DNA of 37,528 nt from positions 1 through 37,528 of IMG/VR virus record IMGVR_UViG_3300025112_000060; one strand, 5' to 3'. The stretch is from a virus. Position numbers and translations under genes: made by a program. Within the stretch, counting starts at the first letter, position 1. Each line of letters starts with the position of its first letter. This document shows positions 1 to 37,528 of the stretch, piece after piece. Below the pieces are notes generated by a model that had not been told where the DNA came from, searched no databases, and was given only the letters and a program-made list of their open reading frames with translations.

Positions 1-1
1 A

Positions 2-925
2 GACACAGATGGCGACTACTTCGACGTGACGGGCACTACGGGCTACGCGGCTATGACCGTCGCAGCTAACCGTCACTTCTTCCTGCAATTCGATGCTGCG
101 TTAGAGATGACGCACCATGCGACTAACCTTGATCTTCCTGGGGAGGCGAACATCACTACTGCTGCTGGTGATGTAGGAGAATTCTTCGCGACAGACGCAA
201 ACACTGTCCAGTGCGTGAATTACACAAAGGCCGATGGTACGGCTGTTGTTATAGGCGCGGATTCAATTGATAGCGCACAGATTGTAGATGACGCTATTGA
301 TAGTGAACACTATACCGATGGTTCAATTGATGAAGCTCACTTAGCAGATAATGCTGTAACTTTAGCGAAGATGGCCGGTGGAACCGATGGTAATATAATT
401 AGTTTTGATGCTTCAGGCGATCCTGTTGCGATTGCAACAGGAGATGATGGACAGGTGCTTACGTCCGCTGGGGCGGGACAACCTCCAGCATTTGAGGATG
501 CTGGTGGTGGTGGCGGCAAGGTTCTTCAAGTGGTGACTGCGACGACCAGCACAGCCGTTTCATCCAACAGCGACACGCGGGCAGACACTGGGCTTACGGC
601 GTCGATCACACCAGCGGACACAGCTAACAAAATTTTGGTGCTTATTTCTCAGCACTGTTCGGCGGGTGGGGGCCGTGCGAACGGTGACATCCACATAATG
701 CGCGACGCCGTCGACCTAATTAACTATTCACAACAAGCTAACGTCGACAACTACATGGGCAACTCCTTTTTCCAGTATTTGGACAGCCCCAGCAGTGTTT
801 CCAGCATCACATACAAGACCCAGCAAGCGCTTGTGGATCAGTCGGGCTTATTTATAACCAACAGAACCGATAGTAGTGGCACCTCCTATAGCTACATCAC
901 CCTAATCGAATTGGATTATTCATGA
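2..925 (+). CDS. Tail fiber protein, C-terminal part (5' end outside window)
   Basis: The reading frame is open from base 2, so only the C-terminal ~307 residues are present. The first visible residues (DGDYFDVTG, then HFFLQFD, LTHHATNL-like and NYTKADGTAVV) are the recurrent pyocin/podovirus fiber segment that follows collagen-like or repeat regions. A stretch of short beta-repeat modules (SIDSAQIVDDAID, SIDEAHLADNAV) and a poly-glycine hinge near residue 165 follow, and the end is Tyr/Ser-rich and beta-predicted. It should form a trimeric receptor-binding fiber. The stop overlaps the next gene by ATGA. If the window ends are joined, this frame continues the fiber gene that begins at 36243. 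Codon use is more AT-rich than in the replication genes, as is common in exchanged receptor-binding modules. Confidence 0.8.
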   Translation, partial: DTDGDYFDVTGTTGYAAMTVAANRHFFLQFDAALEMTHHATNLDLPGEANITTAAGDVGEFFATDANTVQCVNYTKADGTAVVIGADSIDSAQIVDDAIDSEHYTDGSIDEAHLADNAVTLAKMAGGTDGNIISFDASGDPVAIATGDDGQVLTSAGAGQPPAFEDAGGGGGKVLQVVTATTSTAVSSNSDTRADTGLTASITPADTANKILVLISQHCSAGGGRANGDIHIMRDAVDLINYSQQANVDNYMGNSFFQYLDSPSSVSSITYKTQQALVDQSGLFITNRTDSSGTSYSYITLIELDYS

Positions 926-1251
926 TGACTATCGAAAAAGTAGAGGCACTGGTCTCACTTCAGCCAGACGCAAAATTTGTTGTGACCGGCGACATAATTC
1001 GGTGGGATTCGCCGGACATTTCACAGCCGACTAATGATGAGATCACAGAGGAGATTGCTCGCTTAACAAGCGCCGAGCCCATGCGTCTGTTGCGTATCGA
1101 ACGAAATAAGCGGTTGCATGATTGTGACTGGTGGGCATCGTCTGATCTAGAGATGAGTCAGGATCAAATTGATTACCGCCAAGCACTCCGCGATCTTCCT
1201 GCAAATACTCCAGACCCTGGCAACCCTATTTGGCCGACTGCACCAGAATGA
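922..1251 (+). CDS. Tail fiber assembly chaperone (Phage_tail_APC-like)
   Basis: A 109-residue protein whose C-terminal half carries the signature of phage tail assembly chaperones: an LRxERNKRLxxxDWW stretch (residues ~56-72), followed by DQIDYRQALRDLP and a PIWP ending. In the family these proteins assist folding or trimerisation of the adjacent fiber and are normally the next gene, as here. The ATG overlaps the fiber stop (ATGA), so translation is probably coupled. The N-terminal ~45 residues are a variable domain. The family is recognised from motif and context; the exact role is inferred. Confidence 0.75.
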   Translation: MMTIEKVEALVSLQPDAKFVVTGDIIRWDSPDISQPTNDEITEEIARLTSAEPMRLLRIERNKRLHDCDWWASSDLEMSQDQIDYRQALRDLPANTPDPGNPIWPTAPE

Positions 1252-1258
1252 GGCTAAA

Positions 1259-2107
1259 ATGAGAAATTTCCTATGTGTCCTGGCGATGCTTGCTTTGTGG
1301 ACACCTGTCCAAGCTGGTGAACCAATTGATTATAAAATCAAGCATCACCAGATGCTTTACACTACTGTCCTATTGTCGGGCGGGATTGGTTCAGGCTCAG
1401 GCACTGTTATTTTCAGTGGTAAGGTCGATGTTGATGGTGAAGCCGAAGTCCACACTTATATTCTAACTAACCATCATGTTATCCGTCGCTCTATCCACAT
1501 CAAGGAAGAGTGGAATCCTCAAACCAAGAAAGAGACTAAGACAGAGACTAGAGATTTAGTTGAGGCATTTTGGTTTGAGTATAATGATTATTCAGTGATG
1601 GTCGGCAAGACAGGTCGTCGGGCAGAAATCATCGCCTACGATGCCAACGCCGATCTTGCTGTGCTTCGCCTTATTGACACCGAGCGGTTTATCGAGAACG
1701 TAGCCAATCTGATGCCTCGAGAAGACAAGCTACATCAGTTCGAGAAGGTGTACGCAGTGGGGGCAGGGCTTGGATTCCCGCCTTTTAGCACTGATGGAAC
1801 GGTGGGCTACAACGACGGACTGTGGAAGGGGCATCGTTATGTCCTTACGACAGCCCCAATAATTTTTGGAAATTCTGGCGGCGCACTGTTTCGCTGGAGT
1901 GATATTAGCAATTCCTACGAACTAGCTGGGGTGCCGTCCGCCGTTTCAAATGCTGGGTTCGCCGGTCCTGTCACTCACATGGCCTGGAGTATTCCGATTG
2001 AGACGGTGTACGAGGTGCTTGAGGACAACTATCTTTGTCACATCTGGACCGACCCCTGCCCGGCAGAAGAAAAAGATGGTGCTTCAAATGACCCATCGGC
2101 GGACTGA
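1259..2107 (+). CDS. Secreted trypsin-like serine protease
   Basis: A 282-residue protein. The start at 1259 is preferred to upstream in-frame codons because it lies just after the chaperone stop and gives a clean Sec signal peptide (basic MRN, hydrophobic FLCVLAMLALW, cleavage after VQA at ~residue 19). The chymotrypsin-fold triad is readable: TNHHV (catalytic His73), ANADLAVLRL (Asp132) and GNSGGAL (Ser206), with a GSGSG strand motif at ~44-48 as in Deg/HtrA-type proteases. There is no PDZ domain; the C-terminus (~35 residues) is acidic and probably disordered. It should act in the periplasm or outside the cell. It sits between the fiber chaperone and the lysis genes, so it may be a lysis accessory, a virion maturation enzyme or a host-envelope modifier. 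The fold and triad are clear; the substrate is unknown. Confidence 0.85.
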   Translation: MRNFLCVLAMLALWTPVQAGEPIDYKIKHHQMLYTTVLLSGGIGSGSGTVIFSGKVDVDGEAEVHTYILTNHHVIRRSIHIKEEWNPQTKKETKTETRDLVEAFWFEYNDYSVMVGKTGRRAEIIAYDANADLAVLRLIDTERFIENVANLMPREDKLHQFEKVYAVGAGLGFPPFSTDGTVGYNDGLWKGHRYVLTTAPIIFGNSGGALFRWSDISNSYELAGVPSAVSNAGFAGPVTHMAWSIPIETVYEVLEDNYLCHIWTDPCPAEEKDGASNDPSAD

Positions 2108-2348
2108 TTCCGATAGCAATGGAGCCGGGCATCGTCGGCTGATGCAGAGGCCGTTCGTGATCCCGCTTGCCACGGTCCTAGCCGCCATGGGAACTGCCAT
2201 GGCCGTAGGCGTTAGTTACGGGCAGGCGGTAGACAACATCGGCGACAATACGGCCAGGATCGAGCGCGTGGAAGAAAGGGTCATAGCCGAATTAAGGGCC
2301 ATAAACCGAAAACTCGACATGCTCTTCTCTCCAAGGCCTAGACAGTGA
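2076..2348 (+). CDS. Small membrane protein with C-terminal coiled coil, lysis region
   Basis: A 90-residue protein with a hydrophilic N-terminus, one membrane span (~residues 29-50, rich in Ala, Val, Met and Gly) and a charged heptad-like C-terminus (NTARIERVEERV.AELRAINRKLDML). The start at 2076 follows a purine-rich site (agaagaaaaag). A second ATG at 2088 is also possible. It overlaps the protease stop by 32 bases, and its own stop overlaps the GTG of the wall hydrolase (GTGA). Position just before the hydrolase and the single-span topology suggest a holin or pinholin-like lysis protein, but no family is recognised. A structural membrane anchor is an alternative. Confidence 0.6.
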   Translation: MVLQMTHRRTDSDSNGAGHRRLMQRPFVIPLATVLAAMGTAMAVGVSYGQAVDNIGDNTARIERVEERVIAELRAINRKLDMLFSPRPRQ

Positions 2349-2752
2349 TCACCGCTTCCGACATCGATACCCTGACCCGCACGGTTTGGGGCGAGGCCAG
2401 AGGCGAATCCTACGAGGGCCAGAAAGCCGTAGCCCATGTCGTGATCAACCGATGGAAAGCCGACGAGGGGCAGTTCCAACGGGACGATACAATTGCCACG
2501 GCCTGTTTGCGACATGCCCAGTTCTCCTGCTGGACCGCGACCGACCCGAACTTCGAGGAAATGCAGACAATTGGGTTTGGAGCGCGGTCGTTCCGCATCG
2601 CCATGCGCGCCGCCCTGGAGGCGCTTGACGAGCCAGACCCTACTGAGGGAGCGAAGCACTATCACACTGCTGGAGTCAGCCCAGAGTGGAGTAAACGCCG
2701 GGAGCCCGTGGTTGTTATCGGCAAGCATTACTTCTTCGTCGGTATTTTATAA
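2345..2752 (+). CDS. Cell wall hydrolase, SleB type (endolysin)
   Basis: A 135-residue protein of the SleB/Hydrolase_2 family (PF07486). The diagnostic N-terminal stretch TVWGEARGE (residues 13-21) holds the presumed catalytic Glu, and the family motifs QKAVAHVVINR, AQFSCW and the closing GAKHYHTAGVSPEW are all present. It has no signal peptide and no binding domain, as expected for a holin-released lysin. The start is GTG at 2345, overlapping the upstream stop (GTGA). It probably cleaves the glycan backbone of peptidoglycan and is the lysin of this phage: no lysozyme or amidase is seen elsewhere. Confidence 0.85.
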   Translation: MITASDIDTLTRTVWGEARGESYEGQKAVAHVVINRWKADEGQFQRDDTIATACLRHAQFSCWTATDPNFEEMQTIGFGARSFRIAMRAALEALDEPDPTEGAKHYHTAGVSPEWSKRREPVVVIGKHYFFVGIL

Positions 2753-2770
2753 ACAACGGGCGGTGGTCAT

Positions 2771-3937
2771 GTGGTTGACGAGAAACTCCGAGAGTTCGCG
2801 ACTGAAAAACAGTGGGCGTATTACCTAGCTGTTGATGAACACGGCTCTCAGAAGGCCGCGTCCAGGGCGCTGGGGATAACCCAAAGCACTATTGGCCGAT
2901 CTGTTCTGGCGCTCAAGAAGAAGGCTGCTCTACATGGCTACTCCCCGGATCACGATATCGTTCATCCGGCAGCACCCGGCTTTGTGTCAAAGGGCCACAG
3001 CACGCTGTATGACAGCGCCACAGGCGAAGCCAAACTTCAATGGCATAAGACCCAGCGGGATGAGCAGCAGGCCGGTCTGGCCCGGCAGGCGGCCCTTGAA
3101 GCCATGCTGGAGGAGATACCACCGGCCCAGCCAATCGAGCCGGTTGCTCTCGTCGGGAATGACCTGCTTAACCTGTATATCCTGACCGACTACCATCTGG
3201 GCATGTTGGCCTGGGGCGAAGAAACCGGTGAAGATTGGGACATAAAAATCGCTGAGAAGCTGCTTCTTGATTGGTTTACGGCAGCGATAGAGCAGGCTCC
3301 CAAAGCCGATGTAGGGCTGTTTTGTCAGCTCGGAGATTTTCTCCACATCGATGGGCTCGTTCCCATCACGCCGGCTTCCGGTAATATTCTTGATGCTGAT
3401 ACGAGATTCCAAAATATTGTGCGTGTCGCGGTACGCACGACCAAGCAGATCATTAGCATGTTGCGAGCAAAATATGCTCATGTTCATGTCATCTGTGCAG
3501 ACGCAAATCACGATCCTGCGAGTGGGGTGTGGTTGCGAGAAATGCTTGCTTCAGCCCACCAGGATGACGACTCCATAACCGTGGACACTAGCCCCGATAC
3601 CTATTATTGTTTCCCATGGGGTGATACCAGTTTGTTTTTCCACCATGGACACAAACGAAAACCAACCAGCATTGAGGGTGTCTTCGCCGCCAAATTCAGG
3701 GATATATGGGGTGGCAGTAAGTATAGTTATGCTCATCTTGGTCATATGCACCACCTTAAAGCTCTTGAGGGCAACTTAATGATCGTCGAGCAACATAGAA
3801 CGCTCGCGGCCAAGGACGCATACTCTTCCTCCCGAGGTTTTTTGTCAGGCCGCTCGGCCTCAGTTATTACATATCGTAAGCAGCATGGCGAAGTAGGCCG
3901 TGTTACATTGACTCCCGAAATGGTCACGCCTGTGTGA
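2771..3937 (+). CDS. Helix-turn-helix / metallophosphoesterase fusion protein
   Basis: A 388-residue protein with two parts. Residues ~10-52 form a helix-turn-helix (GSQKAASRALGITQSTIGRSV) resembling a terminase-small or winged DNA-binding region. Residues ~135-340 carry the calcineurin-like metallophosphoesterase motifs in order: LTDYH (Asp140, His142), LGDFLH (Asp189, His192), ANHD (Asn246, His247), HHGH (292-294) and GHMH (325-327). The metal-binding set is complete, so it should be an active phosphodiesterase or nuclease directed to DNA by its N-terminus. The start is GTG at 2771; an ATG two bases upstream is in another frame. Similar fusions occur in proteobacterial phages without a known function. 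Lying inside the lysis module is odd for a DNA enzyme; it may be a late nuclease. Confidence 0.75.
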   Translation: MVDEKLREFATEKQWAYYLAVDEHGSQKAASRALGITQSTIGRSVLALKKKAALHGYSPDHDIVHPAAPGFVSKGHSTLYDSATGEAKLQWHKTQRDEQQAGLARQAALEAMLEEIPPAQPIEPVALVGNDLLNLYILTDYHLGMLAWGEETGEDWDIKIAEKLLLDWFTAAIEQAPKADVGLFCQLGDFLHIDGLVPITPASGNILDADTRFQNIVRVAVRTTKQIISMLRAKYAHVHVICADANHDPASGVWLREMLASAHQDDDSITVDTSPDTYYCFPWGDTSLFFHHGHKRKPTSIEGVFAAKFRDIWGGSKYSYAHLGHMHHLKALEGNLMIVEQHRTLAAKDAYSSSRGFLSGRSASVITYRKQHGEVGRVTLTPEMVTPV

Positions 3938-3962
3938 CCATAAACACTGAAGGATGAAAATT

Positions 3963-4166
3963 ATGACAACGGAAATCTCGAAGCCATTTTGGGCATCTAA
4001 AACCTTATGGGTAAATTTGATTGCCTTGGCGGCTGCTATCTCTACCGCGTTTGGCGTCGACCTAGGTCTCAACCCGGAAGCGCAGATCGCTGTCGTCGGC
4101 ACCGTAATGAGCGTAATCAACATCGTCTTGCGTCTGATCACCAAGGCACCGGTTTCCGTTTCCTAA
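3963..4166 (+). CDS. Holin-like two-span membrane protein
   Basis: A 67-residue protein. The ATG at 3963 is preferred over the in-frame ATG at 3954 because the ribosome site AAGGA (3950-3954) is correctly spaced only for 3963. Two hydrophobic segments (~15-33 and ~43-60) flank a short polar loop (DLGLNPEAQ), and the C-terminus is short and basic-polar (RLITKAPVSVS). The segment FWASKTLWVNLIA and the ending INIVLRLITK recur in small phage membrane proteins found beside lysis genes. The stop overlaps the ATG of the i-spanin (TAATG), so it is a good holin candidate. Assignment rests on topology and context. Confidence 0.6.
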   Translation: MTTEISKPFWASKTLWVNLIALAAAISTAFGVDLGLNPEAQIAVVGTVMSVINIVLRLITKAPVSVS

Positions 4167-4408
4167 TGGCGATCCCGGTCCTAGCCGCATTCAAAGCGGT
4201 TTTTTCTATTCTCGGCCTGCTCGACATTATTGCCGGGTGGATCGAGAAGGCACAGATGCGGGCAACCATTCGAGCGGAGAACGCCAATGAAGAGTTTAAA
4301 CAGGTCGCAGGGCGTATCAGGGAGGACAAGGGTTTGGTTTTCAAAATTCGCAGCAGCGGCGATGCTCTTCTTGCAAGGTTGCGACGGCGTTACGCTGCTG
4401 ACCCATGA
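4166..4408 (+). CDS. Inner-membrane spanin (Rz-like)
   Basis: An 80-residue protein with an N-terminal membrane anchor (~residues 4-25, VLAAFKAVFSILGLLDIIAGW) and a long charged helix after it (KAQMRATIRAENANEEFKQVAGRIREDK), ending basic. Topology and size fit an i-spanin anchored in the inner membrane with a periplasmic coiled coil. The decisive evidence is that a lipoprotein gene starts inside it in another frame (4287), the classic embedded Rz/Rz1 arrangement. Together they would fuse inner and outer membranes in the last step of lysis. Confidence 0.7.
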   Translation: MAIPVLAAFKAVFSILGLLDIIAGWIEKAQMRATIRAENANEEFKQVAGRIREDKGLVFKIRSSGDALLARLRRRYAADP

Positions 4409-4550
4409 TTTTTGCTTGAGAGACGCCCTGATATTGGTGACCGCAGGTGATGTGGTTGAGGGGTCGGCAACGGAAACGGAAATCATCGCTCACAATGCTC
4501 GGCTTGAGTGTGGGTGCCCTGACGCGCCGGCCTGGTGCGAGGAACTGTGA
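4287..4550 (+). CDS. Outer-membrane spanin lipoprotein (Rz1-like), embedded start
   Basis: An 87-residue protein starting within the i-spanin gene in the +1 frame and running past its end. The ATG at 4287 follows a GGAGA ribosome site (~4276-4280). Residues 16-31 are hydrophobic and end in a lipobox, Leu29-Gln30-Gly31-Cys32, so Cys32 should be lipidated and the mature part is about 56 residues. That part has four cysteines and the pattern ILVTAGDVV..STxTEIxAHN..LECGC, seen in small lipoproteins at the end of phage lysis modules. It is the probable outer-membrane partner of the upstream gene. Confidence 0.75.
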   Translation: MKSLNRSQGVSGRTRVWFSKFAAAAMLFLQGCDGVTLLTHDFCLRDALILVTAGDVVEGSATETEIIAHNARLECGCPDAPAWCEEL

Positions 4551-4553
4551 CGC

Positions 4554-4613
4554 ATGAGTTGGCAATGGTGGGCGGCGCTTATCGTCATAGCCCTGCTGGT
4601 GGGGTTTGGGTGA
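4554..4613 (+). CDS. Possible 19-residue hydrophobic peptide
   Basis: A short frame, MSWQWWAALIVIALLVGFG, begins four bases after the o-spanin stop. Nearly the whole peptide is one membrane span with a Trp-rich N-terminus. No good ribosome site is visible, but it could be reached by coupled translation from the upstream gene. It could be a membrane micro-peptide of the lysis module or a chance frame. Confidence 0.3.
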   Translation: MSWQWWAALIVIALLVGFG

Positions 4614-4614
4614 C

Positions 4615-4818
4615 TCATACCAGCGCCCCGCCGTTCCGGGCCGCAAAATCCGCGCAGTCAGCGCACAGGCGATTACCCGGCCCGTTGGACATGAACGACC
4701 GATCCGGCTTGTCCCTGCACCGCGGACCTAAGCAGTCGCGCAGCGATCTGGCTGTGTCGTCATTGCGCGGCCTTCCCCTGACCTTTATGGCACGGCGCTG
4801 TTTGGGAGGTGGACTCAC
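4615..4818 (-). CDS. Small zinc-ribbon-like phage protein
   Basis: A 67-residue reverse-strand protein starting at a GTG (4818). After a basic N-terminus (KQRRAIKVRGRPRN) there are two cysteine pairs, CLGPRC (~28-33) and CADC (~52-55), separated by the segment PDRSFMSNGPGNRLC. This CxxxxC...GPxNRLCxxC layout is typical of tiny phage zinc-binding proteins. It converges with the lysis operon, ending two bases from it, and is the last gene of a three-gene reverse group. Probably nucleic-acid or protein binding; function unknown. Confidence 0.6.
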   Translation of the reverse strand: MSPPPKQRRAIKVRGRPRNDDTARSLRDCLGPRCRDKPDRSFMSNGPGNRLCADCADFAARNGGALV

Positions 4819-4858
4819 GCTCTTGTCGCCTTGTTGATGGGGAGGTCAGACGCGGCTG

Positions 4859-5152
4859 TCATTGCGCACTGTACACATCCCACGCCCGCTCCTCCATGTT
4901 GGAAACTATCTCAATGAACTTACCGTCGCGGGTGCGAAGGTACAGCCCCTCTGGCTCAAACGGTAGGTCGCCCACGTTCTCATGGGCGTCCATGAGATAG
5001 CACTCGGTAATCTCGATATCCGGGTCTTCAGCGGGTTCGCCGGGGCTGTTTAAACTTGCCGCGCGCGCAGGTCTACCGGGGGTGACGGTCGCGGTTACGT
5101 CGAGTTCGTTATCACCGGGTAGTGTGTAGGTGAATTGAACTGTCTCAGCCAT
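4859..5152 (-). CDS. Hypothetical acidic phage protein
   Basis: A 97-residue acidic protein that I do not recognise. Alternating hydrophobic residues at the start (VQFTYTLPG, ELDVTATVTPG) suggest a small beta domain, followed by a Pro/Glu-rich linker (~35-45) and a mixed C-terminal part. It overlaps the start region of the 5145-5426 gene by eight bases, so the two are translationally coupled. It contains one copy of the GTTTAAAC motif (5048-5055), encoding Leu-Asn. Confidence 0.6.
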   Translation of the reverse strand: MAETVQFTYTLPGDNELDVTATVTPGRPARAASLNSPGEPAEDPDIEITECYLMDAHENVGDLPFEPEGLYLRTRDGKFIEIVSNMEERAWDVYSAQ

Positions 5153-5426
5153 CTTCTTGCTCCTTATCCAGTAGCATAGCCATCGTGCGGGCGTAGCCCG
5201 CGATGTCGATGATGCTATCCAGGTGGTCAGGGGTGCGGCACAGCCGCGCCATCTTGACGCAGATCATGTCGAGCGCATGGCGGATGCGCGGGTTTGGACA
5301 CGCGCTCACGCCACTCTGAAGTGCGACGATATTATTGAAGAGACCACGCGGGTGCCCATAGTGCTCACCGCGCGCTTGCGTGACACTCTGGATGGCCGCG
5401 TCGAACTGTCTGGTGTAGTTGCTCAT
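5145..5426 (-). CDS. DUF6378-like phage protein
   Basis: A 93-residue protein with the features of the DUF6378 family of phage proteins: ARGEHYGHPRGLFNNIVAL near residues 18-36, then a helical MICVKMARL segment and the closing PDHLDSIIDIAGYARTM. The pattern recalls small all-helical MazG-like or nucleotide-related folds, but no activity is established. The ATG at 5426 has a good ribosome site (AAGGTGAG). It is the first gene of the reverse group and faces away from the replication operon across a shared promoter region. Confidence 0.7.
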   Translation of the reverse strand: MSNYTRQFDAAIQSVTQARGEHYGHPRGLFNNIVALQSGVSACPNPRIRHALDMICVKMARLCRTPDHLDSIIDIAGYARTMAMLLDKEQEDG

Positions 5427-5450
5427 TGCTCACCTTCTTACCATGGGTCG

Positions 5451-5479
5451 TTGACTTAATGTATGAAGACTAATACGAT
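5451..5479 (+). promoter_or_regulatory. Candidate sigma70-type promoter for the replication operon
   Basis: TTGACT at 5451-5456, a 17-base spacer and TACGAT at 5474-5479 lie upstream of the first replication gene. A second TTGACT is present on the other strand (5488-5493) as part of a 7-base inverted repeat (TTGACTT ... AAGTCAA), and could serve the reverse genes ending at 5426. Confidence 0.45.
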
Positions 5480-5518
5480 GGCAACGCAAGTCAAGATTAA
5501 ATGCTATGGAGACATCCA

Positions 5519-5731
5519 ATGGGTTCCAAGGCCGAGGCTCTGAGAGACTTGGAGGTGGTCATCAAACAGTACGGCCTCGCACCGTCAACCGTGGGCCGCG
5601 AGATCGCGGGCGACCCCCACTTCCTGGCGCGGCTGCGTGACGACGACAAAACTATTACGACGAACACGCTTGACAAGGTATGGCGCTACATACTAACGGT
5701 TAAGGGTCAATTGGATTTGGATTTGGAATAG
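5519..5731 (+). CDS. Small helix-turn-helix regulator-like protein
   Basis: A 70-residue protein. The ATG at 5519 is chosen over the in-frame ATG at 5501 because GGAGA (5508-5512) is correctly spaced for it. The segment KQYGLAPSTVGREIAGDPHFLARLRDD (~20-46) followed by TNTLDKVWRYI matches the small helix-turn-helix proteins of alphaproteobacteria and their phages (GLSxxxFGxxAxGDPHxxxxLRxG). It is the first gene of the forward replication operon, ten bases before the Cas4-like gene, so it is probably an early transcription regulator. Confidence 0.65.
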   Translation: MGSKAEALRDLEVVIKQYGLAPSTVGREIAGDPHFLARLRDDDKTITTNTLDKVWRYILTVKGQLDLDLE

Positions 5732-5741
5732 GAGAGAGAAC

Positions 5742-6875
5742 ATGGCGATACACCTACCCTACGGTGGGTCCAGCGCGCACCGCACAATCGGTTGCCCAGG
5801 CTGGCTCAAGAAATCAGAAAACCTTCCGCCCCGACCCGCTGGCGCTGCCGCCATCGAGGGGTCCATGCACCATCAGGTGATGGAACACGCCATCCGCGCC
5901 ACGCTCACGCCGGAAGACTTTATCGGCATGGTGTACGCAGAACCGGGGACGGACTTCACCCGCATCTATGAGGCGTCTGACGTTGACCTGACGAACATCG
6001 CCTTCCACGCCACTCACAGACTGCTGGACGATCTCGACATCGACATCATCGAGGTCGAGCCATTCGTTCAGCTTGTGCCGGGTGTCGCTGGCGGGTCCAT
6101 CGACCTGTTGGGTCTGTCGAGCGACGAGACGACGCTGCTCATAGCCGACTACAAGTTCGGTAGCGCGCCTGTGTCCGTCGAGGGCAGTCCCAACTTGGCT
6201 CTGTACGCCATCAGCGCGCGGCATGACTCGTTCACCTCTGACCTGTTCGACAAGGTCGAGCGGATTGTGTTCGCCGTCATCCAGCCGCGCGTCAAGGGTG
6301 TGGTCACGCTCTGGGAGACTAACACCGTGTTCCTGGAGTTGTTTGAAACCCGGTTCAGAGCGGCTATGGACCGCGACTACTTGTCGCCCGGCTCACACTG
6401 CCAGTGGTGTCCCGCTGCGCCGTTCTGCGATACCAAGCGCGCGAGCGTCATGGCGGCGAACCTGTTGGGCGTGAAGGACCAGGATCAACTCAACGCCGCT
6501 GCGGCCATGGTCGAAGAGGTCGAGACCTGGGTCAAGGCGGTCAAGGAAGAGATATACCTACAGATGACCCGAGGTGTGCCGGTCAAGGGTTGGAAGGTCG
6601 TACAAAAACGCCCCACCACCAAGTGGACCGACGAGGCTGGCGCGCGAGCGTTCCTCAAGAGCAAGCGCATCGCGGCCAAGTCAATCACCAAACCCGCCGC
6701 GACCCTGACGCCTAAACAGGTCGCTGAAGTTTTACGGAAAAGGGGTCATGCGTATGACCTGTCGAATTTCATCGTCTCGGAGAGTTCCGGCACGACCATC
6801 GCCACCCTTGATGACCCGCGTGACGCGGTCATCGTCGGCGACGTTCAAGGCGAACTGAGGGACATGATGAAGTAG
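5742..6875 (+). CDS. Cas4-like PD-(D/E)XK nuclease, DUF2800 family
   Basis: A 377-residue protein. The N-terminal SSAHRTIGCPGW motif, the helix EGSMHHQVMEHA (His43/44), GSIDLLG (Asp121) and IADYKFG (Asp136, Lys138) form a RecB-type nuclease site. Cys18 with Cys220, Cys223 and Cys229 (HCQWCPAAPFC) would hold an iron-sulfur cluster, as in Cas4 and AddB. This matches DUF2800 proteins, which precede an ssDNA-binding protein and a family A polymerase in many phages, the order found here. Residues ~230-377 form a helical tail with a KGWKVVQKRPTTKWTD segment typical of the family. Likely role: end processing for phage recombination and replication. Confidence 0.85.
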   Translation: MAIHLPYGGSSAHRTIGCPGWLKKSENLPPRPAGAAAIEGSMHHQVMEHAIRATLTPEDFIGMVYAEPGTDFTRIYEASDVDLTNIAFHATHRLLDDLDIDIIEVEPFVQLVPGVAGGSIDLLGLSSDETTLLIADYKFGSAPVSVEGSPNLALYAISARHDSFTSDLFDKVERIVFAVIQPRVKGVVTLWETNTVFLELFETRFRAAMDRDYLSPGSHCQWCPAAPFCDTKRASVMAANLLGVKDQDQLNAAAAMVEEVETWVKAVKEEIYLQMTRGVPVKGWKVVQKRPTTKWTDEAGARAFLKSKRIAAKSITKPAATLTPKQVAEVLRKRGHAYDLSNFIVSESSGTTIATLDDPRDAVIVGDVQGELRDMMK

Positions 6876-6877
6876 CG

Positions 6878-6901
6878 CGGTACATGAGTACCGTTATTTT
6901 T
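6878..6901 (+). terminator. Terminator-like hairpin inside the replication operon
   Basis: CGGTAC (6878-6883) and GTACCG (6888-6893) form a perfect 6-bp stem with an ATGA loop, followed by TTATTTTT. It sits two bases after the Cas4-like stop and before the ssDNA-binding candidate. The same outer dyad, CGGTA-N6-TACCG, recurs at 17806-17821, so it may also bind a regulator. Confidence 0.5.
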
Positions 6902-6926
6902 GGAAACTAGGATTAGGAAACGAACG

Positions 6927-7586
6927 ATGAGTACTAACTTTCCCACGGTTATGAACCCGAGTGATCTGTCCACCGCGCTGGCGGGCAGTCAAATCCAGGA
7001 GACGACGGGTCTGGCGGGTTTCTCTTTCTTGAAGATGGACTTTCAGTCCGGTGAGTGGCTACTCGGTCAGGACGCCGAGATCGTCACCGACGAGTTAATC
7101 CTCGTCAACACCACCACCATCATGCACGGCTGGATTCTCTGGTCGGGTGGACGACCCAACAAGTCCTTCGTCAGCTTCACCCAGCCGCTCCCGCAGCCGA
7201 TGGAGCCAATTGGCGAGGACTATCCTTCTGAGGGCCGCTCGTTCCAGGGGGCGCTCATCGATGACGGCGAACCTCTCGCCTTTGATACCAACAGCTACGG
7301 TGGGCGCAAGGGCGTGGACGTTTTGCTGGGCAAGATCAAGGCCCACTCGGCAGAGGGGTCAAAGCACTTGTACCCCAAGGTCAAGCTGACCAGCGAAAAC
7401 TACGTCAACAAGAAGCAGGGCGGCAAGCTGACCTACAATCCGGTGTTCGAGATCGTCGCGTGGTGCGACAATGGCGGCAACGAGGAAGGCAAGGCAGCGG
7501 CACAGGTCGAGGGTCCGACCGAGACGGCGGAAGCCCCGGCGGAAGAGCCTAAGAAGCGCCAGCGGCGTAAGTCTAAAGCGGCGTAG
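6927..7586 (+). CDS. Probable single-stranded DNA-binding protein
   Basis: A 219-residue protein, not matched with certainty to a family. The ATG at 6927 has AGGAAA about eight bases upstream; an in-frame codon at 6900 lies in the terminator tail and is less likely. Alternating strands and aromatic residues (~35-150: GFSFLKMDFQSGEWLLG, MHGWILWSGG) are compatible with an OB-like fold. The tail is unusual: an acidic/Ala/Pro linker (~185-205) ends in the basic run KKRQRRKSKAA, the reverse of the acidic tail of bacterial SSB. Its position between DUF2800 and PolA is where DUF2815-type ssDNA-binding proteins occur. It is bracketed by two terminator hairpins. Function inferred from context. Confidence 0.55.
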   Translation: MSTNFPTVMNPSDLSTALAGSQIQETTGLAGFSFLKMDFQSGEWLLGQDAEIVTDELILVNTTTIMHGWILWSGGRPNKSFVSFTQPLPQPMEPIGEDYPSEGRSFQGALIDDGEPLAFDTNSYGGRKGVDVLLGKIKAHSAEGSKHLYPKVKLTSENYVNKKQGGKLTYNPVFEIVAWCDNGGNEEGKAAAQVEGPTETAEAPAEEPKKRQRRKSKAA

Positions 7587-7605
7587 TTCCCCGTTACGTC
7601 GCCTA

Positions 7606-7648
7606 GGGGCGCAGGTCTTTGTTCCTTTCAGCCTGCGCCCCGCTTTTT
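7606..7648 (+). terminator. Strong intrinsic terminator before the polymerase gene
   Basis: GGGGCGCAGG (7606-7615) pairs perfectly with CCTGCGCCCC (7632-7641) across a 16-base loop, followed by GC and five T. It lies between the ssDNA-binding candidate and the DNA polymerase start, so polymerase expression would need read-through or anti-termination. Confidence 0.7.
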
Positions 7649-7662
7649 CTCTGGAGTCCTCC

Positions 7663-9621
7663 ATGCTGTACCTAGACCTTGAAACTCGCTCCGACGTGGA
7701 CCTGATATTCCACGGGCTGCGGCGCTACGCAATTGACCCCTCGACAGAGGTCATCTGCATGGCGTATGCGCTGGACGACGATCCGGTCGAGTTCTGGTGG
7801 GCCGACGAGCCGTTCCCCCGCGAGGTCGAGGACTACTTCAACAGCGGCGATCCGGTCATGGCCCACAACGCGGGCTTTGAACAGGCCATCTTCCGTTCTG
7901 TCATATCCTTCTCCCATGCCATCACTGAGCCTCACGCCACCCAGTGGCGCTGCTCCATGGCCATTGGCCTCACCAACGGCTACGCGGGCGGGCTGGACGC
8001 CCTGGCGGCGGGTCTGGGGCTGGCCTACCGCAAGAACCCCCAAGGCGCGCGGCTCATTCGTGAGTACTGCGCGCCGGGTCACCTCAAGACGTTTAAACCC
8101 GGCGACGCGGAGATCATGCGGGACTACAACATCTCGGATGTCAAGACCATGCGCGAGGCGGTCCACTGTCTGCGCGATCTCACGCCAGCGGAGTGGGAAG
8201 AGTATCACATCAACGCCATCATCAACGACCGGGGCATACCCATTGACGTAGCGTTCTGCGAGGCCGCGCTGGGCTACACCCGCGAGGTCGCCGACGACGC
8301 CAACGAGCAGATCAGCCTCCTGACCGGTGGGCTTATGACCAAGGCGACGCAGCGCAACAGCCGGGACGCTTGGTTGTTACCCAAGCTGACGCCGCACCAG
8401 ATGGACTTGCTCACGGTCCACAAGAAGGGCATCAAGAAGATCAGCCTGGATCAGGACCACCGCCGTTACCTGTTGGAGTGCGGTGATCTCGACCACGACG
8501 CCCGCGAACTGCTGGAGTACATCGACAACGCCGGGTCTAGCGCGCTCAAGAAATTCGCCGTCGCCAGCCACCAGCATGTCAAGGGCCGCGTCCACAACAC
8601 GTTCCTGTTCAACGGCGCGGGGCGCACGGGCCGGTTCTCGGGCAAGGGGTTGCAGCCCCATAACATCAGGCGCGACGTTTATGGCAACAATGAGGCAGAG
8701 AGCCTTATCCAGGACGTAATCCAAGGGATGGAGATCGACCAGCCCGCCAACACAATGGCCCGTCTGTTGCGCGCCATGATCGCCCATGAGGACGGGCTAT
8801 ATTGGGTCGATTGGTCGAGCATCGAGGGGCGCGTTGCGCCGTGGCTCTCAGCCTCTCAGTCAGGCGAGGCCAAGCTGGAACTGTTCCGGCAAGGCCGCGA
8901 CATCTATGTGGTGACCGCCGCCAGCATGGCGCACCTACCAGAGGCCATGGTCAGCAAAGATCAACGGCAGAGCGGTAAGATCGCCGAGTTGTCGCTCCAG
9001 TTCGGCGGGTCACACAACGCCCTGATCGGCATGGCTAAGAATTATGGCATCACCTTTGAAGAAGACGAGGCCCGTGGCATCGTGGACAAGTGGCGCATGG
9101 CGAACCCCTGGGCGCCCGAGATATGGGCCGCGTATGACAACGCGATCACAGAGGCCGTCTTGAACCCTGGCACAGACCAGAAGGTCAGGCGGGTAACGTA
9201 CCACGCTGACGGCGTCAACTTTCTGTGGTGCGCGCTGCCGTCAGAGCGGCTGCTGTCGTACCCTCGCCCCAAGTTCGAGGCGTACATGACGCCGTGGGAC
9301 GAGGAGCGTATAGGTGTAACATTTCAGTCACACTTCAAACCGGCGGCGGGTGAGCCGCCCACCCGCATCCACGCGCGCGGCGCGCTGCTATTCCAGAACA
9401 CGGTACAGGCTGTCGCCGCCGATTGTCTACGCGAGGCCATCGTGCGGGCGCATGACGAGGAGTTGGAGATCGTCGGTCACGTCCACGACGAGATTATCGG
9501 GCTAGGCGACCGCGCGGCGGGCGAGCGTCTAAACGAGATTATGCTAGAGGAGCCGTGGTGGGCTGATGGTCTGCCACTCGCCACTGGTGGAGTGTCCCAT
9601 GGAAAGAGGTATGGAAAATGA
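7663..9621 (+). CDS. polA: Family A DNA polymerase with 3'-5' exonuclease domain
   Basis: A 652-residue replicative polymerase. The ATG at 7663 is chosen for its GGAG site (~7653) after the terminator, and because it begins directly with the exonuclease motif LDLETRS. The DEDD exonuclease motifs are Asp/Glu at 4-6, AHNAGFE (~66-72) and YNISDV (~150). Polymerase motif A is DWSSIEGR (Asp383), motif B RQSGKIAELSLQFGG (Lys439) and motif C HVHDE (Asp609). In the O-helix the residue equivalent to E. coli Phe762 is Leu443 and that of Tyr766 is Phe447. There is no 5' nuclease domain, as usual in phages. The stop overlaps the next gene (ATGA). Confidence 0.95.
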   Translation: MLYLDLETRSDVDLIFHGLRRYAIDPSTEVICMAYALDDDPVEFWWADEPFPREVEDYFNSGDPVMAHNAGFEQAIFRSVISFSHAITEPHATQWRCSMAIGLTNGYAGGLDALAAGLGLAYRKNPQGARLIREYCAPGHLKTFKPGDAEIMRDYNISDVKTMREAVHCLRDLTPAEWEEYHINAIINDRGIPIDVAFCEAALGYTREVADDANEQISLLTGGLMTKATQRNSRDAWLLPKLTPHQMDLLTVHKKGIKKISLDQDHRRYLLECGDLDHDARELLEYIDNAGSSALKKFAVASHQHVKGRVHNTFLFNGAGRTGRFSGKGLQPHNIRRDVYGNNEAESLIQDVIQGMEIDQPANTMARLLRAMIAHEDGLYWVDWSSIEGRVAPWLSASQSGEAKLELFRQGRDIYVVTAASMAHLPEAMVSKDQRQSGKIAELSLQFGGSHNALIGMAKNYGITFEEDEARGIVDKWRMANPWAPEIWAAYDNAITEAVLNPGTDQKVRRVTYHADGVNFLWCALPSERLLSYPRPKFEAYMTPWDEERIGVTFQSHFKPAAGEPPTRIHARGALLFQNTVQAVAADCLREAIVRAHDEELEIVGHVHDEIIGLGDRAAGERLNEIMLEEPWWADGLPLATGGVSHGKRYGK

Positions 9622-9908
9622 CCAAGACTGAAAAGAATCTTCAAGACTACATCATACGCAACGTCAACCTACGCGGTGGCGTCAGCCGCAAGGTCGAGGC
9701 GGTCGGCCACACGGGCTTCCCTGACCTGTTCCTGGCGCACAAGGGTCGCCTAGTGCTGGTCGAGGTGAAGTCACCGACCGGCAAGGGTCGGCTCGCGGCC
9801 AAGCAAGAGATGGAGATCAAGCGGCTGACCGCCGTGGGCGTTGATGTCCGGGTCATCGACAGCTACGAGGGGGCAGACAATGTCATCGACTATCTCGCGG
9901 ATGTCTAG
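9618..9908 (+). CDS. VRR-NUC domain nuclease
   Basis: A 96-residue stand-alone VRR-NUC protein (PF08774). The PD-(D/E)XK core is visible as TGFPDLFLA (Asp36), LVEVKSPTGKGRL (Glu49, Lys51) and a following Gln63. The domain cuts structured or branched DNA in characterised members. It overlaps the polymerase stop by four bases and the helicase start by eight, so it is tightly coupled to both. It probably acts at replication or recombination junctions. Confidence 0.9.
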   Translation: MTKTEKNLQDYIIRNVNLRGGVSRKVEAVGHTGFPDLFLAHKGRLVLVEVKSPTGKGRLAAKQEMEIKRLTAVGVDVRVIDSYEGADNVIDYLADV

Positions 9909-11169
9909 ACAACTCACCACAGAGCAGAACGCAGCCATCGACCGCCTGTTCGACTACGATCACACCATCCTCGTCGCGGGCACGGGCGTCGGCAAGACGG
10001 TCATTGCGCTGACCGCGATCTGGGACTTGATCCAGGCCGATACTCTTCACAAGGTCATCGTCGCCGCACCAGCGAAGGTCATCGAGAAGATGATTTGGCT
10101 CGACGAGATGGCGAAGTGGGAACACCTTCGGGGTATGCGCGCCATCCAGCTAGAGGGCGACAGCGCCCAGCGGATCAAGACCCTGCTGTCGAGCGAGGCC
10201 GAGATCATACTGGTGAGTTTAAACAACCTGGATTGGTTGCTGCACCAGGACCACGACTGCGACGGTATCGTGGTCGATGAGTTGTCGAAGGCGGCGGGCA
10301 AGTGGACGAGAGGTCTCAAGTCCAAGAAGCTCGGCGGTGGTCTGATATGGCGCTGTGGCATGACAGCGACGCCGGTCTCACAAAATTTTGAGAAATTGTA
10401 CGCCATGGCGCGCATCATCGACGGCGGGCGGGCGCTCGGCACCAACCTGCGGAAGTTCTTGGAGGAACACTTTTATCCTGACTACCAGGGCTACAACTGG
10501 ACCCTCAAGGGCTTCGCTGACGCCCAGATCACGCACAAGGTGCGCTCTCTCGTCCATCTAGTGACCGATGACAAGGTCACGGTGCTGCCAACGCTGCGAC
10601 AGGAGACCGTGGAGTTCGATATGCCGCCCGAATCGCGGGCGTTCTACGACGACATGAAGAAGAACATGGTGGTCGAGGGGCGCGAGGCGGCAAACCAAGC
10701 GGTCAAGTCGGGCGTCTTGCGCCAGATCGCATCAGGCTTCTACTACGCCGACGATGGCGGCACACCTGTGTCGCTGGACAACGCCCGGATCATCGAGGTT
10801 GGTCGCTGGGTACACAACCTCGACGGTGATCCGGGGTTGGTCTTCTACGAGTTTGTCGAGCAGGGCCATGCCCTACGCAAGGTGTTTGGTAGCAAGGCAC
10901 CTCACATTGTGTTCGCCCAGGTGCAAGCCATGTCCCACGGGGTCGATGGCCTACAGCATGAGTTCGCGGACGTTCTCTTTATACAGCCGGTCTGGAGCCG
11001 TGACACCAACGAACAGGCGATTGGCCGGGTATGGCGGCAGGGGCAAGAGAAGCCCGTGGCCGTCACGACGCTGGTGTGCCGTGGCACACTGGACGAGTTA
11101 GTCATGCAGCGCGTGGAAGATCGTGGCCGCTGGATGGAATTATTCACAGCACACTTGAAGGGAGAATAG
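9901..11169 (+). CDS. SNF2-type superfamily 2 helicase
   Basis: A 422-residue ATPase. The start at 9901 (MSRQLTTEQN) overlaps the VRR-NUC gene by eight bases. Motifs: Q-like TTEQ (6-9), Walker A AGTGVGKT (26-33), motif II DELS (126-129), motif III GMTATP (153-158), and a C-terminal RecA-like domain ending with motif VI QAIGRVWRQGQ. The last is typical of SNF2/DEAD phage helicases placed after VRR-NUC in DUF2800-type replication modules. Likely role: remodelling replication or recombination intermediates together with the nuclease. Confidence 0.9.
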   Translation: MSRQLTTEQNAAIDRLFDYDHTILVAGTGVGKTVIALTAIWDLIQADTLHKVIVAAPAKVIEKMIWLDEMAKWEHLRGMRAIQLEGDSAQRIKTLLSSEAEIILVSLNNLDWLLHQDHDCDGIVVDELSKAAGKWTRGLKSKKLGGGLIWRCGMTATPVSQNFEKLYAMARIIDGGRALGTNLRKFLEEHFYPDYQGYNWTLKGFADAQITHKVRSLVHLVTDDKVTVLPTLRQETVEFDMPPESRAFYDDMKKNMVVEGREAANQAVKSGVLRQIASGFYYADDGGTPVSLDNARIIEVGRWVHNLDGDPGLVFYEFVEQGHALRKVFGSKAPHIVFAQVQAMSHGVDGLQHEFADVLFIQPVWSRDTNEQAIGRVWRQGQEKPVAVTTLVCRGTLDELVMQRVEDRGRWMELFTAHLKGE

Positions 11170-11171
11170 TT

Positions 11172-12095
11172 ATGGTTATGCTCAAGAGAAGTTTTACGAT
11201 TGGTCAGCAGATTGTGGAACGGGCCCGCACGGGTCTCAGGGGTTACGGTGAGTTCGTACTCGCGCCCGCCGATTGCCAGTACATTCTGGATCACTGCGAC
11301 TTCACCCAGCCGGTCAAAAACCCCGGCGACCAGCAAACCAACAGAAAGCTGAAGAAGGCTCGCGTCGCCGCCTATGTCACAAGCATGACCGACCGGGGTG
11401 TCATCGACACGGGCGACACGTTGAAATTTGACACCAACGGTAACCTGTTCGACGGTCGTCACCGCATGACCGCCGCCATAGAGGCGGGTGTCTCGCTCCT
11501 CACCCTTGTGGCGTTCGGTCGCTCGACCGAGGCGTTCGCCGTGACCGACAGCGCAACCGGGGCTAGGAAGAAGGCCGAATTGTTTGAGATGGCGGGCATC
11601 CAACGCGGCCCGCTCTTGAACGGTGTGACGAGCATCCTGATGAACTGGCGCGACGATCACTTCATCCAGAAGGGTCACGCGCACACGGGCGAGGTGTTGC
11701 TCAACTTCTACTTGGACACGATTGACGACGATCTGATGCAAGAGTGCGCAGCGCTCTGCGACCGGGCCTACAGGCGGGGGAAAACCCCACTCGTCTATCT
11801 CTGCGCCTTGCTCTATACCCTACGCACGAAGGGTGACGAGGCGTGGGCGCTTGAGTTCATGCGCTGCATAATCGAAGCTGATTGGGAAGGCAAGAACGCG
11901 GCCCTGGGTGTGTTCTTCAAATACTACGCAGTGGCGTCCGCCAATCCCGCGATCTCCCTGCGCGCGCCGTACAAGATGGCGCTACTGATCCACACCTGGA
12001 ACAAGTTTCACGCGCGCCGCAAAGGTAAAACTGAGGAACTCACGGCGGTCGCTTACGACGTTAAACCCGACCTGACCGTGGAGAGGGTGAAGTGA
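11172..12095 (+). CDS. ParB/Srx-like domain protein
   Basis: A 307-residue protein. The ATG at 11172 has a GGGAG site (~11160); another ATG lies two codons later. Residues ~60-110 contain the ParB/sulfiredoxin-fold signature: a strand, then DTNGNLFDGRHRMTAAIEAG (Asp94-Gly-Arg-His-Arg98), as in ParB-like nuclease domains that bind a nucleotide at the GRHR motif. The rest is mainly helical (~125-290) and unrecognised, with RARTGLRGYGEFVLAP before the domain. Members of this group occur in phage replication modules with unknown roles. It could bind DNA sites, or be an NTP-using modifying enzyme. Confidence 0.65.
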   Translation: MVMLKRSFTIGQQIVERARTGLRGYGEFVLAPADCQYILDHCDFTQPVKNPGDQQTNRKLKKARVAAYVTSMTDRGVIDTGDTLKFDTNGNLFDGRHRMTAAIEAGVSLLTLVAFGRSTEAFAVTDSATGARKKAELFEMAGIQRGPLLNGVTSILMNWRDDHFIQKGHAHTGEVLLNFYLDTIDDDLMQECAALCDRAYRRGKTPLVYLCALLYTLRTKGDEAWALEFMRCIIEADWEGKNAALGVFFKYYAVASANPAISLRAPYKMALLIHTWNKFHARRKGKTEELTAVAYDVKPDLTVERVK

Positions 12096-14428
12096 TGCAA
12101 GCTAACGAGTTTCTCGACACGATCTTCGACACCCTGGCCGACGATGAGTATGTCTGCGTGTCCCGTGCCATGGAGAAGAAGGACGGCACCGGCTTCTGGT
12201 TCAAGTCGTTTAAACTCGACGCGCGCCAGTGGCGCAAGTGGAAGCCAGAGGAACAAGCCCAGGCGTGGTACTTCTGCGTCTCGACCGTCGATGGCGCGCT
12301 CAACGACAAGGGCACCATGATCGCCAGGGGGCGCGCCAACCTCAAGCACTACTACTGCATCGTCCTCGATGACATAGGCACCAAGGTCACGCCGCCGCCG
12401 GTCGAGCCATCGTGGAAGGTCACCACCTCTATGGTGGACGGCCAACCCAGCCAGCAATGGGGTTATTGCCTCGACCCTGGCGACGATTGGGGGCTGTACG
12501 AGGCCGTTGTCGAGTGGTGCGCCGCCCAGGGTTGGTCCGACGCGGGCGCGGGCGGCTCTTACCGGCTCATGCGTGTGCCGGGGTCGGCCAACCTCAAGCC
12601 GGGGCGTCAAGAGTATCGCACCAACGTCACCGAGAGCGAGTGGTCGGTGTGGTCACTCGCCGAGTTCATGGAGGACATGGGTTGCGATGTGGATGCGCTC
12701 GATGTCAGGGATGTCACCGTCGCCGCCAGGACCGGCGGCGCGGTGGCGATGGATGGTATCGACCCGCTGCTCGATTGGCTGACTGATAACGGCCATGTGG
12801 TGCGCGACGACGGGTCCGATTGGGTCACTGTGGTCTGCCCATGGGCTGGCACCCACACGACCGGCGAGAACACGGCTGGCTACTCGCCGCTGGGGCGTGG
12901 GTCGGGCGTCTACGTCCAGACCAGAGCGTTTAAATGCCTCCACGAACACTGTGTCGAGCGCAAGCTGACCAAGTTCCGCGAGTGGGCTGGCAAGCTGGGC
13001 GCGCCGAGTGTGTCGGGCTACGACCCGTTGCCCTGGCTGCAAGACAAGTACGTCTACGTTGAGAAGGGTATGCTCTTCGTGGACCTACACCAGCGCACTA
13101 TCGGCGGCACCTGGGAGTGGACCGTGGCCGAGTGGCAGAACAAGTACAGCGAGTTCGTATCTGTGCCGGGGTCCGCCAACCCGGTCTCGATGAAGGCGGC
13201 GTTCTTGCGGTCTGACAAGTCGAAGCGCGCGGTCGATCTCTGTTACCAGCCCGTGGCGCGCGGCCTGGACACCGGGCTGGTCACCAACAACGAGCAGTGC
13301 AACGTGAACATGTACGTCCCACCCAATCACAAGGAGACCGACGACACACCTCATGTCTTCCTCGATCATGTCGAGTTCCTTCTACCGAACCCGTGGCACC
13401 GTGAAATTTTCTTGAATTGGCTGGCACAGAAAATCCAGCAGCCCGCGTCGCGCTCTTACGCGGTCGTCATGGTCGCCGATGGTAAGCAGGGCACGGGCCG
13501 GTCGTGGCTCAAGGACATGCTGATCGAGGTGCTGCAAAGCGGTGTCAACTCGGCGACCATGCCGCAACTATATGGCAGCGGCACGTCGTCACAGGAGAAC
13601 TTCACGAAATGGAAATCCGAGTGCCAATATCTGGTCGTCGAGGAGAGCCATGACCAGGGCATGTCGCGCGATGACTACTTTTATGGCTACGAGACGTTTA
13701 AACGCAACTGCGACACCAAGCCGACCAAGAACGAGGATATCAATATCAAATATGGAAGGATCAGCAAGGAGACCTTGTACTACAACGTGCTGGTGTTCTC
13801 CAACCACACCGACGCCATGGTCATCCCATCCGAGGATCGGCGCATCACGGTGCTGGAGAACCCAACCGAAATTAAAGATTATGACTACTACACCCGCCTG
13901 ATGGGCGCGCTGAACACACAGGAGCCACGCCGTGTGTTCTGGTGGCTCATGCGGCGCAAGCTGGAGAGCAATTTTGGTGAATGGGGCGATGCGTTGAATT
14001 CGCCAGAGCAGTACAACCACATCACGCCGCCCAAGACGCCAGCGCGCCAGCGCATGATCGAGGACACCCGCGCACCGGCCGAGAGTTTAGCCGAGTGGAT
14101 ACAAGAGAATCATGCGCCCGATCTTGTGACCCGCGCCACGCTCAAAGCTGCGATTGGTGCGGCGGCGCGTGACCTGGACGACGACAAGAACATGCGCGAG
14201 CCGGGACGATTGACCAAAGTGTTGTGGCGAAAACTTCGCGGCCTGAGGCCCGATGATGCAAAAAACGGTGCCAGATATGTGATTGAAGGCAAGCAGAGTG
14301 AGGTCCGCGCCATCCGCAATCAATTGAAATGGGAAGCCCAAGACAGGGGCCGCGACACCGAAATTATCAAAGCGGAATTGGCGCGGACGGGTTTGCCGCC
14401 GAATGTCGTGAAAATTAGAGCGGGCTAG
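12095..14428 (+). CDS. Primase-helicase (AEP-like N-terminus, DUF5906-type helicase)
   Basis: A 777-residue protein. The ATG at 12095 overlaps the upstream stop (TGATG); the GTG just before is less likely. The N-terminal ~200 residues (HYYCIVLDDIGTK with Asp92/Asp93, then GGSYRLMRVPGSANLKPG) look like an archaeo-eukaryotic-type primase of the RepB/D5 group. Residues ~235-290 hold a Cys/His cluster (VVCPWAGTHT, FKCLHEHC) suggesting a zinc finger. The C-terminal half is a superfamily 3/DUF5906 helicase: Walker A GKQGTGRS (463-470), motif B LVVEES, and a sensor-like VFSNHTDAM. The Walker A lysine is replaced by Arg469. Likely the replicative primase and helicase. Confidence 0.85.
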   Translation: MQANEFLDTIFDTLADDEYVCVSRAMEKKDGTGFWFKSFKLDARQWRKWKPEEQAQAWYFCVSTVDGALNDKGTMIARGRANLKHYYCIVLDDIGTKVTPPPVEPSWKVTTSMVDGQPSQQWGYCLDPGDDWGLYEAVVEWCAAQGWSDAGAGGSYRLMRVPGSANLKPGRQEYRTNVTESEWSVWSLAEFMEDMGCDVDALDVRDVTVAARTGGAVAMDGIDPLLDWLTDNGHVVRDDGSDWVTVVCPWAGTHTTGENTAGYSPLGRGSGVYVQTRAFKCLHEHCVERKLTKFREWAGKLGAPSVSGYDPLPWLQDKYVYVEKGMLFVDLHQRTIGGTWEWTVAEWQNKYSEFVSVPGSANPVSMKAAFLRSDKSKRAVDLCYQPVARGLDTGLVTNNEQCNVNMYVPPNHKETDDTPHVFLDHVEFLLPNPWHREIFLNWLAQKIQQPASRSYAVVMVADGKQGTGRSWLKDMLIEVLQSGVNSATMPQLYGSGTSSQENFTKWKSECQYLVVEESHDQGMSRDDYFYGYETFKRNCDTKPTKNEDINIKYGRISKETLYYNVLVFSNHTDAMVIPSEDRRITVLENPTEIKDYDYYTRLMGALNTQEPRRVFWWLMRRKLESNFGEWGDALNSPEQYNHITPPKTPARQRMIEDTRAPAESLAEWIQENHAPDLVTRATLKAAIGAAARDLDDDKNMREPGRLTKVLWRKLRGLRPDDAKNGARYVIEGKQSEVRAIRNQLKWEAQDRGRDTEIIKAELARTGLPPNVVKIRAG

Positions 14429-14618
14429 AGGGAAATTAGAGGGAATTGAAAATGGTTTGCTCTATCTGTGGCCCGCAGCTTTCTGCCGTTTCCGTATACC
14501 ATAGAGTAGATAGAGGATAATCTGATATAAAACTTATATTATAAATGGTAATGGGGCGCCCCTGGATATAGGGGGTCTATAGGAGAATGCTCTTTTCTCT
14601 CTTTTCCTCTGGACCTAA
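14429..14618. other. Noncoding spacer between convergent operons, AT-rich with dyads
   Basis: It begins with a near tandem repeat (agagggaaatt/agagggaatt). A 22-codon frame at 14452-14520 (MVCSICGPQL...) has an AGGGA site but no other support. An AT-rich patch at 14511-14546 contains the perfect dyad ATATAA-AAC-TTATAT (14525-14539), and GGGGCGCCCC follows at 14553-14562. Nothing here is clearly a gene; a replication origin or regulatory RNA is possible. Confidence 0.4.
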
Positions 14619-14646
14619 AAAGCCCGCCGGTCACCCGGCGGGCTTT
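14619..14646 (-). terminator. Bidirectional intrinsic terminator between convergent operons
   Basis: AAAGCCCGCCGG (14619-14630) and CCGGCGGGCTTT (14635-14646) form a perfect 12-bp stem with a four-base loop. Read on the reverse strand the stem is followed by a T run, so it best terminates the reverse cassette, but its symmetry should also stop the replication operon. Confidence 0.85.
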
Positions 14647-14667
14647 CGCTTGGCGCCAAGACCGAAA

Positions 14668-14841
14668 TTATTTCTTGACTGCCGGAAGTATTTCGAGCAG
14701 GTCACCGGTGACTTTGGGGACAGGCGTCTTGCCTTTCTCGTACCTGATGATCTGCCGCGTTGACATGCCGAAACGGTTAGCGAGTTGCGCTTGCGTCATG
14801 TTGAGACCCTGGCGCAATGCTTTGAATTTGTCTGGTGTCAC
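14668..14841 (-). CDS. XRE-family helix-turn-helix regulator
   Basis: A 57-residue protein. The GTG at 14841 is chosen because it has a strong GGAGG site eight bases upstream and overlaps the previous stop (GTGA). The core MTQAQLANRFGMSTRQIIRYEKG (~15-37) is a textbook XRE/Cro-type helix-turn-helix, and a short tail (PVPKVTGDLLEILPAVKK) follows. It is the last gene of the reverse cassette and may control that cassette or the divergent control region at 17.7-17.85 kb, which has dyad operators. It is not paired with an opposing repressor gene, so a lysogeny switch is unlikely. Confidence 0.8.
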   Translation of the reverse strand: MTPDKFKALRQGLNMTQAQLANRFGMSTRQIIRYEKGKTPVPKVTGDLLEILPAVKK

Positions 14842-15056
14842 GGTTTGGCCTCCGTTGTCGGTATCGAAATATCGCGCCCATCGTAGCGATAGTTGACCGG
14901 GTCTGTGGTCTGCACAACGTGCCAACCGGTGGGCAGTGTCCAGCGCATGAACCTATCGGCGGCGCTTGCCTCGGCCTCGGCGAGGGTAGCGAACCGCTGG
15001 GCATTACCAGCATTTTCGCCATGGGAGAATTTGAAAATAGGAGCGTAGGAAGTCAT
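14838..15056 (-). CDS. Hypothetical small phage protein
   Basis: A 72-residue protein that I cannot assign. The central part (RFATLAEAEASAADRFMRWTLPTGWHVVQTTDPVNYRYDG) resembles the small phage proteins with an alpha helix followed by beta strands that carry a W..P.G..V..T..PVNY pattern. The ATG at 15056 has a ribosome site in the shared leader CTTGAAAGGAA. It overlaps the XRE gene by four bases, so the pair is probably translated together. Confidence 0.6.
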   Translation of the reverse strand: MTSYAPIFKFSHGENAGNAQRFATLAEAEASAADRFMRWTLPTGWHVVQTTDPVNYRYDGRDISIPTTEAKP

Positions 15057-15068
15057 GGTCTATTCCTT

Positions 15069-15404
15069 TCAAGTTTGTTGTGCGCGGGGACAATAGGCGA
15101 GCTTGGAGAGAATGGCGCGCCCGGTGTGCGGAGCGAGGTACGCCACATCACGCGCGCGCGGGCATTCTTTGACCAGACGACGCGCGGTCACCGGATAGTC
15201 GCCCGGATGTGATTTAATCCAACTAGCGGGCGTCACGGTCATGCCGGTGAAGGGGAATTCGCAGGGGTAGTGTGTTCGACGTCCCGTGCCTTCCGCTAGT
15301 TCTGACACCATGACCGCGCCGCCGTTGCGGGCGATTGTTTCCAACACCCTTTGTTGCGGCGCTGTCACGTTGAGCGGCTTGCGATTTAATATGATAGTTT
15401 TCAT
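15069..15404 (-). CDS. Hypothetical protein, possible winged helix
   Basis: A 111-residue basic protein. Residues ~14-40 (TAPQQRVLETIARNGGAVMVSELAEGTGRRTHYP) look like the first helices of a winged-helix domain, and a later part has a conserved-looking VTARRLVKECPRARDVAYLAPHTGRAILS. No family is recognised. The ATG at 15404 follows a GAAAGG site. It lies twelve bases before the next reverse gene, within one operon. Confidence 0.55.
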   Translation of the reverse strand: MKTIILNRKPLNVTAPQQRVLETIARNGGAVMVSELAEGTGRRTHYPCEFPFTGMTVTPASWIKSHPGDYPVTARRLVKECPRARDVAYLAPHTGRAILSKLAYCPRAQQT

Positions 15405-15408
15405 GGGT

Positions 15409-15714
15409 CTAGCCTTTCTCTGGTGTTTCGCCGAATTCGATATGGAACAGGCAATCGGTACAAATGTTCATGTGGACAAGCTTGCCATCCGACATAGCGT
15501 GCGCCGGATGTCGGTCGCCGCCTAATGTTGAGCAGCAGCACTCGCAATTGGACCAGGAGAAATGCGCCTCGCCCGCGCATTGGTATTCTTCGCTCTCCGT
15601 ATCCTCGCAGTCGCTCAAGCCGCAATCGTCGCAACCGGGGCAAGCGCCGGTCGACACAGCGGTAAGCCCTGTGAGATAGTTGGTGACATTGGTAATAAAT
15701 GTATCAGGTGTCAT
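15409..15714 (-). CDS. Cysteine-rich hypothetical protein
   Basis: A 101-residue acidic protein with twelve cysteines. After a short helical N-terminus (MTPDTFITNVTNYLTGL) come CPGCDDCGLSDC (~25-36), an acidic linker, a CECCC cluster (~57-61) and a final CTDC (~85-88). The pairs suggest two or more zinc-binding knuckles. The first is followed by a Glu-rich segment and AHFSWSNCECC. Seen in phages as an uncharacterised protein; a role in binding zinc, RNA or a host protein is possible. It starts at ATG 15714, with AAGGAA in its leader. Confidence 0.6.
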   Translation of the reverse strand: MTPDTFITNVTNYLTGLTAVSTGACPGCDDCGLSDCEDTESEEYQCAGEAHFSWSNCECCCSTLGGDRHPAHAMSDGKLVHMNICTDCLFHIEFGETPEKG

Positions 15715-15741
15715 GGTCTTATTCCTTCCAGGTGTTTCAGG

Positions 15742-16461
15742 TTAAGCGTTCGCGCGAACAAATCCGCTAGCATCTTTCTTGGCGTCACCTTTAGCCTTCA
15801 AGCCGACAACCACGCCGTTGGGGTCTCTGAAACGCAAGTCGCTTGCGTCACCATCGATGACAGGCACAAGGGTATCGCCAAGCCTGAAAGTCGCAGGGAC
15901 ATCAAAGAACACCGCCGCCACGTTCATGCCATTACGGTATGCTTTGGCCGCTCTGGCGTCGTTATCCTCAGCCAGGGAGTATGTCAGAGAGTAGTTGTGG
16001 GGTAGTTCGCGCCGATTGTGGCGCTTTGTGTAATCGTAGAACGTGATCGCGGGAAACAACGCCATGATATTATCAGCGCCATTCACGGGGACGCGCTCCC
16101 AAGGGATGTCGCTTGAGCCGTTGAGCCGCACAACAGGCGTCAAGCCTTGGCGCTTGGCTTTGCGGACAAGCGCTTCAATCTCTTTAATGAGCGCGACCAT
16201 GAAGGCGGCGCGATCTTCAAAGTACCATTGCGTTTTGGCTGCACGGCTATCGCGGATAGTGTTCGTGATGTCGCCGCGCTTGATGATATTGGCGCGGCCG
16301 GCATTCCAGCCTAGGCAAGCGGCGGAACAGCCCGCCGAGCGCATTGGGCAAACCTCGTAACCGGAGAGGTCGGCGGGCGCGAAGTACATCACGCCAGTAA
16401 GATAACCGAGCTTTTCGCCTTTGATGGTTTTAGCATCGGCGCTAACAGATAAGAGTTTCAT
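15742..16461 (-). CDS. GP88-family phage protein (DUF, putative Cys-cluster enzyme)
   Basis: A 239-residue protein resembling the GP88 family of phage proteins. The ATG at 16461 follows the leader CTTGAAAGGAAACACT. The N-terminus has AKTIKGEKLGYLTGVMYFAPADLSG, then CPMRSAGCSAACL with Cys38, Cys45 and Cys49 (C-x6-C-x3-C). Conserved-looking segments follow: RAAKTQWYFEDRAAFMVALIKEIEALVRKA, VRLNGSSDIPWE, and ITFYDYTKR. The cysteine cluster followed by a TIM-barrel-like strand/helix rhythm recalls iron-sulfur radical enzymes, but this is inference; no function is established. Downstream segments (LTYSLAEDNDARAAKAYRNG) also fit the family. Confidence 0.75.
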   Translation of the reverse strand: MKLLSVSADAKTIKGEKLGYLTGVMYFAPADLSGYEVCPMRSAGCSAACLGWNAGRANIIKRGDITNTIRDSRAAKTQWYFEDRAAFMVALIKEIEALVRKAKRQGLTPVVRLNGSSDIPWERVPVNGADNIMALFPAITFYDYTKRHNRRELPHNYSLTYSLAEDNDARAAKAYRNGMNVAAVFFDVPATFRLGDTLVPVIDGDASDLRFRDPNGVVVGLKAKGDAKKDASGFVRANA

Positions 16462-16541
16462 AGTGTTTCCTTTCAAGAAACGGTTCGGGTCGGTTGACCC
16501 CAGAAACGCGCGCAGTGTTTAAACCGCGCGCGCTTGAGGTG

Positions 16542-17135
16542 TTAACCGATTGTGGTGCGGCCACTACAAATTGGGCAGCCCATATCCTCGCCGCTTGCGT
16601 CAATCCATTTGTTTGAAGTACGGAACACCATGCCACAGTCGGGGCTTTCGCAGGTCACCTTGACCATGCGCGTGGTCTGTTTCTTACGCCCAACGTCCAC
16701 GTTGATTTTCCGGTGGGGGAAATCGCCCAAGGTTTTGAGAATAGATTTGGTGCGCGCCTTAAATATCGGTCCAGGTTCCGTTGCGGTCATTTTACCTACC
16801 AGCCCGATAGACGTCGCGAGCGCGCGGAATTTAGGACCGTGCCCGAACCCTGCGCCCAGCGTCCCATGTACCATCTCGTGTGCCGTGGTCTCCAGTATTT
16901 CCGTAGGCCGGTCGCGCGTTGGTGAAATCATTATCTCGGTTGTCTTGTCGGCGCTGCACTTGGGATAGAAACACTGGCCTATGGTGCGCTTTTTGGAAGC
17001 GAACCCGCCGCTTGATGGCAAGCCGATAGTGGCGCGATATTTCGGCAGCTTCAAACCTTCGGGCTTGAATTCCGCCATGAGAAGGACAATGGCTTGGTCA
17101 AGCCACTCTTGCCGAGTTTTCTTGTGTTTTGTCAT
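16542..17135 (-). CDS. SprT-like zinc metalloprotease
   Basis: A 197-residue protein. The ATG at 17135 is chosen for its AAAGGGAA leader. The zincin motif HEMVH (His86, Glu87, His90) with a third ligand His99 (GHGPKF) identifies a SprT/SPRTN-type fold. A C-terminal zinc ribbon has Cys162, Cys167, Cys187 and Cys190 (TCESPDC, GCPIC). An N-terminal pair (CFYPKC, 55-60) may add another site. Cellular SPRTN proteins degrade proteins crosslinked to DNA; phage homologues are uncharacterised. A role in clearing DNA-bound host proteins or defence factors is possible. It is part of the reverse cassette. Confidence 0.8.
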   Translation of the reverse strand: MTKHKKTRQEWLDQAIVLLMAEFKPEGLKLPKYRATIGLPSSGGFASKKRTIGQCFYPKCSADKTTEIMISPTRDRPTEILETTAHEMVHGTLGAGFGHGPKFRALATSIGLVGKMTATEPGPIFKARTKSILKTLGDFPHRKINVDVGRKKQTTRMVKVTCESPDCGMVFRTSNKWIDASGEDMGCPICSGRTTIG

Positions 17136-17207
17136 TTTGTTCCCTTTCATAGAAACTGGGTTTCGCACAGATTGCCACGACCTAGGCCATGACAATCAAT
17201 TCGGAAC

Positions 17208-17381
17208 CTAGTAGCCCAACCAACACTCGATCAGGCCAACGCTGTAGCTGTCGCCCCGATTTGGGTTCACTTCGCTAGTGAAATCGGAAAAGTCCAAACC
17301 ATGGTTGTTAATGAAACGCGCCGCTTGCTTGCGCGTTAGGGTGTCGTTGGTGTCCAGGTTTCCGTAAGCTTGCGATTGCAT
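17208..17381 (-). CDS. Hypothetical small protein
   Basis: A 57-residue protein. The ATG at 17381 follows the same leader as the GP88 gene (CTTGAAAGGAAACACC). The sequence (TNDTLTRKQAARFINNHGLDFSDFTSEVN then NRGDSYSVGLIECWLGY) suggests a small helix-loop-strand fold with an aromatic C-terminus. I do not recognise it. The longer in-frame upstream extension is rejected because it lacks a ribosome site and crosses the gene before it. Confidence 0.6.
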   Translation of the reverse strand: MQSQAYGNLDTNDTLTRKQAARFINNHGLDFSDFTSEVNPNRGDSYSVGLIECWLGY

Positions 17382-17437
17382 GGTGTTTCCTTTCAAGAGT
17401 AGGGGTAGGCTTAAAAAGCCGGGCGCATTTCTGAGGG

Positions 17438-17704
17438 TCATGACGCCACCCCACAACGGCTCGGCTTGTCGGTCGCCATGAATTTGCGGGGGGCGATCCA
17501 GGCGCCGTCTTCGCCGCGCTCGCCCCAAAACTCGACGCGCGCCTCAACGTCGCACCTGATACGGTAGCGCAAGGCGTCCGCTTGCGCCAGTGCCCAGTGA
17601 GCCGCTGCGTTGTCGTCAACCGCCGTGAGAGGCTCGCGGCAATAATCTTGCATGGCACCATCCTTGCCGTTAGCACTGCGGAAAATCACTTGATACTCTG
17701 TCAT
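17438..17704 (-). CDS. Hypothetical protein, first gene of the reverse cassette
   Basis: An 88-residue protein starting at ATG 17704 with TGGAG nine bases upstream. Residues 1-55 have a strand-helix pattern (MTEYQVIFRSANG, NAAAHWALAQADALRYRIRCDVEARVEFWG) of small mixed alpha/beta phage proteins. The C-terminus is Pro/Lys-rich with one Cys. No family recognised. It is the first gene read from the divergent control region to its right. Confidence 0.55.
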   Translation of the reverse strand: MTEYQVIFRSANGKDGAMQDYCREPLTAVDDNAAAHWALAQADALRYRIRCDVEARVEFWGERGEDGAWIAPRKFMATDKPSRCGVAS

Positions 17705-17755
17705 GACGTAATCTCCAGGTTAATAATAGAAAGAGAATTCAAGATGGCGACATTA

Positions 17756-17768
17756 TGACACCCTGTCA
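17756..17768 (-). promoter_or_regulatory. Palindromic operator overlapping a reverse -35 element
   Basis: TGACA-CCC-TGTCA is a perfect 5-bp-arm dyad. On the reverse strand one arm completes a consensus TTGACA -35 hexamer, followed 17 bases later by a weak -10 (CATCTT). A CATAAT also lies close by. It sits 52 bases before the first gene of the reverse cassette and looks like a repressor site. Not tested by any alignment. Confidence 0.45.
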
Positions 17769-17787
17769 ACAACTAAATTCAGCAATC

Positions 17788-17817
17788 TTGCAAAAAGGCG
17801 GCGCGCGGTACTATATT
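17788..17817 (+). promoter_or_regulatory. Candidate promoter for the packaging/structural operon
   Basis: TTGCAA (17788-17793), an 18-base spacer and TATATT (17812-17817) lie 37 bases before the ATG of the terminase small-subunit candidate. The -10 is inside the dyad at 17806-17821, so it should be regulated. Confidence 0.45.
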
Positions 17818-17821
17818 ACCG
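17806..17821. promoter_or_regulatory. Operator candidate CGGTA-N6-TACCG
   Basis: A 16-bp inverted repeat with five-base arms encloses the -10 element of the rightward promoter. The same arms and spacing occur at 6878-6893 in the terminator-like hairpin of the replication operon. Confidence 0.45.
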
Positions 17822-17854
17822 CATAACAGTTGCCTAATATCTAAAAGGGTTGAA

Positions 17855-18193
17855 ATGACCAAAACGCGGAATTCGAATTACGCTGGACGCAAACCGCGAG
17901 GCCCGGCCAAGCTAACTAAAGACATGAAAGAAATTTTACACCTAGCGTTTGAGCGCGCTGGCGGTGTCGATTATTTGGTCAAACAAGCTCACGCCGAACC
18001 TAAGGCCTTCCTGGCGTTGCTTGGCCGGATTGTACCCGCTCAGGTCGCCTTGGACCTCGCCGTGAGTTTTGACCTGGGCGCGGCTATGCTTGAGAATCAG
18101 CGCAACCTAGATCGTTTAAACTCTATGACTATCGACCCCGGCGCGCCTGTGGTGATCGACGTGTTGGCGGAGACTGTGTCCGCCGACAAATGA
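17855..18193 (+). CDS. Putative terminase small subunit
   Basis: A 112-residue protein. The basic N-terminus (GRKPRGPAKLTKDMKEILHLAFERAGGVDYLVKQA) followed by EPKAFLALLGRIVPAQV matches a small phage protein family with the pattern KLTxDxxxxILxAxxxxGGxxYLVxxAxxxPxAFLxLLGxxxP, usually placed just before the terminase large subunit. The C-terminal half is less conserved. The ATG at 17855 has an AAGGG site. It would recognise packaging sites on the DNA. No direct evidence of oligomerisation; the assignment is from context and pattern. Confidence 0.65.
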   Translation: MTKTRNSNYAGRKPRGPAKLTKDMKEILHLAFERAGGVDYLVKQAHAEPKAFLALLGRIVPAQVALDLAVSFDLGAAMLENQRNLDRLNSMTIDPGAPVVIDVLAETVSADK

Positions 18194-18315
18194 ATGATAT
18201 CAATGGCTTACATCATACGTTCCAGTTTACCCACAAACCCACCCATTACTTGGACCGCGCTACCCGCGCTATGGATAGCGTGCTAACCGTGACCCGAATA
18301 GCGTATATCGGGTGA
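18190..18315 (+). CDS. Small ORF translationally coupled to the terminase small-subunit candidate
   Basis: A 41-codon frame begins at ATG 18190, overlapping the upstream stop by ATGA, the same coupling used by several gene pairs here. The peptide (MNDINGLHHTFQFTHKP then HYLDRATRAMDSVLTVTRIAYIG) is polar with a helical C-terminus and resembles nothing I know. The hairpins CGCTA-TGGA-TAGCG and ACCCGA-N10-TCGGGT lie within it, so the DNA may instead be a cis-acting site. Confidence 0.4.
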   Translation: MNDINGLHHTFQFTHKPTHYLDRATRAMDSVLTVTRIAYIG

Positions 18316-18486
18316 AAATTGCCACAAAAAGGCGAGGCGTGAACCGGGTCACATGTAGAAAAAAGACCCCAGGGGGTGTGCCGGGGGTACCCCCAGATCG
18401 ACGACCGCGCGCTTTCTCTATGGACCTGACGGAGACACTCCGCAAATTTTCTGAGAAATTTTTTTTTTTTTTCTGAGAGGCACCCC
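18316..18486. other. Noncoding region before terminase large subunit with palindromes and a T14 run
   Basis: It holds the perfect palindrome GGGGGTACCCCC (18383-18394) beside another ACCCC/GGGGGT pair, then an AAATTT/AAATTT hairpin leading into a run of 14 T (about 18459-18472). The T run ends just before the ribosome site GAGAGG of the next gene. Together with the hairpins at 18267-18313 this is a candidate packaging site or attenuator. No gene is seen. Confidence 0.4.
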
Positions 18487-20019
18487 ATGGTGAAACAACA
18501 ACCACACCCTGACGAGCAACAGCTTATTCATAAAATGTTGAGCTTCAAGGACGACCCCCTGGCGTTCGTCCTCTACAACTTCCCGTGGGGGAAACCCGGC
18601 ACACCCCTTGAGCATCACACCGGGCCTCGACAGTGGCAGCTTGACGCCCTGGTGAGAATGCGGGACCACGTCCAGGCAAACATCAACAAGCAGCGGCAGG
18701 GGCTGGACCCCGAACTTCTCAAGCTGGCACGGGCGTCGGGCCGTGGGATCGGCAAGTCGGCATTCCTGGCCTGGGTTGCGCTCTGGTTGTTCTCATGTCT
18801 ACCGTCGTCTACCGTGGTGGTCAGCGCCAATACGGAACAGCAGCTTAAATCCACCACCTTCCCCGAGATCAGGAAGTGGGCGACCATGGGTCTGAACAGC
18901 CGATGGTTCGAGCATAACATCATGTCGCTACAGCCCGCCGAGTGGCTGGTGCAGACGCTGAAGGACACGACGGGCTACGACGACGCCTACTGGTACATCC
19001 AGGCCCGGTTGTGGTCGGAGGAAGCCCCCGACGCCTACGCCGGGGTTCACAGCCAGATGGCTATGGCGGTCCTGTTCGATGAGGCGAGCGGTATCCCCGG
19101 CTGCATCTGGCCCGTCGCGCAGGGCTACTTCACCGACAAGACGATCCACAGGTTTTGGGTTGTGATCAGCAACCCGCGTAATCCAAGCGGGGAGTTCTTC
19201 GAGTGCTTCCACGGCAACCGGGACCAGTGGGACCACGCGACGATTGACGGGCGTAGCGTCGAGGAGAACGACGCCAACCTCTACGAGGACATCATCCGGC
19301 AGTATGGCCCCGACAGTGATCAGGCCAGGGTCGAGGTCTATGGACAGTTCCCGCGCCAGGGCGACGAGAACTTCATGTCGCGGGGTGAGGTCGAGGAGGC
19401 GGTGGACCGGGAGTTGGTGGAAGATGTTGGTGCGCCGCTCCTCATGGGCGTTGACCCGGCGCGGATGGGCCGCGACAAGGCGGTCATCCGGTTCAGGCAG
19501 GGCCGCGACGCGCGGTCGATTGACCCGCTGGTGTTTGCCAAGTGTAACACAGAGGAGATGGCGACCCACGTTGTCACCGCCATAGAGCGGTATCACCCTG
19601 ACCACGTCTTCATCGAGGGCGACGGCGTCGGGGGTCCGGTCATTGAGTTGGTAAAGAAGGCCGGGTACGCGGTACATGAGGTCTTGGTGTCGAGGACGGC
19701 GCAAGACCCGACAACGTACTACCTTCACCGGACAGAGCTTTGGGGTCGGATGCGCGATTGGTTGAACACCGGGCTGCTTCCGAAAGAGGATGGCCTGATT
19801 TCAGACCTGTGCGTGATGCGGTACGCCATCAACCTCAAGGGACAGGTCGCGCTGTACCCGAAGGAGAAGATGGCGAAGCTGGGGTTCGCGTCGCCCGACT
19901 ATGCGGACGCGCTCGCCATGACGTTCTCGCGCGATGTCAGCCGCCTCGACCAGCGAACGTCGAGACGTTTCGCGAAGAGAAGGGTTGCGCAGGGGGTCGA
20001 TTGTGATGTATTCACATAA
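18487..20019 (+). CDS. terL: Terminase large subunit
   Basis: A 510-residue packaging motor. ATPase domain: Walker A SGRGIGKS (84-91), Walker B AVLFDEA (Asp198, Glu199) and a coupling-type motif ISNPRNPSG (~228). The RNase H-fold nuclease has Asp323 (GVDPARMGRD), the acidic cluster EGDGVG (377-382) and the closing SPDYADALAMTF (Asp471/Asp474). All catalytic positions are present. The ATG at 18487 follows GAGAGG. It cuts and translocates DNA into the prohead through the portal. The start of the late forward operon around it shows the usual podovirus order. Confidence 0.95.
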   Translation: MVKQQPHPDEQQLIHKMLSFKDDPLAFVLYNFPWGKPGTPLEHHTGPRQWQLDALVRMRDHVQANINKQRQGLDPELLKLARASGRGIGKSAFLAWVALWLFSCLPSSTVVVSANTEQQLKSTTFPEIRKWATMGLNSRWFEHNIMSLQPAEWLVQTLKDTTGYDDAYWYIQARLWSEEAPDAYAGVHSQMAMAVLFDEASGIPGCIWPVAQGYFTDKTIHRFWVVISNPRNPSGEFFECFHGNRDQWDHATIDGRSVEENDANLYEDIIRQYGPDSDQARVEVYGQFPRQGDENFMSRGEVEEAVDRELVEDVGAPLLMGVDPARMGRDKAVIRFRQGRDARSIDPLVFAKCNTEEMATHVVTAIERYHPDHVFIEGDGVGGPVIELVKKAGYAVHEVLVSRTAQDPTTYYLHRTELWGRMRDWLNTGLLPKEDGLISDLCVMRYAINLKGQVALYPKEKMAKLGFASPDYADALAMTFSRDVSRLDQRTSRRFAKRRVAQGVDCDVFT

Positions 20020-20132
20020 TGCTTCATCATTCTCCCTCATACTCCCCACTCCGTTTAAACTCCTCGGCCTTGCGCCGGGGGGTTTACTCGTGTTAGTTTT
20101 GCGTGATGGATCATTAGGTAGGAGACTTTGAC
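20020..20132. other. Spacer after terL with hairpin and one GTTTAAAC site
   Basis: It contains GTTTAAAC at 20053-20060 and a hairpin CCTCGGC/GCCGGGG followed by only three T, a weak terminator at best. A 25-codon frame from ATG 20019 (TAATG overlap with terL, ending at 20096) is possible but has no other support. Confidence 0.35.
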
Positions 20133-20339
20133 ATGGGTGGTTTATTTGGGGGAGGTTCAACACCCCCCGCCCCAATCCCCCCGCCCCCGCCCCCTTCACG
20201 CTCTGACGCGGACGTTCAGTCTGCGGCTCTCGCCGCGCGGCTGCGGCGGGCACAGGCCCTGGGTCGGACGGAGACTATTGTGTCCAGTGGTGCGGACGAG
20301 GAGAACAATACCACCAAAACATTATTGGGGGCTGCATAA
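20133..20339 (+). CDS. Small conserved phage protein, Gly/Pro-rich start
   Basis: A 68-residue protein with a MGGLFGGG start, a poly-proline stretch (~12-21), then a helical part and the ending GRTETIVSSGAD..NTTKTLLGA. This layout is frequent between terminase and portal in podoviruses and siphoviruses; function unknown. The ATG at 20133 follows AGGAG. Its stop overlaps the next start (TAATG), and its C-terminal part resembles that of the next gene. Confidence 0.65.
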   Translation: MGGLFGGGSTPPAPIPPPPPPSRSDADVQSAALAARLRRAQALGRTETIVSSGADEENNTTKTLLGAA

Positions 20340-20650
20340 TGGGGGGACATACCGGGGCTGGAGGTAGCCGGCACGCTCGCACAGCAGCGGCAGCAACGGC
20401 GGCGCTTCGGGCGGCGCTTCGGGGGGCTGGTCGTCGAAACGCTGGAGGAGGGCGCCCGCCCCCACCACCTCTGGCAGCGCCCGCGCCCGCGCCACCACCA
20501 CCACCGCCGCCGCCTCCGGCAGCGCCGCTCGCCAAGTCACCGGCGGCGGCGATACAGCGTAAGAAACTCGCGGAAGCCCGCACGGCTGTTATCTCTACAG
20601 GGGATGACAGTGATGCGAGCGGTGCCACGAAACAGCTACTAGGGAACTAA
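20339..20650 (+). CDS. Proline/alanine-rich small phage protein, paralogue of the previous gene
   Basis: A 103-residue protein. The first ~70 residues are low complexity (Gly/Arg/Ala, then Ala/Pro repeats). The last ~30 (KKLAEARTAVISTGDD..SGATKQLLGN) align with the end of the previous gene, suggesting tandem duplication. The ATG overlaps the upstream stop (TAATG). Very GC-rich, repetitive DNA makes other frames open too, so the N-terminal frame is less certain than the C-terminal one. Confidence 0.55.
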   Translation: MGGHTGAGGSRHARTAAAATAALRAALRGAGRRNAGGGRPPPPPLAAPAPAPPPPPPPPPAAPLAKSPAAAIQRKKLAEARTAVISTGDDSDASGATKQLLGN

Positions 20651-20656
20651 CCACCC

Positions 20657-22273
20657 ATGATGACCATGGCCGCAGATATCATCAAACGGTTCGACCAGCT
20701 AGAGAGCGAGCGGGGAACGTGGGAGACCCACTGGACCGAAATCTCTGATCGTATTCTACCCCGGTACTCGGATACGTTCTTCAAACCATCGTCCGAACAG
20801 ACCAAGGGTGAGAAGCGCACCGAGAAGATGATCGACAGCACGGGTGGGCTGGCGCTTGAACGGTTCGCCGCTGCCATGGAGAGTATGCTGACGCCGCGAA
20901 CGCAGAGGTGGCACAGGCTCACGTCCGACAATGAGGAGTTGGGGAAAGAGCGGGACGTCAAGCTGTGGTTTGAACAGGCGACCAACGCCCTGTTCAGACA
21001 ACGCTATGCATCGAAGGCGAATTACGCCAGCCAGCAGCACGAAAGCTACGTTGGCCTGGGCGCGTTCGGTACGTCCATCATGTTCGTGGACCGGCACGAC
21101 CGGGGCGGCTTGCGCTATCAGGCGACCAACCTGAAAGAGATTCTGTTTGAGTTGAACCACCAGGGTATTGTCGATACCACCTACCGGAAGTACTCCCTGT
21201 CCGCACGGCAGATGATGCAGCGGGTCGAGTTGGACCGGTGGGCGAGCGTGCCCGACGAGGTTGCGAAGGCGGCAGAGAAGACCCCCGACAAGAGGTTTGA
21301 GATTATCCACTGCATTCGCCCGCGCAGTGAAGTCCGCCCCGGTAGGCTAGACGCCAAGAGTAAGAGGTTTGCGTCCTTCTATATCGCCGTGAACGGGCAA
21401 CACGTTCTGAGCGAGGGTGGCTACGACACGTTCCCCTACCAGATTTCGCGCTACGTCACTGGACCGGGCGAGAAGTACGGACGCTCTCCGGCGATGTTTG
21501 TGTTGCCGTCGATCAAGGTTTTGAACGAGCAGAAGAAGACGATGTTGACACAGGGGCACCGCGCAATCGCGCCTGTCCTGTTGTCGCATGACGACGGTAT
21601 CCTCGACACCTTCTCCATGGCTCCTGGCTCAATGAACCCTGGCGGCGTTACCGCCGAAGGGCGTCCGCTAGTCCACGCGCTCCCCGTGGGCAACCTCGCC
21701 GCCGGTCAGGAGTTGATGGACATGGAGCGTCAGGTCATCAACGACGGGTTCCTGGTCAGCCTGTTCCAGATTCTTGTTGAGACCCCGGCCATGACCGCGA
21801 CCGAAGTGCTGGAGCGCGCCCGTGAGAAGGGTGCGCTGCTCTCGCCCACGATGGGGCGTCAGCAGTCCGAGAGTCTTGGCCCGATGATTGAGCGTGAAGT
21901 TGACGTTCTAATGAAACAGAACCTACTCCCGCCGATGCCTGAAGTGATGCTTGAGGCGAGGGATGGGTTTGAGATTATCTACGACAGCCCCCTGTCGAGG
22001 TCTCAGCGCGCAGAGGAAGCGAGTGGCTGGCTCCGCACGTTGGAAGCCGCTATTGCGTATGCCAACACCACCCAAGACTTGTCGGTCCTCGACCAGTTCG
22101 ACGCCGACGTTATCTACAAGCAACTCGCCGAGATCAACGCGGTCCCCGCATCGTGGATGCGTGATGGGGCGGCGGTCCAGCAAATTCGCGAGGGACGCGC
22201 ACAGCAACAGCAAATGGAGCAAATGGTGGCTGCAGCACCCGCCGCCGCTGGCGTTATGAAGGCTTTGAACTAG
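20657..22273 (+). CDS. Portal (head-tail connector), T7 gp8-like
   Basis: A 538-residue protein of the podovirus head-to-tail connecting family. Recognisable parts are the N-terminal IIKRFDQLESERGTWETHWTEISDRILPR, the central RSPAMFVLPSIKVLNEQKKTML, and TPAMTATEVLERAREKGALLSPTMGRQQSESLGPMIEREVDVL (written here only as the family pattern, residues ~374-418). The protein ends in a Gln-rich tail (AQQQQMEQM). It forms the dodecameric ring through which DNA is packaged and ejected. The ATG at 20657 is followed by two further in-frame ATGs within ten bases, so the exact start is unsettled by a few residues. Confidence 0.92.
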   Translation: MMTMAADIIKRFDQLESERGTWETHWTEISDRILPRYSDTFFKPSSEQTKGEKRTEKMIDSTGGLALERFAAAMESMLTPRTQRWHRLTSDNEELGKERDVKLWFEQATNALFRQRYASKANYASQQHESYVGLGAFGTSIMFVDRHDRGGLRYQATNLKEILFELNHQGIVDTTYRKYSLSARQMMQRVELDRWASVPDEVAKAAEKTPDKRFEIIHCIRPRSEVRPGRLDAKSKRFASFYIAVNGQHVLSEGGYDTFPYQISRYVTGPGEKYGRSPAMFVLPSIKVLNEQKKTMLTQGHRAIAPVLLSHDDGILDTFSMAPGSMNPGGVTAEGRPLVHALPVGNLAAGQELMDMERQVINDGFLVSLFQILVETPAMTATEVLERAREKGALLSPTMGRQQSESLGPMIEREVDVLMKQNLLPPMPEVMLEARDGFEIIYDSPLSRSQRAEEASGWLRTLEAAIAYANTTQDLSVLDQFDADVIYKQLAEINAVPASWMRDGAAVQQIREGRAQQQQMEQMVAAAPAAAGVMKALN

Positions 22274-22530
22274 TGGCGGTGGTGCAGGCGGCGCGCGACT
22301 TCCTTGTCAGTCGCGCCCAAGCCTACAAGCGAACCTTCAGCGGGATATATGGCGAGCGGGTCTTGGGCGACCTAGCGGGGTTCTGCCGCGCCGACGCAAG
22401 CACGTTCAACCCCGACCCTCGCGTGGAGGGGATACTTCAAGGACGGCGTGAGGTCTGGTTGCGGGTTACCAAGCACCTGAACCTCACAGACGATCAACTA
22501 CAACGGCACTTCAACCCTACAGGAGAGTAA
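22273..22530 (+). CDS. Bbp19-like phage protein
   Basis: An 85-residue protein with the Bbp19-like pattern: YKRTFSGIYGERVLGDLAGFCRADASTFNPDPR (~18-50) followed by GRREVWLRVTKHLNLTDDQL. Members lie between portal and scaffold in many podoviruses, as here; function unknown. The start is GTG overlapping the portal stop (TAGTG). The protein would be mostly helical. Confidence 0.8.
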   Translation: MAVVQAARDFLVSRAQAYKRTFSGIYGERVLGDLAGFCRADASTFNPDPRVEGILQGRREVWLRVTKHLNLTDDQLQRHFNPTGE

Positions 22531-22534
22531 CACG

Positions 22535-23428
22535 ATGACTGACGTATCTGGGTCCGCAGACGCGGGCAACCCAGGGGAAGCTACCGCGCCCTCTGGCGAG
22601 ACAAGCGCAACCGTTACAGCCGTACCGGGGTCGCCCCTGGCTACGGACGAAAACGCCTCATGGATTGACGGCGTCCAAGACCCGGCCACGAAGGCGTGGG
22701 CGGAAGCCAAGGGGCTTCAGAACGGGAGTTTTGAAAACGTCCTTGGGAGCTACCACAACCTTGAGAAGCTGGTCGGCGCGGACAGGGCGGGTAGGACGAT
22801 TACCGTCCTTGGCGACGACCCAACACCTGAAGAAAAGAACGCCTACTTCACGAAGCTGGGGCGTCCAGAGACTGCCGCCGACTACTCACTGAGGCTCCCC
22901 GAAGGTGTCACCGACGATACCCGCCTGACCATGATGCGGAACAAGGCGCATGAACTCGGCCTCTCGGACGCGCAGCTTGTGGGGCTTGCGGAAGCCGACG
23001 CGGCATACGTCGAAGCCGCCACCCAGGGGGTGATAGACACTAACGCGGTCAGCGCCGCCGACGCGGAAGCCCAATTGAGGACAGATTGGGGCGCGGCCTA
23101 CGACTTGAAGGTCGCGGGTATCGACGTAGCCGCGCACAAGTTGGGCATTACCGAGGACCAGTTGGTCTCTCTGCGTGAGACGATGGGGCCGGTTGCCGCC
23201 ATGAAATTTGTGGACGGTCTGAATACCAAGATGGGTGACCACGATTTTGAGGAAGACGGCGCTATGATCGCCGGTCACAAGACACCCGAACAGGCTCGAA
23301 CGGAGATGAGCGAGTTGTCCATGAATAAGGAGTTCATGGATGCTTGGATGGACCGGCAACACCCCGGTCACAAATTGGCGGTAGAGAAGAAATCCGCTTT
23401 GGCCCGACTTGCTTCAGGAGTGGTCTAA
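22535..23428 (+). CDS. Capsid scaffolding protein
   Basis: A 297-residue acidic protein with a disordered Ala/Gly/Ser/Thr-rich N-terminus (~1-40), a helical central part (VLGSYHNLEKLVGADRAG, then YFTKLGRPETAADYSLRLPEGV) and a basic helical C-terminus (KLAVEKKSALARLASG). The segment around residue 70-125 is characteristic of podovirus scaffold proteins (GSYxNLEKLxG...LGRPExxxxYxL). It directs prohead assembly and is released before maturation. The ATG at 22535 follows AGGAG. Confidence 0.85.
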   Translation: MTDVSGSADAGNPGEATAPSGETSATVTAVPGSPLATDENASWIDGVQDPATKAWAEAKGLQNGSFENVLGSYHNLEKLVGADRAGRTITVLGDDPTPEEKNAYFTKLGRPETAADYSLRLPEGVTDDTRLTMMRNKAHELGLSDAQLVGLAEADAAYVEAATQGVIDTNAVSAADAEAQLRTDWGAAYDLKVAGIDVAAHKLGITEDQLVSLRETMGPVAAMKFVDGLNTKMGDHDFEEDGAMIAGHKTPEQARTEMSELSMNKEFMDAWMDRQHPGHKLAVEKKSALARLASGVV

Positions 23429-23631
23429 TGAGACAGGTCAGATTGGAAGCCTTGAGAATGGCTATCGACATCGTCCCTGAACGGACCAGCCCCGTACAGG
23501 TGTGTCAGGTCAGCGAGATTTTGGTTAAGTATATGGTCGAGGGACCGGATTTTTTGAAAGAGTTGGTGAAGATTGAAGACCCCCCGGCTCAAACACCCGA
23601 ACAGCGGCGTAAGGGGCGCGCCGCCCCTTAA
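23428..23631 (+). CDS. Hypothetical small protein after scaffold
   Basis: A 67-residue protein starting at the ATG that overlaps the scaffold stop (TAATG). An N-terminal helix (RLEALRMAIDIV), a second helix (VCQVSEILVKYMVEG) and a Pro/Lys/Arg-rich tail (PPAQTPEQRRKGRAAP) are visible. Similar short helical proteins sit beside capsid genes in other phages; function unknown. Confidence 0.6.
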   Translation: MRQVRLEALRMAIDIVPERTSPVQVCQVSEILVKYMVEGPDFLKELVKIEDPPAQTPEQRRKGRAAP

Positions 23632-23638
23632 AGGAGCT

Positions 23639-23707
23639 ATGGTGATGGCGTTAGCTACAGCGGCAGTTGGCCTCAGTGCCCGCCGCTGCGGCTTTGAGCG
23701 GTTTTGA
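23639..23707 (+). CDS. Possible 22-residue peptide with strong ribosome site
   Basis: ATG at 23639 has a perfect AAGGAG site, and the frame MVMALATAAVGLSARRCGFERF ends at 23707. It may be a leader peptide for the capsid transcript, or the ribosome site may be fortuitous. The peptide has a small hydrophobic N-terminus and a basic end. Confidence 0.3.
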   Translation: MVMALATAAVGLSARRCGFERF

Positions 23708-23886
23708 TAAAACCTGTTGCGTTTAAACCACACCTGTGGCAATAATGAAATCAGAGCGCACCATGTGGTGTAGAACAGGCAACGTCGATAACCCAATAGG
23801 GCCGACAAAAAAGCCCCAGTATTGGCCCCGCTTCAGCGGATAAGCCTTCAGCTTTTGTTTTCACCGACAGAAGGAAGGCATTTCCA
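23708..23886 (+). promoter_or_regulatory. Capsid gene leader with a cluster of palindromes
   Basis: Several dyads lie close together: GGTTTT-GAT-AAAACC (23700-23714, partly in the preceding peptide frame), GTTTAAAC (23721-23728), CCACA-CC-TGTGG (23728-23739) and CACCA-TG-TGGTG (23759-23770). A weak promoter (TTGCGT at 23717, AATAAT at 23741) overlaps them. It is the longest spacer in the late operon and precedes the most highly expressed gene. Confidence 0.4.
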
Positions 23887-24753
23887 ATGTCAAACGAAAT
23901 CCTAGACTGGTCAGTAATTGACTATAAATCGACTGTTGAGCATCTGCTTCAGCAGCGCGGGTCTAAGTTTCGTGGCGCGGTGATGGAAGACAGCTACCAC
24001 GGTAAGAGTGGTGCGGCTGTCAACCAGTTGGGTGCGGTGACGGCGCAAGCCAAAACCACACGCCATGCCGATACGCCATTAATTGAGACCCCTCAGGACA
24101 AACGCTGGGTCTACCCCACCGATTATGAGTGGGCAGACTTAATTGACGATCAAGACAAGTTGCGCATAATCGCCGACCCCACAAGTCCTTATGCCATAAA
24201 CGGCGCAATGGCTTTGGGCAGGGCGATGGACGACTTGATCGTTACGGCGGCAACAGGAACCAGTAAGACGGGCGAGGACGGAACTACGTCAACGTCTTTC
24301 CCGGCTGGTCAGACTGCTGGTACGACAGCCGGTGGTTTAACGGTTGCCAAGCTTCGGGAAGCCATGCAGTTGCTTATCGCGGCTGAAGTGGATGTGGACA
24401 ATGAACCTCTGTGGTGTGCCATTGGCGCACAACAGCATGACGATCTTTTGGGCGAAACTCAGGCTATCAGCCTCGACTTCACCAACAGGCCCGTCTTGGT
24501 TGACGGACGTATTAAAGCCTTCATGGGCTTTAACTTCATCGACAGCCAGCGTCTTGCTCTTTCTGGCACAGACCGCACCGTCATCACTTGGGCGCAGTCT
24601 GGCCTTCACCTTGGAATGTGGAACGACATCAGTGTCCAGATTTCAGATCGTGCCGACAAATCTTACTCAACTCAGGTCTACGTCAAAGGCACCTTCGGTG
24701 CCACCCGTGTTGAGGAGAAAAAAGTCGTCGCAATCACTTGTTCGGAGGCTTAA
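23887..24753 (+). CDS. Major capsid protein
   Basis: A 288-residue HK97-fold major head protein of the podovirus type. It begins with a helical N-arm (STVEHLLQQRGSKFRGAV), has a P-domain-like spine (DLIDDQDKLRIIADPTSPYAINGAMALGRAMDDLI) and a loop with Gly/Thr repeats (TSKTGEDGTTSTSFPAG). Near the C-terminus are VLVDGRIKAFMGFNFIDSQRL and WNDISVQISDRADKSYSTQVYVKGTFGATRVEEK, both typical of these capsids. The order after scaffold supports the call. The ribosome site before ATG 23887 is AAGGAAGG. DNA composition is more AT-rich than the replication genes. Confidence 0.92.
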   Translation: MSNEILDWSVIDYKSTVEHLLQQRGSKFRGAVMEDSYHGKSGAAVNQLGAVTAQAKTTRHADTPLIETPQDKRWVYPTDYEWADLIDDQDKLRIIADPTSPYAINGAMALGRAMDDLIVTAATGTSKTGEDGTTSTSFPAGQTAGTTAGGLTVAKLREAMQLLIAAEVDVDNEPLWCAIGAQQHDDLLGETQAISLDFTNRPVLVDGRIKAFMGFNFIDSQRLALSGTDRTVITWAQSGLHLGMWNDISVQISDRADKSYSTQVYVKGTFGATRVEEKKVVAITCSEA

Positions 24754-24756
24754 ACG

Positions 24757-25218
24757 ATGGCTACTACATATAGCGTCCAAAAAACCAAGTGGGACCAGAA
24801 CACTCCAACGGAGAAGATCAAGACCAACGAGAGTGCTGGGCGAGTTCGTGTTGCTTATGCTTTGTATGAAGCGTCTTCGATGGCGGTCGGCACCATTGAG
24901 ATGTTCAACCTTCCGAATGGTGCGCGTATCCTTTCGGGTGAGTTGGTACATGACGCCCTTGGCGGTTCCACCACAGCTTCTGTAGGCCACGCGGCTTATA
25001 CAAACGCTGCTGGTACGGCTGTCGATGCAGACGTTGATGAGTACAAAGCTGTGGCTGCGTCAACCTCAATTACTACGGTTGATATTGCCGCTACTTCGGC
25101 TCTCGGTCGCAACAGTGTTGTCGATGCAGACCAAGATGGTATCCCCATCACGGTTGTAATTGCTGGCGCTGCTTCTACTGGCACGATTGAGTTGACAATG
25201 TTGTACGTTGTTGATTGA
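24757..25218 (+). CDS. Head-associated structural protein (decoration candidate)
   Basis: A 153-residue protein downstream of the capsid by three bases. A polar N-terminus (TKWDQNTPTEKIKTNESAGRVRVAYALYEAS) is followed by a beta-rich domain with MFNLPNGARILSGEL and repeated Ala/Thr strands, ending in ELTMLYVVD. This is the pattern of podovirus capsid-neighbour proteins thought to decorate the head. Function inferred. A strong terminator follows. Confidence 0.65.
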   Translation: MATTYSVQKTKWDQNTPTEKIKTNESAGRVRVAYALYEASSMAVGTIEMFNLPNGARILSGELVHDALGGSTTASVGHAAYTNAAGTAVDADVDEYKAVAASTSITTVDIAATSALGRNSVVDADQDGIPITVVIAGAASTGTIELTMLYVVD

Positions 25219-25227
25219 ACCCCTCAG

Positions 25228-25280
25228 AGGAAGGGGTTGTAGCACTTCAGCTTGCTCAACCCCTTCCTTCTTTTCTTGTT
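25228..25280 (+). terminator. Strong intrinsic terminator after the capsid genes
   Basis: AGGAAGGGGTTG (25228-25239) pairs with CAACCCCTTCCT (25257-25268), a perfect 12-bp stem with a 17-base loop that can add an AGC/GCT pair, followed by a T-rich tract (TCTTTTCTTGTTTTT). It parallels the terminator that follows the capsid gene in T7 and would raise capsid transcript levels relative to tail genes. Confidence 0.8.
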
Positions 25281-25295
25281 TTTGAGGAGAAGATA

Positions 25296-25865
25296 ATGGC
25301 TGATGATTATGCGCTTGCGTACAAAAAAGTAACAGAACTGACCTTGGAGGAAAATGCCCCCGCTTCTGGCGATTGGGGTGTTCGCTGGGACACCAGTGCT
25401 GGTCAACCCGTCCGGGTTGCGGCAGAGAATCCGCTTCATACGGTCGGTACAACCGCATCTCTCGCGGAACTTAATATGGCGGCGGATAATTCCGCCAACA
25501 CCGAAATCGTTACCACCACCAACGCTATCGCCGCCGCCGAAAGCGGGACGACTTATATCCTGAACAGCGCCACGGCTTTTGTGTCAACTCTCCCCGCTGT
25601 TGCGGCTGGTCTGCGGTATACCTTCTATGCGGGCGCAACTCAGGTTACAGGTGGTAACCACACGATCGTCCCGACCGACGACAACACCATCTATGGCGAT
25701 TACAATGTCGCGGGGGCTACGGTTCCGGCTTCGGCTGAAGGCAGTATCAATTGGGTGGCTGACACAATGCTCCCAGGCGATAAGGTCGAGGTTTTTTGTG
25801 ATGGCACAAATTGGTATGTCAGCGGGTCGGCAGCGGCTTCGGGGGCCATTACGTTTACTACTTAG
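25296..25865 (+). CDS. Structural protein, beta-rich (head or fibre-like)
   Basis: A 189-residue protein. The ATG at 25296 is preferred over upstream codons because of the GGAGAAG site. The N-terminal ~60 residues are of the type seen in small structural proteins near the capsid. The C-terminal part (TTTNAIAAAESGTTYILNSATAF then LPAVAAGLRYTFYAGA, TIYGDYNV, GDKVEVFCDGTNWYVSGSA) matches a common phage surface beta domain used to coat heads or fibers. It may be a decoration protein; assignment is moderate. Confidence 0.6.
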   Translation: MADDYALAYKKVTELTLEENAPASGDWGVRWDTSAGQPVRVAAENPLHTVGTTASLAELNMAADNSANTEIVTTTNAIAAAESGTTYILNSATAFVSTLPAVAAGLRYTFYAGATQVTGGNHTIVPTDDNTIYGDYNVAGATVPASAEGSINWVADTMLPGDKVEVFCDGTNWYVSGSAAASGAITFTT

Positions 25866-25878
25866 GTGGGAGCGGTAA

Positions 25879-26454
25879 ATGACTGATGCGGTAAGCATCT
25901 GCAACCTCGCTCTACAGCGGGTCGGTTCCAAGACCATATCAGCCCTATCTGATGACACCACGGCAGGGCGGGCTTGCAATAGGGTCTACGCGCAAGCCCG
26001 TGACAGTGAACTCCGCGCCCACTCATGGGCGTTTGCCCGTGAGAGGGTCCAGGTTGCGGCAGACAGCGCCGACCCCCCTTTTGGGGCGGCGAGGCGATAC
26101 GCTTTACCGTCTGACAGCTTGCGGATATTGCCGACGAACGGGCGAGGCGGTACGGATACCCAAGATGACTTTGAGATATTTGGGCGTTTCATCCATACCG
26201 ACCACAGCACCCCCATCAATCTGGTGTACGTTAAGCGTGTCACCGATGAGGAGACTTTCGACGCCCTGTTCGTTGAACTCTTGATTGCCCGTATTGCTAT
26301 GGACATCGCAGAGAAAGTGACGCAATCGAACAAGAAAAAAGAACAGGCCATCCTCCACTACAACGAGGTGCAGAAAGAGGCGCGGCGGGTTAATGCGTTT
26401 GAGCGTCCACCTCAGAAACCGCCTGTGGACACTTGGCTCAATGCGAGGCTCTAA
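25879..26454 (+). CDS. Tail tubular protein A (T7 gp11-like)
   Basis: A 191-residue protein of the tail tube A family. The pattern AVSICNLALQRVGSKTISALSDDTTAGRACNRVYAQARDSELRAHSWAFARER (residues ~4-55) is the signature (NxAL..iG...I.sL.d.s..a..c...y...rd..L..h.W.fA..r). It forms the gatekeeper ring below the portal. The ATG at 25879 has a GGGAG site. It lies directly before tail tubular B, as in T7. Confidence 0.92.
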   Translation: MTDAVSICNLALQRVGSKTISALSDDTTAGRACNRVYAQARDSELRAHSWAFARERVQVAADSADPPFGAARRYALPSDSLRILPTNGRGGTDTQDDFEIFGRFIHTDHSTPINLVYVKRVTDEETFDALFVELLIARIAMDIAEKVTQSNKKKEQAILHYNEVQKEARRVNAFERPPQKPPVDTWLNARL

Positions 26455-29208
26455 GTGTCAAAAGTATCAGCTATACAGAACAATTTCAACGGCGGGGAAA
26501 TTTCGTCGCTGTTGTATGGGCGACCGGATGTTGATCGCTACAAGACCGGGCTGAAGACCTGTTTAAACTTCATCCCCCTTGTTCAGGGTCCGGTTGAACG
26601 GCGTCCGGGTACGCAGTTCATCAAAGAGGTGAAGACAAGTTCGCTGTCCACCAGGGTTGTGCGCTTTGAGTTTTCAACTACGCAAGCCTATATCATTGAA
26701 TTTGGAAATTTATACTGCCGCTTTTATAAAGACAACGGCATCATTCGTTCGTCCACTTCCGCCATTTCAGGCGCTACAGTGGCGAACCCTGTTGTCGTAA
26801 CGGATACCGCCCACGGTTATTCAGACGGCGCGGAGATTTTCATAGATGCTGTTGTGGGTATGACGGAGTTGAACGGTTCTTATTATGTCGTAGCCAACAA
26901 AACCGCCAATACTTACGAATTAACGGACGTTGACGGTGTGAACGTCGATGGTACAGCATACACCGCTTATTCGTCTGCTGGTACGTCCGCGCAAACGATT
27001 GAGTTAACCACCACCTATACCACGGCGCAGTTGTTTCAGTTGAAGTTCGCACAGAGCGCGGACATTTTGTATATCACACATCCTGACGTTAAACCGCGCA
27101 AGATGACGCGAACGTCCGACACGGCTTGGACGATAACCGATATTACGTTTTCCGATGGCCCCTACTTGCGGACCAACGTAGAGACAACCACACTGACGCT
27201 TTCTGGAACTACCGGGTCCGTCACCGTGACCGCGTCAGCGGTAGCGGGTATTAACGGGGGTGACGGTTTCCAGACCAGCGACATTGGGCGGCTTATACGT
27301 TGGCAAGACTCCGCTTCAGAGTGGACGTTTCTGACGATTACCGCCCGCGCCAGTACTACCAGCGTCACCGCTACCATAGACGGGCCTGACGCTTCCGCTG
27401 GTACGGCTACAGTAAGCTGGCGGCTTGGGGCATGGTCGGACACTACAAGCTATCCTGGCGCGGTCACGTTCCACCAGAACAGGCTCTGTTTCGCGGGTGG
27501 GACCAGCGAGCCTCAACGGGTGGATATGAGCCGTACTGGTGATTTTGAGAACTTCGCGCCGACAGAGGTGGACGCCACGGTGGTTGACGATAACGCCATC
27601 ACCAACAATCTGTCAGCCGACACCGTCAACGCAATTCGATGGATTGCGGACGATGAGAAAGGGTTGTTGATTGGCACGGTGGGTGGTGAGTGGCTTTTAC
27701 GTCCGTCCGACACGGGCGGTGTCACAACCCCCGCCAACGTCCAGAGTAAACGGTCCTCTGCCTACGGGAGCGCCAACATCCAACCCATTAGGGCGGGCCG
27801 TGGTGTTCTATTCGTGCAAAGGGCGCTTCGTAAAGTCCGCGAATTAGCCTATGTCTTTGAGGACGATGGCTTCAGAGCGCCTGATCTGACCCTGGTTGCG
27901 GAACACATTAGCCGCACAGGTATCGTAGAGTTGGCGTATCAGAATGAACCGCAGAGTCTTCTTTGGATGCCGTTGGTTGATGGGACGTTGATTTGCTTGA
28001 CCTACGAGCGTGACCAAAAAGTTGTCGGTTGGTCCCGCCATGTTGTCGGTGGGCAGAGTGACGCCGGGACTACCCAAGCCAAAGTAGAAAGCGTGACGGT
28101 TATCCCAAACACCAGCGGTACGGCTGACGAACTCTACATGATTGTCCAGCGGTACGTTAATGGCGCGACCCGTCGTTATATCGAATATCTGAAACCCCAT
28201 TGGGAAGAAACCAACGATCAAGAAGATGCCTTTTTCGTAGACAGCGGTTTGAGTTTGGATGTTCAGCTTGTGATGACCGCCGCGACTAAAGCTGATCCTT
28301 GTGTGATTACATCATCGTCTCACGGCGTTGATGACGGTGACGATATACGAATTACAGAAGTCAATGGTATGACGGAGTTGAACGGCAACAACTACATCGC
28401 GGGTGAGGTTGCGACGAATACCCTTGAACTTTTTAGTAACACCAAGCAGAACACCACCATCTCAGCCGCCACAGCGGCGAACCCTGTGGTCATAACCGCC
28501 CCCGCGCACGGGCTTTCCAATAGTGACCAGATTGGCATATTTGGCGTCGGCGGGATGGTTGAGTTGAACGGTAACGGGTATGTCGTAGCCAATAAGACCG
28601 CTAATACTTTTGAACTGTCAGGCATCAATGGGACGGGTTATACCGCTTTCACCAGTGGCGGGGACATTCGCGCCGCCATCAACAGTACCAATTTTACCAC
28701 CTACGTTTCAGACGGGGTGATAAGGGAGCGGTCAACCGTAATTTCAGGGCTTGGCCACCTTGAGGGTCAGGCTGTTAAAATTCTTGCTGAAGGTGCGACC
28801 CACGCCGACAAGATCGTTACATCAGGCGCGCTCACTCTGGACAGGTCGGCCTCCGTCGCCCATATCGGCCTCGCCTATACATCCGACTTTGAGACGCTAC
28901 GCTTTGACGTTGGCGCGCGAGACGGGACCAGCCAGGGTAAATTCGTTCGCTTCCATCGTGTTATCGTCCGGTTTCTACAAACCCTTGGTGGTTGGATGGG
29001 GCCAGACACGTCGAACCTGGATGTCTTGGTACTCCGCGAAGGCGGCGACCCAATGGACACCAGTGTGCCGCTGTTCACGGGCGACCAGGAACTTGATTGG
29101 GACGGGCAATACGGCACAGACGAGCATTTCTTTTACCGGCAGATCGACCCCCTACCTGTTACAATTGAGGCGGTAATGATCCAAATGGAAACACAGGACA
29201 GGTCATAG
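26455..29208 (+). CDS. Tail tubular protein B (T7 gp12-like nozzle) with inserted repeats
   Basis: A 917-residue protein. The N-terminus NNFNGGEISSLLYGRPDVDRYKTGLKTC and VERRPGTQFI are diagnostic of podovirus nozzle proteins, and VTFHQNRLCFAGGTSEPQRVDMSRTGDFENF is the central signature. Three copies of a ~60-residue module are inserted, at ~104-170, ~607-660 and ~669-735. Each runs ATxANPVVxT..AHG...GD.I.I..V.GMTELNG..Y.VANKTANTFEL, like the FCCH-type domains seen in phage tail proteins. The start is GTG, just after the previous stop. It forms the nozzle that carries the fibers. Confidence 0.9.
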   Translation: MSKVSAIQNNFNGGEISSLLYGRPDVDRYKTGLKTCLNFIPLVQGPVERRPGTQFIKEVKTSSLSTRVVRFEFSTTQAYIIEFGNLYCRFYKDNGIIRSSTSAISGATVANPVVVTDTAHGYSDGAEIFIDAVVGMTELNGSYYVVANKTANTYELTDVDGVNVDGTAYTAYSSAGTSAQTIELTTTYTTAQLFQLKFAQSADILYITHPDVKPRKMTRTSDTAWTITDITFSDGPYLRTNVETTTLTLSGTTGSVTVTASAVAGINGGDGFQTSDIGRLIRWQDSASEWTFLTITARASTTSVTATIDGPDASAGTATVSWRLGAWSDTTSYPGAVTFHQNRLCFAGGTSEPQRVDMSRTGDFENFAPTEVDATVVDDNAITNNLSADTVNAIRWIADDEKGLLIGTVGGEWLLRPSDTGGVTTPANVQSKRSSAYGSANIQPIRAGRGVLFVQRALRKVRELAYVFEDDGFRAPDLTLVAEHISRTGIVELAYQNEPQSLLWMPLVDGTLICLTYERDQKVVGWSRHVVGGQSDAGTTQAKVESVTVIPNTSGTADELYMIVQRYVNGATRRYIEYLKPHWEETNDQEDAFFVDSGLSLDVQLVMTAATKADPCVITSSSHGVDDGDDIRITEVNGMTELNGNNYIAGEVATNTLELFSNTKQNTTISAATAANPVVITAPAHGLSNSDQIGIFGVGGMVELNGNGYVVANKTANTFELSGINGTGYTAFTSGGDIRAAINSTNFTTYVSDGVIRERSTVISGLGHLEGQAVKILAEGATHADKIVTSGALTLDRSASVAHIGLAYTSDFETLRFDVGARDGTSQGKFVRFHRVIVRFLQTLGGWMGPDTSNLDVLVLREGGDPMDTSVPLFTGDQELDWDGQYGTDEHFFYRQIDPLPVTIEAVMIQMETQDRS

Positions 29209-29636
29209 TGTTCGAGGTCATCCCCTTCAAGGCGGAACACTTAGCCGCTATCAAGCTACAGAGTATGCAAGCTCACTTGAGCAATTGGGTGACTTTGGAG
29301 CAGGGGCGCGCCCTTGAGCAGTCTCCAAGCTACACCGCGCTCTCCTACGGCGCTCCTGTCGGGTGCGCGGGGGTTATCAATATGTGGATGGGCCGCGCTG
29401 TGGCTTGGGCTTTTATCGCAAAAACCACACCACAGACTTTTCTCAAGGGACACCGGGCCGTCAAAAGATTCTTAGATGGTTGTTACACTCAACGAATTGA
29501 GATGACGGTCGATTGCGATTTTCCCGAAGCGCACCGTTGGGCCAAGATGCTGGGTTTTGAAATGGAGTGCGAACGGATGAAACATTACAGCCCAGATGGC
29601 CGGGACTGTGCTTTGTACGCGAAGATCAGACCATGA
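29208..29636 (+). CDS. GNAT-like internal virion protein (T7 gp13-like)
   Basis: A 142-residue protein resembling the T7 gp13 internal-virion group with an acetyltransferase-like fold: FEVIPFKAEHLAAIKLQ at the start, then APVGCAGVINMWMGRAVAWAFI and FLKGHRAVKRFLDGC, and a C-terminal EAHRWAKMLGFEMECERMKHYSPDGRDCALYAKI, close to the end of GNAT domains (GF...). No convincing acetyl-CoA pyrophosphate loop is seen, so it may be structural only. GTG start overlapping the nozzle stop (TAGTG). It sits before the other ejection proteins, as in T7. Confidence 0.75.
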   Translation: MFEVIPFKAEHLAAIKLQSMQAHLSNWVTLEQGRALEQSPSYTALSYGAPVGCAGVINMWMGRAVAWAFIAKTTPQTFLKGHRAVKRFLDGCYTQRIEMTVDCDFPEAHRWAKMLGFEMECERMKHYSPDGRDCALYAKIRP

Positions 29637-30127
29637 CCGGCATAGAAACCATCCTGATGGCTGTCGGGACGGTGGTGTCCGCTGTCGGGCAGCTTCAGGC
29701 GGGCGCGAACGCAGAGGCGGCGGCGAACTATAACGCCCAGGTCTCCCACCAGAACGCTCGCGCCGCGCGTCTGGCGGCGCTAGAGGACAGCAAGCGCCAG
29801 CGGCGTTTGGCCACGAAGCGTCAAGGCGAGCGCCGCGCCCTCGACCCTGACAAGCTGGACTTACTTGAAGACAACGCGATTGAGGACGCACTGGAAGAAC
29901 AGACCCTCCTCCATAGCGGCGAGGTCAGAGCGATAGGTTCTGAGAACACCGCCGGGTTGGAGATTGCAAGGGGGAAAGCCGCGAAATCCAGTGCGGCGAC
30001 CAGCGCGGCGTTTACGCTGGTCACGGGCGCGGGCCAAGTGGCGGGCGGGTCACTCTTCCCTAGCTCTAGCGCACCTCTCATCTCCGCGCCGTCCACCGTC
30101 CCCTTCCTCTCCAACGCCCACCCCTGA
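29633..30127 (+). CDS. Internal virion protein B-like (T7 gp14-like)
   Basis: A 164-residue protein starting in an ATGA overlap with the upstream stop. A short hydrophobic N-terminus (ILMAVGTVVSAVGQLQ) is followed by an Ala/Arg-rich helix (EAAANYNAQVSHQNARAARLAALEDSKRQRRLATKRQGERRA) and a Ser/Ala C-terminus. This is the layout of podovirus gp14 proteins that insert in the outer membrane during DNA ejection. Position supports the call. Confidence 0.7.
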   Translation: MTGIETILMAVGTVVSAVGQLQAGANAEAAANYNAQVSHQNARAARLAALEDSKRQRRLATKRQGERRALDPDKLDLLEDNAIEDALEEQTLLHSGEVRAIGSENTAGLEIARGKAAKSSAATSAAFTLVTGAGQVAGGSLFPSSSAPLISAPSTVPFLSNAHP

Positions 30128-30134
30128 GTAGATC

Positions 30135-32468
30135 ATGGCAGAGTTCCCAGAATTTGATGCGTCGATTGGTCTGGCTGGGCCCACCAACACCCGGCGCGCG
30201 ACGGCTGAAGACTTCGGTGGGCGCGGGGAGGGGCTGATCCAGGGCGGAGTCGCAGTACAGAAGTTCGCTGCACAACTAACGGAGCGGAAGGAGCGCGCCG
30301 ACATAACACGGGTCCAGACACTGCGCTCAAACGCCGTGTCTGAAATAACCAAGTTCACCGTGGACGCCGAGAGCGCGGCGGATGCCGGGGCACCGGGGCA
30401 TATTGAGAACGTCGGGGCTTTCATAGATGACTACTATGAGAAACTCACCCCACAGGCCACCACAGAGGCAGGGAAGCTCCTATTAGCTCGTCAGGCTGCG
30501 GAGGTGAAGTCGGCGTTCACCGTAGCGGCGATTAAATTTCAGTCGGTGTCCATGGGGGTACAGGCTAGGGATAACTTTGAAGTCAGCGTTGACGTAGATG
30601 TGAACACAATCTCCACATCTACAGACCCCCTGGCGGCGTATAACGCCCTTCTTGGCCCGCAGCTAGACAAAATAGGTGACGAGCGGGGCGCGTTGCACAA
30701 AGGACTGAATGCCGAGGACAGAGAGGGATTGTCTACGGATGTACGGGAGAGTTACGCTGACGCCCTTGTCCGGGGGTTCATCCGGCTCAATCCCGCGAGC
30801 GCCTTGCATGAATTGATTGGTGGTAGGTTCGATCAGGTACTCAGTAAAGAAGACAAGGAGTCGCTGATGAGTGCCGCCCAGCAGGGGGTGGATGGTGTCG
30901 AAGCGGCGAGGAAAGCCGCCATAGCGGCAGACAAGGCGGCACAAGCCGAAGCGGTGCAAAAAGAGCAGGGCGTCGTTTTTAACATGATACACACCGGGGT
31001 CGGCCCTGAAGGCGAAGCGATGACCCCTGAGGCGGTGGTGAATTATATCTTAAGCAACACAACGCTCCTACCGTTCCAGGGCGCGGGGAATAAGAACCAA
31101 CTAATTGATGTCCTGACCTTGCGCGCGAAGGGCGTCACAACCGGAGAGATGGACGCCACGGTTAAAGAGGAACACCTCCGCGCGCTTGCCGTCATGTATA
31201 CAGGTGTGGACGCCGAAGGAAACCAAGTTTCATTGGCTACTCTGAGGGACCAGTTGCTCGATGAAGACGGGGCGTTCTCGGAGTTGTCCGCGGCCACCAT
31301 CAGCACTATCACAGCATCTATCGACGCCCGTTTAGCTTTTGCTGAGGGCGACCAGACCAAGGGCGAGATCGAGGCCGCACACCGGGAATTGTACGCCATC
31401 GCCATTAGCGGGGGGGCCGATGGCGAACCCGTCAGCACGGCAGACTTCAGGGTGCTTCTCCTATCAGACAAGTTCCGTGTTCTGAGCGGGGCTACTAAAA
31501 CCGCGCTCCTCAAACTCAAAGAGGCCGGGGATGCGCCGAAGGTAGCGGCGACCGTCAAGGCGGCGCACCTCAACGCGCTCACCATCATCCTGACCGGAAA
31601 AGACCTTGAGGGCAAAGCCGTCTCAGCTACGGAACTGAAGGCACAGATGCTCAAGTCGGATGGGCCGTTTAAGAGTCTCAGCGCGCCCGTTATCGCAGCC
31701 ATACTCGAGATTGGCGAGGGGGTTAGCGCGCCCAGTGCTGCGAACATCGCCGCACAGCGGAACGTTCTGACGACGATACTGACGGGCAAAAACCCCGATG
31801 GGGTTACCCTCACGGACGTAGAGATAATACAATACATCAACGGTCAAACCGACCTTCCCCCCTCTGGGACGGGGTCTATAAAATCCTACGTTAGTATGGC
31901 GAACGACGTAGCCAGCAAGCGAAGGGGACTCACCGCAGGCAGCGCCGCCAATGAAGCCTACCAGCGGCTGCACTTACCACCAGATGACCCCGATCATCTA
32001 TCCGCGTCTGCGTTTGCGACCGACAAAGACCTTATTAGGCGGTTGGGCTTCAAAGTGGCGTCTTCACTCAGGGACTCCGCACTGGCGCTTCTCGACCCTG
32101 AGACTAGGGCGTTAGAGATTGAGATGCTGGGGGTTTTCACGCGGTTCTCCTCCAGCATCACGAAAGCGACATTGTTCAAAGCGGACCATGTGGGGGACCA
32201 GTTGAACGAGGCGTTTAGACAGGAGGTGCGGCGACGGGTTGACGCGAAGCTTGAAGCGGGAGAAGACCCCCTGGTTCTGTTTGATGATGTGGAGGGCAAC
32301 AAGGAGTACGTCGGTCTGCTGGTGCCTAACTACATCCGAAGCGCCAAGGAGCAGCGCGAGAGCGCAAAAAACCGGATGAGGGACCAGCCGATAGAAATAT
32401 ACACCTCACCAGCGGCGCGCCTAGAGGGCGAGACGATTGAGGAATATGAGAAACGGATGAACCAGTGA
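30135..32468 (+). CDS. Internal virion protein C-like (T7 gp15-like) with five internal repeats
   Basis: A 777-residue mainly helical protein in the gp15 position. Residues ~274-600 hold about five repeats with a period of 62-70 residues, each with an I.TG.D.EG..V....L...LL....F..LS..T...IL pattern (beginning near 274, 345, 415, 477 and 539). The remaining parts are helical with acidic/basic alternation, and the C-terminus is charged (EEYEKRMNQ). Such proteins form part of the ejection tunnel across the periplasm. The ribosome site before ATG 30135 is weak. The stop overlaps the next GTG. Confidence 0.75.
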   Translation: MAEFPEFDASIGLAGPTNTRRATAEDFGGRGEGLIQGGVAVQKFAAQLTERKERADITRVQTLRSNAVSEITKFTVDAESAADAGAPGHIENVGAFIDDYYEKLTPQATTEAGKLLLARQAAEVKSAFTVAAIKFQSVSMGVQARDNFEVSVDVDVNTISTSTDPLAAYNALLGPQLDKIGDERGALHKGLNAEDREGLSTDVRESYADALVRGFIRLNPASALHELIGGRFDQVLSKEDKESLMSAAQQGVDGVEAARKAAIAADKAAQAEAVQKEQGVVFNMIHTGVGPEGEAMTPEAVVNYILSNTTLLPFQGAGNKNQLIDVLTLRAKGVTTGEMDATVKEEHLRALAVMYTGVDAEGNQVSLATLRDQLLDEDGAFSELSAATISTITASIDARLAFAEGDQTKGEIEAAHRELYAIAISGGADGEPVSTADFRVLLLSDKFRVLSGATKTALLKLKEAGDAPKVAATVKAAHLNALTIILTGKDLEGKAVSATELKAQMLKSDGPFKSLSAPVIAAILEIGEGVSAPSAANIAAQRNVLTTILTGKNPDGVTLTDVEIIQYINGQTDLPPSGTGSIKSYVSMANDVASKRRGLTAGSAANEAYQRLHLPPDDPDHLSASAFATDKDLIRRLGFKVASSLRDSALALLDPETRALEIEMLGVFTRFSSSITKATLFKADHVGDQLNEAFRQEVRRRVDAKLEAGEDPLVLFDDVEGNKEYVGLLVPNYIRSAKEQRESAKNRMRDQPIEIYTSPAARLEGETIEEYEKRMNQ

Positions 32469-35400
32469 GCGGCGACGATTACATCGACAGGCTCTCAGCC
32501 GCAGGGTTCTCCGAACAGGAAATACAGGCGCACATGCAAGGGCGGCGCGACGAGTACTCCGCCGCCGGTTTTACCGAGGAGGAGATCAACACCTACCACG
32601 GCGCGCCGCCCATAGACGACGAACCCATAGAGCGTTACGTCAAGATGGTCATCGACGGCGTTCTGGATGAGTTCCAGGGCGCGGACGACCCTCTCACGGG
32701 TGAGCGCCCAGGTTTTTCGGAGTTAGTAACCCGAGGTGCGGAAGCCGGGTGGAACGCCTCAACGGTGGGGATGTACATGCGGAAGCAGATGCCCGACCCG
32801 GTACACCAGAGAACTATTGCAGGGTCAATCCCCCACGGTTTAGCCACACTCGCGGGCGACCTCCCCCTCATGCTATCCGGCGCGGCGGTAGCCATGCCTG
32901 GTGGCCCGGTTGCGATGTTGGCGACGGCGTTCGCCCTACCCGCCGCCGCCAGAGAGGTTTTGGTTCAAGCATACACCCGTGGGGAGGTTGTCGATGTAGC
33001 GGACTTCTTCCAGCGGCAATCCGATATTTTTTTGGCGGGCACGAAGGGCGCGCTGACAGGAGCGTCTACGGCGTTGGCAGGGGGGCTTGCCACAACTACC
33101 GTGCGGAAGGTGGGGGCGGAAGTGGTTATGATGACCACAGTGGGGTCGACCCTGGAAGGCCAAGTGCCAACCCCCCGCGACTTCTTCGACGCCGCCGTCA
33201 TCCTGTACGGGTTTAGAGCCACACAAGTTGTACTCGGCAAGGGTGTCACGGCGACGCAGCAGACCGTCGTGCGAGGGCGGGAGGTGCTGATGGACATCTA
33301 CGCCAAGACGGGTAAGCGCCCCGCAGAGGTTCTGGCCGATATGGAAGTGGACCCGACCATACTGGCAGATGTCCTCGCGGCCATGGACCCGAACGCGCGT
33401 CGCATCCCCAGAGCATACGCCGGGTTGATTGAGGAGGGCGGCACGGGCGCGCGAGGCGAACCACCCCGCGCCCCTAGCTCCCCCCGCCCCGCCCAGTTGT
33501 TGGATGCTACAGTCGCCGACGCCCAGGCACGGGTGAGTGCCAGGATATCTGTTGGAGGTAAAACCGAGCGGTCCACTAACACCCTGGACATGCTCTATAC
33601 GGAGGTGGTGGATTCGACCTACCCGCTGTTTAAGTTGGTAGAAAATCTGCGGGACGGGACGGAGCTAAAGGCAGACCTCAACCCTTATTACCAATCTCGT
33701 TTCGTCCCGGCGGCAATGGCTAAGTCACAACTGTTTCTCGACATCGAGGTACGGCGTTTCGGCTCAACGGAGGTTGTCAGTCGCGGCCTCAAACTAATCT
33801 TGGAACCGGTCAACAAGGACTTAGATGGCTTCCGGGCATACATAACATCCAAGCGCACCGTCGAGTTGGCCGCACGGGGGATCGAGACGGGGGTCGATCT
33901 GGCTGACGCGAAGGTAATAACAAGGGCTGGCAAGGCGAAGTACGAGGCGACGTTCCGTGAGTTAGTCGTCTACCAGGACGCCGTGCTAACCTACCTCAAG
34001 GATAGCGGCGTCATCTCTGAGAGTTCTTTTAAGAAGATGATAGAGGCCAACCGCGACTACGTCCCGTTCTTCCGTCTATTCGCGGAAGAGACGGGCGGAG
34101 CGCAGGGTGGTCGCGCAACCTTACGCAGCCCGATTAGGCGTATCAAGGGTTCTGAGAGGATAATTGTCGATCCCCTGGAGAGCATCATAAAGAACACCTA
34201 CGCCTTCGTGCAGCTCGCGGAGCGTAACGCTGTTGGCGTTAAACTCGTTGAGTTGGCCGAGACCATGCAGGGGACCGGGGAGACAGCCTTGGTGCAACGT
34301 GTCCAGCCGCAGGTCACACCTATCACGGTGAAGGCCAGCGAGATGACGCCCCTGGCGAGACGGATGGCGGAGGAGTTTGGGATCGATTTCACCCCTGACG
34401 AATTTACTGTTTTTAGAGCGAAGTCTCTCCGCGAGTCGGCGACCGAAATAGCCGTGTACCGCGATGGCAAGCGAGAGGTCTACGAGGTCGGGGCCGATGT
34501 CGCCGAAGCCATGAACGGCATGGATGGGCCAAGCGCCAATCTATTTATCAAGATAATGTCCGCCCCCGCTAGAACCCTCCGAGCGGGGGCTATACTCAAC
34601 CCGGAGTTTTTCGTTAAGAACCTCTTCAGAGATACCATCTCTGCCGGGGTGTTCTCCACGGGCAATTTCAGACCATTCTTTGATACCATAATGGGCATGG
34701 GTGAGCTTATGAAAAAGGGGGAGGTGTACCGTGATTGGATGGCGAGTGGCGGCGGCAACGCCACATTCATCTCCCTTGACCGGGCGTACCTACAGCAGAG
34801 CCTGAAAGGACTGCTGACGACCACGGGCTTGGGTAAGGTGAAGAACCTTGTGAAATCACCTTTGGAGTTGCTCAGGATCGGGGCTGAGTTATCGGAGAAT
34901 GCCACCCGCCTGGGTCTGTACGCCAGAAAGACGCGAGGCCGCAGGGACGCCACATCCAGAGCGGAAGGCGCGTTTGAGAGTCGCGAGGGGACGTTGGATT
35001 TTGCAAAAATGGGGGCGTCCATGCGGGGCTACAATGGTGTCTCAGCTTTCCTGTCGGCGCGCATTAACGGCTACGACCGCCTGTTTCGCGCGTTCAAGGA
35101 TAACCCGGTGAGAGCTACAGCCCTCGCCACCGCAACCATAACCATGCCGTCCGTAGCCCTCTGGTTAGCCAACCACGACGACCCCCGGTATCAGGCGTTG
35201 CCCCAGTGGCAGAAAGACCTTTTTTGGATTATCATAGTGGATGGCGAGGACATGGCCGGGGCCGATGGTCCCGGTACGGGGCGGTTGAGTAAGCCAGGGA
35301 CCATATACCGGGTGCCCAAACCCTTTGAATTAGGGATTATGTTTGGGACTTCAGCGGAGCATATCCTTGAGGCGTACAAAGCGCATAACCCTGACGCCCT

Positions 35401-36154
35401 GGCGGGTATGGTGGAGGCGTTCGGGGCCGACGTTGCCTCATCACTCGTGCCTACGATGGCTGGCCCCATCGTGGAGCAGATGACCAACTACTCCATATAC
35501 CGTGACGCGCCCCTGATCCCCGGAAGCCTGGAACACCTCGTCCCTGATATGCAGTTCACAACCCACACCACAGAACTCGCTAAATCCCTGTCTGAAATAA
35601 CGTCGTTGGTTTCAATCGCGGTCGGGGTACACCCGTCTGAGGCCGGGGTGTCTCCGATAGTGCTTGAGAATTACGTCCGACAGTGGACGGGTGGTCTGGG
35701 GTCTTACGCCATGGAGATTGCAGACAAGGCGCTTAGGGTTGCCGGGGTGTTGCCAGAGCCGCCCGCGCCCGCTACCGTTCTGGCCGACATCCCCTTTATC
35801 AAGGCGTTCGTTATCAGGTTTCCTTCCTCGGGCGCGCAGCCCATCAGAGACTTCTATGACCGGCTGAAAGAATTGCGGGTGCTGTCTAACTCCATTCAGG
35901 CACTACGCGAGACGGGTGACCCGGAGGATTCGGATAAGGCTGACAGCCTAGAGGCTGTAGACCCTCTCGTCATGCTCAAATTAAGCGGCTACGAGCAGAC
36001 CATGAGTGAGCAGACCTCCCTGATCCGCAGCATTTATAAGAACCCCGACATGTCACCGGACGAGAAGCGGGAGTTGATAGACAACACCTACTACTTCCTC
36101 ATCGAGTTGGTGAAGGACGGGAATGAACTTATGAACATGGACATGGGACAGTGA
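32465..36154 (+). CDS. Internal virion protein D-like large ejection protein (gp16-like, LPD38-type C-terminus)
   Basis: A 1229-residue protein starting at a GTG (GTGA overlap). The N-terminus has two short AGFSEQEI/AGFTEEEI repeats, then a hydrophobic region (~115-200, several Ala/Gly-rich segments) and a long helical body. The C-terminal part around residue 1060-1140 (WTGGLGSYAMEIADKALR, IPFIKAFVIRFPSSGAQPIRDFYDRL) resembles the LPD38 domain of polyvalent ejected proteins. I see no lysozyme-like catalytic motif, unlike T7 gp16. It should be packaged in the head core and ejected with the DNA. A large proportion of Ala/Leu/Glu/Arg makes coiled coils likely. Confidence 0.8.
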   Translation: MSGDDYIDRLSAAGFSEQEIQAHMQGRRDEYSAAGFTEEEINTYHGAPPIDDEPIERYVKMVIDGVLDEFQGADDPLTGERPGFSELVTRGAEAGWNASTVGMYMRKQMPDPVHQRTIAGSIPHGLATLAGDLPLMLSGAAVAMPGGPVAMLATAFALPAAAREVLVQAYTRGEVVDVADFFQRQSDIFLAGTKGALTGASTALAGGLATTTVRKVGAEVVMMTTVGSTLEGQVPTPRDFFDAAVILYGFRATQVVLGKGVTATQQTVVRGREVLMDIYAKTGKRPAEVLADMEVDPTILADVLAAMDPNARRIPRAYAGLIEEGGTGARGEPPRAPSSPRPAQLLDATVADAQARVSARISVGGKTERSTNTLDMLYTEVVDSTYPLFKLVENLRDGTELKADLNPYYQSRFVPAAMAKSQLFLDIEVRRFGSTEVVSRGLKLILEPVNKDLDGFRAYITSKRTVELAARGIETGVDLADAKVITRAGKAKYEATFRELVVYQDAVLTYLKDSGVISESSFKKMIEANRDYVPFFRLFAEETGGAQGGRATLRSPIRRIKGSERIIVDPLESIIKNTYAFVQLAERNAVGVKLVELAETMQGTGETALVQRVQPQVTPITVKASEMTPLARRMAEEFGIDFTPDEFTVFRAKSLRESATEIAVYRDGKREVYEVGADVAEAMNGMDGPSANLFIKIMSAPARTLRAGAILNPEFFVKNLFRDTISAGVFSTGNFRPFFDTIMGMGELMKKGEVYRDWMASGGGNATFISLDRAYLQQSLKGLLTTTGLGKVKNLVKSPLELLRIGAELSENATRLGLYARKTRGRRDATSRAEGAFESREGTLDFAKMGASMRGYNGVSAFLSARINGYDRLFRAFKDNPVRATALATATITMPSVALWLANHDDPRYQALPQWQKDLFWIIIVDGEDMAGADGPGTGRLSKPGTIYRVPKPFELGIMFGTSAEHILEAYKAHNPDALAGMVEAFGADVASSLVPTMAGPIVEQMTNYSIYRDAPLIPGSLEHLVPDMQFTTHTTELAKSLSEITSLVSIAVGVHPSEAGVSPIVLENYVRQWTGGLGSYAMEIADKALRVAGVLPEPPAPATVLADIPFIKAFVIRFPSSGAQPIRDFYDRLKELRVLSNSIQALRETGDPEDSDKADSLEAVDPLVMLKLSGYEQTMSEQTSLIRSIYKNPDMSPDEKRELIDNTYYFLIELVKDGNELMNMDMGQ

Positions 36155-36191
36155 CCCCCACATCAAGAATCGCCCGACTTCAGCACAGCGT

Positions 36192-36219
36192 TTGGCGAAT
36201 GACAAAGATGTGGTATAGT
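36192..36219 (+). promoter_or_regulatory. Candidate promoter for the tail fiber gene
   Basis: TTGGCG (36192-36197), a 16-base spacer and TATAGT (36214-36219) lie 23 bases before the fiber ATG. GTTTAAAC begins on the very next base (36220-36227), over the expected transcription start, like an operator. Confidence 0.5.
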
Positions 36220-36242
36220 GTTTAAACGCATAGGAATTTGAT

Positions 36243-37528
36243 ATGACAATTAGCTCAACAGCCCTCAGATCAAGCACCGCTGGCAACGGCTCCACCACCG
36301 CGTTCACTTTTCCGTATCTGTTTTTCGCGGAAGACGACCTGACCGTTATCTTGGTTGTGGACAGCACGAACGTCGAAACCACGCAGACCATAACCACCCA
36401 CTACACGGTAGCGGGCGCGGGTGTGGCGGCTGGCGGGACGGTGACGATGGTTTCGGCTCCCGCTGTAGGCGAGACGCTGGTCATACTTCGAGATGAGCAA
36501 TTCACCCAAGGGCTAGACCTAGTCGAGAACGACCCCTTCCCGTCCGACCTTGTTGAAAAACAATTCGACATCCTGACCATGCTGACCCAGCGGTTGAAGG
36601 ACATATCCGACAGGTCGGTCAAACTCTCGGAAGGCGACACCTCTGCGGCGGACACCACCCTCGCAACCCCGGTCGCAAATGCGTTTATCAAGTGGGACAC
36701 GGCGGGCACCGCGCTGACAAGTTCGTCAACGGCGGCGGGTCAAAACCTGGGCGGGGATGGCACAGCGCTGTTGCCTTATTATTCCTACTCAGCGGACCCT
36801 AATTCGGGAGCCTGGAGGGTGGGGGCCGATCAGCTAGGTTGGTCCGTCAATGGCGTTAAAGGGCTTGATCTATCCACCACTGGCCTAGCCGTCACCGGAA
36901 CTCTAGCGGCAACGGCAATCACCGGCTCCGGTATTCTGTCCATCGATGACACAACCGAAACGTCGTCGGGCACCACCGGGTCCATCCACACAGATGGCGG
37001 CGTTGGAATCGCCAAGAAGCTGCACGTCATCGGAACGACCACGCATGGCGGTGATGTGGTTTCGGATACGGATAGTACTGATGATTTAGGTACTACCGGG
37101 GTTCGCTGGGCCAACCTTTTCGTCGATGATATCACTGTTACCACTGCAGTAACGGCAGCAGGCGTTATCACCGGCGCGACTGTTGAGGCAACTGGCGACA
37201 CCAGCGCATCCGATAATGCTGCAATGGGCTACACCGCTGGCGAAGGGCTTATCTTAACTGGCCAGGGAAGTAGCACAGATGTAACCATTAAGAATGACGC
37301 CGATGCTACTGTGATCAGTGTTCCAACTGGTACGACCAATACTACTTTTGGCGGGGACATTGTTTCTGACACCGACAGCACCGATGATATCGGAACCACT
37401 GCTGTCCGCTGGGCCAACCTTTTCGTCGATGATATCACGATGGGCGGCGATCAGACTATCGGTGGCAACCTAACCGTCACCGGAAACCTGACCATTAACG
37501 GCACTACGGTTACCAACGACGCGACCAA
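36243..37528 (+). CDS. Tail fiber protein, N-terminal part (runs off the window)
   Basis: A 428-residue open frame without a stop. The N-terminal ~150 residues match the T7-type fiber attachment domain: STAGNGSTTAFTFPYLFFAEDDLTVILV, ITTHYTV..AGVAAGGTVTM and ENDPFPSDLVEKQFDILTMLTQRLKDISDRSVKL. This part binds the nozzle. The shaft follows, with repeated beta modules (SDTDSTDDLGTTGVRWANLFVDDIT, present twice, and DGGVGIAKKLHV). The 32-base identical direct repeat in the two modules is listed separately. Joining the last two bases to the first base of the window continues in frame (K then DTDGDYFDVTG), giving a fiber of ~737 residues. Start ATG 36243; the ribosome site AGGAA lies at ~36231. Confidence 0.85.
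   Translation, partial: MTISSTALRSSTAGNGSTTAFTFPYLFFAEDDLTVILVVDSTNVETTQTITTHYTVAGAGVAAGGTVTMVSAPAVGETLVILRDEQFTQGLDLVENDPFPSDLVEKQFDILTMLTQRLKDISDRSVKLSEGDTSAADTTLATPVANAFIKWDTAGTALTSSSTAAGQNLGGDGTALLPYYSYSADPNSGAWRVGADQLGWSVNGVKGLDLSTTGLAVTGTLAATAITGSGILSIDDTTETSSGTTGSIHTDGGVGIAKKLHVIGTTTHGGDVVSDTDSTDDLGTTGVRWANLFVDDITVTTAVTAAGVITGATVEATGDTSASDNAAMGYTAGEGLILTGQGSSTDVTIKNDADATVISVPTGTTNTTFGGDIVSDTDSTDDIGTTAVRWANLFVDDITMGGDQTIGGNLTVTGNLTINGTTVTNDAT
37104..37438 (+). repeat. Two direct 32-bp identical repeats in the tail fiber shaft
   Basis: The same 32 bases, starting CGCTGGGCCAACC and ending GATGATATCAC, occur at 37104-37135 and 37407-37438 and encode RWANLFVDDIT in both modules. The flanking codons are diverged at synonymous positions, which points to recombination or selection on the shared segment. 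Confidence 0.8.

Follow-up and report, generated by a model that had tools for sequence, protein, structure and literature searches.

The question raised by this locus is what a trypsin-like protease with a signal peptide would do beside the lysis genes of a phage. The gene belongs to IMG/VR virus record IMGVR_UViG_3300025112_000060, whose 37,528 bases (positions 1 to 37,528) are referred to here as the window. A previous sequence-only reading had described its product as a trypsin-like protease, secreted and encoded in a phage lysis region, unusual in a phage, and had proposed that it acts on an envelope or surface protein in lysis, superinfection exclusion or fibre maturation.

The window and the protease gene

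By its gene content (terminase, portal, capsid, fibre, DNA polymerase, helicase and primase genes) the window is an uncultured podovirus, and the nearest relatives of its portal and terminase are those of the uncultured Podoviridae ct8d5349 (54% and 45% identity). The tail fibre gene is split over both record ends, with the N-terminal part at 36243–37526 and the C-terminal part at 2–925. No terminal repeat turned up, and the genome in this record is either permuted or slightly short of complete. Three genes on the minus strand (5145–5426, 15742–16476 and 16542–17195) run against the general direction, and their matches are phrog_474 ('phosphofructokinase'), phrog_1617 and phrog_6361 (unknown function). 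The features around the protease are the following.

2–925, plus strand: tail fibre gene, C-terminal part, truncated 5' at the record boundary (phrog_892 tail fibre, E 9e-8)
922–1251, plus strand: tail fibre assembly chaperone, just upstream of the protease (PF16778, E 8.7e-12)
1259–2107, plus strand: predicted secreted HtrA/trypsin-like serine protease without PDZ domains, 282 aa (PF13365, triad, AlphaFold2 model, leader)
1259–1315, plus strand: Sec-type signal peptide, M1–A19, predicted cleavage VQA^GEP (rule-based check)
1259–2954, plus strand: mosaic DNA block common to the window and contig L004 (blastn against L004 3744–5416, 75% DNA identity)
2142–2348, plus strand: small membrane protein of 68 aa with an N-terminal transmembrane segment and a coiled-coil tail (TMcc), of i-spanin-like layout, directly downstream of the protease
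2345–2752, plus strand: SleB-type cell-wall hydrolase (endolysin), 135 aa, no leader (PF07486, E 3.1e-21, 76.3 bits against a cut-off of 27; PHROG endolysin, E 1e-17)
2771–3937, plus strand: HTH and exonuclease-like protein, downstream of the protease (phrog_704, E 2.9e-119)
3954–4166, plus strand: holin-like small membrane protein, weak match (phrog_34682 holin, E 0.0018)

The protease coding sequence starts with the ATG at 1259, 7 nt after the chaperone stop, which is overlapped by a GAGG Shine-Dalgarno-like site located 5 nt upstream of the start. Since no promoter-like site was found between the two genes, this short gap and the GAGG site indicate that the protease is probably transcribed along with the late genes. 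Promoter and terminator scans gave hits no more numerous than in shuffled sequences, and nothing was found in a search for RNA structure around the start codon.

Pfam Trypsin_2 (PF13365) matches residues 46–212 of the protein with E 1.3e-14 (55.6 bits against a cut-off of 27.6) and also matches all 50 members of the family alignment A2. The catalytic triad is formed by His73, Asp132 and Ser206 in the motifs TNHHV, DANADLAVL and FGNSGGALF, and these residues and the oxyanion glycine are invariant in 64 of the 64 longer homologues aligned. Proteins 85–89% identical to the window protease are encoded on five contigs; dN/dS is 0.06–0.09 between the window protein and each of these relatives (0.06–0.12 over all pairs of close relatives), which identifies a real gene under selection. 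The family assignment, secretion and purifying selection are thus well supported, and the earlier description of the protein as trypsin-like, secreted and encoded in a lysis region, with a signal peptide and a complete Ser/His/Asp triad, is borne out by the domain, the leader and the chaperone and hydrolase neighbours.

Predicted export, fold and distribution of the family

The leader (MRN / FLCVLAMLALW / TPVQA^GEP) has the features of a Sec signal peptide of the SPase I type, namely a basic n-region, a hydrophobic core with a mean KD of 2.7 and an A-x-A-type site after residue 19; it has no lipobox. Signal peptides were judged in all members by a rule-based check alone, on which the predicted export depends. 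A leader precedes the conserved H-x(2)-ML motif in 40 of the 50 homologues and is absent in eight, while in the other two the sequence that was read is truncated, at an end or at the start, and the full L082 contig restores its leader. The eight leaderless homologues form one clade (support 100/99), so that export would be an ancestral trait kept in the clade of the window protease. This sister clade (L036, L038, L041, L050, L055, L060, L064 and L073) has an intact triad, occurs on contigs of up to 119 kb and sits in other genomic settings; its members are probably cytoplasmic, judging from the missing leader, and their function may differ.

The AlphaFold2 model of the protease, built from the 50-member alignment (mean pLDDT 86.4, pTM 0.83), has as top structural matches DegS, DegP, DegQ and other HtrA catalytic domains (Foldseek E about 1e-11), and DegS, HtrA and DegP structures align to it at VIA Z 21.8–23.7 over about 180–200 residues. 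With the HtrA/DegP/DegQ/DegS proteases (MEROPS S1C) it shares the trypsin fold, the His-Asp-Ser order, the GNSGG motif and periplasmic export, which is here predicted. In contrast to them, the phage protein has about 20–25% identity, carries neither PDZ domains nor the N-terminal anchor of DegS, and belongs to a phage-borne clade with its own signatures, H29-x(3)-L33 and W85/Y108. In fact, no PDZ domain was hit by Pfam in any of the 50 members, the model stops shortly after the barrel, and the NCBIfam equivalog cut-offs for Do/DegP, DegQ and DegS were missed (43.4 against 416.2, 19.7 against 756 and 19.3 against 423 bits, respectively).

The best matches of the catalytic domain would suit a DegP-like, late clean-up of misfolded envelope proteins that delays premature envelope stress or lysis, and the Hsp20 gene found directly upstream of the protease in the group of L047, L048, L056, L059, L061, L074 and L077 points the same way. 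However, HtrA proteases use PDZ domains for substrate capture and control, which the phage enzyme lacks, and bacterial hosts normally have an HtrA of their own. This role in periplasmic proteostasis, which would also leave the pairing with membrane-protein and lysis genes unexplained, is considered rather unlikely.

Among phage proteins, the trypsin-like proteases phrog_11383 and phrog_9683 have weak sequence similarity to the window protease (E 1.7e-11 and 2.8e-7), and BFVD entries such as the 'periplasmic serine protease' of Podoviridae sp. ct9P15 and an HtrA-like protein of Rhizobium phage AF3 have a similar predicted fold with a trypsin-like domain. Such other phage trypsin-like proteases are 23–31% identical to the window protein, and no experimental description of them was found in the literature searched. 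A defence role was discarded, the PADLOC match to RT-Protease_XI (E 1e-4) reflecting the shared trypsin fold only. The catalytic domain is of a known kind, and the novel part is a phage-borne, exported family without PDZ domains and with a membrane partner; the open-access literature, at incomplete coverage, yielded no description of it.

A scan of viral contigs for the motif FGNSGGALF returned 71 stretches, all but two of them homologous to the window protein (E 7e-26 or better). Once copies of one contig are discounted, about 65 IMG/VR loci carry a homologue. Searching 50,697 annotated phage records by tblastn gave only very distant matches (23–31% identity) and none with a leaderless query, and no homologue was found on plasmids. 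A first scan, with patterns from the close alignment, covered 84,980 bacterial and archaeal genomes and found no homologue; the motif IFGNSGGALF matched two stretches in the same genomes, of which one is a homologue (L170) and the other, L083, a fortuitous match in a different reading frame. Both scans used short patterns, by which divergent relatives would be missed. L170 (JAAKFP010000055.1, positions 1–9718) is a 9.7-kb contig in a Chlamydiae MAG that encodes the protease and TMcc, and its genes for a GH108 endolysin and a terminase large subunit mark it as phage DNA; either it belongs to a phage infecting this host, or it was binned into the MAG by mistake. Capture of a host gene was rejected as the origin of the protease, no cellular donor being seen. 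Within the data searched, the family appears to be phage-borne and is found only in phages. The gene is thus unusual among annotated phages, as had been suggested, but its family recurs in uncultured ones.

A mosaic module with a putative membrane partner

The block common to the window and L004 starts exactly at the protease ATG and comprises the protease, TMcc, the hydrolase and the 5' end of the exonuclease gene. The proteins within it are 88% (protease), 61% (TMcc) and 82% (hydrolase) identical between the two contigs, in contrast to those outside it, where the chaperone is 31% and the exonuclease 42% identical and the fibre is similar only locally. On these comparisons the block is a mosaic module with an edge between the protease and the fibre chaperone, and exactly this block is present in L004, one uncultured contig. 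Positions 1–2000 of the window (fibre end, chaperone and protease gene) have a G+C of 43–54% against a genome mean of 57%, which is consistent with exchange of that region. None of 80 relatives of the window exonuclease carries the protease, which is therefore an accessory gene; an assignment of the protease to the exonuclease neighbourhood was rejected on the same count.

Maturation of the fibre or virion by the protease had been suggested by its position beside the fibre chaperone, and a chaperone does adjoin it in the window, in L004 and in the L018/L025 groups. However, the leader would send the protease out of the cytoplasm, where tails are assembled, the fibre genes lie outside the shared module, and most homologues occur in contexts with no fibre gene beside them, so that this proposal is disfavoured and very improbable.

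The link of the protease with TMcc extends beyond the window, a homologue of the latter lying directly downstream in L004, in L082/L170 (33% identity, E 1e-6) and in the L017 and L059 groups (blastp E about 2–4e-4 against the window TMcc; hhalign probability 92). In the L017 and L059 groups and in L082/L170 the pair has other surroundings, either a methyltransferase-like gene next to it or capsid genes on one side and tail genes on the other, and in the L017 group the two genes overlap by 8 nt. This tight coupling across contexts, together with the overlap, could point to a switch in lysis timing in which the target cut by the protease is a lysis protein (holin, antiholin or TMcc) and not a host protein; against it, the membrane proteins encoded downstream belong to several unrelated kinds (1-TM coiled coil and 3-TM holin-like), and such a switch is improbable.

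With regard to neighbourhoods, secreted members clustered at 90% identity have a membrane ORF directly downstream in 12 of 21 clusters, against 30 of 183 (16%) for the background, formed by the remaining long ORFs of these loci (nominal binomial p 2.5e-5), and at 80% identity in 5 of 10 clusters (p 0.014); these p-values are only indicative because the clusters are not independent, and the adjacency is partly a property of lysis or late regions. The next gene encodes a 3-TM holin-like protein in the L018/L025 groups, L034 and L042 (with PF11351). Lysis genes accompany the protease in separate lineages: SleB in the window and L004, an M15 peptidase in L003, the GH108 endolysin in L170, a phage lysozyme and a GTA holin in L028, L057, L058, L072 and L042, and a lysozyme in L048, L074 and L054. 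The protease is found away from an endolysin in the large group of L020, L051, L068 and L080, between a terminase/exonuclease-like gene and the portal gene, and in L059, L061 and L077, between capsid and tail genes.

Upstream of the protease other genes are observed. A small heat-shock gene of the Hsp20 type (PF00011) directly precedes it in L016 as well as in the seven contigs named above. In L005/L013 (IMGVR_UViG_3300025122_000440) the region just upstream holds fibre-like genes flanked by three genes of the QueC-like (PP-loop) type, and in L002 a small, very basic repeat protein (e.g., RRRKATEALSE) is encoded directly upstream at 3096–3473.

A possible role in envelope cleavage and lysis

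An exported protease could also degrade an outer-membrane receptor or another surface protein, and so block superinfection or the sticking of progeny to debris. The predicted export, the broad HtrA-like cleft of the model and the fibre beside the protease in the window and the L018 group would agree with removal of a receptor; in contrast, most lineages have no fibre beside the protease, proteases 88% identical occur with unrelated fibres, where an enzyme aimed at one receptor would be expected to change along with the fibre, and the late gene position is late for exclusion. We hold removal of the receptor to be a fairly unlikely purpose.

Lysis is the likeliest purpose, since the companions of the protease, membrane and lysis genes, point to it. 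The reading that we tentatively prefer, although with less than even confidence, is that of a late periplasmic HtrA-type protease lacking PDZ domains that cleaves envelope proteins, most likely in aid of lysis. The protein would be made late, in one operon with the fibre, chaperone and lysis genes, exported by Sec, and act in the periplasm as a serine endopeptidase with a single HtrA-type catalytic domain free of PDZ control. It would work as a module with the membrane-anchored coiled-coil partner, which may anchor or time it, and with the SleB-type endolysin. Its targets might be, for example, proteins of the outer membrane or those linking that membrane to the wall, whose cleavage would let the outer membrane yield once the endolysin has opened the wall. 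We infer in this way the export and the activity of the protease, its late timing, its contact with the partner, its substrate and its role in lysis. As to the earlier proposal of action on an envelope or surface protein, it stands as the best reading, given the predicted export and the recurrent pairing with membrane and lysis genes, with the substrate kept as a conjecture.

Phages of Gram-negative hosts normally need a spanin or a disruptin to breach the outer membrane (PMC9239132). The module resembles two-component spanins (Rz/Rz1; Mu gp23/gp23.1, PMC9239132) in that TMcc, with its transmembrane segment and coiled coil, adjoins the endolysin and has a second protein, predicted to be exported, encoded beside it; it differs from them in that this protein is a protease and not a lipoprotein. 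A crude scan of the window, which is perhaps incomplete at the fibre gene, found no convincing o-spanin-like ORF with a lipobox, and TMcc homologues matched PHROG/Rz spanins at an insignificant E of 0.04. The protease may substitute for or assist a spanin here; replacement of the spanin is not claimed, because TMcc is laid out like an i-spanin but matches no spanin significantly. The stronger version, in which exported phage-specific PDZ-less HtrA-type proteases and TMcc replace the o-spanin by cutting proteins instead of fusing membranes, as a module common to unrelated uncultured phages, is judged doubtful and is put forward as speculation.

The recurrence of the protease by lysis genes in unrelated uncultured phages, and its near absence from cultured ones, makes it a candidate for a further strategy of breaching the outer membrane; an alternative meaning of an exported phage protease is late remodelling of the envelope. 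For these phages, the protease is possibly an additional means of breaking up or reshaping the host envelope.
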